The position numbers and the translations under genes are program-made. A DNA stretch of 64,000 nucleotides from Roseinatronobacter alkalisoli (GTDB taxonomy: Bacteria > Pseudomonadota > Alphaproteobacteria > Rhodobacterales > Rhodobacteraceae): assembly GCF_028745735.1 (NCBI RefSeq), contig NZ_JAQZSM010000008.1:62001-126000 (forward strand), read 5' to 3'. Shown here piece by piece: positions 1 through 64,000 of this stretch. Each line of letters begins with the position of its first letter. The stretch's first letter is position 1. The notes under the pieces were generated by a model. The model saw only the letters and a list, made by a program, of their open reading frames with translations, made no database searches and was not told the origin of the DNA.

Positions 1-548
1 CGCAGGCATTGCTGGTTCTGGACGGGGCCTATGCCGAATATGCCGAAGGCTATGATGGCGGCGCGGCCCTTGCGGACCAGCGCCAGAACGTGGTGATGAC
101 GCGCACCTTCTCCAAGCTGTTCGGGCTGGGCGGCTTGCGCGTGGGCTGGGGCTATGGGCCGCAGCATGTCATTGATGTGCTGAGTCGGGTGCGCGGGCCT
201 TTCAACCTGTCCACCACCCAGCAGGACGTGGCCGAAGCCGCATTATCCGATGATGCGCATATTGCCCGCAGCCTTGCGGAAAACGCACGGATGCGCGCCT
301 GGCTGGCAGAGCGGCTGAACGCCATCGGGGTAGCGACTGATCCGTCGCATGCCAATTTTGTCCTGGCCCGTTTCCGTGATGCCGCGCAGGCAGAAGCCTG
401 TAATGCTGCACTGCTGGCCGATGGGCTTATCGTGCGCAAGGTCGACAGCTACGGATTGCCGGAATGTCTGCGCATTACCATCGGTGATGAAGCTGCTTGC
501 CGGCGCGTACTCTATACGATCACCCAGTTCATGGAGCGGCAGGCATGA
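1..548 (+). CDS. hisC: Histidinol-phosphate aminotransferase, C-terminal part (5' end outside window)
   Basis: This is a class I/II PLP-dependent aminotransferase that converts imidazole-acetol phosphate and glutamate to histidinol phosphate. Members often also act on aromatic keto acids. The reading frame is open from base 3 to a TGA at 546-548, so the N-terminal half lies outside the window. Visible motifs are [10 protein letters not shown] (the PLP-ring Asp and Tyr), then [17 protein letters not shown] with the Schiff-base lysine codon at 114-116, and a C-terminal Arg-containing LRITIG stretch that binds the substrate carboxylate. The stop overlaps the start of the following dehydrogenase gene (ATGA), so the two are translationally coupled. 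This pairing of an aminotransferase with prephenate/arogenate dehydrogenase suggests the enzyme may also serve tyrosine/phenylalanine synthesis. The family assignment is firm; the His versus aromatic preference is inferred. Confidence 0.88.
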
Positions 549-1459
549 GCGCAATATACCAGCGTGTCGCCTTTGTCGGGTTGGGGTTGATTGCGTCTTC
601 CATGGCGCATGCCATCCGGCGTGCGGGCCTTGCCGGGGAAATTACCGGCACTGCGCGTTCGGCCGAAACCCGGCAGGTTGCGCTTGAAATCGGGCTGGTC
701 GATGCTGTCTTTGACACCGCGGCTGAAGCGGTTGTCGGTGCGGATCTGGTTGTCCTGTGCGTGCCGGTCGGCGCAATGGCCGGAATCGCACAGGAAATCG
801 CGCCATATCTTGAACCGGGGGTAACTGTCACTGATGTCGGTTCCGTCAAGCAGGCGGTGATTGCCGCGGTCGGCCCGCATCTGCCGGAACATGTTCATTT
901 CATCCCCGGTCATCCGCTGGCGGGCACCGAACATTCCGGCCCGCGTGCGGGCTTTGCCGAATTGTTCGACAACCGCTGGTGTATCCTGACGCCTCTCGAC
1001 GGCGGTGATGCGCCCGCGCTGGAACGTCTTGTCAGTTTCTGGCAGGGGATCGGCGCGCATGTGGATCTGATGGACCCGCCGCATCATGACCTGGTGCTGG
1101 CCGTCACCAGCCACACGCCGCATCTTATCGCCTACACCATGGTCGGCGTCGCCGATGATCTGCGCCGTGTAACCGACAGCGAAGTAATCAAATATTCCGC
1201 CGCCGGGTTCCGGGATTTCACCCGCATCGCTGCATCTGACCCCACAATGTGGCGCGACGTGTTCCTGACCAACAAGGAAGCCACCCTGGAGGTGCTGGGC
1301 CGCTTCACAGAAGAGCTGTTCGCGCTTCAGCGTGCAATTCGTACGGGCGATGGTGTATTGCTTCATGACTACTTCTCACGCACGCGCGCGATCCGCCGGG
1401 GGATCATCGAAGCGGGTCAGGATACCGCAGCCCCCGATTTCGGACGTGCAAAGCGTTAG
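545..1459 (+). CDS. tyrA: Prephenate/arogenate dehydrogenase (TyrA family)
   Basis: NAD(P)-dependent oxidative decarboxylation of prephenate or arogenate in tyrosine synthesis; 304 residues, cytosolic. The N-terminus carries a Rossmann dinucleotide-binding motif ([19 protein letters not shown]). The catalytic His-containing segment [10 protein letters not shown] lies near residue 120, and the all-helical dimerisation domain follows. I chose the ATG at 545, whose A overlaps the hisC stop (ATGA), rather than an upstream in-frame codon, because family members begin directly before the Rossmann strand. There is no fused chorismate mutase or ACT domain, which matches the short alphaproteobacterial cyclohexadienyl dehydrogenases. 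The stop is followed by about 110 bases with no gene before argE. Confidence 0.9.
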
Positions 1460-1573
1460 CGCCAGACAAAGTCTGCACCAGCCTTCAGTTTCAGACTGAT
1501 CCGCCCCCGGTGGATTGACCCGCCGCGCCGCGCCCGTTAGCCATGGACAGACAGGGGCAGGAGGGCGCGCAGC

Positions 1574-2752
1574 ATGACGCAAACGGATACAACTGACCGG
1601 TTGACCCGCTGCAAGGAAATTCTGGCAAATCTGATCGCGTTCCCGTCTGTTTCCGCAGATGGGAACCGCGCGGTCACCGACTATCTGGCGGATATGCTGA
1701 CACAAGCCGGCGCGCGCGTTGAGGTGATGCCCGATGCGACCGGCCTGCAAGCAAATCTTTTTGCATCAATCGGGCCGGACACAGATGACGGGATCATTCT
1801 GTCCGGCCATACCGATGTGGTCCCCGTCGTGGATCAGCCCTGGACCCATGATCCGTTTGCCATGACCGAAGCTGACGGGCGGCTATACGGTCGGGGCACC
1901 TGCGACATGAAAGGGTTTGTTGCTGCCTGTGTGGCAATGGCCCCGGAATTCGCCGCGCGCGATCTGACATGCCCTGTGCATTTCGCCTTCACCCATGACG
2001 AAGAAACCGGCTGCTTTGGTGCCCAGCGCCTGACTGCGCTGCTGCGGGAACGGAATTTCCGCGCCATGGGCGCAATTATCGGTGAACCATCCCTGATGCA
2101 GGTCATTGACGGGCATAAGGGATGCTATGAATACACCACCCATGTCACCGGTCTTGAAGGGCATGGGTCCGCCCCCGATCTGGGTGTGAATGCCGTCGAT
2201 TTTGCCGCGCGGATCGTGTTGAAACTGGTCGAATTGCGCGATGTGCTGAAAACCCGCGCGCCTGCCGATTGCCCCTTTGACCCGCCGCACAGCACCATCA
2301 ATGTGGGCGCGCTGCGCGGCGGACATGTGCACAACATTATTGCCGGGACCGCGCGGATCGATTGGGAAATGCGCCCTGTCCAGCAATCAGATGCAGATTT
2401 CGTCAAGGCAGAACTGGCTGCGTTTGTGGACATATTGCGCAATCAGATGCAGGCCACATACCCCGCAGCCGATATCAGAACCGATATCGTGGGCGAAGTG
2501 GTGGGGCTGATTCCGGAACCGGTGAACCCTGCGCGCACGCTGGCAATGGCGCTGACAGGGGCGAATGGTGCGGGGCTGGTGCCCTTTGGCACCGAAGCGG
2601 GATTGTTCCAGAGCATCGGCATTCCGTCGGTTATCTGTGGGCCGGGATCCATCGCGCAGGCGCATAAACCTGATGAATATATCGACGTTTCCGAACTCGG
2701 GCGCTGCCTGGAAATGCTGGGCAGGCTGGCGGATCAGTTGGAACAACGCTGA
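1574..2752 (+). CDS. argE: Acetylornithine deacetylase (ArgE/DapE family, M20)
   Basis: Zinc-dependent hydrolase of 392 residues that removes the acetyl group from N-acetylornithine in arginine synthesis. M20 metal ligands are visible: GHTDVVP (His79, Asp81), the bridging Asp in GRGTCDMKG (Asp111), and the catalytic/ligand pair in HDEETGCFGA (Glu143-Glu144). The dimerisation lid follows (GHGSAPDLGVNAVDFAARI), and then a C-terminal catalytic return with FGTEAGLFQSIGIPSVICGPG, which is typical of ArgE. The start is supported by a strong AGGAGG about 8 bases upstream. It stands alone between tyrA and the hybrid kinase gene. DapE or another M20 deacylase is the main alternative; the C-terminal motif favours ArgE. 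Confidence 0.88.
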   Translation: MTQTDTTDRLTRCKEILANLIAFPSVSADGNRAVTDYLADMLTQAGARVEVMPDATGLQANLFASIGPDTDDGIILSGHTDVVPVVDQPWTHDPFAMTEADGRLYGRGTCDMKGFVAACVAMAPEFAARDLTCPVHFAFTHDEETGCFGAQRLTALLRERNFRAMGAIIGEPSLMQVIDGHKGCYEYTTHVTGLEGHGSAPDLGVNAVDFAARIVLKLVELRDVLKTRAPADCPFDPPHSTINVGALRGGHVHNIIAGTARIDWEMRPVQQSDADFVKAELAAFVDILRNQMQATYPAADIRTDIVGEVVGLIPEPVNPARTLAMALTGANGAGLVPFGTEAGLFQSIGIPSVICGPGSIAQAHKPDEYIDVSELGRCLEMLGRLADQLEQR

Positions 2753-2902
2753 CTTCCGGGGGACAAAGCACAGAAAACGGCGTTCGTGTCCGCCAAAAAG
2801 GGGGCTGCATATTCTGAGGCCGTTAACCCCTTTGTGGAATATTACCCTTGATACATATCAACTCCAGATTGACTGAATGCTTATAGACAGCGACACTCCC
2901 CA

Positions 2903-5900
2903 ATGACCGAAATGAACAAGAACAGCGATTCCATGGTTCAGGCACAGACGGCATTCAGTCTGGAACGGCTTGCAATTGAACTGTTGAATCGGCTTGCGCG
3001 GGTCAATACCGAAGACGCTGACGAAGCTATCAACAGCACTCTTGGGGAACTGGGTCGCGCTGCGGGACTGGACCGGACATACCTGTTCTGGCAACGCGAC
3101 CAGACATTCTGGGACTATACCCACGAATGGGTCGCACCCGGCATCGAGCCAGTGAAAGACCAGTTTCCAGGCATGTCGCATGACATTGTCGGGCCGTGGT
3201 ACACGCATTTCCTGCGCGACGAATCCATCTATATCGCGCGGGTTGATGATTTGCCTGATAGCCGGACCAGCGAACGCGAAATCCTGCAAAGTCAGGGTGT
3301 GGTGTCGCTGCTGGTTGTGCCGGTGGTGGAAAACGGGCGACCTGTCGGGTTCGTGGGCTATGATACCGTGAATGGCCCGCGCGATTTCAGCGAAGATGAC
3401 ATGTCCCTATTGCGGGCGGTGGCAAACGGGATCGGTGGCCTGAACCTGCGCCTGAAGGCAGAGCAGGCACTGCGCGAAAGCCGTGATCAGTTGGCCGCCA
3501 CACTGGCGGCAATGCCTGACCTTATTCTGGAAGTGGACCGCCATGGTATTATCTGCATGGTTCACCAATCAACCGATCAGTCGGAACTACACCCGCATGA
3601 AGCGCTTCTGGGGGAATCCCTGATTGCGACATTGCCTGCGGAAGCCGCGCGCATCGCCACCGACCTGATGAAAGCCGTTGATACCGGCACCCCTGCAACG
3701 CCCCAGCGCTATCGGCTGACCATTGACGGAAAACAGCGCTGGTTCGAAGCCCGCGCCGCGCAATGGCAAGGCACTGCTGGCGGCTATGTCTTCATCATCC
3801 GGGATATGACATCTGAACAGGACGCCGCCCAGCGCGAGAAGACGCGCAGAAACCAGTTGCAGCAGATATTCGATTCCTCGCCGATCGGGATTGTGCAAAG
3901 CGATCTGCACACCGGCGCATTTCTGGATGCGAACCCGGCATTCCTGCGTGATTCCGGCTATGACCGTACGCTTTTCCGGAAGCTGAACATGGCCGCCATC
4001 GTCAGTGAAAGTAGCCTGCAGGATGCGATGGTGCAGCATGCGATCGTCATGAAAACCGGGCGTTACGGCCCGATAGACCAGACCTATTTCCGGGCAGACG
4101 GGTCAATTGCCCATGTCAAACTCAGCGGGGTTCTGACAACAAACACCGCAGAGCAACCGGCGATCTGGCATTTTGTCCACGACCAGACGGACCGCCGTGC
4201 CCACGAAGCCGAAATCGAACGTCGCAAGCAGGATGCCGAAGATGCGTGGCAGCGCCTGACTGCCGCAGTTGAAGCGCTGGTTGACGGATTTGCCATTTTT
4301 GACCCGCTTGACAGGCTGGTGCTGTGCAACACGCCCTATCAGGACATGTTTGCGCAATCGGGCAAACATGTCCGGCCCGGCATGTCTTATGAACAGATCA
4401 TGCGTCTGCGCCTGACGCATCACGAATACAAGGATGCTGTCGGACAGCAAGACGCCTGGCTTGAACGCTACATGACCGAACGTAAAAGCCCGCGGTTTGA
4501 AACCGAACTTCACATGTCCGATGGCCGTTGGATCAGGGTCCACGAAAAGGACACGCCCGACGGTGGGCGGGTGACCTTGTGCCTTGATGTCACTGAATTG
4601 CGCAAGGCCCAGCAGCGCCTGGAACTGGTTATCGAAGGGGCCTGCGTCGGTACATGGGAATGGGATCTCAGCACGCGCGTCACCATGGTGAACAACGTCT
4701 GGGGTGAGATGCTGGGCCGCCAGATCAAGCGTGATATACTTGGTGTGGCGGAATTCAGACGGATGCTTCATCCTGATGACAAACTCAAGATCGACACGGA
4801 ATTCGAATCCATACTCGCCGGGCACACCAACCATCTGGATACGAAACTGCGCCTGCAACATGCTGATGGCAGTTGGGTGTGGGTGCATCTGCGTGGCAAT
4901 GTCGTGCTGCATGGATCAGATGGTCAGGCCCTGCAGATGTCCGGCATCGCACTGGATGTCACCGAAGAAGTCATGCGCGAACAGGCCATTCTGTCCGCCC
5001 GCGATGCATTGGAAAGCGCGCTTAACGCACGCGACATGGCCGAAAAACGCCTGGTCGATATCGCCGACAGCAGTTCAGACTGGTTCTGGGAACAGGATGC
5101 TGAACAGCGGTTCACCTATGTTTCAGGCGGGTATGAACGCACAGTGGGCGAAGCCCCCGCCCATATCGGAAAAACCCGCACGCAATTGAACGCGCATAAC
5201 CCTGATATGAAGGTCCGCTCGGATCTGGAAGACCTGCGCGCCACGATGGATGCGCGCGAACCTTTCAGCAATTTCGTCTACTGGATACGCAAGAAGAACG
5301 GCGAAAAGGTCTGGCTGCGCGCCAGCGGTGTGCCCTTCTATGATGGCAATGGCGTGTTTCAGGGGTATCGCGGGGTCGGGTCGGATATTACGCCGCTGAT
5401 CGAGGCGCGGGAACAGGCAAACGCCGCGGAACAGGCAGCTGAATCGGCGATGGCGCAGTTATATTCCGCAGTCGAGGCGCTTCAGGACGGGTTCATCCTG
5501 TTCGATGCCAATGACCGGCTTGTTCTGGCAAATTCAAGATACCGCGAGATTTACCCCAAATCCGCATCGGCACTGGTAGAAGGCGCGCAGTTCGGCGCGA
5601 TCCTGCAAGCGTCGCTGGATGCGGGCGAAATCGCAGATGCCCTGGGCCAGGAAGACAAATGGTTCGCCCGCAATATCGCCCATGACCGCCACGCCGAACG
5701 TGTGTTCGAACAGCGGCTGACAAACGGGCGTATCCTGCGCGTTTGCGAAATGCCGACGCGCGATGGCGGGCGCGTTGGCCTGCGCACGGATGTTACCGAA
5801 CTGCATCTTGCCCGCGAAAAGGCAGAAGCTGCAAACCGCGCGAAATCTACCTTTCTGGCAAATATGAGTCATGAAATCCGCACGCCCATGAACGGTATTC

Positions 5901-6958
5901 TGGGCATGGCCGATTTGCTGGCGGACACACCCTTGTCGCAACCGCAGGCGCATATGCTGGATACGATCCGCGCGTCCGGCGACACGCTTTTGACAATCCT
6001 GAATGACATTCTGGATCTTGCGCGGATAGAAGTCGGGAAAATGGAACTTGATCCCGCGCCATTCGTGCCTGCGCAACTGTTGCATCACCTGCAATCGTTG
6101 CATGGTGTGAATGCGCATGCCAAGGACCTGCAAATGAAACTGGAACTTGACCCCGGACTGGAACAGGCCCGTCTGGGCGACGCGAACCGTCTGGGCCAGA
6201 TTCTGGGCAACATCCTTGGAAATGCGGTAAAGTTCACGGAAAGCGGCACCATCATGGTGAGTGCGAAGGCAATTTCGGACAAGGAACTTGCGTTTTGCAT
6301 TGCCGACACCGGTATAGGCATGACGCGCGATCAGCTTGGGCGCGTGTTCAACGAATTCGAGCAGGCCGACAATTCGGTGACGCGCCGTTTCGGCGGTTCC
6401 GGGCTGGGATTGTCAATCGTGCAGAAGCTGGTCCAGATAATGAATGGCCATATCGACGTTTCCAGTGCCCCCGGGCAGGGAACAAGCGTCACGCTGCGGC
6501 TGCCGCTGCCACTGGCCCAGATCACCCCGGCTGCGACCGAAAGCACACCATGCGTATTGCCGGACGGGCTGCATGTTCTGGTGGCAGAGGATAACCGCAC
6601 CAACACCACCATCCTGAAGGCGATGCTGCGCAAGGCTGGGGTTGCCGCGGATTTCGCGGAAAACGGGCAGGAAGCCTGTACGCGCTGGCAGCCCGGCAAA
6701 TATGATGTCCTGCTTCTGGATATTTCCATGCCGGTGATGGACGGGTTCGAGGCGCTGAATTGTATTTGCGAAAAGGCTGCTTTTCACGGCAGTACCCCGC
6801 CGCTGGCCATCGCGGCCACAGCAAATATTATGCAGGACCAGATCACCACCTATTACGAGAAGGGCTTCGTCGCGGTGCTGGGCAAACCCTACAAGACGGC
6901 TGATCTGAAGCAAGCCCTTGCCGTGGCGCTGCAGCGGCAGCGCCAGACGTCGGACTGA
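2903..6958 (+). CDS. Soluble hybrid sensor histidine kinase: GAF, six PAS, HisKA, HATPase_c, receiver
   Basis: Large (1351 residues) cytosolic hybrid kinase with no membrane segment. Domain order with rough positions: GAF-type sensor 15-185, then PAS-like modules starting near 191, 316, 452, 569 (PAS_3-like, with a GTWEWDLS core), 715 and 853. HisKA follows with the phospho-acceptor His990 (NMSHEIRTPMNG). The HATPase_c runs from about 1092 to 1215 with N box ILGNAVKFTESG, G1 DTGIGM and G2 GGSGLGLSI. The receiver starts at about 1226, with acidic pair EDN and phospho-acceptor Asp1273 (LLLDISMPVMDG). The PAS modules at 452 and 853 resemble each other (AVEAL.DGF..FD..DRLVL.N), so they are an internal duplication. 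There is no HPt domain. The GAF region matches that of a second hybrid kinase at 32015-34216. No clear Shine-Dalgarno precedes the ATG. The signal sensed is unknown. Confidence 0.93.
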   Translation: MTEMNKNSDSMVQAQTAFSLERLAIELLNRLARVNTEDADEAINSTLGELGRAAGLDRTYLFWQRDQTFWDYTHEWVAPGIEPVKDQFPGMSHDIVGPWYTHFLRDESIYIARVDDLPDSRTSEREILQSQGVVSLLVVPVVENGRPVGFVGYDTVNGPRDFSEDDMSLLRAVANGIGGLNLRLKAEQALRESRDQLAATLAAMPDLILEVDRHGIICMVHQSTDQSELHPHEALLGESLIATLPAEAARIATDLMKAVDTGTPATPQRYRLTIDGKQRWFEARAAQWQGTAGGYVFIIRDMTSEQDAAQREKTRRNQLQQIFDSSPIGIVQSDLHTGAFLDANPAFLRDSGYDRTLFRKLNMAAIVSESSLQDAMVQHAIVMKTGRYGPIDQTYFRADGSIAHVKLSGVLTTNTAEQPAIWHFVHDQTDRRAHEAEIERRKQDAEDAWQRLTAAVEALVDGFAIFDPLDRLVLCNTPYQDMFAQSGKHVRPGMSYEQIMRLRLTHHEYKDAVGQQDAWLERYMTERKSPRFETELHMSDGRWIRVHEKDTPDGGRVTLCLDVTELRKAQQRLELVIEGACVGTWEWDLSTRVTMVNNVWGEMLGRQIKRDILGVAEFRRMLHPDDKLKIDTEFESILAGHTNHLDTKLRLQHADGSWVWVHLRGNVVLHGSDGQALQMSGIALDVTEEVMREQAILSARDALESALNARDMAEKRLVDIADSSSDWFWEQDAEQRFTYVSGGYERTVGEAPAHIGKTRTQLNAHNPDMKVRSDLEDLRATMDAREPFSNFVYWIRKKNGEKVWLRASGVPFYDGNGVFQGYRGVGSDITPLIEAREQANAAEQAAESAMAQLYSAVEALQDGFILFDANDRLVLANSRYREIYPKSASALVEGAQFGAILQASLDAGEIADALGQEDKWFARNIAHDRHAERVFEQRLTNGRILRVCEMPTRDGGRVGLRTDVTELHLAREKAEAANRAKSTFLANMSHEIRTPMNGILGMADLLADTPLSQPQAHMLDTIRASGDTLLTILNDILDLARIEVGKMELDPAPFVPAQLLHHLQSLHGVNAHAKDLQMKLELDPGLEQARLGDANRLGQILGNILGNAVKFTESGTIMVSAKAISDKELAFCIADTGIGMTRDQLGRVFNEFEQADNSVTRRFGGSGLGLSIVQKLVQIMNGHIDVSSAPGQGTSVTLRLPLPLAQITPAATESTPCVLPDGLHVLVAEDNRTNTTILKAMLRKAGVAADFAENGQEACTRWQPGKYDVLLLDISMPVMDGFEALNCICEKAAFHGSTPPLAIAATANIMQDQITTYYEKGFVAVLGKPYKTADLKQALAVALQRQRQTSD

Positions 6959-7079
6959 AACCCCGCGCAGCGTTGCGCATACCCCCTGCATTGGCGGAAA
7001 TAGCACAGGCCCGCATTGCAAGCCCGGGCACAAGGCGCTAACAGGGCTGCGATTTTCATCCATAATCGGAGCGCGGCAT

Positions 7080-8366
7080 ATGACATCCCCATTGCGACTT
7101 GGAATTGCTGGGCTTGGCACTGTCGGGGTCGGGCTTGTCCGGATTATTCAGCGGAATGCGGATTTGCTGACGCTGCGCACGGGGCGCGAGATCGTGATTT
7201 CAGCGGTCAGCGCCAAATCCCGCACCCGCAATCGTGGCGTCGATATTTCCGCATATGACTGGGAAGATGACCCCGTAGCCCTTGCGCGTCGTGATGACGT
7301 GGATGTGGTCATCGAATTGATGGGTGGGGAAAATGGCCCCGCCAAGGCCCTGACCGAAGCTGCAATCGACGCGGGCAAGGATATTGTCACCGCGAACAAG
7401 GCGATGCTGGCGCTGCACGGGCAGGAACTGGCCGAACGCGCCGAGGAAATGGGCGTCGCGCTGCGGTTCGAAGCGGCTGTCGCGGGCGGGATTCCCGTTA
7501 TCAAGGCCCTGTCCGAAGGGCTGGCCGGAAACCGCATCACCCGCATCAAAGGCGTGATGAACGGCACCTGCAATTACATTCTGACGCGCATGGAAGACGC
7601 CGGTCTGCCCTATGAAACCGTGTTCGATGAAGCCAGCCAGCTTGGCTATCTTGAAGCGGACCCGACACTGGATGTGGGCGGGATTGACGCCGCGCATAAA
7701 CTGACGCTGCTTTCGGCCATCGCCTTCGGGGTAAAGCCTGATTTCGACGCCATCCAGACATCAGGCATTGAACGCATCTCCATCGAGGATATCCGCGCCG
7801 CTGCCGATCTGGGCCTGCGCATCAAGCTGCTGGGGGTTGCGCGCGTCACAGGCCGGGGGCTGGAACAGTCCATGTCCCCATGCCTTGTGCCTGCCGACAG
7901 CCCGTTGGGGCAGTTGAAGGGCGGCATGAACATGATCGTCATTGAAGGTGACGCCGTTGAGCAGGTCATCCTGCGCGGTCCCGGCGCAGGTGAAGGGCCA
8001 ACCGCCAGTGCGGTGATCGGTGATGTGGTCGATATTGCGCGCGGCATGCATCTGCCGGTTTTCGGTCAGCCCGCGACAACGCTGCAAGCTGCCGTGTCGG
8101 CCAAGGCGACAGCGGCCAAACCCTGGTATCTGCGCATGTCGTTGCTGGACAAACCCGGCGCACTTGCCAAAGTGGCCGAAGCCCTGGGCAATGCGGGTGT
8201 GTCCATCAACCGGATGCGCCAATACGGCCACCAGGACACGCGCGCCCCTGTCGTCATCATCACGCATAAGACCACGCGCGATGCCATCGATCATGCCAGT
8301 GCACTGGCCGTCAAAACCGGTGTCCTTGTCGGGGAGCCGGTTGCAATGGCGATAGAGGAAGATTGA
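7080..8366 (+). CDS. hom: Homoserine dehydrogenase
   Basis: NAD(P)H-dependent reduction of aspartate semialdehyde to homoserine, the branch step to threonine and methionine; 428 residues. The N-terminal Rossmann motif is GIAGLGTVGVGLVRI. The central catalytic region contains VTANKAMLALHG and KGVMNGTCNYILTRM, followed by the lysine-bearing segment in which GYLEADPTLDVGGIDAAHKL is diagnostic. A C-terminal ACT domain (LRMSLLDKPGALAKVAEALGNAGVSINRM) probably gives threonine feedback control. I start at the ATG at 7080; the frame stays open upstream to 6918, but that stretch overlaps the kinase gene and lacks family similarity. It is followed by glpX and recJ, a gene order I associate with Rhodobacteraceae. 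Confidence 0.95.
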   Translation: MTSPLRLGIAGLGTVGVGLVRIIQRNADLLTLRTGREIVISAVSAKSRTRNRGVDISAYDWEDDPVALARRDDVDVVIELMGGENGPAKALTEAAIDAGKDIVTANKAMLALHGQELAERAEEMGVALRFEAAVAGGIPVIKALSEGLAGNRITRIKGVMNGTCNYILTRMEDAGLPYETVFDEASQLGYLEADPTLDVGGIDAAHKLTLLSAIAFGVKPDFDAIQTSGIERISIEDIRAAADLGLRIKLLGVARVTGRGLEQSMSPCLVPADSPLGQLKGGMNMIVIEGDAVEQVILRGPGAGEGPTASAVIGDVVDIARGMHLPVFGQPATTLQAAVSAKATAAKPWYLRMSLLDKPGALAKVAEALGNAGVSINRMRQYGHQDTRAPVVIITHKTTRDAIDHASALAVKTGVLVGEPVAMAIEED

Positions 8367-8482
8367 GTGGTTTTGCGCGCATTCGCGCGCAGAGTTGGCG
8401 CAACCACGCCAGTCAAGGCTTGTGTCATGCATCCGCAGGGGTCTAGATAACGCCAAAGCGCATTTTGCAAAGGAACTCCGCA

Positions 8483-9445
8483 ATGACGACGTCACCCGAA
8501 TTTCATGACCGCATGCTTTCCCTTGGGCTTGCGCGCGTATCAGAAGCGGCCGCGCTTGCATCAGCCAAACTGGTCGGGCGCGGTGATGAAAAAGCAGCCG
8601 ATCAGGCCGCAGTCGACGCCATGCGCACGCAGTTGAACATGCTCGACATTGCGGGCCGCGTAGTCATTGGCGAAGGCGAACGCGACGAAGCCCCGATGCT
8701 GTATATCGGCGAAGAAGTGGGCAACGGCAACGGTCCTGAAGTGGACATTGCACTGGACCCGCTGGAAGGCACGACGCTGACCGCCAAGGATTTTCCGAAT
8801 GCGCTGACCGTTATCGCCATGGCCCCGCGTGGCACCATGCTGCATGCTCCGGATGTGTATATGGACAAGCTGGCCATCGGCCCCGGCTATGCCACCGACA
8901 CAGTGACCATGGACATGTCCCCGTCGGAGCGCGTGCGCGCCCTGGCCAAAGCCAAAGGCTGCGCGCCATCCGATATTACCGTCTGTGTACTGGAACGCCC
9001 CCGGCATGAGGACATGATTGCCGATCTGCGGTCCACGGGCGCCGCGATCCGGCTGATCATGGATGGCGATGTTGCCGGGGTGATCCATTGTGCCGAACCC
9101 GAACTTACAGGGATCGACATGTATATGGGGTCTGGTGGCGCGCCCGAAGGGGTTCTGGCGGCAGCCGCGCTGAAATGCATGGGCGGCCAGATTTATGGCA
9201 GGCTTCTGTTCCGCAATGACGATGAGATTGGCCGCGCCCGCCGCGCCGGAATCGAAGATCTGAACAAGATCTATACCCGCGATGAAATGGTGACCGGTGA
9301 TGTGATCTTCGCCGCGACTGGTGTAACCGACGGGTCCATCGTCAAGGGCATCCGGACTGAACCGGGCTGGGTTACGACTGATACCTTGTTGATGCGGTCG
9401 AAAACCGGATCAGTGCGGCGCATGAGCTATCGCACCCCGCTCTGA
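8483..9445 (+). CDS. glpX: Class II fructose-1,6-bisphosphatase
   Basis: Hydrolyses fructose-1,6-bisphosphate to fructose-6-phosphate in gluconeogenesis (and sedoheptulose-1,7-bisphosphate in some bacteria). It has 320 residues, the usual GlpX length. The metal-dependent lithium-sensitive phosphatase signature DPLEGTTL is present, preceded by the E-rich RVVIGEGERDEAPMLYIGE loop that supplies metal ligands. The C-terminal GSGGAPEGVLAAAALKCMGG glycine-rich segment also matches GlpX. The ATG at 8483 has AAGGAA about 9 bases upstream. A TTG at 8465 is in frame, but it lies before that ribosome-binding site and is unlikely. Confidence 0.95.
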   Translation: MTTSPEFHDRMLSLGLARVSEAAALASAKLVGRGDEKAADQAAVDAMRTQLNMLDIAGRVVIGEGERDEAPMLYIGEEVGNGNGPEVDIALDPLEGTTLTAKDFPNALTVIAMAPRGTMLHAPDVYMDKLAIGPGYATDTVTMDMSPSERVRALAKAKGCAPSDITVCVLERPRHEDMIADLRSTGAAIRLIMDGDVAGVIHCAEPELTGIDMYMGSGGAPEGVLAAAALKCMGGQIYGRLLFRNDDEIGRARRAGIEDLNKIYTRDEMVTGDVIFAATGVTDGSIVKGIRTEPGWVTTDTLLMRSKTGSVRRMSYRTPL

Positions 9446-9455
9446 GCCAAAAAAC

Positions 9456-9499
9456 GGGGGCGCGCCCCCTTCCCCCCGGAGTATTTTGGGCAAGATGAA
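9456..9499. repeat. GC-rich intergenic element: palindrome plus 'ATTTT...AAGATGAA' tail (copy 1)
   Basis: Directly after glpX there is a perfect 14-base palindrome (GGGGGCGCGCCCCC, 9456-9469), then CCCCCCGGAGTATTTTGGGC and AAGATGAAA. A second version of the same arrangement lies after uvrB (17716-17775). From memory, this hairpin plus 'CCCCGGAGTATTTTTG..AAGATGAA' pattern recurs in intergenic DNA of Rhodobacteraceae genomes. The tail supplies both a GGAG and the ATG used by the next gene. Confidence 0.5.
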
Positions 9500-10061
9500 A
9501 CCGGAACAGAACACGGCCTTGCTGTTGATCGACTTCCAGAAGGGTTTTTCTGCGCCTGTCTGGGGGGCGCGGAATAACCCTGATGCGGAAGCAAATGCCG
9601 CGCGCTTGCTTGCTGCCTGGCGCGCGGCGGGTGCGGCAGTTGTCCATGTTCGCCATCTGAGCCGTGACGCAGGAAGTCCGCTGACGGGTGCAGGCGCTGA
9701 TTGGATTGAGGGGCTTGGCCCGCAGGACGGTGAGGCGGTGTTCGAAAAGCAGGTCAATTCAGCATTTATCGGGACAGGGCTGCAAGACTGGCTGCGCGTT
9801 CATGATCTGGACGCACTGGTCATTGCAGGGCTGACCACACCACATTGCGTGTCCACCACATGCCGGATGGCCGCCAATCTGGGGTTTCAGGTGACACTGG
9901 CACATGATGCCTGCGCCGCATTTACCAGCAATGCAGATACAAGCTGGCACACCGGACCCCCGACATTCAGCGCCGCGCAAATTCACGACATGGCCATCGC
10001 CCATCTGCATGGTGAATTTCTGGACGCAAAACCCGTCAGCGCGATCCTGTGTGATGGATAA
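9495..10061 (+). CDS. Isochorismatase-fold cysteine hydrolase
   Basis: Cytosolic hydrolase of 188 residues in the isochorismatase/nicotinamidase superfamily; the substrate cannot be read from sequence. The catalytic triad is visible: Asp13 in ALLLIDFQKGF, Lys85 in VFEKQVNSAFIGTGL, and Cys118 in GLTTPHCVSTTCR. That last segment, with its preceding VIAGLTT, is the usual cis-peptide/nucleophile loop. I start at the ATG at 9495; an in-frame TTG at 9486 sits closer to a GGAG (9478-9481) and is also possible. The start lies within a GC-rich intergenic repeat. The 3' end overlaps the recJ start by 8 bases, so the two are probably co-transcribed. Confidence 0.82.
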   Translation: MKPEQNTALLLIDFQKGFSAPVWGARNNPDAEANAARLLAAWRAAGAAVVHVRHLSRDAGSPLTGAGADWIEGLGPQDGEAVFEKQVNSAFIGTGLQDWLRVHDLDALVIAGLTTPHCVSTTCRMAANLGFQVTLAHDACAAFTSNADTSWHTGPPTFSAAQIHDMAIAHLHGEFLDAKPVSAILCDG

Positions 10062-11814
10062 CGCCCCCCCCTTTCTTGGCGTGGCGTCATCTGCCACCGG
10101 GCGGCGCTGGACCGGGCCGGATGCGGCCTGCGACCGGTTGGCCGAAACCATAGCGCAGGCAACCGCACTGCCGCGTGCGGTCTGCGCTGTGCTTGCCCGC
10201 GCCCGGGTTTTACCGGATCAGGCCGAAAGCTATCTTGCGCCCACATTGCGCGACCATTTGCCGGACCCCCGCAGCTTGCTGGACATGGAAAAAGCCGCAG
10301 CGCGCTTTTTGCATGCAGTGACGCAGCGCGAACGTATCGCGATTTTTGCGGATTACGATGTGGATGGCGGCGCGTCTGCGGCGCTGTTGATCTGTTGGTT
10401 GCGCGATATGGGATGCCGCGCCACATTGTATATTCCCGACCGTATTGACGAAGGATACGGACCGAATGACACCGCCATGGCCGAGTTGGCGGACACGCAT
10501 GACCTGATCATCTGTGTTGATTGCGGCACCCTAAGTCATGGCCCGGTCGCGGCGGCAAAAGGCGCGGATGTCATTGTGCTGGACCACCATCTGGGCGGCG
10601 AAACCCTGCCTGACGCGGTGGCGGTTGTGAACCCCAACCGGCAGGATGAAACCACCGATCTGGGCCATCTTTGCGCTGCTGCTGTGGTGTTTCTGATGCT
10701 TGTCGAAAGTAACCGGCAGCTGCGAACAGCCGGTCAGACCGGCCCCGACCTTATGGGGTTGCTGGATCTGGTTGCGCTGGCGACCGTGGCCGATGTTGCG
10801 CCGCTGATCGGTGTCAACCGCGCCTTCGTGCGGCAAGGCCTGCGTGTGATGGCGGAACGCAAGCGCATCGGCCTGCGCGCCCTTGCTGACATTGCCCGGC
10901 TGGACACGTCACCACGGGCCTATCATCTGGGGTTTGTGCTGGGGCCGCGTGTGAATGCAGGCGGGCGGATCGGCGCGGCGGATCTGGGTGCGCGCCTGCT
11001 GGCCACCGATGACCCGCATGAAGCCACGGCCCTTGCCGAGAAGCTGGAAACCCTGAATGCCGAACGACGCGAGATTGAAGCGCAGGTGCGCGCTGCCGCG
11101 CTGAAGCAGGCGGAAACGCGCGGGGTGGACGGGCCATTGGTCTGGGCCGCTGGCGAAGGCTGGCACCCGGGCGTCATAGGCATTGCCGCCGCCCGACTGA
11201 AAGAAGCGACAGACCGCCCCGCCATTGTCATTTCGCTGGACGGCGATCTGGGCAAAGGGTCCGGGCGGTCCGTGCCGGGGGTCGATCTGGGCGCGGCCAT
11301 ACAGCGACTGGCACATGAAGGACTGTTGCTGAAAGGCGGCGGGCACAAGATGGCCGCAGGCCTGACCGTGGCGCGCGCGCAACTGCAGGATGCCATGGAC
11401 CGCTTGGGGGAGCTTCTGGCGCGGCAAGGAGCCGCCGACAGAGAGGTTTCCAGCCTGAAACTGGATGGCCTGCTGATGCCGGGGGCAGTGACCCCCGAAC
11501 TGATTGACCAGCTTGACCGGGCGGGGCCATTCGGCGCCAGCATGCGCGCGCCGCGCTTTGCCTTTGCCGATATGGCGATCCGGTCCACACGGCCGATGGG
11601 CGAATCACATCTGCGGCTGCGTTTCGGTGGCGATCACGGCCCGGCGCTGGACGCTGTTGCCTTCCGCGCATTCGAAACCGGTCTGGGCGCTTTTCTGACT
11701 GCGGCGCAGGGGCGCAGGGTCCATCTGGCAGGACAAATTGAGATCAATAGCTGGGGGGGGCGCCAGACCCCGCAGTTGCGGCTGGATGATGCCGCAGCGC
11801 CTGATGCTGTCTGA
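10054..11814 (+). CDS. recJ: Single-stranded-DNA-specific exonuclease RecJ
   Basis: 5'-3' single-strand DNA exonuclease of the DHH family that acts in RecF-pathway recombination and mismatch repair; 586 residues. DHH motifs are in order: IAIFADYDVDGGASAALL (motif I), a VDCGT segment (motif II) and VLDHHLGGETLP (the DHH motif). A central RVNAGGRIGAADLGARLL segment follows, then the DHHA1-type GKGSGRSVPGVDLGAAI and LKGGGHKMAAGLTV, and a C-terminal OB-like domain. The ATG at 10054 overlaps the end of the preceding hydrolase gene. The frame is open further upstream, but that part is the shadow of the hydrolase gene. Confidence 0.94.
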   Translation: MDNAPPFLGVASSATGRRWTGPDAACDRLAETIAQATALPRAVCAVLARARVLPDQAESYLAPTLRDHLPDPRSLLDMEKAAARFLHAVTQRERIAIFADYDVDGGASAALLICWLRDMGCRATLYIPDRIDEGYGPNDTAMAELADTHDLIICVDCGTLSHGPVAAAKGADVIVLDHHLGGETLPDAVAVVNPNRQDETTDLGHLCAAAVVFLMLVESNRQLRTAGQTGPDLMGLLDLVALATVADVAPLIGVNRAFVRQGLRVMAERKRIGLRALADIARLDTSPRAYHLGFVLGPRVNAGGRIGAADLGARLLATDDPHEATALAEKLETLNAERREIEAQVRAAALKQAETRGVDGPLVWAAGEGWHPGVIGIAAARLKEATDRPAIVISLDGDLGKGSGRSVPGVDLGAAIQRLAHEGLLLKGGGHKMAAGLTVARAQLQDAMDRLGELLARQGAADREVSSLKLDGLLMPGAVTPELIDQLDRAGPFGASMRAPRFAFADMAIRSTRPMGESHLRLRFGGDHGPALDAVAFRAFETGLGAFLTAAQGRRVHLAGQIEINSWGGRQTPQLRLDDAAAPDAV

Positions 11815-11859
11815 ATGAAAAAACTGCCCATTTCATGTGGCATTCTGCAAGAAAACCAC

Positions 11860-11888
11860 TTGCGCTGGTCGCGCGCTTTGCCTAAACA
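11860..11888 (+). promoter_or_regulatory. Putative sigma-70-type promoter of tRNA-Glu
   Basis: TTGCGC (11860-11865) and TAAACA (11883-11888) are separated by exactly 17 bases. The -10 element lies 18 bases before the mature tRNA 5' end, which is a plausible distance for a stable-RNA promoter. This is read by eye only. Confidence 0.45.
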
Positions 11889-11906
11889 GCGCCTCACCGC
11901 CAGCGT

Positions 11907-11981
11907 GGCCCGTTCGTCTATCGGTTAGGACGCCAGGTTTTCAACCTGGAAAGAGGGGTTCGATTCCCCTACGGGCTGCCA
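11907..11981 (+). tRNA. tRNA-Glu (anticodon TTC), CCA encoded
   Basis: The cloverleaf can be folded by hand. The acceptor GGCCCGT pairs with ACGGGCT (one G.U at the top). The D arm begins TCGTCTATCGGTTAGGACG. The anticodon stem CCAGG/CCTGG encloses loop TTTTCAA with anticodon TTC, and the T arm GGGGT-TCGATTC-CCCT is standard. Discriminator G and an encoded CCA follow, then a run of six T that may end transcription. No integrase or att-type duplication of the 3' end is visible downstream. Confidence 0.97.
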
Positions 11982-12180
11982 TTTTTTCCTTCAAGTAGTT
12001 AATCTTCAGGGGAATTCCCTCATCATTGCCCGGCACCTCTGACAAGCCGGACGATTTGAGAACGTTTGCCAAGCCGCTGTCTTCCGGCTTCGTGCGATCT
12101 GTCTTTGGTGTGTAAGCGCGGGCAACAGGGGGTTCTGATATCTGGCTGGCCAAGCATTTGTTTTTAACACATAAAGGCGC

Positions 12181-13083
12181 ATGGAGCCATGGATCGCCCT
12201 TTCGATTGCCGCAGCAGCGTTTCAGACGTTGCGTTTCATGTTGCAAAAGCAGCTCAGCATGGGGCCGCTCAGCGCCTGGGGCGCGACACTGGCGCGGTTC
12301 GTCTATTCTGTGCCTTTCATCGTGGCACTGGCGCTTGGATATCTGCTTGCCAGCGGGCAGGCATGGCCTGCGGTGACAGCAGAATTCTGGGTCTATGCGA
12401 CCATCGGCGGGTTGGCGCAGATTCTTGCGACATGGTGCGTTGTGGCGCTGTTTGCCGAACGCAATTTCGCAGTCGGGATCACCTTCAAGAAAACCGAAGT
12501 CGTGCAGACCGCGCTTGTCGGGTTTGTGATCCTTGGTGACAGGATAACCTGGCCCGCGATGGGCGCGGTCCTTCTTGGGTTGGTCGGCGTGCTGATCCTG
12601 TCGCAAATGCCAGATATTGGCGGGCGCTGGTGGGCGCGTCTGTGCAATCGCGCGGCTGCGCTGGGGCTGATCTCGGGGGCGTGCTTTGCGGTTTCGGCCG
12701 TAGGCTACCGCGCTGCTACGCTTGAGATTGCGAGCACCGATCCCTTGTTGCGGGCGGGACTGTCGCTGGCGATCGTGACCGTGTTGCAGGCCGCGGCGCT
12801 GTCGCTATGGCTGGCATGGCGCGAACCCGGTCAGGTGGGGCGGGTGATGGCAGCACATCGCACTGCTGTCTGGATCGGAGTGACCGGAATGGCGGGCAGC
12901 CTGTGCTGGTTTACGGCCTTCACCCTGCAAAACGCCGCCATGGTCTTTGCCGTTGGGCAGGTCGAGGTGATTTTCTCGTTGCTGGCGGCAGTGTTGTTCT
13001 TTGGCGAGCGGATCAGCGCGCGCGAAGGTGTTGCGATCACGCTGATTACCCTGTCGGTGGTTGGGGTCGTGCTGCTGCGATAA
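12181..13083 (+). CDS. EamA/DMT-family membrane transporter
   Basis: Integral inner-membrane protein of 300 residues made of two EamA repeats, giving about ten hydrophobic segments with little between them. The second repeat ends in the characteristic FAVGQVEVIFSLLAAVLFFGERISAREGVAITLITLSVVGVVLL. Members export or import small metabolites such as amino acids or nucleotide sugars; nothing here fixes the substrate. The gene starts at the ATG at 12181 with only a weak AAAGGC upstream. It lies alone between tRNA-Glu and the oppositely oriented phosphate-cotransporter region, and the 200 bases between the tRNA and this start hold no other gene that I can see. Confidence 0.85.
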   Translation: MEPWIALSIAAAAFQTLRFMLQKQLSMGPLSAWGATLARFVYSVPFIVALALGYLLASGQAWPAVTAEFWVYATIGGLAQILATWCVVALFAERNFAVGITFKKTEVVQTALVGFVILGDRITWPAMGAVLLGLVGVLILSQMPDIGGRWWARLCNRAAALGLISGACFAVSAVGYRAATLEIASTDPLLRAGLSLAIVTVLQAAALSLWLAWREPGQVGRVMAAHRTAVWIGVTGMAGSLCWFTAFTLQNAAMVFAVGQVEVIFSLLAAVLFFGERISAREGVAITLITLSVVGVVLLR

Positions 13084-13257
13084 CCACTACCCGCATTGAT
13101 GCAGCCGCGATCAACACGAAAAGACCATGCAGCGCAAACCACAATTGCGCAACATGATCTGACCTGTCGTCAACGCAGGTTCGGGAAGCAAAAAAAATGG
13201 GAACCGGTTTTCTGAGACCTGCGCTAGCGGCCGGTGTTTTCCGACCTTCACGGAAGA
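13084..13257. other. Intergenic stretch with no recognised gene
   Basis: This is the convergent gap between the EamA transporter (+) and the disrupted small gene (-). I see no convincing ORF, RNA gene or repeat in it. The short arginine-rich open frame running on the plus strand from 13197 has shadow-like composition. Confidence 0.5.
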
Positions 13258-13534
13258 CTATTCGGCTGTGGCAGGTGCAGCGAACGGGGCATCAATGTCA
13301 ACGAAGCTGCCCATCTTCGCGGCGACGCTATCGACATAGAATGCGGACTGGATTTCTTGCAGCCCCTTTTCCATCCGTTCGGCTTCTTCGGGGGCATTGG
13401 CCATCATCGCGGTTACCGAAATGTCGCGGTGCCGTTCTTCGCTGATACCCGACAGGAAGCAGGGCGCGGAACCAACCGCCACAGCGGCAGGCCCCAAACA
13501 GGATGTTTCAGCACCAGTTTGCTGTAGGTTTCAT
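13258..13534 (-). pseudogene. Frame-disrupted gene for a small membrane protein (two apparent single-base losses)
   Basis: Reading the minus strand from ATG 13534 gives MK then a shift. Restoring one base after the AAA codon gives MKTYSKLVLKHPVWGLP. Restoring one more base near 13487 joins this to an open frame that runs to TAG 13258 (...FLSGISEERHRDISVTAMMANAPEEAERM..., ending DIDAPFAAPATAE). The rebuilt product would be about 92 residues: a short basic N-terminus, one hydrophobic segment, then an acidic helical tail. Codon choice in the long frame is typical of real genes here, and AGAGG lies upstream of ATG 13534 across the stop of the Na/Pi cotransporter gene. I do not recognise the family. 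If the losses are real this is a pseudogene; if they are sequencing errors at short runs it is intact. The intact C-terminal frame alone (13258-13497) is also possible with a TTG start. Confidence 0.45.
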
Positions 13535-13539
13535 GATAT

Positions 13540-15342
13540 TCACGCCTCTGTCTCAAGGGGGTCCGGGCGGGGGTCGAGGCCGGCCGGGTCGCTGTCATTG
13601 TCACGCAAACAGGCCAGCGCCGCGTCCTGCAGCGCCAGAAGCAGTGTTTCGGTATAATGCGTGTCATTCAGAAAAGAGGTGGCGTCGGCGGCCGAAATCT
13701 GCCGGGCCTGCAGCAGCCTTTCGGCACGCCGGGACTGAATTGCATATGTCCGGGCCGGAAGGGCACGTTCTTCAAGCAAGGTCAGGGCGTTTTGCTGGAT
13801 CGCGGGCTGGCTTTCCAGTTGCGCAATCGCCACCATCAATTCGCCGATCTGCGTGCGCAGCCCGTCATAAAGTGCGGTGATCGCGCCCATATCGTCCTGT
13901 GTGAAACGCTGAATATTCGGGCGCATATGCTTGGCGGCCTTGACCGCGCGCACGAGTGCGTTCGCGCCGTCGCGCAACTCCTGCAAGCGGGTCAGGGCCG
14001 GTTCGGGCAAGGGCAGCGCGGCTTTGCTGGTGGCAAACGCCAGTATCTCGGCATGCAGGGATTTGACCTTGTCCTGATAGCGGCGGTCGAAATCCACGCG
14101 GATCGATTCGCGGCTGCGGGAAATGGTTGTCGCCACGTCTTTTGATGCGCGCAGGTCATCCAGTCGCATGTTCAGCCCCGCACAGATCAGCCCGACAGTG
14201 TTCTGGTACATATGCCAAAGTTCTTTGTGCAATGCGGTCAGGATCGGGGCGGGGAAATCACCCAGTTCTGCCCCGATGTAGCGTGGTCGGCTGATACCAA
14301 GCGGGGGTGCGGCAATGCGGCGTTCGATAAGCGTTATCAGGCGTGGAATCAGCGGAATCATCAGCGCAATACCCAGCAGGTTGAACAAGGTATGAAACAC
14401 CGCGAGGCGCAGTGCAAAATCACTTTCGCCAATGCCCAGAATGTCGCTTATGCCATCAACCACCAGCCGCAAGGGCACAATCAGCGCCAGCGCGACAAGA
14501 GCGGTCATGGTGTTGAAGATCAGATGCGCCAGTGCCAGCCGCTTGCCCTGATAATTGGCTGACCCTGCGCCGATCAATGCAGTTGCCGTAGTGCCGATAT
14601 TTGCCCCGATGGCCACGGCCAGCGCGTTGTCATAGCCGATCTGCCCGGTGGCCAGCGCAGTGATGACCAGCAGCATGGTTGCATGGCTGGACTGCATGAC
14701 AACCGTGGCCAGCGCCCCAATGCCGGTATAGACCAGCAGCCCGACAACCCCGTCAAGCGCCAGCTGTGTCAGGTCAAAACCGGCGCTGAACGTGTCGAAC
14801 CCGTCCTTGATGAAGGCAATGCCCAGAAACAGCAATCCGATACCGGTCAGCACCTGCCCCGCACCGCGACTATGGCTGCCGCGCTGGAACATCAGCACTA
14901 TGCCCAGCGTCAGTAAAGGCAAGGCATAGGCACCAATATCGACCTTGACCCCCACACCCGCAATCAGCCAGGCCCCTGTTGTCGTGCCCAGATTGGCCCC
15001 GAAAATGATGCCGATTCCCGCCTGCAACGTAATCAACCCCGCGCTGAGGAAGGAAATCGAAATTACGGAAATCAGCGAACTGGACTGCGTGATGGCACTT
15101 GCCGCAAGGCCAAACCCCATCGCGCGGGGCAAGGTGCTGGTCGTGCGCGCCAGAATACGTTCCAGCACACCGCCGCCCAGTGCCTTGAACCCGTCTTCCA
15201 GCATCATCATGCCCAGCAGAAACACCGCCACACCGGCCGCGATGCGCTGGAAATCGGTGCTCAGGGCAAAGGCCAGCGCCAACAGCCCCAGAATCAGGGC
15301 AAGGCGCAGGAGGGTGGCGTAACGCTGGACAATGACTGTCAT
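13540..15342 (-). CDS. Na/Pi cotransporter family protein (NptA-like) with PhoU-like C-terminus
   Basis: Inner-membrane sodium-dependent phosphate transporter of 600 residues. The N-terminal 350 residues hold two Na/Pi-cotransporter repeats. Each has the signature Gln-Ser-Ser: AITQSSSLISVISISFLSAGLI and VVMQSSHATMLLVITALATGQ, with the nearby GANLGTTTGAWL and GANIGTTATALIG motifs. After about residue 380 a soluble helical region resembles PhoU, and it probably regulates transport. I start at ATG 15342 (MTVIVQRYATLLRLALILG). The open frame extends far upstream into uvrB territory but loses family character. It diverges from uvrB across 120 bases, which must carry both promoters. The disrupted small gene begins just past its stop. 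Confidence 0.88.
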   Translation of the reverse strand: MTVIVQRYATLLRLALILGLLALAFALSTDFQRIAAGVAVFLLGMMMLEDGFKALGGGVLERILARTTSTLPRAMGFGLAASAITQSSSLISVISISFLSAGLITLQAGIGIIFGANLGTTTGAWLIAGVGVKVDIGAYALPLLTLGIVLMFQRGSHSRGAGQVLTGIGLLFLGIAFIKDGFDTFSAGFDLTQLALDGVVGLLVYTGIGALATVVMQSSHATMLLVITALATGQIGYDNALAVAIGANIGTTATALIGAGSANYQGKRLALAHLIFNTMTALVALALIVPLRLVVDGISDILGIGESDFALRLAVFHTLFNLLGIALMIPLIPRLITLIERRIAAPPLGISRPRYIGAELGDFPAPILTALHKELWHMYQNTVGLICAGLNMRLDDLRASKDVATTISRSRESIRVDFDRRYQDKVKSLHAEILAFATSKAALPLPEPALTRLQELRDGANALVRAVKAAKHMRPNIQRFTQDDMGAITALYDGLRTQIGELMVAIAQLESQPAIQQNALTLLEERALPARTYAIQSRRAERLLQARQISAADATSFLNDTHYTETLLLALQDAALACLRDNDSDPAGLDPRPDPLETEA

Positions 15343-15462
15343 CTTGGCGCGAATTATAGCAGTCCCGCGCACGGGGTCTATCAGCGATAGAGATGGCGAA
15401 TGCGACTTGAATGCCGGGGCCAAAAGACCAAGTATGGCGAAGACAGGAAAACACATGGTCCC

Positions 15463-17640
<2,178 letters not shown>

Positions 17641-17715
17641 TGTTTTGCTCCCGCAGCCTGCCTTGCTGATCCTGCGGGCGGCTTGGGTGGCTGCCGCCCC
17701 CCAAACCCCCTGCCG

Positions 17716-17775
17716 CAAGGAGGGGCACGCCCCCCCTTGCGAAACCCCCGGTGGATATTTTTGCCAGAATGAAGG
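17716..17775. repeat. GC-rich intergenic element (copy 2), after uvrB
   Basis: CAAGG-A-GGGG-CACG-CCCC-C-CCTTG (17716-17739) can form a strong hairpin. It is followed by CCCCCGGTGGATATTTTTGCC and AGAATGAAGG, which matches the layout of the element after glpX (9456-9499). Another GC-rich inverted pair (GGGCGGC/GCCGCCC) lies just upstream. It probably ends or attenuates uvrB transcription. The open frame that follows its ATG is not a convincing gene. Confidence 0.45.
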
Positions 17776-17841
17776 GGTGGGACAGCGCCGCGATGGCGGG
17801 GCTTGTCGGCTGGCGCAAACTGAATTAGGTAATGTGCAACA

Positions 17842-17928
17842 ACCGTTGGGGTGCCCTGTTTTCAGGGCTGAGAGGCTTCGCGCCAACCCATCGAACCTGA
17901 CCCGGATCATACCGGCGTAGGGAACGGT
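17842..17928 (+). promoter_or_regulatory. TPP riboswitch (THI element) aptamer
   Basis: The conserved TPP aptamer segments are all present in order. P1 is ACCGTT (17842-17847) pairing with AACGGT (17923-17928). GGGGTGCC is followed by a P3 arm and GGCTGAGA, then ACCC and AACCTGACCCGGATCATACCGGCGTAGGGAA, split here as CCTGACCCGGATCATACCGG and CGTAGGGA. It binds thiamin pyrophosphate in the leader RNA and lowers expression of the downstream operon. It sits 60-70 bases before thiD with no intervening gene, and a hairpin downstream can hide the thiD ribosome-binding site. Confidence 0.96.
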
Positions 17929-17961
17929 GCGCATATGGGTCGCGACAGGCCCGCATTCCGT

Positions 17962-17993
17962 CCTCTGACGTTGGTATCTGCAACGCATGGAGG
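17962..17993 (+). promoter_or_regulatory. Shine-Dalgarno-sequestering hairpin (riboswitch expression platform)
   Basis: CCTC (17962-17965) can pair with GAGG (17990-17993). The inner stem is CGTTG (17969-17973) with CAACG (17981-17985) and a 7-base loop. The 3' arm contains GGAGG (17989-17993), which lies 5 bases before an in-frame TTG at 17999. Such a hairpin would block translation initiation when ligand stabilises the aptamer, the mode usual for Gram-negative TPP riboswitches. There is no T-run here, so control of termination is less likely. Confidence 0.6.
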
Positions 17994-18802
17994 CGCGCTT
18001 GATTCCCATAGCCCTGACCATTGCAGGTTCTGATTCCGGGGGCGGTGCCGGTATTCAGGCGGATCTGAAGGCGTTTTCCGCGCTGGGTGTGTATGGCGCA
18101 TCGGTCATCACGGCGCTGACGGCACAGAATACCCGCGCCGTGACCATGGTTGAACCCGCAAGCTGCGCGATGATAGCCGCGCAGATGCAGGCGGTGTTTG
18201 ATGATCTGGAAATTCGCGCGGTCAAACTGGGCATGTTGGGGGACGCGCAGGCCATCGCGACAGTGGCGGCGGGGCTGCGCGGGCGGGATGTGCCGGTTGT
18301 GCTGGATCCGGTGATGGTGGCGAAATCCGGGGACAGGTTGTTGCCGACAGACGCGTTGACGGCGCTGCGCACCGAGCTGTTGCCGCTTGCAACAGTGCTG
18401 ACGCCAAATCTGCCTGAAGCAGCGGATTTGCTGGATACCGCCCCTGCGTGCGACGAAGACCGGATACTGGAACAAGGGCAGGCATTGTGTGAACTTGGCG
18501 CGCAGGCGGTGCTGATGAAGGGCGGGCACGGGCGCGGGCCGGAATGTGTGGACCTGCTGATCCGTGCGAATGGCGTCACCCGTCTGAGTGCGCCGCGCCG
18601 CGCGACGCAGAACACCCATGGCACTGGTTGCACATTGTCGGCGGCGATTGCGGCGGGGCTGGCGCAGGGCATGGACCTGACGCAGGCGGTGACGCGTGCG
18701 CATGCCTATCTGCAAGGCGCGATTGCGCATGCGGACGGGTTGGGCGTCGGTTCTGGCCATGGACCGGTGCATCATTTTCACGGGATCTGGCCCAATGGCT
18801 GA
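17987..18802 (+). CDS. thiD: Hydroxymethylpyrimidine/phosphomethylpyrimidine kinase
   Basis: Phosphorylates 4-amino-5-hydroxymethyl-2-methylpyrimidine (HMP) and its monophosphate, the pyrimidine precursor of thiamin; ribokinase fold. Visible motifs are IALTIAGSDSGGGAGIQADLKAFSALG at the N-terminus (substrate loop), VVLDPVMVAKSGDRLL, LTPNLPEAADLL and the C-terminal anion hole NTHGTGCTLSAAIAAGLA. The longest frame starts at ATG 17987 (271 residues). The GGAGG at 17989-17993 lies 5 bases before TTG 17999, and starting there gives LIPIALTIAG, the usual N-terminus, so TTG may be the true start (267 residues). First gene of the TPP-riboswitch operon; its end overlaps thiO by 8 bases. Confidence 0.94.
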   Translation: MEARLIPIALTIAGSDSGGGAGIQADLKAFSALGVYGASVITALTAQNTRAVTMVEPASCAMIAAQMQAVFDDLEIRAVKLGMLGDAQAIATVAAGLRGRDVPVVLDPVMVAKSGDRLLPTDALTALRTELLPLATVLTPNLPEAADLLDTAPACDEDRILEQGQALCELGAQAVLMKGGHGRGPECVDLLIRANGVTRLSAPRRATQNTHGTGCTLSAAIAAGLAQGMDLTQAVTRAHAYLQGAIAHADGLGVGSGHGPVHHFHGIWPNG

Positions 18803-19763
18803 TGTCACCATCATCGGGGCGGGTGTGGCCGGGCTTTGGGCAGCCTGGATGCTGAGCAAGGCCGGGCTGACCCCGCGTCTGATTGACCGCAATGGTGCGC
18901 CTGGCGCGCATGGGTGTTCCTGGTGGGCGGGCGGTATGCTTGCACCCTATTGTGAGGGGGCCGTGGCCGAGCCGGTGATCGTCGGACATGGTCAGAACGC
19001 AGCCCGTGCCTGGGCAGAGGTCACGCAGGTTTCGCGGCGTGGCTCGCTTGTTGTGGCGCTGGATCGCGATACAAAGGAACTTGCCCGTTTCGGACGCCGT
19101 ACCACCGGGCACGCGATGATTACCGACGGGCTACGCCAGCTGGAACCCGATCTGCATGGCCCCGGGCAGGCGCTGTTTTTCGCGGATGAGGCGCATCTCG
19201 ACCCTCGTGCGGCGCTGTCTGATCTGGTTGCCGCGCTGGCCGCGCGCGGCATTGATGTCGAAACCGGCGAGGCCACGCCCGAGGAAATTGACGGACCGGT
19301 GATCGATGCGCGCGGCATGGCCGCCGATCTGCCCGGCCTGCGTGCTGTGCGCGGTGAAATGGTTGTGCTGAAGGCGGGTGACATTTCGCTGACACGTCCG
19401 GTACGCCTGCTGCATCCGCGCCACCCGCTTTACATCGTGCCGCGGGGGGACGGTGTTTACATGCTTGGCGCGACACAGATCGAAAGCGCGGATCGTCGGG
19501 GTATTTCGGCCCGGTCGCTGCTGGAATTGCTGTCTGCCGCCTATGCGCTTGATGCGCGCTTCGCCGAGGCTGAAGTGCTGGAAACCGGCGCGGATTTGCG
19601 CCCCGCCTTTGCCGATAATGTGCCGCGTGTGGTGCGGCGGGGGCGCGTGCTGCATCTGAACGGGCTGTTCCGGCATGGCTATCTGATGGCACCGGCACTT
19701 GCGAAGCAGGCTGCGGATTTCCTGACGATGGGTATCAAAGGGGATTTGTTCCATGAAGATTGA
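18795..19763 (+). CDS. thiO: Glycine oxidase ThiO (FAD-dependent)
   Basis: Oxidises glycine to the imine (dehydroglycine) needed for thiazole ring formation by ThiG; 322 residues, D-amino-acid-oxidase fold. The N-terminal FAD-binding Rossmann motif is VTIIGAGVAGLWAAWMLSKAG. The segment HGCSWWAGGMLAPYCEG is characteristic of ThiO, and the C-terminal LRPAFADNVPRVVRRGRVLHLNGLFRHGYLMAPALA returns to the FAD. The start at 18795 overlaps thiD. The position directly before thiS and thiG supports this role over other DAO-family enzymes. Confidence 0.92.
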   Translation: MADVTIIGAGVAGLWAAWMLSKAGLTPRLIDRNGAPGAHGCSWWAGGMLAPYCEGAVAEPVIVGHGQNAARAWAEVTQVSRRGSLVVALDRDTKELARFGRRTTGHAMITDGLRQLEPDLHGPGQALFFADEAHLDPRAALSDLVAALAARGIDVETGEATPEEIDGPVIDARGMAADLPGLRAVRGEMVVLKAGDISLTRPVRLLHPRHPLYIVPRGDGVYMLGATQIESADRRGISARSLLELLSAAYALDARFAEAEVLETGADLRPAFADNVPRVVRRGRVLHLNGLFRHGYLMAPALAKQAADFLTMGIKGDLFHED

Positions 19764-19950
19764 TGTGAACGGCGAAGCGCAGGAGGTGGTGGGCCCGACT
19801 GTAGATGACGCATTGACGGAGCTGGGTTGGGGGAGCGCGCGGGTGGCAACAGCGCTGAACGGGGAATTCCTGCCGAAATCCGCCCGGGCAACCACGCAGT
19901 TGAATGTCGGTGACCGGCTGGAAGTGTTGGCGCCGATGCAGGGGGGATAG
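19753..19950 (+). CDS. thiS: Sulfur carrier protein ThiS
   Basis: Small ubiquitin-like sulfur carrier of 65 residues. Its C-terminal Gly-Gly (ending EVLAPMQGG) is adenylated by ThiF and converted to a thiocarboxylate that donates sulfur to the thiazole ring. The fold signature is typical: an N-terminal MKIDVNGE strand, a middle VATALNGEFLPKS and a late LNVGDRLEVL. It overlaps the end of thiO by 11 bases and is followed by thiG. Confidence 0.93.
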   Translation: MKIDVNGEAQEVVGPTVDDALTELGWGSARVATALNGEFLPKSARATTQLNVGDRLEVLAPMQGG

Positions 19951-20012
19951 GCCGGTGATGCAGATGCGCCCCATTGACCGACAGGTGCCTGCGCGCCGCA
20001 ACAAGGAGTGCC

Positions 20013-20777
20013 ATGATGCGTGATTTCTATGGCGTGACGCTGGACCATCCCTTGATGCTGGGCACGGCGCAATACCCGTCGCCTGCCGTGATGGAAGCTG
20101 CCTTTCGCGCATCGGGCGCGTCTGTGGCAACGGTATCGCTGCGCCGTGAAAGCGGGCAGGGGCAGGCGTTCTGGGACATTATCAGCGGCCTTGGCGTGCA
20201 TGTGCTGCCCAATACCGCCGGTTGCCACAGCGCGCGCGAAGCCATCACCACAGCCCGGATGGCGCGCGAGGTGTTTGAAACCAACTGGATCAAGCTGGAA
20301 GTCATCGGTCACGCCGACACATTGCAGCCTGATCCGTTCGGATTGCTGGAAGCGACAGAAATACTGGCCGCAGACGGGTTCGAGGTGTTCCCTTATACCA
20401 CTGAAGATCAGGTTCTGGCGCAGCGTCTGGTTGATGCGGGCTGCAAGGTGCTGATGCCCTGGGGTGCGCCCATCGGGTCTGGTCTGGGGCTGAACAACCG
20501 CTATGGGCTGAAAACCCTGCGCGCGGCTTTTCCTGACATCCCTTTGGTGGTTGATGCCGGTCTGGGCCTGCCCAGCCATGCGGCGGAAGCGATGGAACTG
20601 GGGTTCGATGCGGTCTTGCTGAATACCGCCGTGGCGCAGGCCGGCGACCCTGTGGCCATGGCGCGGGCATTCGGTATGGCCGCCAGCGCAGGGGCCTTGG
20701 CCTGTGCCGCCGACCCGATGGAGGCGCGCGACATGGCCGCCCCTTCAACCCCGTTGATCGGAAAGGCATGGCTATGA
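20013..20777 (+). CDS. thiG: Thiazole synthase ThiG
   Basis: Condenses 1-deoxy-D-xylulose-5-phosphate, dehydroglycine and ThiS-thiocarboxylate into the thiazole phosphate moiety; (beta/alpha)8 barrel, 254 residues. The Schiff-base lysine is in NWIKLEVIG. The phosphate-binding end has [15 protein letters not shown] and [30 protein letters not shown], both diagnostic. The start ATG 20013 follows AAGGAG with 4-5 bases spacing; an in-frame ATG at 20016 could serve equally. The 3' end overlaps thiE by 10 bases. Confidence 0.95.
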
Positions 20778-21370
20778 CATTACCCCGTTTCTATCCGGTT
20801 TTCGATTCCGTTGAATGGCTGGAACGCGCCCTGCCCCTTGGGGTGAAGCTGGTGCAACTGCGCATCAAGAACTGCGAACCTGACGCATTACGACTGGATA
20901 TCCGCGCGGGGCTTGCGCTTGCGCGCCAATATGGCGCGGTGCTTGTCGTCAATGATTACTGGCAACTGGCGATTGATGAAGGCGCGGACTGGCTGCATCT
21001 GGGGCAGGAAGATCTGGATAGCGCTGATCTGCCTGCCATTCGACGTGCTGGCCTGCGTCTGGGCATTTCCACCCATGACCATGCGGAGCTTGACCGCGCT
21101 TTGGCGCTGTCGCCTGACTATGTGGCCCTTGGCCCGGTTTACCCGACCATCCTGAAACAGATGAAATGGCACCAGCAGGGGTTGGAACGGGTCAGTGAAT
21201 GGAAGCGGCTGGTGGGCGATATTCCGTTATGCGCCATTGGTGGCATGTCGGTGGAACGCGCACCGGGCGCGTTTGCGGCAGGGGCGGATGTGATCGCAGC
21301 GGTCACCGATATCACCCTGAACCCCGATCCGGAACTGCGCATGCATGAATGGCTGGTGGCCTGCGCATGA
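20768..21370 (+). CDS. thiE: Thiamine phosphate synthase ThiE
   Basis: Joins HMP-pyrophosphate and thiazole phosphate to thiamin phosphate; TIM barrel of about 200 residues. Motifs seen: [10 protein letters not shown] (pyrophosphate-binding), [25 protein letters not shown] with the conserved Asn-Asp and Gly-Gln, [26 protein letters not shown] and [24 protein letters not shown]. It overlaps thiG and, through ATGA, thiF. AAAGG lies just ahead of the start; ATG 20774 is an alternative. Confidence 0.93.
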
Positions 21371-22320
21371 CCCGCTATGCCCGCCAGATGGTTCTGCCGG
21401 AAATTGGCGTGGACGGGCAGGCGCGGCTGGCGCGCGCCCATGTGCTGGTTGTGGGGGCCGGGGGGCTGGGGGTGCCGGTGCTGCAATACCTTGCCGGGGC
21501 TGGCGTCGGGCGCATTACGCTGGTCGATGGCGATACGGTGGAAACCTTCAATCTGCATCGCCAGCCGCTTTACCGTATCGATCAGCTGGGCCAGTCCAAG
21601 GCACTGGCTGCGGCGGCGGCATTATCGGCCCTGAACCCAGATGTCGCGGTCACCCCGCGTGTGGAATGGCTGGACCCCGCGACTGCGCCTGCGCTGGTGG
21701 CCGGGGCCGATCTGGTGCTGGATTGTGCCGATACATTCGCGGCCAGTCTGACATTATCCGACATCTGCCGCGACATGGGCAAACCCCTGATCACGGCATC
21801 TGCGCTGGCGCTGTCTGGCTATGTGGCGGGATGCTGTGGCGGGTCACCCAGCCTGCGCGCGATTTTCCCCGACCTGCCTGAACGCGGGGCGACATGCGCG
21901 ACTGCGGGGGTCATGGGGCCTGTGGTGGGGGCGATTGGCGCGTTGCAGGCGCAGATGGCGCTATCCGTGCTTCTGGGACTGACGCCCAGCCCGCTGGGCC
22001 AGCTTGTCAGCCTTGATGCGGTGCGCTGGCGCATGGGTGGCTTCCGGTTTGACCGTGCGCCGGAACCCCCCGCACCCTTGCCCTTCATCGCGCGCGGACA
22101 GATATGCGCAGATGATCTGCTGATCGACCTGCGCACAGAAGCGCCGCCCTTCAGCCCGGATGCGCGGCATATTCCGCCCGAAAACATCACCACTCTGACC
22201 CCGCCTGCGGATCGCCGTGTCGTACTGGCCTGTGCCACGGGTTTGCGCGCGCATAATGCGGGGCAGGCGCTGCAATCATGCTGGCAGGGTGAAATTGCCC
22301 TGCTGGCGCTGAACGACTGA
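21367..22320 (+). CDS. thiF: ThiF/MoeB/HesA-family adenylyltransferase with degenerate C-terminal rhodanese-like region
   Basis: E1-like enzyme that adenylates the ThiS C-terminus; 317 residues. The ATP-binding motif is VLVVGAGGLGVPVLQYLAGAGVGRITLVDGDTVE, followed by NLHRQPLYR and the LDCADTFAASL Asp. A single Cys pair area (GCCGGSPSLRA...GATCATAGVMGP) contains the usual catalytic or thiol residues. The last roughly 80 residues (DDLLIDLRTEAPP...RRVVLACATGLRAHNAGQAL) resemble a short rhodanese domain with a Cys in the position of the active loop, so it may also carry sulfur. It is translationally coupled to thiE. Confidence 0.88.
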   Translation: MTRYARQMVLPEIGVDGQARLARAHVLVVGAGGLGVPVLQYLAGAGVGRITLVDGDTVETFNLHRQPLYRIDQLGQSKALAAAAALSALNPDVAVTPRVEWLDPATAPALVAGADLVLDCADTFAASLTLSDICRDMGKPLITASALALSGYVAGCCGGSPSLRAIFPDLPERGATCATAGVMGPVVGAIGALQAQMALSVLLGLTPSPLGQLVSLDAVRWRMGGFRFDRAPEPPAPLPFIARGQICADDLLIDLRTEAPPFSPDARHIPPENITTLTPPADRRVVLACATGLRAHNAGQALQSCWQGEIALLALND

Positions 22321-22333
22321 AGAAAGGAACACC

Positions 22334-23284
22334 ATGAAATACCCGTTTGCCGCGCTGGCGCTTGTCGTCACCACTGCCCTGCCAGCCGCAGCACAGGACC
22401 GCCTTAGCGTGATGCTGGACTGGTTTGTAAACCCCGACCACGCGCCCATCATTCTTGCGCAGGAACTGGGCTATTTCGCAGATGCGGGGCTGGAGGTGGA
22501 AACCGTTACCCCCTCGGACCCCAATGACCCGCCGCGCATGGTTGCGGCCGGCCGTGTCGATCTGGCGATTTCCTATCAGCCGCAACTGCATCTCAGCCGC
22601 CATAACGACCTGCCCCTGCGCCGGGTGGGGACGCTGATTTCCACACCGCTGACATGCCTTGTGGTACTTGCGGACGGGCCGGTTCAGGACATGGCAGATC
22701 TGCGCGGCGGCAAAGTGGGCTTTGCCGTGGCCGGTGTGCAGGAAGTGATGCTGAATGCCATGCTGGCCCATAACGGGCTGGAACCGGGTGATGTCGAGCA
22801 GATCAATATCGGCTGGTCCATTTCGCCCGCGCTGATGTCGGGACAGGTGGATGGTGTGATCGGGGCATTCCGGAATTTCGAGTTGAACCAGCTGCAGATC
22901 GAAGGCACCGAAGGGCGCTGCTTCTACCCCGAAGCGGAAGGCGTGCCTGCCTATGACGAATTGATCTATGTCGCCAACCCCGACCGCATGGATGCGCAGG
23001 TGATCGCGCGTTTTCTGGATGCGACGGAGCGCGCGACGGGCTTCATCCTGAATCACCCCCAGCAGGCATGGAATATATTTTCGGCCACCGCAGCCGAATT
23101 GCAGACCGAACTGAACATCCGCGCCTGGGGTGACACATGGCCACGTTTCGCCACACGCCCCGCCGCCCTTGACGCAGGCCGCTATGCCCGGTTCGAAGCG
23201 TTTCTGGCGCAGCGTGGGGCAACAGCAGGTGGGTTGCCGGTCAGTGAACTGGCAGTTGATGTGACAGCAGGGGGCGGGGAATGA
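22334..23284 (+). CDS. thiY: HMP-precursor ABC transporter, periplasmic binding protein (ThiY-like)
   Basis: Substrate-binding protein of the NMT1/THI5-like family, 316 residues, with a clear signal peptide (MKYPFAALALVVTTALPAAAQ, cleavage after about residue 20). The family hallmark SVMLDWFVNPDHAPIILAQELGYFADAGLEVE follows the signal, and DPPRMVAAGRVDLAISYQPQL lines the pocket. It should deliver a pyrimidine such as N-formyl-4-amino-5-aminomethyl-2-methylpyrimidine to the ThiX/ThiZ transporter encoded just downstream. AAAGGA lies 7 bases before the ATG. The exact ligand is inferred from the operon. Confidence 0.9.
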   Translation: MKYPFAALALVVTTALPAAAQDRLSVMLDWFVNPDHAPIILAQELGYFADAGLEVETVTPSDPNDPPRMVAAGRVDLAISYQPQLHLSRHNDLPLRRVGTLISTPLTCLVVLADGPVQDMADLRGGKVGFAVAGVQEVMLNAMLAHNGLEPGDVEQINIGWSISPALMSGQVDGVIGAFRNFELNQLQIEGTEGRCFYPEAEGVPAYDELIYVANPDRMDAQVIARFLDATERATGFILNHPQQAWNIFSATAAELQTELNIRAWGDTWPRFATRPAALDAGRYARFEAFLAQRGATAGGLPVSELAVDVTAGGGE

Positions 23285-23955
23285 CCGCGCCGGATTATGG
23301 CCGTGCTTTTGCCCTGTGGCGGGATCAGGCACCACAATGGCGCGAATACACGCATCATGCCTTTGTCGAAGCGGTGCGGCAGGGGGATTTGCCACGCCCG
23401 AATTTCCTGCATTACCTGCAACAGGATTATGTTTTCCTGATGCATTTTTCCCGCGCATGGGCCTTGGCTGCAGTCAAAGCCGACAGCTTGTCGGAAATGC
23501 GCGCGGCATCCGCCACGGTCCATGCGCTGGTCCATCACGAAATGCCTCTGCATGTGGAAATCTGCGCGAGAGAGGGGATTGATGCCGCAGAACTGGAAGC
23601 CACTGTCGAAGCGCCCGCCAATCTGGCCTATACCCGTTATGTGCTGGAAGCGGGCTATTCGGGGGATTTTCTGGACCTGATGGCAACGCTTGCGCCCTGT
23701 GTGCTGGGCTATGGCGAAATCGGTGCGCGGCTGGCGGGGTCTGGCGGGCCGTATTCGGACTGGATCGAAACCTATGGGGGTGCGGGGTATCAGCAATTGT
23801 GCCACGATGTGGGCGCGTTGATTGATGATGCGCTGGTCCATCGTCTGGGTGCACAATGGCATAGCCTGCCGCGCGCTGCCCGCCTGTCAGACCATTTCGC
23901 GATGGCCACACGGCTGGAAGTGGGGTTCTGGGACATGGGGCTTGCGGGCGTATGA
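23281..23955 (+). CDS. tenA: TenA-family thiaminase II / aminopyrimidine aminohydrolase
   Basis: All-helical enzyme of 224 residues that hydrolyses 4-amino-5-aminomethyl-2-methylpyrimidine (a thiamin breakdown product) to HMP. Motifs include FLHYLQQDYVFLMHFSRAWALA near the N-terminus, HHEMPLHVEICAREGI, YTRYVLEAGYSGDFLDLMATLAPCVLGYGEIG with the active-site Cys, and a C-terminal Glu in RLEVGFWDMG. Since the Cys is present it belongs to the TenA_C class. It starts by overlapping thiY (ATGA). Its place between the binding-protein and ATPase genes of the pyrimidine importer fits salvage of imported pyrimidine. Confidence 0.92.
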   Translation: MTAPDYGRAFALWRDQAPQWREYTHHAFVEAVRQGDLPRPNFLHYLQQDYVFLMHFSRAWALAAVKADSLSEMRAASATVHALVHHEMPLHVEICAREGIDAAELEATVEAPANLAYTRYVLEAGYSGDFLDLMATLAPCVLGYGEIGARLAGSGGPYSDWIETYGGAGYQQLCHDVGALIDDALVHRLGAQWHSLPRAARLSDHFAMATRLEVGFWDMGLAGV

Positions 23956-24683
23956 CCGCGCCGGGCCTGCACCTGCATGGCGATTTATGGCTGGAGACTG
24001 CGCCACTGATCCGCAATCTGGCGCTGGATTTCCCCGCAGGGCGGTGGTCCTGCCTTCTGGGGTCGTCCGGGGTCGGGAAATCCACACTGGGGCGGTTGAT
24101 CGCGGGTCTGCCGGGGCCGTTCCGGTTGCAAGGGGCGTGCCGGTCCAGCGATGGGGTGTCCCTGCGGGGACAGGTTGCCATGATGGCGCAGGACGGGCAG
24201 CTTTTGCCATGGGCGAGTGTGCTGCACAATGTCACCATTGGCGCACGTTTGCGCGGTGACAAACCTGATACCGCCCGCGCCCGTGCCTTGCTGGCGGAAC
24301 TGGGACTGGTGGGAATGGCACATCGCCGCCCCGGAACATTGTCGGGCGGACAGCGCCAGCGTGTCGCGCTGGCGCGCACCTTGATAGAGGATTGCCCCGT
24401 CGTGGTGCTGGATGAACCATTCTCGGCGCTGGATGCGGCAACCAGACTGGCAATGCAGGATCTGGCGGCGCGCATGCTGGCCACGCGCACTGTTGTTCTG
24501 ATTACCCATGACCCGTTGGAAGCGGTGCGGCTGGCGGACCGGGCATGGCTGCTGTCCTCCGGCGGGGCAGAAGCGCTGGACCTGCCCGCAACCGCGCCGC
24601 CCCCGCGCAGCTACTGCGATGATGCAACACTGGCGATGCAGGCACGCCTGCTGGCGCGGTTGCAGGGCATGCAGGCGGCATGA
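23952..24683 (+). CDS. thiZ: HMP-precursor ABC transporter, ATP-binding protein (ThiZ-like)
   Basis: ABC ATPase of 243 residues. Walker A is GSSGVGKST, the Q-loop is MMAQDGQLLPWASV, the signature is LSGGQRQRVALARTL, Walker B with D-loop is VVVLDEPFSALDAAT, and the switch His is in VLITHDPLEAVRLADR. It resembles the nitrate/sulfonate/taurine/thiamin-precursor class that works with an NMT1-type binding protein. It overlaps tenA at the start and thiX at the end (ATGA at both), so it is tightly coupled within the operon. Confidence 0.92.
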   Translation: MTAPGLHLHGDLWLETAPLIRNLALDFPAGRWSCLLGSSGVGKSTLGRLIAGLPGPFRLQGACRSSDGVSLRGQVAMMAQDGQLLPWASVLHNVTIGARLRGDKPDTARARALLAELGLVGMAHRRPGTLSGGQRQRVALARTLIEDCPVVVLDEPFSALDAATRLAMQDLAARMLATRTVVLITHDPLEAVRLADRAWLLSSGGAEALDLPATAPPPRSYCDDATLAMQARLLARLQGMQAA

Positions 24684-25444
24684 TCGGCGCGTTTGGGGCC
24701 TTTTTGCGCGGCCTGCTGGCACTGGGGTTCGGTCTGGCGCTGTGGCAGGGCGTGGTCTGGGCCAGTGGCGTGCCGTCCTTCATCCTGCCCGGCCCCGCCC
24801 GCGTCGCCGAAAGCCTGTGGGCCAATGCGGCCATGCTGGCGCAGAATGCGCGGTTTACTGCGGTCAATCTGTTGACCGGGCTGGCCGCAGGTGTGGCCCT
24901 TGGGGTGGCAACCGCGCTGAACCTTGCGCTGTCACCCGGTGCGCGCCTGTTGCTGCGCCCGATGCTGATTTTCGCGCAGGCCGTTCCGGTTTTTGCGCTG
25001 GCCCCTGTGGTGACATTATGGCTGGGCTATGGGGCGCCGTCCAAGATTGTGATGGTCATGCTGGTGATCTATTTTCCCGTCACATCGGCATTTTTCGACG
25101 GTCTGATGCGGTTGCCCGCACCGCTGGCGGATATGGCGCAGCTAATGCGGGCGACACCCGTGCGACGCCTGATCTGGATGCAGGTGCCGCATGCACTGCC
25201 GTCGCTGGCATCGGGCTTGCGCCTTGCGGTGGTCTATGCGCCTTTCGCGGTGGTGATCGGTGAATGGGTGGGGTCGTCGCGGGGGCTGGGTTACCTGATG
25301 TTGATGGCGAATGGTCGCGGGCAGACCGACCTGATGTTTGCATCCCTTGTCGTTCTGGCGGCCCTTAGCCTTATACTGTTTCTGACATTTGAAACCATCA
25401 TAGGCAGACTGGCCCGCCCCGGCCGGAAGGGCAGGGTCGGGTGA
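24680..25444 (+). CDS. thiX: HMP-precursor ABC transporter, permease (ThiX-like)
   Basis: Inner-membrane permease of 254 residues in the BPD_transp_1 family, with six hydrophobic segments. The cytoplasmic EAA-like loop is DMAQLMRATPVRRLIWMQVPHALPSLASGLRLA, which docks the ATPase. It is the last gene of the thiamin operon and is followed by a 240-base convergent gap that holds a copy of the dispersed repeat. Confidence 0.91.
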   Translation: MIGAFGAFLRGLLALGFGLALWQGVVWASGVPSFILPGPARVAESLWANAAMLAQNARFTAVNLLTGLAAGVALGVATALNLALSPGARLLLRPMLIFAQAVPVFALAPVVTLWLGYGAPSKIVMVMLVIYFPVTSAFFDGLMRLPAPLADMAQLMRATPVRRLIWMQVPHALPSLASGLRLAVVYAPFAVVIGEWVGSSRGLGYLMLMANGRGQTDLMFASLVVLAALSLILFLTFETIIGRLARPGRKGRVG

Positions 25445-25469
25445 CCACCTGTCTGTTCGCTGCGGTCTG

Positions 25470-25645
25470 ATCTGAAACGGTCATTGGGCCCCCAAAGGCG
25501 CGGGGCAAAGGCCGATACCGCCAGCGTCACACCAAGACTTGGTTGTCGGAGTATGCCGCCTGCATAAAGTGAGCGTCTCCAACGTGGGATCGGCAGACCC
25601 CGGCCCGCCGATAGCGCGGGCTTTATACGCAGCCCAAAGACCCCT
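25470..25645 (+). repeat. MITE-like intergenic repeat, copy 1 (internally shortened)
   Basis: The right-hand 99 bases (25524-25622) align without gaps to 48173-48271. The 76-base core 25547-25622 shows about 5 mismatches by eye. The left part (CATTGGG..CCAAA.GCG.GG.GCAAAGGCCG, from 25471) also matches the start of the second copy, but about 80 bases in between are missing here. The ends are degenerate compared with copy 2. It lies between convergent genes, thiX (+) and a glycosyltransferase gene (-). Confidence 0.7.
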
Positions 25646-25686
25646 GCTCACCTGAAACAACGCGGGCTTGCGGGCCCCTCTGACGT

Positions 25687-26520
25687 TCAGCGCCCGCGCG
25701 CCCAATGGGTGCTGTCGCGTTTACGCGTTAGCCGCACAATAACCGAGACAAATCCATAGACACAAAACCCGACAGGGTCGGCCTTCAGCAAGGCCAGAAA
25801 ATCGGGGTGTGGTTTGTCTTCGTTCTGCATCAGGGCGGGGAACAGCGCTGCCAGCTGCGCAGTGCCCTGATCCTGCCTGCGCCGCACGCGGACCAGCCGC
25901 GCCAGACCTTCGGTCATTGGCCAGTCATATCGGGCGTTCACTTGCATACGTTCCTGCGGGGTGAACTGCAACCTGACGAAGGTATCGTCGGAAATGATGT
26001 CGGGAAACTGCCCCCAGCGCTGCCGCCCCGCAGCATTGACTGCGAACAGGCCAAAGCCTGCGGCCTGCATTCTGGCGAAGGGCAGGCGTTGCCAGAAGCG
26101 GGCATAGCGTGCGGTAACCCAACTGGCGGGGGCGGGAATCTGCGCTGTGCCAGCCGCATAGCGCGGCTGATCAACCGATAATGCGCTGGCCAATTCGGCC
26201 AGCAGATCGGGGCTGACGACAACATCTGCATCCAGATAAACGCGGATATGCCCGCTTGCGCGCTGCTCTCCTGCGTTCAATGCCCTGATCTTGCCGCCTT
26301 CGGGCAGGTCCAGAACATGAAGCGACCAGCCGCGCGATTGCGCCATCGCGGTGAAACCCTGCGCGATTGTGGCAGTGTCATCCCTGCAGCCATTGGCAAC
26401 AACCACAACTTCCAGTCCGTGCTGCGGCAGCGGGCGGGACGCCAGAACAGCCTTCAGGCAAGTGCCGATATATTGCCCTTCGTTGCTGGCAGGAATGATG
26501 ACGGACACAAGACCGGTCAT
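25687..26520 (-). CDS. Family 2 glycosyltransferase
   Basis: GT-A fold glycosyltransferase of 277 residues that would transfer a sugar from a nucleotide sugar during surface polysaccharide or glycolipid assembly. N-terminal VSVIIPASNEGQYIGTCLKAVLAS binds the nucleotide, and the metal-binding DxD-type motif is VYLDADVVVS. The acceptor-side acidic motif appears as ISDDTFVRLQF. A hydrophobic stretch near the C-terminus (VGFCVYGFVSVIVRL) may anchor it to the membrane. It is the last of three minus-strand genes (WecG-like, SGNH-like, this one), 43 bases after the SGNH-like gene. Donor and acceptor are unknown. Confidence 0.85.
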   Translation of the reverse strand: MTGLVSVIIPASNEGQYIGTCLKAVLASRPLPQHGLEVVVVANGCRDDTATIAQGFTAMAQSRGWSLHVLDLPEGGKIRALNAGEQRASGHIRVYLDADVVVSPDLLAELASALSVDQPRYAAGTAQIPAPASWVTARYARFWQRLPFARMQAAGFGLFAVNAAGRQRWGQFPDIISDDTFVRLQFTPQERMQVNARYDWPMTEGLARLVRVRRRQDQGTAQLAALFPALMQNEDKPHPDFLALLKADPVGFCVYGFVSVIVRLTRKRDSTHWARGR

Positions 26521-26563
26521 GGCCGCGCGCCCCGCATGTGTTCACTACAGCCAGTGCAAAGTG

Positions 26564-27565
26564 TCATTGCGTGGCCCTTTGCATGTGCGGATTGGCAATC
26601 GCCAGCCCCGTTTCCGGCACGGATTGCACGACCGACCAGACGATAGCCTGCATCAGGTCCGCCAGTTCATTCGATGGGGCCTGCGCGGGGCTGCCATCGG
26701 CACGCAGAAGTGCATGCGGCAATCCGCGCGGGTCCTGGTGATACAGCACTGCAAAATGCGTAAGCGCGACCAGATATTTCCCCATATCGCTCAGGTGGAT
26801 GGGGTCCAACTCGCCCGTGGGGGTGCGGGCAAACAGGGCGGTGTGGTCGGGCATACCGGCCAGCCCGCCCTGTGCTGCCACCGCGCGGGTCAGGGCGGCC
26901 ATGACGCGGCCTGCCGGGATGACATGGATGACGCCTGTATCGGGCTGCGCCATCGCGCCCGCCAGAATGGTCCCTTCCCACAGGGTTTCCGGGTCATTGT
27001 CCAGCCGGTGCAGCCAGTCGTCCAATGTGGTCAGATGGGGCCATGATTCATACATGTAAATGCGTATACCGGGCGCATTCCGGCGGGCCGTTGCGGCCCA
27101 TAATGCAGTGTGGCGCGGGGAGTCGTGCCAGCGGATGGCATCGTTCAGTTCGACCATCTCGGTCATGATGAAGGCGTCATATGCGCCTGATTCCAGCGCT
27201 TCATGCGGGTCGCGCCATGTCTGTTGCGTGGCGTTCATTTCCGCAAACCCGTTCACCGGATGCGCGGGATCCCAATGGTCGCGCAGGCTGCTGCCCCAGC
27301 CCAGCTGACTGTGAAAGCCATGCCCGGCAAAGCCCGCGCTTTCGGCCAGTTGCGCGATGAACGCGGGCATATCATGGCCCACAAGGCTGTGGCCAAGGTG
27401 GTACACTGGCAGTCCGGTTGCCGGTGCGGGCAGCGGGTGTGCGTAACTTGCGCGAAATGCATCGTCCGTCAGCTGTGCGGGGGGGCGTGGGTACAGCCAC
27501 CACAGTCCTGCACCTGCGACACCTGACAAGCCCGCCATGCCCAAAACCGCGCCGCGCCGGTTCAT
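26564..27565 (-). CDS. Exported SGNH-like hydrolase
   Basis: Protein of 333 residues with an N-terminal Arg-Arg followed by a hydrophobic run (MNRRGAVLGMAGLSGVAGAG), which suggests Tat export or a membrane anchor. Two SGNH-hydrolase features can be seen: a block-I-like GHSL with candidate nucleophile Ser60, and a block-V-like DPIHLS with candidate Asp254 and His257. Members often add or remove acyl groups on carbohydrates. Because the gene is sandwiched between two glycosyltransferase genes, modification of a surface polysaccharide is a fair inference. The start ATG 27565 overlaps the stop of the upstream gene (ATGA). The family call rests on short motifs only. Confidence 0.62.
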   Translation of the reverse strand: MNRRGAVLGMAGLSGVAGAGLWWLYPRPPAQLTDDAFRASYAHPLPAPATGLPVYHLGHSLVGHDMPAFIAQLAESAGFAGHGFHSQLGWGSSLRDHWDPAHPVNGFAEMNATQQTWRDPHEALESGAYDAFIMTEMVELNDAIRWHDSPRHTALWAATARRNAPGIRIYMYESWPHLTTLDDWLHRLDNDPETLWEGTILAGAMAQPDTGVIHVIPAGRVMAALTRAVAAQGGLAGMPDHTALFARTPTGELDPIHLSDMGKYLVALTHFAVLYHQDPRGLPHALLRADGSPAQAPSNELADLMQAIVWSVVQSVPETGLAIANPHMQRATQ

Positions 27566-28344
27566 AGGTCTTGCCCCGTTTTTGCCAGGCGTGCAGCGCG
27601 TCTGGCCCGCCACAGAAACACCAGGTTGCCGATGACATAGCGGCCGAACATGCGGCGCGGTTCCATCGCCAACCGCCACGCCCATTCCATCCGTATGCGT
27701 CGTATCCAGCGCGGGGCACGCCGCACCCGCCCGGCCAGAAAATCAAACAGCGCGCCCACGCCCATAACCAGCCGGGGGCGCAGGGCGGGTGCGTACTGTG
27801 CAAGCCAAAGATCCTGCAAAGGCACACCCATCGCCACCAGAAGAATGTCCGCCCCGCTGTCATTGATGGTGGGAATGGCCACCTCGGGGGTGGCTTGTGC
27901 AAAACCGTCCAGCGTTCCGGCAATGCGCAGATCAGGGAAGGACCGCGACAATGCATTTGCCGCATCTGCGGCGACGCCTGCCTGCCCCCCAAGCAAAAAA
28001 ACCGATAATCCGCGGCGCGCGGCTTCCGCCAGAAGCAGTGGGCACAGGTCGGTTCCGTTCAGATTGGCGGCCAGACGTGCCCCCTGCCAGCGCGCGGCCA
28101 GGTCAATGCCCGCCCCGTCGGGCAACAACAGATCGGCGCTGTCCAACGCGCGCCGGTATGCGGGGTTCCGGTATGCGACATTGACGCAATGCGCATTGAC
28201 GAAGGCCGCACGACATTTTGCCCGCCCCAGAAGCGCTCCGACTGCTTGCGCCTCTGACGCACTCAGCAAGGGCAGCCCGAAAAGCCGGATCAGCACATCC
28301 GTGCTGTTCCCGTCGTCACGCACTGGGTGGCATTGCTGCGACAT
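27562..28344 (-). CDS. WecG/TagA/CpsF-family glycosyltransferase
   Basis: GT26 glycosyltransferase of 260 residues, the family that adds N-acetylmannosamine(uronic acid) or a related sugar to an undecaprenyl-linked acceptor. Signatures are FVNAHCVNVAYRNPAYRRALDSADLLLPDGAGI with the conserved Asp-Gly, FLLGGQAGVAADAA and DILLVAMGVPLQDLWLAQYAPAL followed by VMGVGALFDFLAGRVRRAPRWI. I choose ATG 28344 because AGGAA lies 6 bases upstream; ATG 28377 is in frame but has no ribosome-binding site. First gene of the three-gene polysaccharide set, 121 bases downstream of carB. Confidence 0.9.
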   Translation of the reverse strand: MSQQCHPVRDDGNSTDVLIRLFGLPLLSASEAQAVGALLGRAKCRAAFVNAHCVNVAYRNPAYRRALDSADLLLPDGAGIDLAARWQGARLAANLNGTDLCPLLLAEAARRGLSVFLLGGQAGVAADAANALSRSFPDLRIAGTLDGFAQATPEVAIPTINDSGADILLVAMGVPLQDLWLAQYAPALRPRLVMGVGALFDFLAGRVRRAPRWIRRIRMEWAWRLAMEPRRMFGRYVIGNLVFLWRARRAARLAKTGQDL

Positions 28345-28465
28345 AGGCGTTCCTGGTCCCGCAAGTTTGACAGTCATAATGTCAGATCATGGCCTGAAAT
28401 TCTGGCAGAAGTAGGGACAGACCACCATAATTCTTTTGCATGGGCACCAAGGGACGATGCGCACC

Positions 28466-31400
28466 CTAACCTTGAAGGGCACGCACCCCGATTTCCCCTT
28501 CGGCGCGGGCACGCATTGCCATCGTCGCGGCATGACTGCCTGCGGCGGTCGTGTAGTAGGGAATTTTGTCATACAGGGCGACCGAACGGATTTCGCGGCT
28601 GTCGTCAATCGCCTGCGCCCCTTCGGTGGTATTGAGGACCATTGCAATCTCGCCGCTTTTCAGCAGATCGACAATATTGGGCCGCCCTTCATAGACCTTG
28701 TTCACGATCTCACAGGTGACGCCTTGTTCCCCCAGCCAGTTGGCCGTGCCGCGCGTTGCGACGATCCGGAAGCCCAGTTCAATCAGTGACTGCGCGGTTT
28801 CCAGCATCATCGGTCCCTTGTCGTAATCCTTGATCGACACAAAGACCTTGCCGCTTTCGGGCAGGGTCACGCCTGCACCAAGCTGCGCCTTGTAGAAGGC
28901 GCGCGCGAAATTGCGTGCCCAGCCCATGACCTCGCCGGTTGAACGCATTTCCGGCCCCAGAAGGGTGTCAACGCCCGGAAAGCGCGCAAACGGCAAGACA
29001 GCTTCCTTGACCGAAAACCACGGCGTCTGCGGGTCTGCCAGTGTCAGCGGATCGCCCATGGGCAGTGGTTCGGTGGGTTTGACATCGCCATCAAGTGACG
29101 CGCGCATAGGGAAGTTCGACAGCGGTTCGCCCGCCATCAGCCGTGCCGCAATTGACGCGATTGCGCTGTCTGTTGACTTGGCGACGAAGGGAACTGTGCG
29201 GCTGGCGCGGGGGTTCACTTCCAGCACATAGATCACATCATCCTTGATGGCGAATTGCACATTCATCAGGCCCACAACATTCAGGCCGCGTGCCATGGCT
29301 TCGGTCTGGCGGTGCAATTCAGTGATAATGTCTTGCGACAGGGAATAAGGCGGCAGGGAACAGGCACTGTCACCGGAATGCACGCCCGCTTCCTCGATAT
29401 GTTGCATGATGCCCGCGACGTGGACGGCCTGACCATCGCACAGGGCATCGACATCCACCTCCACTGCGCCGACAAGATAGCTGTCCAGCAATACCGGGTT
29501 CTTGCCCGATACCTGCACCGCGTCGCGGATATAGCGTTCCAGATGCGCATCGTCGCGCACGATTTCCATCGCACGCCCGCCCAGCACATAGGATGGACGG
29601 ATGACCAGCGGGTAGCCCACCTTTTGCGCAATCGCAAATGCCTGTTCCGGGCTGGATGCGATACCATTGACGGGCTGTTTCAGGCCCAGTTTGTTCAGAA
29701 GCGCCTGAAAGCGTTCGCGGTCTTCGGCCAGATCAATGGCGTCGGGGCTGGTGCCAAGGATCGGAATCCCTTCTTCCTGCAGCGCATTGGCCAGTTTCAG
29801 CGGCGTCTGGCCACCAAACTGCACGATCACCCCGCGCAGCGTGCCGTTTTCCTGTTCCACACGCAGGATTTCCAGCACATGTTCCAGCGTCAGCGGTTCA
29901 AAATACAGCCGGTCCGAGGTGTCGTAGTCGGTTGAAACCGTTTCAGGGTTGCAGTTGATCATGATGGTTTCATAGCCAACATCCGTCAGCGCGAAACAAG
30001 CATGGCAACAACAGTAATCAAATTCGATCCCCTGACCGATGCGGTTGGGACCACCACCCAGAATGACCACTTTCTTGCGGTCTGACGGGCGCGCTTCGCA
30101 TTCGGCATCGCCCATGACAGGGGTTTCATAGGTTGAATACATATAGGGGGTCTGGGCCTCGAATTCGGCGGCACAGGTGTCGATGCGCTTGAACACCGCC
30201 GTTACGCCCAGATTGCGGCGTGCGCGGCGCACCTGCCCTTCGTCCCGGCCGGTCAGGGCCGCAAGGCGTGCATCGGTAAAGCCCAGCATCTTCAGATCGC
30301 GCAGGCCCTCGGCGGTAAGGGGCAGGCCATTGGCGCGAATCCGTGCCTCTTCGTCGATGATTTCGCGGATGCGGCTCAGGAACCATGGGTCAAACGCGGT
30401 TGCGGCCTGAATTTCATCATCTGACAGCCCTTCGCGCATGGCCTGCGCGATCAGGCGCAGGCGGTCGGGTGTCTGCGCGGAAATGGCCTTGATGACGGAC
30501 GCCTTGTCCGGCGCACCGGGAATGGCGATTTCGTCAAACCCGGTCAGGCCGGTTTCCATGCTGGCCAGTGCCTTTTGCATGGATTCGTGGAAGGTACGGC
30601 CAATTGCCATCGCCTCGCCCACGGATTTCATGGCGGTGGTCAGTTCGGGTTTTGAGCCGGGAAATTTTTCAAACGCAAAACGCGGGATCTTGGTGACAAC
30701 ATAGTCGATTGTCGGTTCAAAACTGGCTGGCGTGACCTTGGTGATGTCGTTGTCCAACTCGTCCAGCGTATAGCCGATGGCCAGTTTCGCGGCGATTTTC
30801 GCAATCGGAAAGCCCGTCGCCTTGGATGCCAGCGCAGATGACCGCGACACGCGCGGGTTCATTTCAATCACGACCATGCGCCCGTCTTCGGGGTTGATCG
30901 CCCATTGCACGTTGGACCCGCCGGTTTCGACGCCAATTTCACGCAGCACGGCGATGGAGCCGTTGCGCATGATCTGGTATTCCTTGTCGGTCAACGTCAG
31001 CGCGGGTGCGACGGTGATGGAATCACCTGTATGCACGCCCATCGGGTCCACATTCTCGATGGAGCAGACGATGATGGCATTGTCGGCGCGGTCGCGCACG
31101 ACTTCCATTTCGTATTCTTTCCAGCCCAGCAGGGATTCATCGACCAGAATTTGCGCCATGGGTGATGCATCAAGGCCAGACCGGCAGATGCGTTCGTAAT
31201 CATCGCGGTTATAGGCCACACCGCCACCCGTGCCCCCCAGCGTAAAGGCGGGACGGATGATCGCGGGCAGGCCGACATATTCGATGGCGGCCATCGCTTC
31301 GGCCACGCCTGCGTTGATGTCGTATTTCCCGTTGGGCAGTTTGGGGGCTGCAACAATGGTTGCGCGTGGGTTTTCAATACCCAGCCGGTCCATTGCTTCA

Positions 31401-31798
31401 CGGAACAGCTTGCGGTCTTCGGCCATTTCAATGGCTTCGCGCTTGGCACCGATCATCTCGACGCCGAACTTGTCCAGAATGCCCATATCCGCCAGCGCCA
31501 GCGACGTGTTCAGCCCGGTCTGGCCGCCCATGGTGGGCAACAGCGCATCGGGGCGTTCCTTTTCGATGATCTTCGCGACAATTTCAGGGGTGATGGGTTC
31601 GATATAGGTCGCATCGGCAAGGCCGGGATCGGTCATGATTGTTGCCGGGTTGGAGTTGACGAGAATCACCCGATACCCTTCTTCGCGCAGCGCCTTGCAG
31701 GCCTGCGCACCGGAATAGTCGAATTCGCAGGCCTGTCCGATGACAATAGGCCCCGCACCGATGATCATGATGGACTGGATATCGGTTCTTTTCGGCAT
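28466..31798 (-). CDS. carB: Carbamoyl-phosphate synthase large subunit
   Basis: Makes carbamoyl phosphate from bicarbonate, ammonia (from the CarA glutaminase) and two ATP, for arginine and pyrimidine synthesis; 1110 residues. The two homologous ATP-grasp halves are visible: [21 protein letters not shown] and [28 protein letters not shown]. Each is followed by glycine-rich ATP-grasp loops ([13 protein letters not shown] and [12 protein letters not shown]) and [22 protein letters not shown]. The C-terminal MGS-like allosteric domain begins near [19 protein letters not shown] 31798 has AGGGG 7 bases upstream. carA is not in the window. Confidence 0.97.
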
Positions 31799-32014
31799 GT
31801 TGGACCCCTGGATGGCGCGCGCAGCAAATAACACAGCGCATTATTGCACCGTGTAAATTGCGCGCGTTATATCCAAGGCATGCGGCGGTGCAACCCCTGT
31901 TCGATGCAGCCGTGGAATGTTAACATCGCGTAAAACGATTGGTTGGCGAAATTCACTCAACCATAGTAGTATGTCAGAAAGTGGACGATTTAATTTTATT
32001 TCATTGGTGTGTTC
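31799..32014. promoter_or_regulatory. Divergent promoter region carB / hybrid kinase
   Basis: This 216-base AT-richer gap separates the divergent carB (-) and hybrid kinase (+) genes and must hold both promoters. TTAA-N7-TAAA at 31920-31934 is one mismatch from the CtrA consensus TTAA-N7-TTAA. I see no gene here. Confidence 0.45.
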
Positions 32015-34216
32015 ATGAAAGAATTTGTTAATGTTGATCAGATGTTATGGCCAGGGATGGGTGCAAAACAGGACGACATGACAGCCGATATAAAACCCTA
32101 TGGCAATGAAGCGCGTCTGACTGACATTCAGGGGTTGGTGGTCGAACTCATTAACCGATTGCTTTCCGCCAGCATTGATGAAGTCGATGCCGCCATTGAC
32201 GATGGTCTATCCAAGCTGGGTGCTTTCACCGGGCGCGACAGGTCTTATGTATTTGTTATAGAAGGGGAATACGCGCGAAACTCGCATGAGTGGTGTGCTG
32301 ATGGCATTGACCGGATGAAGGAACATCTGCAAGCCCTGCCCATTCGTGAACTGGAAGATATTCGCGTTCCCATGACGGCAGGGCAGGTCATTCACGCGCC
32401 CGATATCGCCCATTTTGAACCGGGAAGCGCGGAATATGAATTGCTGGCATCACAAGGAATCCGGTCGGTATTGATTGTGCCGATGCTGGATGAGGGGCGC
32501 TTTTTCGGGTTGGTGGGGTTTGACAGCGTAAGTATGCCCGGTGCCTTTCTGCCGGGCGAAATATATCTGCTGCGGTCCTTTGCGGATGTGGTGATGTCGG
32601 TTCTGTTGCGCCGTCAGGCGACACTCGATATGCGCCGTGCGCAGGACGAACTGGCCAGCGAACGTGCCTTCCTTCAAGGTATCGTCAGCACCAGTGCGAC
32701 AGGTTTTGTCGTGATGTCAGAAGAAGGGCGCATCATCTACGCCAATGACGCTGCGGAAACCGTTCTGGGCGCGTCGCGCGAATTCATGATGGGCGAAATG
32801 TATAACAGCCCGAAATGGCAGATGACGGACCTGAACGGGGAGCGGGTGAAGGAAGAAGATGAACCATTCGCGCTGGTGCAAAGGACCGGGGGCATGGTTC
32901 AGAACCACCGCGTCGCCCTGCATTGCGACGACGGGGTGCGCTATGCGTCCTTCAATGCCGCCCCTATAGCCACATCGGATGGACAGGCGGCACGTGTCGT
33001 CTATGCGGTTAGCGATGTGACGGCGCTGGTCACCGCGGAACAGGCGCGGGAGGCTGCGCTGGATGAAGCGCGCCGCGCGAATATTGCGAAGTCGAACTTC
33101 CTGGCGAAAATGAGCCATGAAATCCGCACGCCGCTGAACGGTGTTCTGGGCATCGCAGATATTCTTGCTGAAACCGTCGAAGACAAGACCAGCCTGCAGA
33201 TGATCAATGTATTGCGCAATTCGGGCACATTGCTGATGGGGATCATCAACGATCTGCTGGATATGAGCAAGATCGAAGCCGACGCGCTGGAACTGGAGGC
33301 GGTGCCTTTTCAGCTGAGCGATCTGGCCCGCCGCATCGAGGAGGTTCACACCCTGCGCGCCGCGGAAAAGGGGTTGTCCTTCAGCGTGCGAAGCCACGAT
33401 CCTGTCGGAGCGCTGCGTTTGGGCGACCCGCAGCGCCTGACGCAAATTCTGCATAATCTGATCAGCAACGCAGTGAAGTTCACGCAGCAGGGTTACGTCA
33501 ATGTCTGGCTGTCTGCGCTGGATGACAAGATGATACGGCTATGTGTCGAAGACAGCGGTATCGGCATGACAAGCAAGCAGTTGCAGCGGGTGTTCGACCC
33601 GTTTTCGCAGGCGGACAGTTCCATTTCACGCCGGTTCGGCGGTACCGGCCTCGGGATGTCCATCGTCAAGCGTCTGGTCGAAATGATGGAGGGAACGATC
33701 ACGCTGGACAGCAGTGAAAAGCAGGGGACGAAAATAACGATCAATCTGCCGCTGCCCGTCGCCACAGCGGAACAGGCGGATGTGAAATACCGTCCCCCCC
33801 CCTCTCGCGGGGCGTCGTCTGAAAAATCTGTGCTGCCGCCGTTGTCGATTCTGGTCGCGGATGACAACCGGACCAATCAGATGATTCTTGGCATTATGCT
33901 TGGCCAGCTTGGCGCTGAAGCCGTGATGGCCGATGACGGGTTGGCGGCGCTGGAAAAATTCAAGCAAGGCCGGTTCGATGTTCTTGTGCTGGATATTTCC
34001 ATGCCGGGTATGGATGGCGTGACATTGCTGAATGCGATCCGCACAGAAGAAAGCCTGCGCGGGCTGCCACACACACCGGCGCTTGCCTTCACCGCCAATG
34101 CCATGTCCCACCAGATTGCGGGTTACCGCGCCGCCGGTTTCGATGATTGTCTGACAAAACCCCTGCGGCGCGAAGACCTTCTTGCGGCCCTGACACGGGT
34201 CGTCAGCATGGCATAG
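32015..34216 (+). CDS. Soluble hybrid sensor histidine kinase: GAF, PAS, HisKA, HATPase_c, receiver
   Basis: Cytosolic hybrid kinase of 733 residues with no membrane segment. Order: GAF-type sensor about 35-200, one PAS 215-335, HisKA with His368 (KMSHEIRTPLNG), HATPase_c about 472-585 (HNLISNAVKFTQQG, EDSGIGM, GGTGLGMSIV), a low-complexity linker, then a receiver from about 612 with DDN and Asp660 (VLDISMPGMDG). The N-terminus aligns with the 1351-residue kinase at 2903 (VVELINRLL...DE.D.AI...L..LG....RDR.Y.F), so the two are paralogues with different numbers of PAS modules. There is no HPt and no cognate regulator next door. ATG 32015 is preferred over GTG 32009; downstream ATGs are possible. 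Confidence 0.92.
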   Translation: MKEFVNVDQMLWPGMGAKQDDMTADIKPYGNEARLTDIQGLVVELINRLLSASIDEVDAAIDDGLSKLGAFTGRDRSYVFVIEGEYARNSHEWCADGIDRMKEHLQALPIRELEDIRVPMTAGQVIHAPDIAHFEPGSAEYELLASQGIRSVLIVPMLDEGRFFGLVGFDSVSMPGAFLPGEIYLLRSFADVVMSVLLRRQATLDMRRAQDELASERAFLQGIVSTSATGFVVMSEEGRIIYANDAAETVLGASREFMMGEMYNSPKWQMTDLNGERVKEEDEPFALVQRTGGMVQNHRVALHCDDGVRYASFNAAPIATSDGQAARVVYAVSDVTALVTAEQAREAALDEARRANIAKSNFLAKMSHEIRTPLNGVLGIADILAETVEDKTSLQMINVLRNSGTLLMGIINDLLDMSKIEADALELEAVPFQLSDLARRIEEVHTLRAAEKGLSFSVRSHDPVGALRLGDPQRLTQILHNLISNAVKFTQQGYVNVWLSALDDKMIRLCVEDSGIGMTSKQLQRVFDPFSQADSSISRRFGGTGLGMSIVKRLVEMMEGTITLDSSEKQGTKITINLPLPVATAEQADVKYRPPPSRGASSEKSVLPPLSILVADDNRTNQMILGIMLGQLGAEAVMADDGLAALEKFKQGRFDVLVLDISMPGMDGVTLLNAIRTEESLRGLPHTPALAFTANAMSHQIAGYRAAGFDDCLTKPLRREDLLAALTRVVSMA

Positions 34217-34233
34217 GGGCGGAATTCCGCCCC
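34216..34233. terminator. 18-base palindrome between convergent genes
   Basis: GGGGCGGAATTCCGCCCC is a perfect inverted repeat directly after the hybrid kinase stop and 10 bases before the end of the oppositely oriented ribonuclease gene. It is a plausible shared stem for transcript ends, but it has no T-run. Confidence 0.35.
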
Positions 34234-34242
34234 CCGAGGCCG

Positions 34243-34905
34243 TTACCGGACAGCTGGCATGACAAGAGGGGACGCCGCGCAGGCGCGTTCCAGCGTCCGG
34301 GCGTCGCAGCGCGTGGGGCCAAGGTCATGTGACAGGCAGATGCGCAGTTCCTGCACCCTGCCCGAATGGCAGGTCAGGAATGCCACGTCACCCTGCATAT
34401 CCGGGTTGGCCTGTTTCAGCGCACCCATCAGGTCCGCAGGTTGCACGCGCTGGTCCTGAGGCCCCGCACCGGGGGGAAGTTGCACTGCATTGAATGCGCT
34501 GCGCATGGCGGCAAAATATGCGTCGGCTGAAAGGTTGCTGCAGGTGCCGTGCTTGCGCCATTGGTGCCAGGCCAGACCCGATGACCCCATGATGTCTGTC
34601 ATGCCCGCAGTCTGCGCGCGGCTGGGTGCAGGTTGGCTGCTGTCGCAGAATTCCGGCCAGGTGCCGTCTGCATTCTGGGGCCACAGCCCGTGTACAAGCC
34701 ACCCGGCACCGGACCCGCGCGCGCAGCGGTCGTCATTGCGGCTGTCGCCTTCATAGGCGCACCAGCTTGGTGTCCAGCTGATCGACAATATAAAATATCC
34801 GTCGTGGCCCTGTGCGTTGGGTGCCCGTGCTGCAGGTGTCCCGTCCAGCACAGCATAGGCCGCCAGCACAAACACCAGAATAACGACCCCGAAAACTGCC
34901 CGCAT
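34243..34905 (-). CDS. Ribonuclease T2 family protein, exported
   Basis: Secreted or periplasmic acid endoribonuclease-like protein of 220 residues with an N-terminal hydrophobic signal or anchor (MRAVFGVVILVFVLAAYAVL). RNase T2 motif CAS-I is present as WLVHGLWPQ (His72). CAS-II is WHQWRKHGTC (His114, Lys118, His119), but the residue after His114 is Gln where most T2 enzymes have Glu. Several cysteines (WCAYEGD, DRCARG, EFCDSS, GTCSN) suit an oxidised, exported fold. ATG 34905 follows AAGGGA. It probably scavenges RNA outside the cytoplasm. Family assignment is firm; activity with Gln in that position is likely but unproven. Confidence 0.87.
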   Translation of the reverse strand: MRAVFGVVILVFVLAAYAVLDGTPAARAPNAQGHDGYFILSISWTPSWCAYEGDSRNDDRCARGSGAGWLVHGLWPQNADGTWPEFCDSSQPAPSRAQTAGMTDIMGSSGLAWHQWRKHGTCSNLSADAYFAAMRSAFNAVQLPPGAGPQDQRVQPADLMGALKQANPDMQGDVAFLTCHSGRVQELRICLSHDLGPTRCDARTLERACAASPLVMPAVR

Positions 34906-35050
34906 TTTCACTTTCCCTTGCAGCCAGTTCTCGCTATAACCCAGCCATTCCCCGAAATCGAGGATAAGCAGGTTCGCCCTGCGGCCGATTCTCCGGCGGG
35001 AAGGATTTATGTGCGCACGTCTGGTGTGCCAAATGACAGGAGTGCATGTC

Positions 35051-35830
35051 ATGTCGAAACCGCTGATGCCAAAGGCAACCGCTGTCTGGTTGGTGGACAA
35101 CACGACTCTCAGCTTCAAGCAGATCGCAGATTTTTGCGGACTGCATGAACTGGAAGTGCAGGGAATCGCCGATGGTGATGTGGCCGGTGGCGTGAAGGGC
35201 TTTGACCCTATTGCCAATAACCAGCTTGACCAGATCGAAATTGACCGTGGCGAGAATGACGCCCGCTACAAGCTGAAGCTGAAGTATAACCCCGCTGCCG
35301 AAGGCGAGGAAAAGCGTCGCGGTCCACGCTATACGCCGCTGTCCAAACGGCAGGACCGTCCTGCGTCGATCCTGTGGTTGGTCAAGTTCCACCCAGAACT
35401 GGCGGATGCGCAGATCCGGCGCCTCGTGGGGACCACCAACAGCACCATTCAGGCGATTCGGGAACGCACGCACTGGAACATCAGCAACCTGCAACCGATT
35501 GACCCGGTGGCGCTTGGCCTGTGCCGGCAGTCAGAACTGGACAAGGAAGTTCAGAAATCTGCCGCCAAGCGCGCTGCCGAAGGTGGCTTCATGTCCGATG
35601 ACGAGCGCCGCAAACTGGTATCGACCGAACAGTCGCTTGACATGGACCCCGAACCCAAGATGCCCGCAGGCATTGCCGGTCTGGAAAACTTCACCATGAA
35701 CGACCTGAAATCGGATGATGAAGAAGACACTGCGCGCCCGGCCGATTACAGCGATGCTGAAAGTTTCTTCAACCTGCCCGATGATGCAGATGAAGAAGAT
35801 GACGACAGCACCGACCCACGGGACCGCTGA
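35051..35830 (+). CDS. trcR: Cell cycle transcriptional regulator TrcR (DUF1013)
   Basis: Alphaproteobacterial DUF1013 protein of 259 residues, known in Caulobacter work as TrcR, a nucleoid/RNA-polymerase-associated transcription factor. The N-terminus, PLMPKATAVWLVDNTTLSFKQIADFCGLHELEVQGIADGD, is a helix-turn-helix-like block. A second helical block (RPASILWLVKFHPELADAQIRRLVGTTNSTIQAIRERTHWN) also looks DNA-binding. The C-terminus is very acidic. AGGAG is 9-10 bases before ATG 35051. It sits 51 bases upstream of pheT, same strand. Confidence 0.88.
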   Translation: MSKPLMPKATAVWLVDNTTLSFKQIADFCGLHELEVQGIADGDVAGGVKGFDPIANNQLDQIEIDRGENDARYKLKLKYNPAAEGEEKRRGPRYTPLSKRQDRPASILWLVKFHPELADAQIRRLVGTTNSTIQAIRERTHWNISNLQPIDPVALGLCRQSELDKEVQKSAAKRAAEGGFMSDDERRKLVSTEQSLDMDPEPKMPAGIAGLENFTMNDLKSDDEEDTARPADYSDAESFFNLPDDADEEDDDSTDPRDR

Positions 35831-35881
35831 TACCTGAAAACGCGAATTTGCCCTTGTGGGACGCATAATTGGGGAAGTTTT

Positions 35882-38302
35882 ATGAAATTCACGTTGTCCT
35901 GGTTGGCGGATCATCTGGAAACTGATGCCACGCTGGACCAGATCGCCGATGCGCTTACGGATCTGGGTCTTGAAGTCGAAGAAGTGACCGACCCTGTTGC
36001 AACGCTTGGGGCGTTCCGCATCGCGCGCGTGATCGAAGCTGTGCAGCACCCGGATGCGGACCGGTTGCGGCTGTGCCGTGTGGAAACATGGCCAAACGGA
36101 CCAGATGCGCCTTCAGAAGAAGTGCAGGTTGTCTGTGGCGCGCCGAATGCGCGCACGGGCTTGCGCGGTGTGTTTGCGCCGGTGGGCACCCATGTTCCCG
36201 GCACCGGTGTTGACCTGAAACCCGGTGTCATCCGGGGGCAGGCCAGCAATGGTATGCTGTGTTCCGAACGGGAACTGATGCTGTCTGAAGATCATGATGG
36301 TATCATTGACCTGCCGGATGATGCCCCCCTTGGTCAGCGGTATATCGACTATGCGGGCCTGAATGATCCGGTGATCGATATCGCGATTACCCCAAACCGC
36401 CCCGATGCGCTGGGCGTGCGCGGCATTGCCCGCGATCTGGCGGCGCGTGGTCTGGGCAAGTTGAAACCGCTAGCTGTGACAGCGGTTGAAGGCCAGTTTC
36501 CCAGCCCGGTCAGCGTGACCATCGCGCCTGAACTGAAGGAAAAGGGCTGCCCGCTTTTTTCCGGTCGCGTCATTCGCGGTGTGACCAATGGTCCGTCGCC
36601 GGACTGGTTGCAAAAGCGCCTGCGGGCCATCGGGCTGCGCCCGATTTCCGCGCTGGTAGATATTACCAATTATTTCACCTTCGACCTGAATCGCCCGTTG
36701 CATGTTTTCGATGCCGACAAGGTGCAGGGTGGTCTGCGCATTCATCCCGCGCAGGGTGGCGAAGAAATTCCGGCGCTGGATGAAAAGACCTATACGCTTG
36801 CGGCTGGTCAGATGCTGATTTCCGATGATCACGGTCCCGAAAGCATTGCGGGCATCATGGGGGGGGCGCAGTCCGGCTGCACTGCGGACACGGTGAATGT
36901 GTTTCTGGAATCGGCCTATTGGGATCCGATAACCATTGCCGCGACGGGCCGTGCGCTGAAGATCAATTCGGATGCGCGCTATCGGTTTGAGCGCGGGGTC
37001 GACCCTGCCTTCACCCTTGACGGGCTGGAACTGGCCACGCAGATGGTGCTGGACCTGTGCGGCGGCACCCCGTCCGCGGTTGTTGTGGATGGCGCGGTGC
37101 CGGACACAACGCGCGCCTATCGGTTTGACGCCGCGCGCGTCGGGTCATTGGTGGGCATGGAGATTGCAGAAGACGACCAGCGCGCAACGCTGGCCGCGCT
37201 GGGTTTCCGGCTGGATGGTGATCAGGCGTTCGTTCCCAGCTGGCGGCCGGACATTCACGGCGAGGCCGATCTGGTTGAAGAAATCGCGCGTATCGCATCC
37301 TTGACCAAGCTGCAGGGCAAGCCCTTGCCGCGTGTGCAGGCCGGTGTACCGCGCTCCATTCTGACGCCTTTGCAGACACGCGAACGCGCAGCGCGGCGCA
37401 TGTTGGCGGGGTTGGGCTATAATGAATGCGTGACCTACAGCTTCATTGACAGTACCGCCGCTGCGGCATTTGGCGGTGGCGCGGATGATGTGCGGCTGGA
37501 AAACCCGATTTCATCGGAAATGACGCATATGCGCCCTGATTTGTTGCCCGGGTTGTTGCAGGCGGCCAGCCGGAACCAATCGCGTGGTGCGCCTGATCTG
37601 GCCTTGTTCGAAGTGGGGCCAGCGTTTTCCGGCGGCGAACCCGGTGAGCAGCATATTCAGGCGGCGGGCATTCTGGTTGGTGCGACTGCGCCGCGTGACC
37701 CGTTCGGCAGCCGCCGCGCGGTGGACCTGTATGACGCCAAGGCTGATGCCGAAGCGGTGCTGTCGGCCATCGGCGCGCCGGTCAAGTTCCAGATTCACCG
37801 CAACCTGCCGGAATGGTTTCACCCCGGTCGTGCGGGCGTTATCTCGCTTGGACCGAAACTGCCGCTGGCGGTGTTTGGCGAATTGCATCCGCGCGTCCTG
37901 AAAGCGTTTGACGTCAAAGGGCCGGTTGTTGGTTTCATGGTCTATCTGGAAAACCCGCCCATGCCCAAAGCGCGCAAAACCTCGCGGCAGGCGCTGAACA
38001 GCAGCGCGTTGCAGCCTGTGGACCGTGACTTTGCCTTCGTCGTGAATGCAGATATCGAGGCGCTGAATCTTGTGAATGCGGCCCTTGGTGCAGACAAGGC
38101 GCTGATTTCGGGCGTTCAGGTTTTCGACGAATTCGCAGGGCCGAAAGCCGATGCGCAACTGGGCGCTGGCAAGAAATCACTGGCCATCACGGTCCGGATG
38201 CAACCCAGTGACAAGACCCTGACCGAGGATGATATCGATCAGGTCAGCCGCAAGATTGTCGAAAAGGTCCAGAAGGCCACTGGCGGAACATTGCGCAGCT
38301 GA
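35882..38302 (+). CDS. pheT: Phenylalanine-tRNA ligase beta subunit
   Basis: Beta chain of the (alpha-beta)2 phenylalanyl-tRNA synthetase; 806 residues, normal for the bacterial type. The N-terminus MKFTLSWLADHL is followed by an EMAP/OB-type tRNA-binding domain (ARVIEAVQHPDADRLRLCRVET...VVCGAPNARTGLRGVFAPVGT). Then come the B3/B4 editing region (DIAITPNRPDALGVRGIARDLAARG...LVDITNYFTFDLNRPLHVFDADK), B5 and the anticodon-binding B8 domain at the C-terminus (SRQALNSSALQPVDRDFAFVVNADI). The catalytic alpha subunit gene pheS is not adjacent in this window. Confidence 0.96.
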   Translation: MKFTLSWLADHLETDATLDQIADALTDLGLEVEEVTDPVATLGAFRIARVIEAVQHPDADRLRLCRVETWPNGPDAPSEEVQVVCGAPNARTGLRGVFAPVGTHVPGTGVDLKPGVIRGQASNGMLCSERELMLSEDHDGIIDLPDDAPLGQRYIDYAGLNDPVIDIAITPNRPDALGVRGIARDLAARGLGKLKPLAVTAVEGQFPSPVSVTIAPELKEKGCPLFSGRVIRGVTNGPSPDWLQKRLRAIGLRPISALVDITNYFTFDLNRPLHVFDADKVQGGLRIHPAQGGEEIPALDEKTYTLAAGQMLISDDHGPESIAGIMGGAQSGCTADTVNVFLESAYWDPITIAATGRALKINSDARYRFERGVDPAFTLDGLELATQMVLDLCGGTPSAVVVDGAVPDTTRAYRFDAARVGSLVGMEIAEDDQRATLAALGFRLDGDQAFVPSWRPDIHGEADLVEEIARIASLTKLQGKPLPRVQAGVPRSILTPLQTRERAARRMLAGLGYNECVTYSFIDSTAAAAFGGGADDVRLENPISSEMTHMRPDLLPGLLQAASRNQSRGAPDLALFEVGPAFSGGEPGEQHIQAAGILVGATAPRDPFGSRRAVDLYDAKADAEAVLSAIGAPVKFQIHRNLPEWFHPGRAGVISLGPKLPLAVFGELHPRVLKAFDVKGPVVGFMVYLENPPMPKARKTSRQALNSSALQPVDRDFAFVVNADIEALNLVNAALGADKALISGVQVFDEFAGPKADAQLGAGKKSLAITVRMQPSDKTLTEDDIDQVSRKIVEKVQKATGGTLRS

Positions 38303-38317
38303 TATCTGGCGCGGATA

Positions 38318-38420
38318 GCGTTTTCGCCGGATAAAACGCCGGTGCCTGATCGCATCAGGCCCGGCAATGCCTGCATGTCGGCATTTGCGCTGACAGGCCG
38401 CGGGTGCAGCCTGTCAGCGC
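38318..38420. terminator. Three consecutive hairpins between convergent genes
   Basis: Three perfect inverted repeats follow pheT: GCGTTTT/AAAACGC (38318-38339, loop 8), GCCTGAT/ATCAGGC (38344-38360, loop 3) and GCGCTGACAGGC/GCCTGTCAGCGC (38387-38420, 12-bp stem, loop 10). They lie between pheT (+) and the DUF1428 gene (-) and probably end both transcripts. Confidence 0.55.
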
Positions 38421-38430
38421 GTTGCCCGGC

Positions 38431-39144
38431 TCAGATATCGACCAGTGCTTCAAACCCGCCAATGATCATGCGCTTGCCATCGAAGGGCATCTGCATATTG
38501 GCGAACCGTTCATCCTGCATCATGCGGCGCGATCCTTCATCGCGGGTGGCTTTGTCGGGCCATTGGGTCCAGCAGAACATCAGTACTTCACCCGGTTCAG
38601 CCTGCACGGCGCGGCGGAAATCCGTGGATGTGCCATCAGGAATATCAACGCCCCAGTTTTCCATGATCCATGTCGCGCCATATTCGATAAAGATCGGGTC
38701 GACTTCTTTCGCGAAGCTGCGGAATGCCTCGCGCCCGTCCTTGGGTATGGCACAGACGAAACCGTCAAAATACCCGCCCGGCTGCCGCGATCCCAGTTCA
38801 AGCAGTGGTTCAAACCCGCCATAGATGACACGCTTGCCGTCAAAGGGCATGGGGTTGGTATCCATGCTCAGGCGCGGGTCGTTGATGGCGTCTTTCATGG
38901 CGGCGTCGTGAATTTCCTTTGATGGCCACAGATACCACGCAAAGACCACGGTTTCATCAGGCTGCGCCTTCACTGCCATCGGAAAGGATGTCAGCTTGCC
39001 TTCGGGGACGTCATCGCCCCAGCATTCTGCGCCATGCAGCATGCCATAGGCCTGAAACCCTTCCATTGCCTTTTGGGCATGGGTGCGGAACGCGTCGCGG
39101 TTTTTGGTTGGGACCGCAGCGACAAAGCCTTGGACATAGGTCAT
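38431..39144 (-). CDS. Tandem DUF1428 protein (two fused copies of the domain)
   Basis: Protein of 237 residues made of two DUF1428 units of about 118 residues each. DUF1428 is a small alpha-beta dimeric (ferredoxin-like) fold of unknown function, normally one copy per chain. Unit 1 starts MTYVQGFVAAVPTKNRDAFRTHA and ends MPFDGKRVIYGGFEPLLEL. Unit 2 starts YFDGFVCAIPKDGREAFRSFA and ends MPFDGKRMIIGGFEALVDI. The matched landmarks WGDDVP.G/WGVDIPDG and AWYLWPSKE/CWTQWPDKA confirm the duplication. The fusion would let a dimer form within one chain. AGGAGG lies ideally before ATG 39144, and a palindromic operator-like site lies about 100 bases upstream. Confidence 0.85.
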   Translation of the reverse strand: MTYVQGFVAAVPTKNRDAFRTHAQKAMEGFQAYGMLHGAECWGDDVPEGKLTSFPMAVKAQPDETVVFAWYLWPSKEIHDAAMKDAINDPRLSMDTNPMPFDGKRVIYGGFEPLLELGSRQPGGYFDGFVCAIPKDGREAFRSFAKEVDPIFIEYGATWIMENWGVDIPDGTSTDFRRAVQAEPGEVLMFCWTQWPDKATRDEGSRRMMQDERFANMQMPFDGKRMIIGGFEALVDI

Positions 39145-39239
39145 TTCAATCCTCCTGTTTGCGAATAGCCGGGGCCGGGCGGGTGGTTCTGCGCATCGGC
39201 CCCTCGCGTTGGAATCGGTGTGTAGATCTGTGTAACAAT

Positions 39240-39263
39240 AAAAACTTGTATATACAAGTTTTT
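39240..39263. promoter_or_regulatory. 24-base perfect palindrome, GntR/HutC-type operator candidate
   Basis: The site is a perfect inverted repeat centred on CTTGTATATACAAG, flanked by A5 and T5. Its GT-N4-AC core fits what is known of HutC-subfamily GntR operators. It lies 96-119 bases upstream of the DUF1428 start and 80 bases past the patatin gene stop, so it could be an operator for the former or a terminator for the latter (hairpin plus T-run on either strand). Confidence 0.5.
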
Positions 39264-39342
39264 GGTGCGCGGATGGCTGACGTAACCGCAAGGGGCGTAT
39301 TCAACCAGCCTTGCGCTTTCACCCTATATGTAAATGCATTCC

Positions 39343-40461
39343 CTAGACCGGATGTACCGGCAGTGGCAGCGCGGTGGGTGCCGGGGCGTTTCTTGCCTGC
39401 GGCAGGTAGGACCGCGCCAGCACATCCATGGAGAGCCAGCCCCAGTTGATCAGATTATCCTGTTCTGCGACTGAAAAACGGTTCAGCCGCGTCCGGATTC
39501 CGGCCAGATGCGCGATCATCTCCGCAGAGAACGCGATTTTCTGTTCTGCCGGGCGGTCCGCGATGCCACAGTCGATCTGGGAAATCGCAAAAGCGCGCCC
39601 CTCACTCACGCATGCGGTATACAGCAATCGCCGCCGCAGGCTTCGGGCCTGATCCGTGCTGATCGACAGAATTCTGGACAATTGCTTCGGCCATAACCCG
39701 CTTGCGGTTTCCGTCACCGAGAATGGCTTGCCTGCGTCACTGACAATGACCGGATTGAAATCATCGACAGATTCAAGGGCCATATTGTCATAGGCCCCCC
39801 CATCTGTCAGGCGCAATTCGCGCTTGTAATTGTTGTCGCTGAAATGGCTGGCGCCTGTCAGATTGGTCCAGGCCGATGGTTTCAACTTGATTCGTACCGG
39901 TGAAAGAACCGGCGGGAACGCACTGGATGCCGCGACCACAGTGCTTAACGGAAGGTCAGGATTGAAGATGCAGCCGATCATGTAATCAGCCATGTAGCGT
40001 TTCTGAAACCGCACTGCCCTGCCGGTTTGCAGGTTGGTGGCCTTGAAAACAAAATCCGGCGCATCAGGCAGGTCTTGCAATGTCCGCTTATCCAGCAGGG
40101 TTTCATAGGCCTTTGCCAGCCGCGCCCCCGCAGAGGTGAAAGGATTCAATGCGCCGATGACGCCGGCGGAAATGTCAATGCCGCGGCTGCAGAAATTGCG
40201 CAGCGGGGCAATGACGTGGCTGTCAAGGTTGGTGAACCGGTCGTTCACCAGTGTCATGTCATCCCATGCTATCGCGAGCCTGGCCGCCGTGATCGATCCG
40301 CCCGAAACAGCAGCGATACGCCCCATCTGCGCCAGCAACCCCAGTTCATTCAGGCGTATCAAGGCCCCGCAATGATACAGGGTCGCGCGAAACCCACCGC
40401 CCGACAGGGCAAGCGCAGGCGCGTTGCGATCTGTGGTTCGTTCAAGTTCTACAGGGTCCAT
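39343..40461 (-). CDS. Patatin-like phospholipase
   Basis: Predicted lipid acyl hydrolase of 372 residues with the Ser-Asp catalytic dyad of patatins. The glycine-rich oxyanion-hole motif is LALSGGGFRATLYHCGAL (residues 18-34). The nucleophile elbow is AAVSGGSI with Ser53 (first Gly of GxSxG replaced by Ala), and the catalytic Asp220 sits in LRLTDGGAYDNMALE. VVAASSAFPPVLSPV matches the usual ASSA.P..F.PV block before the Asp. No signal peptide is seen, so it should be cytosolic and could attack the cell's own membranes if activated. AAGGAG precedes ATG 40461. Third gene of a minus-strand set with an MBL-fold hydrolase (45 bases upstream) and a metallopeptidase. Confidence 0.88.
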   Translation of the reverse strand: MDPVELERTTDRNAPALALSGGGFRATLYHCGALIRLNELGLLAQMGRIAAVSGGSITAARLAIAWDDMTLVNDRFTNLDSHVIAPLRNFCSRGIDISAGVIGALNPFTSAGARLAKAYETLLDKRTLQDLPDAPDFVFKATNLQTGRAVRFQKRYMADYMIGCIFNPDLPLSTVVAASSAFPPVLSPVRIKLKPSAWTNLTGASHFSDNNYKRELRLTDGGAYDNMALESVDDFNPVIVSDAGKPFSVTETASGLWPKQLSRILSISTDQARSLRRRLLYTACVSEGRAFAISQIDCGIADRPAEQKIAFSAEMIAHLAGIRTRLNRFSVAEQDNLINWGWLSMDVLARSYLPQARNAPAPTALPLPVHPV

Positions 40462-40506
40462 TCCCGTCTCCTTTGAAAATGTGCCCCTTGCTGGCCGGAA
40501 GGGGTA

Positions 40507-42054
40507 TCAGGAATCGTTTATCGTCAGTTCAAAATACAGCCTGTCGGTGCGCAAGCGGCGCTGGAAATGCTGCCATTGGTCCTTGCGGGTCTCTGGCGGG
40601 GCGGATGTCGGTGGTGTCAGATCACTGCGCAGCACCCGGCCTTCCGCCTTGCGGTGCAGGGCCGCTTCGATCTGCGGCATCGGGTGCGCCCATGGCCGCG
40701 CCTTGCCCATGGCCCAGGCGGTATTGGCAGGTATCATCGCCACGAATTCGCGGGCGGCGTCGCCCTGCGCCATCCAGCCAAGATTTGCATGGGCATCATC
40801 GGGTCGCCCGTTCAGGGTTGCGTTATGCGAACCATGATGCCCGACCTTGTATAACACACAATCGCGCAGCAGATCGCGCGCGGTCACCTGCCCGGAATCG
40901 GTTGTCCAGGCCAGATCGGACCAACCGATCCAGCTGCCACGCTGCGCATCGCCGGTGAACAGCAGGGTCTTGCCGGTTCCGGGCAGCCGGAAGGCAAGGA
41001 CAAGGCTGGTATTGTTGACTTCGTTGTTCAGGCGCAGTGCCATGGTGTCGGTGGGGTGCAGCCATTCATCATCAATCCGGCGCCAGGATTCATCCGCGTT
41101 GTCATAGACATCGCGGTAATACCCTTCGGGTGTCTTGCGGTCCGGGTTCGCGGCGAAAACACTGCCCGGTGCGATGCAATGGCGCGTGGCGAAGGGCGCA
41201 ATAGTCTGATCCGGGCCTGATGCGGGCATCAGGGCAATGGAGAGGCCCTGACCCGCGCCATCAAGGCCAAAGCCACCGCGATGCAGGTCAAACATCTCTG
41301 CCCCCTGGGGGTCAAGATCCAGCAGCAAGGCGGGGTCACGCGGCGGCCCGAGCGTGAAGACTTCAGACCGCGCCACGAAAGGCAGGGCGACGGGCGGGTT
41401 TTCTGGGCTCAGAAATACCACATCGTTCTTGGCCTTTTCACGCAGCCATGCAATTGCACGTTTATTGGTTATGCCCGCGACTGCCATTTCAGCCAGCGCA
41501 GCCGCACGGGCATGCGGGTGGGCCGCTTTGGCTTGTGTGAAGGCGTTGCGAAGCGCTGCGCAATCATCGCCGGTTTCAGTTTCCACCAGTTCCGCCATGC
41601 GTGACGCCTGGGCAGCAAGACCGGGATGCGCGCGCAGCCGCGCTTCGGCAAAGGCAAGAGTGATCAGCGTGTCGTTGAATCTTGCGCGCAGATCATTGGC
41701 AAGCGGATCGTCGCCATCCTCGGTCCAGGCCAGCCAGACCTGCCCGACCGTCAGGCGGTCAAACAGCCGCTTTCCTGCTGATCTGCGGGAAAACCCGTTC
41801 ACATGATCCTGATGTTCATGCGTGACAATGACAATGTCGATATGGCCACTGCATGCGCGAAAGATATCGTCGATGATGTCGTTAATACCGGCATCAACCT
41901 CTGATCCGTTTTTCAGGCCGCAATCGATCAGCACATAGACCGGGCGCGATTTTCGCCCGTCGCGCCCGGCGAAGGCCAGCAGGAAACAATCGCCATGTCC
42001 GTGACGGTACATGCGGATTTTCACACCGGAACGGGGCGGGGCCATGCGTGCCAT
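40507..42054 (-). CDS. MBL-fold hydrolase, ComEC/Rec2-like
   Basis: Metallo-beta-lactamase-fold hydrolase of 515 residues, predicted cytosolic. The N-terminal strands (VKIRMYRHGHGDCFLLAF...VYVLIDCG) lead to the metal motif THEHQDH (His79, His81, Asp83, His84). Further ligands are likely in LLFTGDAQRG and in LYKVGHHGSHNATLNG, the KVGHHGS motif typical of ComEC/Rec2-type MBL domains, which includes nucleases. Between residues 100 and 330 is a large insertion without recognised similarity. Substrate unknown; a nuclease or phosphodiesterase is possible. The ATG at 42054 shares its A with the TGA of the metallopeptidase gene (TGATG), so the two are translationally coupled. Confidence 0.85.
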   Translation of the reverse strand: MARMAPPRSGVKIRMYRHGHGDCFLLAFAGRDGRKSRPVYVLIDCGLKNGSEVDAGINDIIDDIFRACSGHIDIVIVTHEHQDHVNGFSRRSAGKRLFDRLTVGQVWLAWTEDGDDPLANDLRARFNDTLITLAFAEARLRAHPGLAAQASRMAELVETETGDDCAALRNAFTQAKAAHPHARAAALAEMAVAGITNKRAIAWLREKAKNDVVFLSPENPPVALPFVARSEVFTLGPPRDPALLLDLDPQGAEMFDLHRGGFGLDGAGQGLSIALMPASGPDQTIAPFATRHCIAPGSVFAANPDRKTPEGYYRDVYDNADESWRRIDDEWLHPTDTMALRLNNEVNNTSLVLAFRLPGTGKTLLFTGDAQRGSWIGWSDLAWTTDSGQVTARDLLRDCVLYKVGHHGSHNATLNGRPDDAHANLGWMAQGDAAREFVAMIPANTAWAMGKARPWAHPMPQIEAALHRKAEGRVLRSDLTPPTSAPPETRKDQWQHFQRRLRTDRLYFELTINDS

Positions 42055-44243
42055 CAATGCCCCCCGAAATGAAACTGGCCATGATGAACATGGCGGTGCA
42101 GCGCCGCGAAACTGGTGTCGCTGGCCGTTTCGGGCGCATCAAACGCATTCATCGGGGTGCCGCGTGCTGCGGCATAATAGGCGCGCACCTGTTCCAGACC
42201 CGCGTTTTCGTCAATGCGGCAGGGTGTGCAGATCACCCGGCGTATCCGGAAACTGCGCGTGTCGATCAGCAGGGTGCAGCCGGTGCGATAGGTGAAGTCG
42301 CGCTGCAATGTCTGGCGTTGCAGAAATGGGTTTTTCGCGTTCCACAGTGCCAATGCTTCGGCCTTTTGTCCGCTATCGGCCAGTTCCTGCACTGCGTGGT
42401 CCAGATAACCGTCCCGCGACTGAACCAGTTCCACCACATATTCGCGTTCAAAATGGCCCCGGTTGCCCAGACGGCTGGCAACGCGGACGGAACGCACCCG
42501 CATCGCGGGAAGGCCGTTTATGCCCGATCGCCGGATGGTTTGCGGCGCGTCATGGTCCATGCAGATGCCGATGGTCCGCAACAGGGCCGGTGGCTGCTTG
42601 ACGACAATGCCCCAGAACAGGCGCGCGTAGAAGCGGCGCGCGTGGTGGATAACCTCGCGCGGGGTGGTGAATTCAAGTTCCAGCAGGTTTTGTTGAAGCA
42701 GTCCTTCTTTCGACAATTCGTCGGCGCGATCCTCGTTGCCTGTCGCTTTCAGGCGCTCACGCAGGGCGTTGTTCATACTGTTCAGCAATGCATTCTTGTC
42801 AGCTTCAAGCAAGCTGATCAGGCCAGGCTCAGCCCCGTCGGGTTCGGGGTGTTCTGCGCGCAATTCGACCAGCAGGCGATCAGGACGGGTGATCAGCACG
42901 CCAAATCTGGCCTGAAGCGTATCATCTGCAGCCCCGATGTTACGGGCGGCGTGTTCGAATGATGGCCAGATCAGGCTGCCTTCGGACAGGACCGGCATGC
43001 CGTCCGGCACAATGCCCCATGCGGCAAAGGCTTCCAGAAATGCCGCGCGGTAGCCATGTGCGTCTTCGGGAAACAGGTCATGATCGGCGGTGATGACGGC
43101 GCGCAGATAATCGCCAAAGCTGACATTGACTGGCGGCACATAATCCATGGCCCGGATACAGATGTTCAGCATGTGGCGCGCAGACGTTGCAGCTTCATCC
43201 GCGAGTCGCTTTACAAGGTCCGGGTCCGGGCTTCCCGGTCGCAAGATTCCACTGCCGCCGGATGCAATGCGAAACAGATCCGCCACGCGCGTCCGGTAGA
43301 TATTCAGAAAAGCCCGAAAAACGGCAGCTACCAGAATGGCCCCGCGGGCATGCGGTCCGCGAGCATTGCGCAGCGCGGTATTGTCCGGCACATGGGGTTG
43401 CCATTCGCCGTCCACATACCCCCCGATCGCATCCCGCAGGGCACCGCTGCGCCCCAGCCCCTGACCGAATTCCTGCGCAAGCGCGCCGAGCAAACTTTGG
43501 CGTTCAAGATCCCCGCCTGTGCGCCCGATCTGGTCTTGCAGCACCCCGGCATGTGAAAAATGCTGGAAAATGGCAACAATGTCGGAAAACGCCTCATGCA
43601 GGGCAAGCATGTCGGGGTTTGACGGTTCAACGAAATGCGGGTGCATCCCGTCAAGGATTGCATGGCACATTTCATGCACGATGATGTCCTGCGACAGACA
43701 GGTGAACATCACTGTTCCCGGCGGTGCGGCGCGGCTTTGTGCATCAAGCTGGAAATACCCGAAAAGCACCGCCTTGCGGGCCGGGTCGTAATAGGCATTC
43801 GCTTCGCGCAGGGCGTGCGGATATAGCCGCAGCCTGGGGACATAGCTGTCCTTCTGCGGTGCGTCGGCTTTGCGCGGGGACCAAAGCACATAGCGCCCAA
43901 GCGCGCGTTCAAAATTGCCGATGGTTTCCATCGCAACCGCGTAGACCATCTGCTGATGGAATCGCGGATCATCCGCTGCTGGCGTCAGCCCGTCATTGAA
44001 CAGCACTTCCGGGGAATTCAGGTCAATGGGCTGGTAGAACCGGCCAGATGCCGAATCGAAATCAACCACCTCAATATATTCCCCCGATGGCCCGAAGCAC
44101 GGGGATTTGCGATCAATCGGGTCCAGCTCGGACGGGATTGACAGCGTGACTTCACGGATATTGCGGTTTCCCGGGCGGATCGCGGTCCAGGGATCAAATG
44201 CGAAAATACGCAGGCGGCGTGGTGGTTCAAAACCGTTGGGCAT
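42054..44243 (-). CDS. Zinc metallopeptidase-like protein with M4-type HExxH...HEAFSD motifs
   Basis: Protein of 729 residues. The zinc site is HEMCH (His190, Glu191, His194), followed 22 residues later by ALHEAFSDIVA with Glu217 as probable third ligand. That copies the thermolysin-family (M4) arrangement HExxH...NEAxSD. There is no signal peptide or propeptide, unlike typical secreted M4 enzymes, so it may act in the cytoplasm. The rest (residues 300-729) is rich in helix, with no domain I recognise; it contains PREVIHHARRFYARLFWGIVV and a C-terminal His-rich end (HRHVHHGQFHFGGH). I start at ATG 44243. The frame is open to 44393, but that stretch lacks protein-like character. First gene of the three-gene operon with MBL hydrolase and patatin. 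Substrate unknown. Confidence 0.72.
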   Translation of the reverse strand: MPNGFEPPRRLRIFAFDPWTAIRPGNRNIREVTLSIPSELDPIDRKSPCFGPSGEYIEVVDFDSASGRFYQPIDLNSPEVLFNDGLTPAADDPRFHQQMVYAVAMETIGNFERALGRYVLWSPRKADAPQKDSYVPRLRLYPHALREANAYYDPARKAVLFGYFQLDAQSRAAPPGTVMFTCLSQDIIVHEMCHAILDGMHPHFVEPSNPDMLALHEAFSDIVAIFQHFSHAGVLQDQIGRTGGDLERQSLLGALAQEFGQGLGRSGALRDAIGGYVDGEWQPHVPDNTALRNARGPHARGAILVAAVFRAFLNIYRTRVADLFRIASGGSGILRPGSPDPDLVKRLADEAATSARHMLNICIRAMDYVPPVNVSFGDYLRAVITADHDLFPEDAHGYRAAFLEAFAAWGIVPDGMPVLSEGSLIWPSFEHAARNIGAADDTLQARFGVLITRPDRLLVELRAEHPEPDGAEPGLISLLEADKNALLNSMNNALRERLKATGNEDRADELSKEGLLQQNLLELEFTTPREVIHHARRFYARLFWGIVVKQPPALLRTIGICMDHDAPQTIRRSGINGLPAMRVRSVRVASRLGNRGHFEREYVVELVQSRDGYLDHAVQELADSGQKAEALALWNAKNPFLQRQTLQRDFTYRTGCTLLIDTRSFRIRRVICTPCRIDENAGLEQVRAYYAAARGTPMNAFDAPETASDTSFAALHRHVHHGQFHFGGH

Positions 44244-44602
44244 AAGGTTTACATCCGGAAAGCATGCGCAAAGCATAGCAGAACGCCCAAGGCTTGTCTG
44301 CATGTTGCCCGATATCGCGCAGCGCATCGTGGGTCTGGCCGCGACAGGGGCGCATGATGCCCAGGCCCGTGGTTCTGACCGGATGATCGGCAATTCAGCC
44401 GCGCGGTTTCACAACCAGATGAGGCAGGAACACGGGAATGACGCGGCCGCCTGACGGGGAAAGTGATTCATTCTGAATCTGTTTGGTCCGTCCCTGTGGC
44501 AATCCCCCGGCTTGCCGGATGGCCAAAGCTTATCTAAGGTTGTCGTAAAGCGCCCGCCACCGCAAAGTCCAGTACGCAAGCCAATTCAGGGATACATGCA
44601 GC
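44244..44602. promoter_or_regulatory. Divergent intergenic region upstream of the metallopeptidase operon
   Basis: This 359-base gap lies between the metallopeptidase operon (-) and the SnoaL-like gene (+) and must contain their promoters. Apart from a doubtful 50-codon ORF on the plus strand (44302-44454), I see no gene, strong hairpin or repeat in it. Confidence 0.5.
44302..44454 (+). CDS. Doubtful small ORF, 50 residues
   Basis: MLPDIAQRIVGLAATGAHDA... to ...EHGNDAAA, with codon choice that resembles local genes and AAGG about 9 bases before the ATG. It is divergent from the metallopeptidase gene. I recognise no family. It may be a small real gene, the remnant of a larger one, or chance. 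Confidence 0.22.
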   Translation: MLPDIAQRIVGLAATGAHDAQARGSDRMIGNSAARFHNQMRQEHGNDAAA

Positions 44603-44995
44603 ATGACAGTCGCAAAGCAACATGAAGCGCAGGAAATCACCGGATTATTGCAACGCTGGAACGAGGCGTTGCGAACAGGTGATCCCGCAACAGTGGCCGC
44701 GCTTTATGCTTCCGATGCCATTTTGCTGCCGACAGTTTCCAACGAAGTACGCAAAACACCGGCAGCCATACGCAACTATTTTGAAGTTTTCCTGAAAAGA
44801 CGGCCCAGGGCGCGGGCGATCGATCAGAATATCCGGCTGTTCGACGGGCTGGCGATAAATTCCGGCGTCTATGTCATTTCCATGCTGGACAATTCCATTC
44901 CGACCAGTGTGACCTGCCGCTACACTTTCATCTATCGTTGGGAGGATACGGGGTGGAAGATCATCGAACACCACTCATCGGCGATGCCCGAATAA
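44603..44995 (+). CDS. SnoaL-like / CaMKII-association-domain protein (NTF2 fold)
   Basis: Small cytosolic protein of 130 residues with the NTF2-like cone fold seen in SgcJ/EcaC and calcium/calmodulin-kinase association domains. Landmarks are ITGLLQRWNEALRTGDPATVAALYASDAILLPTVSNEVRKTPAAIRNYFEVFL at the N-terminus and TCRYTFIYRWEDTGWKIIEHHSSAMP at the end, which is the near-invariant close of this family. Function within this broad fold cannot be told from sequence; many bind small hydrophobic ligands or act as oligomerising modules. It is read away from the metallopeptidase-MBL-patatin operon, so a link to it is possible but unproven. Confidence 0.85.
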   Translation: MTVAKQHEAQEITGLLQRWNEALRTGDPATVAALYASDAILLPTVSNEVRKTPAAIRNYFEVFLKRRPRARAIDQNIRLFDGLAINSGVYVISMLDNSIPTSVTCRYTFIYRWEDTGWKIIEHHSSAMPE

Positions 44996-45166
44996 CACAA
45001 TGCGGGGGTTTTAGGCCCTGCCAGATCGGGTGACGCGCAGACGTGCCTTATTCTTGCTGCATTCTTTGATTAAAAATTCCCATTATAATATGGTACCGCA
45101 TCCCGTGACAGATGTGTCGCCTGCATGCGTTTCCGTCGGGAAGCTGGCACGAAAAGGGGGACGAGA

Positions 45167-45547
45167 ATGGGCAAAATTGTTCAACTTCGGCAGCGTGAAG
45201 CCATCGCAGTCGATTCGAGTCATATTGCCGCGATGTTCCGCCATATGGGCGCGGTGCAGGCCGAAATGGCTATCATCACGACGATGGAACACCTAACGGC
45301 CCGTTTGCGCAAAATCGAATCCTCCATATCAGCGGGTACGCTGGATCAGGTTCCCTCGGACCTGCATGCCGCGCGTGAGCATGCAGAAGAAATCGGGCTT
45401 ATTTCCCTGGCGGCAATCCTTGATCAACTGGAAACGGCATGCCAGCAGCAGGACACGACTGCGGCCCATGCTCTGTGGCATCGCGCGACCCGCGTGGGTG
45501 ACAGTTCATTCGTGGATCTGTGGCAATTGCCGCTATTGCAGATGTGA
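45167..45547 (+). CDS. HPt-like helical protein (candidate histidine phosphotransferase)
   Basis: Protein of 126 residues, almost wholly helical. The segment LHAAREHAEEIGLISLAAILDQLETACQQQDTTAAHALW lines up with the HPt pattern (AHxLKGxAxxIGxxxLxxxxxxLExxxxxxD), placing a His at the phospho-acceptor position, although the usual Lys-Gly after it is replaced. If real, it would shuttle phosphate from a hybrid-kinase receiver to a response regulator. Both hybrid kinases in this window end in a receiver and lack an HPt. AGGGGG lies 7-8 bases before ATG 45167. Equally it could be an unrelated helical bundle; the assignment rests on one motif. Confidence 0.6.
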   Translation: MGKIVQLRQREAIAVDSSHIAAMFRHMGAVQAEMAIITTMEHLTARLRKIESSISAGTLDQVPSDLHAAREHAEEIGLISLAAILDQLETACQQQDTTAAHALWHRATRVGDSSFVDLWQLPLLQM

Positions 45548-45755
45548 CAGGGCCGGTCCGCGGCGCGATACATGTCGCGTTCCTGCGGATCACTGTATTC
45601 CGGTCAGACCGGCACAGGCATCAATGACGTGCATGTTCCATCGGCCCTGCCTTTCTGCCTTCATCGCGCCTGTCCGGCACATGCAAAACCGGTTCCAACT
45701 TCTGCACAACATGCTGTAGGGTTGCGTTTCATCCGAACATGACCGGAAAGCCAAC

Positions 45756-47165
45756 ATGACTGAACTGACTGCCCCGCCATCCATGCGGTTTGTTGCCCAG
45801 AGCGGGCGCACCGTTCCCTTGCATCTGGTTACGGCTGACGGGCTGGCAGCATGGACTGAAATGCAGCCCCGGCGCATGCGCGCTTGGCTGGAGGCAACGG
45901 GTTTTGCCGCGCGTGTCGGGACAGTGGCCCTTGTTCCGGATCCGGACGGGGGGCTTGCTGCGGCGGCTGTCGGGCTTGGTTCCGACATTGACCGCCAGCG
46001 CACGCGCTTCAATCTTGGGGGGGCGCGCGCCAGATTGCCTGCCGCGACATTCCACCTGGAACATGCGTTGCCACAGGCAGCACTTGATGAAGAATTGCTT
46101 GGCTGGTTGCTGGCGGGCTACAGGTTTGACCGTTTCCGCCGCCCCGACGCACGCCCGCTGGCAGACCTGATCGCGCCGGATGGGGTGGATGTTGCACGTC
46201 TGGAAGCCATTGCCGCAGGCGAAGCGCTGACCCGCGACCTGATCAACACACCCGCATCCCATATGGGGCCAGAGGAACTGGAAGGCGCTGTTGTCGGGCT
46301 GGCAAACAGATTTGGCGCAGCGGTTTCGGTGATCTATGGTGACGATCTGCTATATCACAACTTTCCGTTGGTGCATGCCGTCGGGCGCGCATCGGACCGC
46401 AGCCCACGTTTGGTGGATATGCGCTGGGGCAAGGCTGGCCCGCTGCTTACGCTTGTCGGCAAGGGCGTGTGCTTTGATACCGGCGGGCTGAACCTGAAAC
46501 CCGGCGCGTCCATGGGCCTGATGAAAAAGGACATGGGCGGCGCGGCGACAGTGATCGGCCTTGCACATATGATCATGGCGCAGGGTTGGCCGGTCCGGTT
46601 GCGTGTCATCATCCCGGCTGTCGAAAATTCCGTTTCGGGCAATGCCATGCGACCAGGCGATATCCTGTTGTCACGCAAGGGCCTGAGCATCGAAATCAAC
46701 AACACCGATGCCGAAGGGCGGCTGGTTCTGGCTGATGCCCTTGCGCTCGCGGATGAGGAGCCGCCGGACCTGATGGTGTGCATGGCCACGCTGACCGGGG
46801 CCGCCCGGGTCGCGGTCGGCCCCGATATTGCCCCCTTCTTCACCCGGGACCGCGCGCTAAGCGATGCCTTGATGAAAGCGGGCGATGCAGTGCGTGACCC
46901 GGTCTGGCCGCTGCCGCTACATTCCGGATATGAAACCAATATCCAGCCGGCTATTGCCGATCTGGACAATGCGCCAGCTGGCGGCATGGCGGGCGCAATC
47001 ACCGCCGCGTTGTTTCTGCACAGGTTTGTCGAGAACACGCCGCGCTTCGTGCATTTCGACATTTACGGGCATCAGCCCAGTGCGGCCCCGGCGCGGCCCA
47101 AGGGCGGGGTGGGGCAGGCTGCGCGGGCGTTGTTTGACGCGCTGCCCGCCGCGCTTGCGCTGTGA
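45756..47165 (+). CDS. Leucyl aminopeptidase family protein (M17)
   Basis: Dinuclear zinc/manganese aminopeptidase of 469 residues that removes N-terminal residues from peptides. Signature motifs: LVGKGVCFDTGGLNLKPGASMGLMKKDMGGAATVIG (active-site Lys and metal Asp), IPAVENSVSGNAMRPGDIL and the M17 hallmark EINNTDAEGRLVLADAL with metal ligands Asp and Glu. The N-terminal domain is divergent, as in the PepB-like alphaproteobacterial group. Its stop overlaps the GTG start of the NlpC/P60 gene, and the pair is likely one operon for peptide or cell-wall peptide turnover. Confidence 0.92.
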   Translation: MTELTAPPSMRFVAQSGRTVPLHLVTADGLAAWTEMQPRRMRAWLEATGFAARVGTVALVPDPDGGLAAAAVGLGSDIDRQRTRFNLGGARARLPAATFHLEHALPQAALDEELLGWLLAGYRFDRFRRPDARPLADLIAPDGVDVARLEAIAAGEALTRDLINTPASHMGPEELEGAVVGLANRFGAAVSVIYGDDLLYHNFPLVHAVGRASDRSPRLVDMRWGKAGPLLTLVGKGVCFDTGGLNLKPGASMGLMKKDMGGAATVIGLAHMIMAQGWPVRLRVIIPAVENSVSGNAMRPGDILLSRKGLSIEINNTDAEGRLVLADALALADEEPPDLMVCMATLTGAARVAVGPDIAPFFTRDRALSDALMKAGDAVRDPVWPLPLHSGYETNIQPAIADLDNAPAGGMAGAITAALFLHRFVENTPRFVHFDIYGHQPSAAPARPKGGVGQAARALFDALPAALAL

Positions 47166-47995
47166 GCGATCCGCGCCTGACCCCGTTCAGCGGGCGCGTC
47201 GCGCTGGACGTGTTGCGCCCCGTGATGGACGCACCGCAATTTACCAGCGGGACGCCAATGCGTGTGGGTGCGGCAGTGGCGGACCTGCTGCGCCACCCTG
47301 ACGGGCCGCGCGACAGGCAGGTTCTGCGGGGCGCGGCCCTGACCCTGATTGACCAGCGCGACGGGTATTCCTTCGTGCAGTTGCAGGCCGACGGGTATTG
47401 CGGCTGGTTGCGCGACACGGCAATGGCGGCCGATCACGCCGTCACGCACCGGGTTTGTGTGCGTGCGACCCATCTGTATTCCCGCCCGGACCTGAAAAGC
47501 CCCGAACTTGGCTGGCTGTCACTGAACACGCAGCTTCTGGTGACCGAGGGCGAGGGGCAATTCCTGCGCGCGCAGTGCGGGGGGTGGGTGCCGGTGCAGC
47601 ATGTGGTCCTTGTGGACCGGCCCGCCCCTGATCCTGTCGCGGTGGCGGAAATGCTGCTGGGCACGCCCTATTTATGGGGCGGAAATTCCAGCCATGGCAT
47701 TGATTGTTCGGGCCTTGTGCAACTGGCCTTGCAGGCCTGCAACATGCGCTGCCCTGCGGATAGTGACCTTCAGGCGCAGGCATTTGGTCCAGCCCTGCCA
47801 GCAGGCACTGCGCCCCGGCGTGGCGATCTGTTGTTCTGGCGCGGGCATGTGGCGTTTATCCGCGATGCTGACACGATCCTGCATGCCAATGCCCATACCA
47901 TGTCCGTTGCGCTTGAGGGGCTTCGTGCGGCCATGACCCGTATCGCAGCGGAGGCCGCTTTCATCGCCCATATCCGGCCGACCCCGGCAGGGTGA
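47162..47995 (+). CDS. NlpC/P60-family cysteine peptidase with SH3-like domains
   Basis: Cell-wall-type gamma-D-glutamyl peptidase of 277 residues. The first 150 residues hold two SH3-like segments (VLRGAALTLIDQRDGYSFVQLQADGYCGWL and THLYSRPDLKSPELGWLSLNTQLLVTEGEGQFLRAQCGGWVP). The catalytic domain then has LGTPYLWGGNSSHGIDCSGLVQLAL with Cys182, GDLLFWRGHVAFI with His229, and HANAHT with His241. No signal peptide is visible, so it may act on recycled murein peptides in the cytoplasm, which fits coupling to a leucyl aminopeptidase. It starts at GTG 47162, inside the preceding stop (GTGA). Confidence 0.9.
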   Translation: MSDPRLTPFSGRVALDVLRPVMDAPQFTSGTPMRVGAAVADLLRHPDGPRDRQVLRGAALTLIDQRDGYSFVQLQADGYCGWLRDTAMAADHAVTHRVCVRATHLYSRPDLKSPELGWLSLNTQLLVTEGEGQFLRAQCGGWVPVQHVVLVDRPAPDPVAVAEMLLGTPYLWGGNSSHGIDCSGLVQLALQACNMRCPADSDLQAQAFGPALPAGTAPRRGDLLFWRGHVAFIRDADTILHANAHTMSVALEGLRAAMTRIAAEAAFIAHIRPTPAG

Positions 47996-48034
47996 TGAGA
48001 TTGGCCTGAATCACCTGTTTGCCGGGTGATTTCC

Positions 48035-48302
48035 GGCCTGAAGGGGCATTGGGAATGCCAAAAGCGTGGAGCAAAGGCCGCAGGGTTTGAAGGGACCGTC
48101 GCGCCAGTGGCGCGGCGAAAGCCCGGAAAACGCGCTATCGGCGGGCCGTACCGCGGCCTGCCGGTTTTGCTGGCGTCAGTCCAAGCCTTGAAAGCCGGAG
48201 TATGCCGCCTGCATAAAGTGAACTTCTACTACGTGGGACCGGCAGACCCCGGCCCGCCGATAGCGCGGGCTACAACCAAGCCCCCAACGTCCCCTTCAGG
48301 CC
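48035..48302 (+). repeat. MITE-like intergenic element, copy 2, with 12-bp terminal inverted repeats
   Basis: This 268-base element starts GGCCTGAAGGGG (48035-48046) and ends with its exact complement CCCCTTCAGGCC (48291-48302). An internal 17-base perfect inverted pair, CGCGCTATCGGCGGGCC (48131-48147) with GGCCCGCCGATAGCGCG (48251-48267), and a nested CTGCCGGT/ACCGGCAG pair (48158-48165 with 48238-48245) give a long stem-loop. It matches a shorter copy at 25470-25645 in the same orientation. There is no coding potential and no clear target duplication. It lies between convergent genes. Confidence 0.75.
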
Positions 48303-48372
48303 AATATTCAACCAGCCTTGGGCTGTAATCAGACATCATCCCGCCTGCCCCCGACACCCGGCAATGTATATT

Positions 48373-48406
48373 AAAACGGCGCAAGGACATTTCCTTGCGC
48401 CGTTTT
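48373..48406. terminator. Bidirectional intrinsic terminator
   Basis: A 15-bp perfect stem (AAAACGGCGCAAGGA with its complement) around the loop CATT, with T4/A4 at either end, sits 22 bases past the gltB stop. It would end gltB on the minus strand and anything reading in from the NlpC/P60 gene on the plus strand. Confidence 0.85.
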
Positions 48407-48427
48407 GATTCAGGAAGGTGCGGCGGG

Positions 48428-51400
48428 TTACTCCGCCGGGACAGCATCCGCTTCATAGCTGAGCGGCTGGGTAAGGTGAATCAGCATTTCCCTGGGGCAA
48501 ACCTGCAGGAAATTCGCCCGCTCGCTGTCCCAGTTGCGCAGGATTTCCAGCGCACGCTGCGATTCGGTTTCCTTGGCATGCATCTCGATCAGGCCTTTCA
48601 ACTGATCTTCCCAATGGTCAACGGTGACCGGACAGGTGACCAGCGATTCCATATTGATCAGGTCTGTCGCCATCCCGTCGGGGTCATACAGATACGCCAT
48701 ACCGCCGGTCATGCCTGCGCCGAAGTTCGCGCCAATGCTGCCAAGGATGACGGCGACCCCGCCGGTCATGTATTCGCACCCGTTCGACCCGCAGCCTTCG
48801 ATCACGACCTTCGCGCCGGAATTGCGCACCGCGAAACGTTCGCCCGCGCGCCCCGCCGCGAACAGATAGCCATCTGTTGCGCCATACAACACCGTATTGC
48901 CGATGATGGTGTTGTCATGCGCGATCAGGGGCGATGACATGCGCGGACGCACAACCACCATACCACCGGACAACCCCTTGCCGACATAATCATTGGCATC
49001 GCCGAACACTTCAATCTTCAGGCCCGGTGCGGCAAATGCCCCCAGCGACTGGCCCGCACTGCCCGCCAGTTTGACGGTCAGGTGGTCGGGTTGCAGATTA
49101 TTGCGCATGCCGAACCGCTTGACGATATGGCTGGATGCGCGTGTGCCGACAGTGCGGTGGGTGTTTTCCACAGCATAGGACAATTGCATCTTCTCGCCAT
49201 CTTCAAAGAAGCGCGCGGCATCGCGGATGATTTCGGCATCCAGCGTGTCGGGCACAGCGTTGCGCGGTTTGTCGCGGTCATAGCGAATATGCTCGGACCC
49301 GTCGACCGTCAGCAACAGCGGGTTCAGGTCCAGATCATCCAGATGCGCCGCACCACGGCTGACCTGGGCCAGCAGATCGGCCCGGCCGATGACTTCATCC
49401 ATGGACCGCGCACCGATGCTGGCCAATATCTCGCGCACTTCCTGCGCGTAGAAGGTGATCAGGTTCACCACCTTGTCGGCATTGCCGGTGAATTTGGCGC
49501 GCAGGCGTTCATCCTGTGTGCAGACACCCACAGGGCAGGTATTCGACTGGCACTGGCGCACCATGATGCAGCCCATGGCAATCAGCGCCGCAGTGCCGAT
49601 GCCGTATTCCTCGGCCCCCATCATTGCCGCCATGACAATATCGCGCCCGGTGCGCAGCCCGCCATCCGTGCGCAGGGTTACACGTTCGCGAAGCTTGTTC
49701 ATAGCCAGCACCTGATGCGCTTCGGTCAGGCCCATTTCCCACGGCAGACCCGCATATTTGATTGACGTTGCCGGGCTGGCCCCGGTGCCGCCGTTATGGC
49801 CCGAAATCAGGATGATATCTGCCTTGGCCTTGGCCACACCGGCCGCAATTGTGCCAACGCCCGATGACGCCACCAGCTTGACCGTGACTTTCACGCGCGG
49901 GTTGATCTGCTTCAGGTCGTAGATCAGCTGCGCCAGATCTTCGATCGAATAGATGTCGTGATGGGGGGGCGGTGAAATCAGCGTCACACCGGGGGTCGAA
50001 TGGCGCAGGCGTGCGATCAGCTTGGTCACTTTCATGCCCGGAAGCTGGCCACCTTCGCCGGGTTTCGCACCCTGGGCTACCTTGATTTCCAGTTCTTCGC
50101 AGGCGTTCAGGTATTCTGCCGTCACGCCAAACCGGCCAGACGCCACCTGCTTGATCTTCGCGCAGGGGTTGTCGCCATTGGGTAGCGGGTGTGCATGGGC
50201 GGGATCTTCGCCGCCCTCGCCACTGTCGGACTTCGCGCCGATGCGGTTCATGGCGATGTTCAGCGTCATATGCGCTTCGGGGCTAAGCGCCCCAAGTGAC
50301 ATGCCGGGGGTGACAAAACGCTTGCGGATCGCTGTGATGCTTTCCACTTCTTCAATTGGAATGGCCTTGCCCAGCGATTTGATGTCCAGAAGATCGCGCA
50401 GATGAATCGGCGGATTGGCCTGCATGGCTGTGCTATACTGTTTCCACAACGCATAGCTGGACTGGTTGCAGGCCTGTTGCAGCAGATGCATTGTCTGCGC
50501 TTCCCAGGCATGTTTTTCGCCAGTGCGGCGTGATTTGTAGAACCCGCCGATAGGCATAACATCCTGCCCGTCACGCCAACCCTTGGCATGGACTTCTTCC
50601 AGTTTCATCTGGATACCGTGCAGACCAATGCCGGAAATGCGGCTGTGCATGCCGGGGAAATATTCCGCGCACAGCGCGCGCGACAGGCCCACAGCTTCAA
50701 AGTTCAGACCGCCACGGTAGGAGGACATCACCGAAATGCCCATCTTGGACATGATTTTCAGAAGTCCTGCATCAATGGCAGCACGGTAGCGGCGCATTGC
50801 GGCAACAAGCGTGCCTTCGATCAGGCCACGGTCAATGCGGTCAGCAATTGTTTCCTGCGCCAGATAGGCGTTGACCGTGGTTGCGCCGCAGCCGATCAGC
50901 ACTGCGAAATAATGCGGATCGATGCATTCCGCCGACCGCACGTTCAGCGAACAGAATGTGCGCAGACCCTTGCGTGTCAGCCAGCCATGCACAGCGCTGG
51001 TTGCAAGGATGATCGGCATCGCAACCTTGTCCGGCCCCTGATGTTCGTCGGTCAGGACCAGATGGCCTGCGCCCGAACGTACCGCATCTTCGGCTTCGGC
51101 GCGGATACGTTCCAACCCGTCGCGCAGCGCATCTTCGCCCGCGTCAACAGGGAAGGTGCAATCGATGAAGGCGACCTGATCGCCGAATTCGCGCACCATT
51201 TCGTCGAATTCGCCATTGGCAACAAACGGGCTTTCCAGAACCAGAATTTCGGTCTGGCTGCTGTCTTCATCCAGCACATTGCGCAGGTTCCCGAAGCGCG
51301 TATTCAATGACATGACGCGGAATTCGCGCAGACTGTCGATGGCGGGGTTCGTAACCTGGCTGAAGTTCTGGCGGAAGTAATGCGACAGCGGGCGATAGAT

Positions 51401-52966
51401 TTCGCTGAGCACGGCAGACGGCGTGTCATCGCCCATGGACGCAATCATTTCCTTGCCGTCTTCGGCCATGGGCGCCAGAACCTGTTCCACCTCTTCAATG
51501 GTGTAGCCCGCCGCGACCTGACGCTTGCGTAGTTCTGCCGTATCCAGCTTGCGGTGTTCCGGCACATCGCGCAGCTTGTCATTCAGATCGACAATCTTGT
51601 CGTTCCAGTCGCCGAACGGTTGCGCCTGTGCCAGTTTATCCTTGATTTCGGTGTCGTGATACAGCTTGCCTTCGGTCATATCGACCGCGATCATCTGGCC
51701 CGGACCAAGCGCGCCTTTTTCACGGACGCTCAGTTCGTCGACGACCACCATGCCAGCTTCTGATCCTGCGATAAGCAAGCCGTCACCTGTTACCACATAG
51801 CGCATGGGGCGCAGCCCGTTGCGGTCCAGACCCGCGCAGACCCAGCGCCCGTCGGTCATTGCCAACGCGGCAGGGCCGTCCCAGGGTTCCATGACCGAAT
51901 TGCAGTAGGAATACATGTCCCGCCAAGCCTTGGGCATTTCCACGGCCTGTTTGGACCATGCTTCGGGGACCAGCATCGTCTTGGCCATCGGCGCGCTGCG
52001 GCCTGCGCGTACCAGCACCTCGAACACGGAATCCAGCGCCGCCGAATCAGACCCGCCTGATGCGACAATCGGCTTGATGTCATCGGCCATTTCGCCAAAT
52101 GCCGCCGACGCCATCCGGATCTCATGGCTTTTCAGCCAGTTCAGGTTGCCCTTCAGCGTGTTGATTTCGCCGTTATGCGCCAGCATGCGGAATGGCTGGG
52201 CCAACCACCATTGCGGGAAAGTATTGGTCGAATAACGCTGATGATAGATGGCAAAGGCTGATTCAAAGCGCTCATCCTTCAGGTCGGGATAGAATTCGGC
52301 CACCTGTTCGGCCAGCATCATCCCCTTGTAGATGATCGACCGGCACGACAGCGAGCAGATATAGAAACCCGCGATGCCCGCTGCGGTGATTGCTTTTTCG
52401 ATCCGCCGACGAATGACATAGAGTTCGCGTTCAAACGTTTCTTCGTCCGTTCCTTTGGCGTTGCGGATCAGGATCTGTTCAATCTCTGGCCGTGTTGCAT
52501 TTGCCTTTTCGCCCAGCACACTGACCGTCACCGGCACATGCCGCCAGCCATAGATAGCATAGCCCATGCGCAGAACTTCGGATTCAACGATGGTGCGCGA
52601 GCGTTCCTGCGCGGCAAAATCGGTGCGTGGCAGGAAAACCTGACCCACAGCCACCAACTGGTCCACCAATGGTTCATGGCCAGTGCGGCGGATCTTGTCA
52701 TAGAAGAAGCTGACGGGGATCTGCACATGAATGCCCGCACCATCACCTGTCTTGCCATCGGCATCAACAGCGCCGCGGTGCCAGATGGCTTTCAGCGCTT
52801 CGATACCGTTTTCGACCACCTTGCGCGACGGTTTACCGTCCAGTGACACGACCAATCCCACGCCGCAGGACGAATGTTCGTCTTCGGGTTTGTACAGGCC
52901 ATGTTCAGCGACAAAGGCACGGTGGGCTTCTTCACGGGCGGCCCAAGCGTCATCATATTGCGTCAT
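48428..52966 (-). CDS. gltB: Glutamate synthase (NADPH) large subunit
   Basis: Alpha chain of glutamate synthase, 1512 residues, which makes two glutamates from glutamine and 2-oxoglutarate. The class II glutaminase nucleophile is Cys34 in EDEHSSCGVGLVV, exposed after removal of a 33-residue propeptide. The FMN/2-oxoglutarate synthase domain has VKLVASSGVGTIAAGVAKAKADIILISGHNGGTGASP, and the 3Fe-4S cluster cysteines are in GCIMVRQCQSNTCPVGVCTQD. The C-terminal GXGXG domain includes VVIEGCGSNGCEYMTGGVAVILG. AAGGAA precedes the ATG. It is downstream of gltD in the same operon (gap 26 bases), the reverse of the E. coli order. Confidence 0.97.
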   Translation of the reverse strand: MTQYDDAWAAREEAHRAFVAEHGLYKPEDEHSSCGVGLVVSLDGKPSRKVVENGIEALKAIWHRGAVDADGKTGDGAGIHVQIPVSFFYDKIRRTGHEPLVDQLVAVGQVFLPRTDFAAQERSRTIVESEVLRMGYAIYGWRHVPVTVSVLGEKANATRPEIEQILIRNAKGTDEETFERELYVIRRRIEKAITAAGIAGFYICSLSCRSIIYKGMMLAEQVAEFYPDLKDERFESAFAIYHQRYSTNTFPQWWLAQPFRMLAHNGEINTLKGNLNWLKSHEIRMASAAFGEMADDIKPIVASGGSDSAALDSVFEVLVRAGRSAPMAKTMLVPEAWSKQAVEMPKAWRDMYSYCNSVMEPWDGPAALAMTDGRWVCAGLDRNGLRPMRYVVTGDGLLIAGSEAGMVVVDELSVREKGALGPGQMIAVDMTEGKLYHDTEIKDKLAQAQPFGDWNDKIVDLNDKLRDVPEHRKLDTAELRKRQVAAGYTIEEVEQVLAPMAEDGKEMIASMGDDTPSAVLSEIYRPLSHYFRQNFSQVTNPAIDSLREFRVMSLNTRFGNLRNVLDEDSSQTEILVLESPFVANGEFDEMVREFGDQVAFIDCTFPVDAGEDALRDGLERIRAEAEDAVRSGAGHLVLTDEHQGPDKVAMPIILATSAVHGWLTRKGLRTFCSLNVRSAECIDPHYFAVLIGCGATTVNAYLAQETIADRIDRGLIEGTLVAAMRRYRAAIDAGLLKIMSKMGISVMSSYRGGLNFEAVGLSRALCAEYFPGMHSRISGIGLHGIQMKLEEVHAKGWRDGQDVMPIGGFYKSRRTGEKHAWEAQTMHLLQQACNQSSYALWKQYSTAMQANPPIHLRDLLDIKSLGKAIPIEEVESITAIRKRFVTPGMSLGALSPEAHMTLNIAMNRIGAKSDSGEGGEDPAHAHPLPNGDNPCAKIKQVASGRFGVTAEYLNACEELEIKVAQGAKPGEGGQLPGMKVTKLIARLRHSTPGVTLISPPPHHDIYSIEDLAQLIYDLKQINPRVKVTVKLVASSGVGTIAAGVAKAKADIILISGHNGGTGASPATSIKYAGLPWEMGLTEAHQVLAMNKLRERVTLRTDGGLRTGRDIVMAAMMGAEEYGIGTAALIAMGCIMVRQCQSNTCPVGVCTQDERLRAKFTGNADKVVNLITFYAQEVREILASIGARSMDEVIGRADLLAQVSRGAAHLDDLDLNPLLLTVDGSEHIRYDRDKPRNAVPDTLDAEIIRDAARFFEDGEKMQLSYAVENTHRTVGTRASSHIVKRFGMRNNLQPDHLTVKLAGSAGQSLGAFAAPGLKIEVFGDANDYVGKGLSGGMVVVRPRMSSPLIAHDNTIIGNTVLYGATDGYLFAAGRAGERFAVRNSGAKVVIEGCGSNGCEYMTGGVAVILGSIGANFGAGMTGGMAYLYDPDGMATDLINMESLVTCPVTVDHWEDQLKGLIEMHAKETESQRALEILRNWDSERANFLQVCPREMLIHLTQPLSYEADAVPAE

Positions 52967-52992
52967 GTCGGGTTCCTTCGACCGGAATTGGA

Positions 52993-54435
52993 TTATTCGG
53001 CAGCGACCTGTGCGGGTGCCGAAAGATAATTCAGAATGGATTGCGCAGCTTCGCGCCCGTCACGAATGGCCCAGACCACCAGACTGGCCCCACGCACGAT
53101 GTCCCCAACCGCCCAGACACCGGGCATGTCGGTTTCATGCGTGTTGAATTTCGCGCGAACGGTGCCCCAGCGGGTCACCGGCAATTCGGGCACACCCCAA
53201 AGCGTTGGCAGGTCTTCCGCTTCAAAACCCAGCGCCATGATCGCCATGTCGGCGTCTTCGGTATAATCCGCCCCGTCGATGACTTCCGGTGATCGGCGGC
53301 CAGACGCATCGGGCTGGCCCAGACGCATTTTCTGCACCCGGACACCCGTCACGCTGCCATCATCGCCGGTAACAAAACCAGCGGGTGCGGCCAGCCAGAC
53401 GAATTCGACACCTTCTTCTTCGGCATTCTGGGTTTCACGGCGCGAGCCGGGCATGTTTTCGCGGTCGCGGCGATACAGGCATTTGACCGAAGTCGCGCCT
53501 TGCCGGATGGCTGTGCGCACACAATCCATTGCAGTGTCCCCGCCGCCAATAACGACCACGCGCTTGCCGCGCGCATCCAGCACACCCGAATCGAATTCGG
53601 CCACATCGTCACCGAAGCTTTTGCGGTTTGACGCGGTCAGGTAATCCAGTGCCTTCATCACGCCTGTCGCGCCCGCATTGGGCGCATTCAGATCACGGGC
53701 CTTGTAGACACCGGTTGCGATAAGCACCGCATCATGCTTGCCACGGATCGCATCAAAGCTGATATCATCGCCGACATTGCAGTTCAGGACGAATTCGACG
53801 CCGCCCTGTTCCAGTTGTTCAATCCGGCGCATGACGATGGGCTTTTCCAGCTTGAAACCCGGAATGCCATAGGTCATCAGGCCGCCTGCGCGGTCATAGC
53901 GGTCATAGACTGTCACTTGCACGCCGGCACGGCGCAGCACATCTGCCGCCGCCAGCCCGCCGGGACCAGCGCCGATAACTGCCACAGATTCCGGCCGTTC
54001 GGTGGTAGGGGTGACGGGCTTGACCCAGCCTTCCTGCCAGGCCGTGTCGGTGATGTATTTTTCAACTGACCCGATGGTGACAGTCCCGTGCCCGGATTGT
54101 TCGATCACGCAATTGCCTTCGCACAGGCGATCCTGCGGACAGATGCGCCCACAGATTTCAGGGAAGGTATTGGTGGACTGACTTATGTCATAGGCTTCCT
54201 GCAGGCGTCCCTGGGCCGTCAACATCAGCCAGTCGGGGATGTTGTTGTGCAGCGGGCAGTGCGTTTGGCAATAGGGTACGCCACATTGGCTGCAACGCCC
54301 GGCTTGCTCGGCCGCTTTCTCTGCGGCAAATTCGCGGTAGATTTCGTCGAAATCCTCGGTCCGCAAGTCCGCGGGGCGCTTTTGGGGCATTTCCCGCTCG
54401 ACTGTCACGAAACGGAGCATTTGCTGCTTGGGCAT
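52993..54435 (-). CDS. gltD: Glutamate synthase small subunit
   Basis: Beta chain of glutamate synthase, 480 residues, which passes electrons from NADPH through FAD and Fe-S centres to GltB. The N-terminal Cys-rich Fe-S region has AGRCSQCGVPYCQTHCPLHNNIPDW and ICGRICPQDRLCEGNCVIE. The FAD motif is VAVIGAGPGGLAAADVLRRAG and the NADPH motif is VVVIGGGDTAMDCVRTAIRQGA. The C-terminal MALGFEAEDLPTLWGVPELP...GVWAVGDIVRGASLVVWAIRDGREAA binds FAD. ATG 54435 is preceded by GGAGG with 7 bases spacing; the longer frame to 54486 lacks a ribosome-binding site. Confidence 0.96.
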   Translation of the reverse strand: MPKQQMLRFVTVEREMPQKRPADLRTEDFDEIYREFAAEKAAEQAGRCSQCGVPYCQTHCPLHNNIPDWLMLTAQGRLQEAYDISQSTNTFPEICGRICPQDRLCEGNCVIEQSGHGTVTIGSVEKYITDTAWQEGWVKPVTPTTERPESVAVIGAGPGGLAAADVLRRAGVQVTVYDRYDRAGGLMTYGIPGFKLEKPIVMRRIEQLEQGGVEFVLNCNVGDDISFDAIRGKHDAVLIATGVYKARDLNAPNAGATGVMKALDYLTASNRKSFGDDVAEFDSGVLDARGKRVVVIGGGDTAMDCVRTAIRQGATSVKCLYRRDRENMPGSRRETQNAEEEGVEFVWLAAPAGFVTGDDGSVTGVRVQKMRLGQPDASGRRSPEVIDGADYTEDADMAIMALGFEAEDLPTLWGVPELPVTRWGTVRAKFNTHETDMPGVWAVGDIVRGASLVVWAIRDGREAAQSILNYLSAPAQVAAE

Positions 54436-54492
54436 GGCTGATCCTCCAGAATTCTGAATATGTGTCTTATCCAAGGGGGAAACCAAAGAAAA

Positions 54493-54585
54493 GTCATAAC
54501 TACTGACCTAAATCAATTATTTTTTGCCCACGGGTGGAAAATTTTGCAGAATTATGTAATTATTATGTCATAACTACTGACCTAA
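54493..54585. promoter_or_regulatory. Two perfect 19-bp direct repeats in the gltD/uppP promoter region
   Basis: GTCATAACTACTGACCTAA occurs at 54493-54511 and again at 54567-54585, 74 bases apart (about seven helical turns). Each copy contains a short inverted pair GTCA-N7-TGAC, as expected for a dimeric regulator. The DNA between and around is very AT-rich compared with the rest of the window. The sites lie 58 bases upstream of gltD (-) and 59 bases upstream of uppP (+). The regulator is not known. Confidence 0.65.
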
Positions 54586-54643
54586 TAAGTGGGTTGCCTT
54601 CCCCGCAATGTGGAGTAGCTTGCCCAAAAACGCCGGGGACGTC

Positions 54644-55447
54644 ATGACATTCTTTCACCTTTTCCTGCTCGCCATGATTCAAGGGGTAACGGAATTTCTG
54701 CCGGTTTCGTCCTCCGGCCATCTGATTCTGTTGCCCGCATTGACATCACTGGATGATCAGGGGCTGGTCATTGATGTGGCGGTCCATGTCGGCACCCTGT
54801 TCGCGGTTTGCTGGTATTTCCGGGCCGATGTCGGGCTTGCGGTGCGTGGTGTTCCCCGGTTGCTGCGTGGGGATCTGCATGACAGGGGCGGGTTTCTGGC
54901 ATTCTGCCTTGCGGTTGCGACTGTGCCCGTCATCATACTGGGGCTGATCTTCAAGATCTTCGGCATCATGGACATGTTGCGCAGTGTCGCCGTGATCGGC
55001 TGGATGATGATTATTTTCGGCATCGTCCTGTATCTGACCGACAGGCTGGGCAAACAGACCCGCACGGCACAGGAATGGACGGTCAGACATGCCCTGATCC
55101 TCGGGCTTTGGCAGGCGATAGCGCTTATTCCCGGTGCATCGCGTTCGGGGATTGTCATTTCAGGGGCGCGGGCCCTGGGCTATTCCCGCCATGACGCCGC
55201 GAAACTGTCCATGCTGATGTCCATCCCCACGATCATCGCCTCTGGTACGCTTATGGGGCTGGATGTGGTGCGCATTGCGGATTGGCAGGCGGCAAAAGAT
55301 GGCGCAATCGCCGCCCTGATTTCCTTTTTTGCGGCCTGGGTGGCGTTGGTGTTCATGATGAAATTGCTGCGCACGGTCAGTTTCACGCCATATGTCATTT
55401 ACCGGCTGATCCTTGGCGCAATCCTTCTGGCCATCGCTTATGGCTGA
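54644..55447 (+). CDS. uppP: Undecaprenyl-diphosphatase
   Basis: Integral membrane phosphatase of 267 residues that recycles undecaprenyl pyrophosphate to the lipid carrier used for murein and polysaccharide assembly. The two BacA/UppP signatures are [26 protein letters not shown] near the N-terminus (Glu and Ser of the active site) and [37 protein letters not shown] in the second half (catalytic Arg). About eight hydrophobic segments. ATG 54644 has GGGGA 5-6 bases upstream; an in-frame ATG at 54608 is less likely. Its 3' end overlaps the oppositely oriented ubiG by 10 bases. Confidence 0.95.
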
Positions 55448-56199
55448 GTTTCCTGCGCGTTGATCGGCTTGACCGAGGCCGTGACATAATTCACCGACAG
55501 GTCACGATCCGAAATCGACCAGTTCCACCGCAGCTTGTCGAAAACAAATCCCTTGCGGTCCACCGGATCAAGCCCTGCCTGTTGCAACAGGTCATACAGT
55601 TCATCCGGGGTGATGAATTTCGACCATTCATGTGTTCCCTTGGGCAACCAGCGCATGACGTATTCGGCACCGATTATGGCCATGGCAAAACTTTTCGGAT
55701 TCCGGTTCAGGGTGGAACAGATCATCAGCCCGCCGGGCTTCAGCAGGTGCTGGCAGGCTGTCAGATAGGATAGCGGGTCGGCCACATGCTCCACCACTTC
55801 CATGTTCAGCACCACGTCGAACTGTTCGCCCGTATCCACCAATGCCTCGGCGGTGGTATGGCGGTAGTCAATCGCAAGCCCCTGCTGTTCAGCATGAATC
55901 TGTGCAACGGGGATATTGCGTTCAGCGGCATCCGCCCCCACCACATCCGCGCCCAGCCGCGCCATGGGTTCGGACAGCAGCCCGCCGCCACAGCCGATAT
56001 CCAGCAATCGCAGCCCCGCGAAGGGGACGGGCGCGGTCAGGTCGCGGTCAAATTCCGCCGCGATCTGCCGGGTGATGTAATCCAGTCGGCAGGGGTTCAG
56101 CATATGTAACGGCTTGAACTTGCCATGCGGATCCCACCATTCCGTGGCCATCGCTTCGAATTTGGCAACCTCTGCAGGGTCGATGGATGATATGGTCAT
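55438..56199 (-). CDS. ubiG: Ubiquinone biosynthesis O-methyltransferase
   Basis: SAM-dependent methyltransferase of 253 residues that catalyses both O-methylation steps of ubiquinone synthesis. The N-terminus has the UbiG-typical [36 protein letters not shown] motif I is [28 protein letters not shown]. Later landmarks are [20 protein letters not shown] and [36 protein letters not shown], again family-specific. ATG 56199 follows GGAG with 6-7 bases spacing, so the upstream extension of the frame to 56286 is discarded. Confidence 0.96.
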
Positions 56200-56256
56200 G
56201 CGCACTCCGGTTTTTTCGTATCTGGCATATGGCAGGCCAGCCTTCGCAGGTATATA

Positions 56257-57258
56257 GTGCCCGTCATGGATAAGTCTGCTGGACATGACACCGCAGTTTC
56301 GGGTCTTTACCCGATATCAGACCCTTTCGACCAGCGCATGCTTGATGTGGGGCATGGGCATCAGGTTTATGTCGAACAATGCGGCCATCCTGACGGGATT
56401 CCCGTTGTTGTGCTTCATGGCGGGCCGGGGGGCGGGTGCAGCCCTGCAATGCGCCGTTTTTTTGACCCGCGGACCTACCGTGTTGTGCTGTTCGACCAGC
56501 GCGGTTGCGGGCGCTCGAAACCCGCCGCCACGATTGAGCATAACACAACGCAGCACCTGATTGCAGACATCGAACTGATCCGCCAGACACTTGGCATTCA
56601 GCGCTGGGTGGTTTTCGGCGGCAGCTGGGGCGCAACACTGGCGCTTGCCTATGCGCAGGCGCATCCTGAAATGGTGGCCTATCTGGTGTTGCGCGGCGTA
56701 TTTACGGGCACTCAGGCCGAACTGGACTGGTTTTATGGCGGCGGGGCAGGGCGGTTCTTTCCCGAATTGTGGGCGCAGTTCCTGCGCCCGGTTCCCGCAG
56801 ACGAACAGCATGATCTGATTGCCGCCTATGGCAAGCGCCTGTTCAGCGGCGACCGCCATCTGGAAGACCACTTTGCTCGCAGCTGGACGCGCTGGGAAAA
56901 CGCGCTGGCCGCGATTGAAACGCGCGGGCCTGGCAGTGCGGAAGCGCCCGCCACTTATGCCCGCGCCTTTGCCCGGCTGGAAAACCACTATTTCCGCAAT
57001 GGCTGTTTTCTGGGCGAGGATCGCGCTCTGATGCGGAACCTGGGCCGCATGCAGCATATTCCCGGCACTATCGTGCAGGGGCGGTATGACATGATCTGCC
57101 CGCCGACCACCGCGTGGGAACTGCATGCCGCCTGGGGAATGTCGCGGCTGGAAATGGTGCCTGTTGCCGGACATGCCCTGTCCGAACCGGGAATCAGTGC
57201 GGAACTTCTGCGCGTGATGAACCATATGCGCTATGAGACCCACAGGCTGAACCTTTAA
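56257..57258 (+). CDS. pip: Proline iminopeptidase
   Basis: Alpha/beta-hydrolase serine peptidase (S33) of about 333 residues that removes N-terminal proline from peptides. The oxyanion motif is [10 protein letters not shown], followed by [10 protein letters not shown] and the nucleophile Ser123 in [18 protein letters not shown] lid region with WTRWENA follows, then Asp in [18 protein letters not shown] and the catalytic His in [12 protein letters not shown]. Start choice is open: GTG 56257 has AGG 6 bases upstream, while ATG 56266 has none. It is divergent from ubiG. Confidence 0.93.
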
Positions 57259-57332
57259 CCCTTGCGTTTTCACTGGCACCCACCTATATCACTGCCAACA
57301 GCGGCGCCTGTGAAGGCCCACCGGAAAAACCA

Positions 57333-57357
57333 ACGGGCCGCGCGGCCCGTTTTTTTG
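57333..57357 (+). terminator. Intrinsic terminator after pip
   Basis: ACGGGCCG pairs with CGGCCCGT (57333-57350) in a near-continuous GC stem, followed by seven T (57350-57356). It should end the pip transcript just before rimP. Confidence 0.85.
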
Positions 57358-57382
57358 TATTTTCGCCCCATGGGAGGGCTGC

Positions 57383-57982
57383 ATGAGCGATCTGATCGCC
57401 AAAACCACACTGGACCAGCGCCTTGCCGCCATTATCTCTCCCGTCATCTCGGGGTTGGGGTTCGAACTGGTGCGCCTGCGCCTGATGGCAGGCAAGACCC
57501 GCACGCTGCAAATTATGGCTGACCGCCCCGAAGGCGGCATCGAAGTTGCCGATTGCGCAGAGATTTCCACTGCTGTTTCCGCAGCGCTGGATGTCGAAGA
57601 CCCACTGGAAGACGCCTATGTTCTGGAAGTGTCCAGCCCCGGCATTGACCGCCCTCTGACCCGGCTGAAAGATTTTGACGCATGGGAAGGATATGAAGCG
57701 CGGCTGGAAACCACCGAACTGATAGACGGCCGCCGCCGCTTCAAGGGTATTCTTGCGGGTGTCGAAGGGGACGAGGTTCTGCTCGAAATCGAAGAGAACG
57801 GCGAGGCAGTGACCATAGGATTGCAATTCGACTGGCTGTCGGATGCGAAACTTGTGCTTACAGACGAGTTGATCGCCGAAATGTTGCGCACACGCAAGGC
57901 CAGCGGCGCAATCGACGAAAGTGAATTTGACCAGATTGAAACGGACGCGCCCGAGGGCGGCGCGGACCAAGAGGAGCATTGA
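57383..57982 (+). CDS. rimP: Ribosome maturation factor RimP
   Basis: Assists assembly of the 30S subunit; 199 residues. The N-terminal alpha/beta domain has [18 protein letters not shown]...[57 protein letters not shown], with the family signature SSPGIDRPL. The Sm-like C-terminal domain follows, and then an acidic tail. GGGAGG lies 6 bases before the ATG. First gene of the rimP-nusA-ylxR-infB operon. Confidence 0.96.
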
Positions 57983-57985
57983 GAC

Positions 57986-59611
57986 ATGGCGATCACCTCT
58001 GCCAACCAGCTTGAACTTCTGCAAACCGCCGAGGCAGTTGCCCGCGAAAAGATGATCGACCCTGAACTGGTCGTGCAGGCGATGGAAGACAGCCTCGCAC
58101 GGGCGGCCAAGTCGCGCTATGGCGCAGATATGGACATCCGCGTTCATATCGATCGCAAAACCGGCGTCGCAGCATTCAGCCGGGTGCGCACGGTCGTCGC
58201 GGATGACGAACTGGAAAACCATCATGCGCAAGTGACCGTTGCGCAGGCCGCCCCCTATCTGGATGACCCGAAAATCGGTGATGAGATCGTCGATGTTGTT
58301 CCGCCGGTGGAACTGGGCCGGATCGCTGCACAATCCGCCAAGCAGGTGATTTTGCAGAAAGTGCGCGAAGCTGAACGCGACCGTCAGTATGAAGAATTCA
58401 AGGACCGCGCAGGCACTATTCTGAATGGTGTCGTGAAACGCGAAGAATACGGCAATCTGGTCATCGATATCGGCCGCGGCGAAGCTGTGTTGCGCCGCAA
58501 CGAAAAGATTGGCCGCGAAAGCTATCGCAATGGCGACCGCATCCGCTGCTATGTCAAGGATGTGCGCCGCGAAGCGCGCGGGCCGCAAATCTTCCTGTCG
58601 CGCACCGCACCGGAATTCATGGCCGAACTGTTCAAGATGGAAGTGCCCGAAATCTATGACGGGATCATCGAGATCAAGGCCGTTGCCCGTGACCCTGGTT
58701 CGCGCGCGAAGATCGGTGTCATCAGCCATGATTCGGGCATTGACCCTGTGGGCGCCTGTGTCGGTATGCGTGGCAGCCGCGTTCAGGCCGTGGTGAATGA
58801 ACTTCAGGGCGAAAAGATCGACATCATCCCCTGGACCGAAGATCAGGCGACATTCCTTGTCAACGCGCTGCAACCTGCGGAAGTCAGCAAGGTTGTTATC
58901 GATGATGATGCCGGCAAGATTGAAGTTGTCGTGCCCGATGAACAATTGTCACTGGCGATTGGCCGACGCGGCCAGAACGTGCGGCTGGCAAGCCAGTTGA
59001 CCGGGCTGGACATCGACATTGTCACCGAATCCGACGATTCGGCCCGCCGTCAGGCAGAATTTGCGGAACGCACGCGCCTGTTCATGGAAGAGCTGGACAT
59101 TGATGAAATGATGGCCCAGTTGCTGGTGGCCGAGGAATTCAGTTCACTTGAGGAAGTGGGCTATGTCGATATCGACGAATTGCTGGCTATCGACGGGTTT
59201 GATGAAGACACTGCGCAGGAACTGCAGACCCGCGCGCGCGAAAAACTGGAAGCGATTGCAACTGCTGCGTTGGAGAATGCCCGCGCCCTTGGCGTCGAAG
59301 ACAGCCTGATCGCATTTGAGGGGCTGACCCCGCAAATGGTCGAAGCACTTGCCAAGGACGGGATCAAGTCACTGGAAGATTTCGCTACCTGTGCTGACTG
59401 GGAACTTGCCGGTGGCTGGACAACAGTGGACGGAAACCGTGTCAAGGACGAAGGGTTGCTGGAAGCCTTTGACATGAGTCTGGAAGAAGCGCAGCATCTG
59501 ATCATGACCGCGCGTGTCATGCTGGGTTGGGTTGATCCGTCCGAACTGGAATCCGGTGTTGATGAAGATGCGGCAGCCGCAGATGCAGAAACTGCGGAAG
59601 ACGCGAATTAG
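57986..59611 (+). CDS. nusA: Transcription termination/antitermination factor NusA
   Basis: RNA-polymerase-binding factor of 541 residues that modulates pausing, termination and antitermination. The N-terminal RNAP-binding domain includes PELVVQAMEDSLARAAKSRYG. Then come the S1 domain (FKDRAGTILNGVVKREEYGNLVIDIGRGEAVLRRNE) and two KH domains with VGACVGMRGSRVQAVVNELQGEKIDIIPW and LAIGRRGQNVRLASQLTGLDIDI. The C-terminus has two helix-hairpin-helix-like acidic repeats (LLAIDGFDEDTAQELQTRA and others) and an acidic tail. AGGAG precedes the ATG across the rimP stop. Confidence 0.97.
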   Translation: MAITSANQLELLQTAEAVAREKMIDPELVVQAMEDSLARAAKSRYGADMDIRVHIDRKTGVAAFSRVRTVVADDELENHHAQVTVAQAAPYLDDPKIGDEIVDVVPPVELGRIAAQSAKQVILQKVREAERDRQYEEFKDRAGTILNGVVKREEYGNLVIDIGRGEAVLRRNEKIGRESYRNGDRIRCYVKDVRREARGPQIFLSRTAPEFMAELFKMEVPEIYDGIIEIKAVARDPGSRAKIGVISHDSGIDPVGACVGMRGSRVQAVVNELQGEKIDIIPWTEDQATFLVNALQPAEVSKVVIDDDAGKIEVVVPDEQLSLAIGRRGQNVRLASQLTGLDIDIVTESDDSARRQAEFAERTRLFMEELDIDEMMAQLLVAEEFSSLEEVGYVDIDELLAIDGFDEDTAQELQTRAREKLEAIATAALENARALGVEDSLIAFEGLTPQMVEALAKDGIKSLEDFATCADWELAGGWTTVDGNRVKDEGLLEAFDMSLEEAQHLIMTARVMLGWVDPSELESGVDEDAAAADAETAEDAN

Positions 59612-59628
59612 GCAGGGGCACATCAGGC

Positions 59629-60261
59629 ATGGCCCGCGGCGGCAAAAAGACGGAACAGGACGGGCCTGAGCGGCGCTGCATCGTGACCGGCCAGTCCCAG
59701 CCTGCGCGCGGGTTGATCCGCTTCGTCGTCGGGCCTGACAGCGGGATCGTACCTGATCTGGCTGGTAAGCTGCCGGGGCGTGGCATATGGGTCAGTGCAG
59801 ACCGCGACGCCCTGACACGGGCCGAGGACAAGAAACTGTTCGCGCGCGCGGCCAGGCAGCAGGTCAGCTTGCCCGAAGGGTTCGTTGATCTGGTTGAACA
59901 GCTTCAGACGAAGCGGGTTCTGGAATTGCTGTCGCTGGCGCGCAAAGGCGGGCTGGCGGTGGCCGGATATGAGAAATGCCGCGATCTGGCCCTGAAGGAC
60001 CAGATGTTCGTGTTACTTCAGGCAAGTGACGGATCACCGCGCGGAAAGACAAAATTGCGCCCCCCCGACGGGGACGACAGTTACATCGGCTGGCTGAATG
60101 CACAGGAATTGGGTTTTGCATTCGGACGGGAACATGTGATACATGCCGCGCTTCGCTCTGGTGGACTGAGCAAAGCTGTTGTACAGGAAGCGGCAAGATT
60201 GGCCGGACTGCGCCAAGTAATCGGTGGAACGACCGCCGGAGAGGACAAGACGAACGCATGA
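59629..60261 (+). CDS. ylxR: YlxR-like RNA-binding protein (DUF448) fused to an L7Ae-like domain
   Basis: Protein of 210 residues. The first about 85 residues are a YlxR/DUF448 domain ([24 protein letters not shown]...[15 protein letters not shown]). Residues about 100-170 look like an L7Ae/YlxQ-type RNA-binding fold ([39 protein letters not shown]). In Bacillus these are two genes, ylxR and ylxQ, also between nusA and infB, so the fusion keeps the gene context. It overlaps the infB start by 4 bases. The role is probably in RNA processing or ribosome function; the precise role is unknown. Confidence 0.9.
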
Positions 60262-62774
60262 GCGATACTGACGGAAAAAAACCACTCGGACTCGGCGGCA
60301 AAGGCGGCCAGGTGAAGCAGAGCTTCAGCCATGGGCGCACCAAATCTGTGGTGGTCGAGAAGAAGCGCAAGCGTGTTGTGGTCCCGAAACCCGGGGCCGC
60401 AGGCAACGCAACCGCGTCCGGCAGCGCCACGCCGCGCCCGGATTCTGCCCGCCGCCCTGCGGGGATTTCCGACGCGGAAATGGAACGCCGTTTGAAAGCG
60501 CTTGCCGCCGCCAAATCCCGCGAGGTCGAAGACGCCGCCATCCGCGCCGCTGATGAACTTGCCCGCGAGGAAGACCGCCAGCGCCGCCGTGATGAAGCCG
60601 AAGCCCGCGAGCGCGAAGAACGCGAGCGCGAAGAGGCGTTGCGCGCAAAGGCTGAAGAAGAAGCCCGCGCAACTGCAGAAGAAGAAGCACGCAAGGAACG
60701 CAAGGCTGTCGAAGCGGCAAAGCCTGCCCCTGCCGCACCCGGTGCGCCCTCGGCCCCTGAAGCGCCGCTTTCGGAACGCGCGCGCCCAACGGCAACTGCG
60801 GATGCACGCAAGGCCCCGAAACGCCCGGACGATGATCGTCAGGCGCGTGCCGCAAAGCCGCGCGATGATGCTGGCCGCCGTTCCGGCAAGCTGACGTTGA
60901 AAGACGCGCTGGCCGGCGAAGGTGGACGTCAGCGGTCAATGGCCGCGATGAAACGCAAGCAGGAACGCGCGCGGCAAAAGGCCATGGGCCAGTCGCAAAA
61001 CCGCGAAAAAGTTGTGCGCGAAGTTCAGTTGCCGGAAACCATTGTGGTTCAGGAACTGGCCAACCGTATGGCCGAACGTGTGGCCGATGTGGTCAAATCG
61101 CTGATGAAAATGGGCGTCATGGCCACCATGAACCAGTCCATCGACGCCGATACCGCCGAACTGGTCATCGATGAATTTGGCCACAAGGTTGTGCGCGTGT
61201 CCGATTCGGATGTCGAACAGGTAATCGACCAGATTCAGGATGACCCTGAAAATCTGCAGACGCGCCCGCCGATCATCACGATCATGGGCCATGTGGACCA
61301 TGGCAAAACCAGCCTTCTGGATGCCTTGCGCAAGACCAATGTGGTGTCTGGCGAAGCAGGCGGGATCACGCAGCATATCGGGGCCTATCAGGTCACTACC
61401 GAATCAGGCGCGGTCCTCAGCTTTCTGGACACGCCGGGCCACGCGGCATTTACCAGCATGCGCGCACGCGGCGCGAATGTGACCGATATCGTGGTTCTGG
61501 TTGTCGCGGCGGATGATTCGGTCATGCCGCAAACGATCGAAGCGATCAACCATGCCAAGGCCGCCAAGGTGCCGATGATTGTCGCCATTAACAAATGCGA
61601 CAAGCCCGCCGCGGACCCCAACAGGGTGCGTACAGCACTTCTGCAACATGAAGTGGTTGTGGAAGCGATGTCCGGTGACGTGCAGGACGTGGAAGTGTCG
61701 GCGCTGACCGGCATGGGGCTGGATACACTGCTGGAAGCCATTGCGTTGCAGGCGGAAATTCTGGAACTGAAGGCCAACCCCGAACGTGCCGCAATGGGTG
61801 CCGTGATCGAAGCGCAGCTGGATATCGGCCGCGGGCCGGTGGCGACTGTTCTGGTTCAGAACGGCACATTGCGTCAGGGCGATATTTTCGTCGTCGGCGA
61901 ACAATGGGGCAAGGTTCGCGCGCTGGTCAACGACAAGGGCGAGCGCGTCAAGGAAGCAGCACCTTCTGTTCCTGTCGAAGTGTTGGGCCTGAACGGCACA
62001 CCCGAAGCCGGTGATGTGCTGAACGTGGTTGAGACCGAAGCACAGGCGCGCGAAATCGCGGATTACCGCCAGCAAGCCGCCAAGGACAAACGCGCGGCGG
62101 CGGGTGCTGCTACCACGCTTGAACAGCTTATGGCCAAGGCCAAGGCCGACAAGGACGTGGCCGAACTGCCCGTTCTGGTGAAAGCCGATGTGCAGGGTTC
62201 TGCCGAAGCAATCGTGCAGGCGCTGGAAAAAATCGGGAATGACGAAGTGCGCGTGCGTGTCCTGCATTATGGTGTTGGTGCGATCACCGATACCGATGTG
62301 GGGCTGGCCGAAGCTGCAGGGGCACCGATCATTGGTTTCAATGTGCGTGCCAATGCCTCTGCCCGGAATTCGGCCAACCAGAAAGGCGTGGAACTGCGCT
62401 ACTATTCCATCATTTATGATCTGGTGGATGATATCAAAGCGGCGGCATCCGGCCTGTTGTCTGCCGAAGTGCGCGAGAACTTCATCGGGTATGCTGAAAT
62501 CCGCGATGTGTTCAAGGTGTCGGGCGTTGGCAAAGTGGCGGGCTGTCTGGTCACCGAAGGGGTCGCAAGGCGTTCTGCCGGTGTGCGCCTGCTGCGTGAC
62601 AACGTGGTTATTCATGAAGGCACGCTCAAGACCCTCAAGCGCTTCAAGGACGAAGTCAAGGAAGTGCAGTCCGGTCAGGAATGCGGCATGGCGTTCGAAA
62701 ATTATGAAGATGTGCGCGTAAAAGACGTGATCGAGATTTTCGAACGCGAAGAGGTTGAACGCTCGCTCAGCTGA
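60258..62774 (+). CDS. infB: Translation initiation factor IF-2
   Basis: GTPase of 838 residues that places initiator tRNA on the ribosome. The N-terminus is a long charged Lys/Arg/Glu/Ala-rich region (residues about 1-260, with a near-continuous acidic/basic helix rich in AEEEARxE). The G domain follows: G1 GHVDHGKTS at 344-352, G3 DTPGHAAF, G4 NKCDKP. Domains II and III, the helix linker and the C-terminal fMet-tRNA-binding domain ([19 protein letters not shown] ... [49 protein letters not shown]) complete it. It ends the rimP operon before a terminator. Confidence 0.97.
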
Positions 62775-62800
62775 TCAAGCAGACATGACGCAAGTTTCAA

Positions 62801-62835
62801 TGCCGCAAGTTCCCCATGGTGCTTGCGGCATTTTC
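62801..62835 (+). terminator. Intrinsic terminator after infB
   Basis: TGCCGCAAG (62801-62809) pairs perfectly with CTTGCGGCA (62822-62830) around a 12-base loop, followed by TTTTC. It lies 27 bases past the infB stop. Confidence 0.85.
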
Positions 62836-62968
62836 TTGCCGTTTTCAGTCGCAATCCGGCTTGCCCGAACGATTGCGGTGTCTATCTTATTGAAAAGTAA
62901 TCACACAACATGCGGGGTGAATATACTCAGCCCTTTCGCATAGCCGGTAAACGGAGTCTTTCGTAACA

Positions 62969-63562
62969 ATGTCCTCGTCCCCACAATCTGTTGATGTCCT
63001 GCGCAAAACCCGGTACCCCGATTCGGTGGCAACGGATGACGACAAGGCAGATGAGGGCGCAATGCAGGACCAGGGGTTCATACCTGATGCAGCCAATCTG
63101 CGTGCATTCCGGGATGCACTGGGACGGTTTGCGACGGGTATAACCCTTGTTACCATCAGCACGGACAATGGGCCAATGGGCTTTATTGCCAACAGCTTTT
63201 CCGGATTGTCGCTGGACCCACCGCTGGTTTTGTGGTCCCCGGCGCGCAGATCCAACCGGTTCGCCCATTTTGCGAAAGCCCCGTATTTTGCCATTCACGT
63301 GCTGCAACATGATTCTCTGGACTGGATTACACGCTTCAGCCGCGATGGTGCCGGGTTTGACGGTCTGAACCATGACGTCACACCGGAAGGCAGCCCCGTC
63401 CTGAATGATGCGCTTGCGCGGTTCGATTGCGCGCAGCACCAGACCCATGATGGCGGTGATCATCTGATCATCATCGGGCGCGTGTTGCGTTGCCACAGCC
63501 GGACTGGTGCGCCGCTGGTGTTCAGCCAGGGTGCCTATGGCAGCTTCATCCACCATAGCTGA
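62969..63562 (+). CDS. Flavin reductase family protein
   Basis: Flavin reductase-like (FMN-binding split barrel) protein of 197 residues. The core begins LRAFRDALGRFATGITLVTISTDNGPMGFIANSFSGLSLDPPLVLWSPARRSNRFAHFAKAPYFAIHVL, the family hallmark. It ends in HLIIIGRVLRCHSRTGAPLVFSQGAYGSF. Such proteins reduce FMN/FAD with NAD(P)H, often for a partner monooxygenase; none is adjacent. ATG 62969 gives a 31-residue leader unlike the family. ATG 63062 has GAGG 5 bases upstream and gives a typical 166-residue protein, so it may be the true start. Confidence 0.88.
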   Translation: MSSSPQSVDVLRKTRYPDSVATDDDKADEGAMQDQGFIPDAANLRAFRDALGRFATGITLVTISTDNGPMGFIANSFSGLSLDPPLVLWSPARRSNRFAHFAKAPYFAIHVLQHDSLDWITRFSRDGAGFDGLNHDVTPEGSPVLNDALARFDCAQHQTHDGGDHLIIIGRVLRCHSRTGAPLVFSQGAYGSFIHHS

Positions 63563-63626
63563 GGGTACCGTAATACCGTGTCAATCCCAGAGACAGGGCG
63601 TTGTCCCGCCCGGCGTTCCGCGCATG

Positions 63627-63664
63627 AAAAAACCGGCCTCCGCGATAACGGAAGCCGGTTTTTC
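63627..63664. terminator. Bidirectional intrinsic terminator
   Basis: AACCGGC-C-TCCG pairs with CGGA-A-GCCGGTT around a CGATAA loop. A-runs on the left and T-runs on the right let it serve the flavin reductase gene (+) and rpmJ (-). Confidence 0.82.
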
Positions 63665-63684
63665 AACGCCCGGGTGATATGAAA

Positions 63685-63810
63685 TCAGCCCTGACGCGCC
63701 TTGAATTTCTTTTGTGTCTTGTTGATCACATAGACACGGCCCTTGCGGCGCACAATCTGACAATCGCGGTGGCGCTGCTTGAGCGACCGGAGTGAGTTTC
63801 TGACCTTCAT
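63685..63810 (-). CDS. rpmJ: 50S ribosomal protein L36 (C-minus type)
   Basis: Ribosomal protein of 41 residues: [32 protein letters not shown] and a basic tail ending KARQG. Only one Cys remains, so the zinc ribbon of the C-plus form is absent; this is the zinc-independent type common in alphaproteobacteria. AAGGAG lies 8-9 bases before ATG 63810. It is transcribed toward the terminator at 63627-63664. Confidence 0.96.
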
Positions 63811-63874
63811 CGGCCTTCTCCTTATCGCGGCGCGCATGCGCCATTACGTTTATCCTGCAACATGCAGGGTTGAA

Positions 63875-63949
<75 letters not shown>

Positions 63950-64000
63950 TGACACGCCGTCCAACATACGCCCCAAACAAAAGGGACGCGGAGTGCGACC

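Follow-up and report, generated by a model that had tools for sequence, protein, structure and literature searches.

Several described bacterial immune systems contain parts that resemble the products of the locus considered here. The effectors of Lamassu systems are exchangeable, type 1 AVAST systems (Avs1) contain a protease part, and a patatin serves as a membrane-attacking effector in CBASS. The locus lies within a window of 64,000 nucleotides, the whole stretch of DNA that was analysed, and comprises three genes that encode a zinc peptidase (PEP), a metallo-beta-lactamase-fold hydrolase (MBL) and a patatin-like phospholipase (PAT), with the following features:

42054..44243, minus strand: PEP, zinc peptidase, 729 aa, from the ATG at 44243 to the stop codon that ends at 42054
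40507..42054, minus strand: MBL, metallo-beta-lactamase-fold hydrolase, 515 aa
40462..40506, minus strand: 45-base gap with an AAAGGAG ribosome-binding site 5' of the patatin gene, read directly from the DNA
39343..40461, minus strand: PAT, patatin-like phospholipase, 372 aa, the third and exchangeable gene

The TGA of PEP and the ATG of MBL overlap by one A (TGATG), and the patatin gene starts 45 bases past the MBL stop, preceded by AAAGGAGACGGGA. The coordinates, strand and spacing given for the trio in the original prediction are correct, and the same layout recurs in other genomes, so this arrangement is not due to chance. The catalytic motifs, which had been described as intact (HEMCH and HEAFSD in PEP, THEHQDH and KVGHHGS in MBL, GGGFRA with Ser53 and Asp220 in PAT), are all present in the three window proteins and are mostly conserved in their relatives. 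A crude hydropathy measure revealed no hydrophobic N terminus in PEP, MBL or the patatin of the window, in agreement with the earlier remark that no signal peptide is visible.

The likeness to Lamassu resides in MBL, which matches the PADLOC model of LmuA (4.5e-16), the best stretch covering only residues 11-109. However, an LmuB-type SMC ATPase is absent from the trio and its 10 window neighbours, and in the cassette it is the MBL that is constant and the lipase that varies. The match of MBL to Avs1a is weak, both with PADLOC (3.8e-4) and with NCBIfam (2e-7; 30.1 bits, far under the cut-off of 420), and the trio lacks the STAND NTPase of type 1 AVAST. The trio gives a weak match to a PADLOC model of a phospholipase effector (5.3e-4), but neither its own proteins nor the 10 window neighbours match any cyclase model; two plasmid copies of the cassette adjoin a CBASS cyclase gene. 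Since a defining partner is missing or the cut-off is not reached, the cassette cannot be assigned to Lamassu, Avs1 or CBASS. Pfam, NCBIfam and PADLOC recognised neither a sensor nor an ATPase domain in the three proteins. Among the titles listed by searches of an open-access library, none describes the combination of PEP, MBL and lipase, and the matching passages of PMC12419801 do not describe it either.

The joining of a protease, an MBL enzyme and a lipase in one cassette is expected of a conflict module, and this expectation is supported. Judging from the sequences, a conflict or defence module is the best fit for a conserved enzymatic core that is mobile, patchily distributed and combined with interchangeable lipases; the reading draws on linkage, catalytic residues, predicted folds, co-evolution of the core, lipase swaps, patchiness and plasmid carriage. 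We give an even chance to the proposal that the cassette is an undescribed mobile conflict or defence module, the function that we infer for it being control of interchangeable lipid-attacking effectors by the protease-MBL core. The broader proposal is more tentative and falls somewhat short of even: that this is a widespread new class of immune or conflict system, its fixed core consisting of a ComEC-like MBL and a fungalysin-like protease of the cytosol. The plug-in effector would destroy membrane lipids and belong to one of three or more unrelated lipase families, and activation of the protease would thereby be linked to an attack on the membrane. In such a system, the core would sense a signal associated with infection or invasion, the protease would be switched on and would then process or release the lipase or the MBL enzyme, the lipase would degrade membrane phospholipids, and the MBL might cleave nucleic acid or a nucleotide. 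The outcome would be growth arrest or death of the infected cell, with phage as the presumed target. This order of events, the trigger and the protease substrate are the most likely ones in the light of what is known about the protein families.

By predicted fold, PEP is a gluzincin zinc peptidase of the M36/M4 type over residues ~9-423, followed by an extra C-terminal region (~430-729) without an assigned fold. It combines a thermolysin-like fold with HExxH and a Glu as third zinc ligand, and residues H190, E191, H194, E217 and D221 are invariant among 62 aligned members. The protein had been called M4-like; the zinc peptidase fold was borne out, but the fold comparison placed the M36 fungalysins first and M4 second. 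PEP appears to differ from both M36 fungalysins and M4 thermolysin-type enzymes in that no signal peptide is seen by crude hydropathy and the aligned fold starts by residue 9, which would leave no space for an N-terminal propeptide. It is probably cytosolic. The added C-terminal region and the near-obligate MBL neighbour are further differences, as is the sequence itself, which in this family lies mostly under the Pfam detection level; the window PEP matches no Pfam or PADLOC model and receives no name from NCBIfam.

MBL has a ComEC-domain-type metallo-beta-lactamase fold with large inserts. The fold match is accompanied by HxHxDH and the distal Asp and His ligands, and residues H79, H81, D83, H84, D369, H406 and H407 are invariant in all 57 aligned members. 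Pfam gives Lactamase_B_2 under threshold, and PADLOC also reports the DRT-associated MBL (5.3e-7) and PDC-M48B (6.7e-6). Unlike the ComEC domain, to which ~260 of its 515 residues do not align, MBL has no hydrophobic membrane segment by crude hydropathy. It is a putative ComEC-like phosphodiesterase or nuclease, with a nucleic acid or nucleotide as its presumed substrate.

The window patatin matches Pfam Patatin (2.9e-18) and carries the oxyanion glycines (SGGGFRA) and the Ser53/Asp220 dyad, so that phospholipase activity is predicted from family and residues. In an alignment of 41 patatins from patatin-bearing loci, that of the window among them, 38 have the serine at position 53 and 40 have the aspartate at position 220; the exceptions comprise a Gly for Asp in L027, short gene calls and misaligned divergent patatins. 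The lipases found beside the pair in other genomes come from unrelated families: patatin, a Tle1-like lipase (PF09994/DUF2235, unrelated to patatin; two members checked with Pfam) and, by annotation and at one plasmid locus, a phospholipase D-like protein. The motif GFSRG is present in 11 of 12 Tle1-like proteins, and the remaining one is truncated by a contig end.

When 84,980 species genomes were scanned with PEP, 500 candidate stretches emerged, 480 of them with relatives, so that relatives in public genomes number in the hundreds by this one scan. The best 80 of the 480 (set A) are top-scoring rather than random and contain close pairs; by record title, they belong to Bacteroidota, Acidobacteria, Planctomycetota, Gemmatimonadota, Chloroflexi and proteobacteria. 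Set B consists of 14 of 63 plasmid records, hand-picked among the top 29 rows (in only 5 of the 63 does a match at a single place span 80% of PEP), and set C of 27 further loci, many of them distant. Gene counts at these loci rest on our own codon-usage gene caller. MBL directly follows PEP in 77 of the best 80 relatives; the three exceptions are an in-frame PEP-MBL ORF (L009) and two contig ends (L024, L076). It also adjoins PEP at all 14 plasmid loci of set B and at 23 of the 27 loci of set C. The four set C loci without an adjacent MBL may be misses, the MBL model having been built from set A.

The third gene is less regular. A lipase lies immediately beside the pair in 36 of 80 set A loci (28 patatin, 8 Tle1-like; one flank is out of view in 12 of the 80), in 10 of 14 plasmid loci (5 patatin, 4 Tle1-like, 1 phospholipase D-like) and in 6 of 27 set C loci (all patatin), leaving 44, 4 and 21 loci, respectively, with no directly adjacent lipase. 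When L005, L009, L020 and L070 are set aside, 26 patatin loci, 6 Tle1-like loci and 44 loci with neither remain (n = 76). Both flanks can be seen at 68 set A loci, and lipases account for 33 of their 136 flank genes; in 32 control regions of the same genomes, none of the 464 genes matches the lipase models (p 2e-23). These models were built from the loci themselves, so other lipase families would escape equally in loci and controls. The idea of a patatin-specific operon as the unit was rejected, and the conserved unit is the PEP-MBL pair. Conservation of the trio as a whole had been named as a check on the original prediction; its genes do belong together, but the patatin is not constant and is one of several interchangeable partners.

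In one PEP tree, the lipase family switches at least nine times among the 49 loci that have a lipase and show both flanks, and lipase family and side taken together change at least 15 times among 52 loci; the tree is a single FastTree run on the peptidases of 120 relatives, in which 33 of 115 inner branches are weak and long-branch warnings were issued. The window PEP is outside the tree, and its relatives L002-L004 and L018 are inside. The closest of them, L003 and L018, have a patatin downstream. The sister clade includes L005 and L006, with a second MBL gene and then a downstream Tle1-like lipase, and L007 and L017, without a lipase. Protein distances of PEP and MBL are correlated (r 0.71, 72 loci); at 26 patatin loci, the correlation is 0.82 for PEP-MBL, 0.52 for MBL-PAT and 0.37 for PEP-PAT. 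The distance correlations and the swaps are consistent with a fixed core and an exchanged effector.

The cassette is transferred as a unit, is carried on plasmids and has a patchy distribution. Of 37 genomes sampled from the genus, 4 encode PEP (2 of 24 when only good assemblies are counted), which agrees with the predicted patchiness between close relatives. PEP is present in 13 of 398 genomes of a phylum sample, 6 of the 13 with E < 1e-80, and in 23 of 397 genomes of the order of Mesorhizobium, the centre genome included. Within the family, 4 of 198 genomes give a strong MBL hit, and 6 additional hits are weak. DNA similarity between the window and the locus of the sister genome G205 is limited to 39417-44271, that is, to the trio. 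PEP is missing from G224 and G229, the genomes whose flanks resemble those of the window most closely; their right flank is colinear to 44501, and the left-flank genes are located elsewhere in G229. Of the 63 plasmid records with a relative, 35 are typed as conjugative, 26 as non-mobilizable and 2 as mobilizable. Carriage as phage cargo was rejected: 2 of 50,697 phage records gave partial matches, and a viral contig scan found one relative in 18 candidate stretches. Neither of the outcomes named beforehand as counting against the original prediction was observed, these being a trio not conserved as a unit in other genomes, and presence in all relatives by vertical inheritance together with a link to a known metabolic pathway.

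The window neighbours are housekeeping genes, including those for phenylalanyl-tRNA synthetase beta, a DUF1428 protein, a SnoaL-like protein and an M17 aminopeptidase, and none of the 10 matches PADLOC at 1e-6. Some plasmid copies adjoin a CBASS cyclase (two copies) or a DUF1837 gene with a DEAD/DEAH helicase, a pair that we take to be of the Hachiman type; others adjoin two SIR2 genes, multiubiquitin/ThiF or ThiF. Defence-like neighbour names are absent at plasmid loci L188, L189, L229 and L231. Neighbours with defence names occur at 5 or 6 of 14 plasmid loci, depending on the ThiF of L233, versus 3 of 14 control stretches of the same plasmids (Shedu in one, SIR2 in two), a non-significant difference (p 0.68 or 0.42). 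Ambiguous names were left out, namely AAA ATPase with Mov34, CHAT, UvrD/nuclease and MoxR at the loci, and toxin-antitoxin, Fic and S8 with ATPase in the controls. On chromosomes, 64 PADLOC models were matched among 114 neighbours versus 5 among 113 controls, an inflated contrast and no proof of islands, because a single HerA protein yields 14 of the 64; 2 of 10 rescanned chromosomal neighbours match PADLOC, and 8 do not. The suggestion that the trio sits in a defence-rich island is only weakly borne out: some plasmid copies adjoin defence genes, the window copy does not, and the enrichment is not significant.

An unlikely metabolic alternative is a phospholipid remodelling or stress module in which the lipase would deacylate membrane or storage lipid, the MBL would cut the phosphodiester head group and the peptidase would remove damaged proteins. 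Patchiness within the genus, carriage on plasmids, the exchange of unrelated lipases beside a co-evolving core, and the CBASS, SIR2 or DUF1837 genes adjoining some copies speak against it. Even with a metabolic role, the peptidases would constitute a large and uncharacterised family that has a near-obligate partner.

Proteins with an eCIS_core domain (PF13699, by Pfam) are encoded directly upstream of the cassette in L013 and L014, the L014 protein has blastp relatives in L019 and L020, and one protein of this type also carries a transglutaminase-like domain over the Pfam cut-off. Together with the Pfam name of the Tle1-like lipases, which refers to T6SS effectors, this would suit a toxin payload of a contractile injection or type VI-like system, with the lipases and the peptidase injected into other cells. 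Such a role seems rather improbable: eCIS_core is found in only 4 of 80 loci, which form one tree clade, no injection apparatus was recognised among the 10 window neighbours, and the constant partner of the peptidase is the MBL.

Tight coupling of the genes (of 45 same-strand lipase gaps, 12 are overlaps) and the presence on plasmids would also be expected of an addiction-like module for plasmid or element maintenance, with the lipase as toxin and the protease-MBL pair as its keeper. We consider this very unlikely, as most loci of the species-genome scan are on contigs not titled plasmid and over half of set A has no flanking lipase; an antitoxin made of two large catalytic partners is, moreover, unusual. 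Chance neighbourhood without a functional link is rejected by the pair linkage in all three sets and the flank-lipase counts, and its probability is close to nil.

If the cassette is a defence system, it would contribute a further core, an M36/M4-fold protease with an MBL, and the unrelated lipases swapped around one protease would represent a natural experiment on the compatibility of effector and controller. The many loci without an adjacent lipase suggest that the pair may act alone or with other partners. Further partners include an amidohydrolase-like protein at four loci and a SLATT-like membrane protein at two, and among the relatives a peptidase with a fused subtilase domain was also seen.

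The trio of peptidase, MBL-fold hydrolase and patatin genes lies at a rearrangement point. Comparison with G229, a genome lacking the peptidase and one of two with flanks most similar to those of the window, placed this point at 38431-44501 of the window, a segment that also holds DUF1428. In G229, pheT, DUF1428 and the right flank occupy three separate places, DUF1428 being located on another contig.

Among the loci of peptidase relatives in other genomes (L-numbers), fusions of the peptidase to an S8 subtilase were identified by Pfam in two:

L063, 6171-9824: S8 subtilase-peptidase fusion
L048, 326-3820: S8 subtilase-peptidase fusion, second copy

In both, the S8 subtilase domain comes first and the peptidase after it. 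The plasmid copies L193, L231 and L232, with ORFs longer than 1100 aa, were assigned by their annotation as 'S8 family serine peptidase'. The other ORFs of this size (L057, L182, L183, L256, L258 and L260, and further L262, L263, L264 and L267) are candidate fusions by length.

The neighbours of the peptidase-MBL pair also include several protein types. Directly upstream of the pair, L013, L014, L019 and L020, which lie in one clade, encode eCIS_core-type proteins, assigned by Pfam in L013 and L014 and by blastp cluster in L019 and L020; two of these proteins have a transglutaminase-like Pfam match, above the cut-off in one. The gene directly upstream of the peptidase in L028 and L034 encodes a SLATT-like membrane protein, the SLATT_2 match in L028 being sub-threshold in Pfam. 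Downstream of the MBL gene, an Amidohydro_2-like protein is encoded in L038, L056, L064 and L069 (Pfam-checked in L056), with two other genes separating it from the pair in L038. A second, different MBL-like protein (~440 aa), whose L006 copy had no match in the Pfam search, accompanies some pairs: it follows the MBL gene in L005, L006 and L007 and was also found near L015, L188 and L259.
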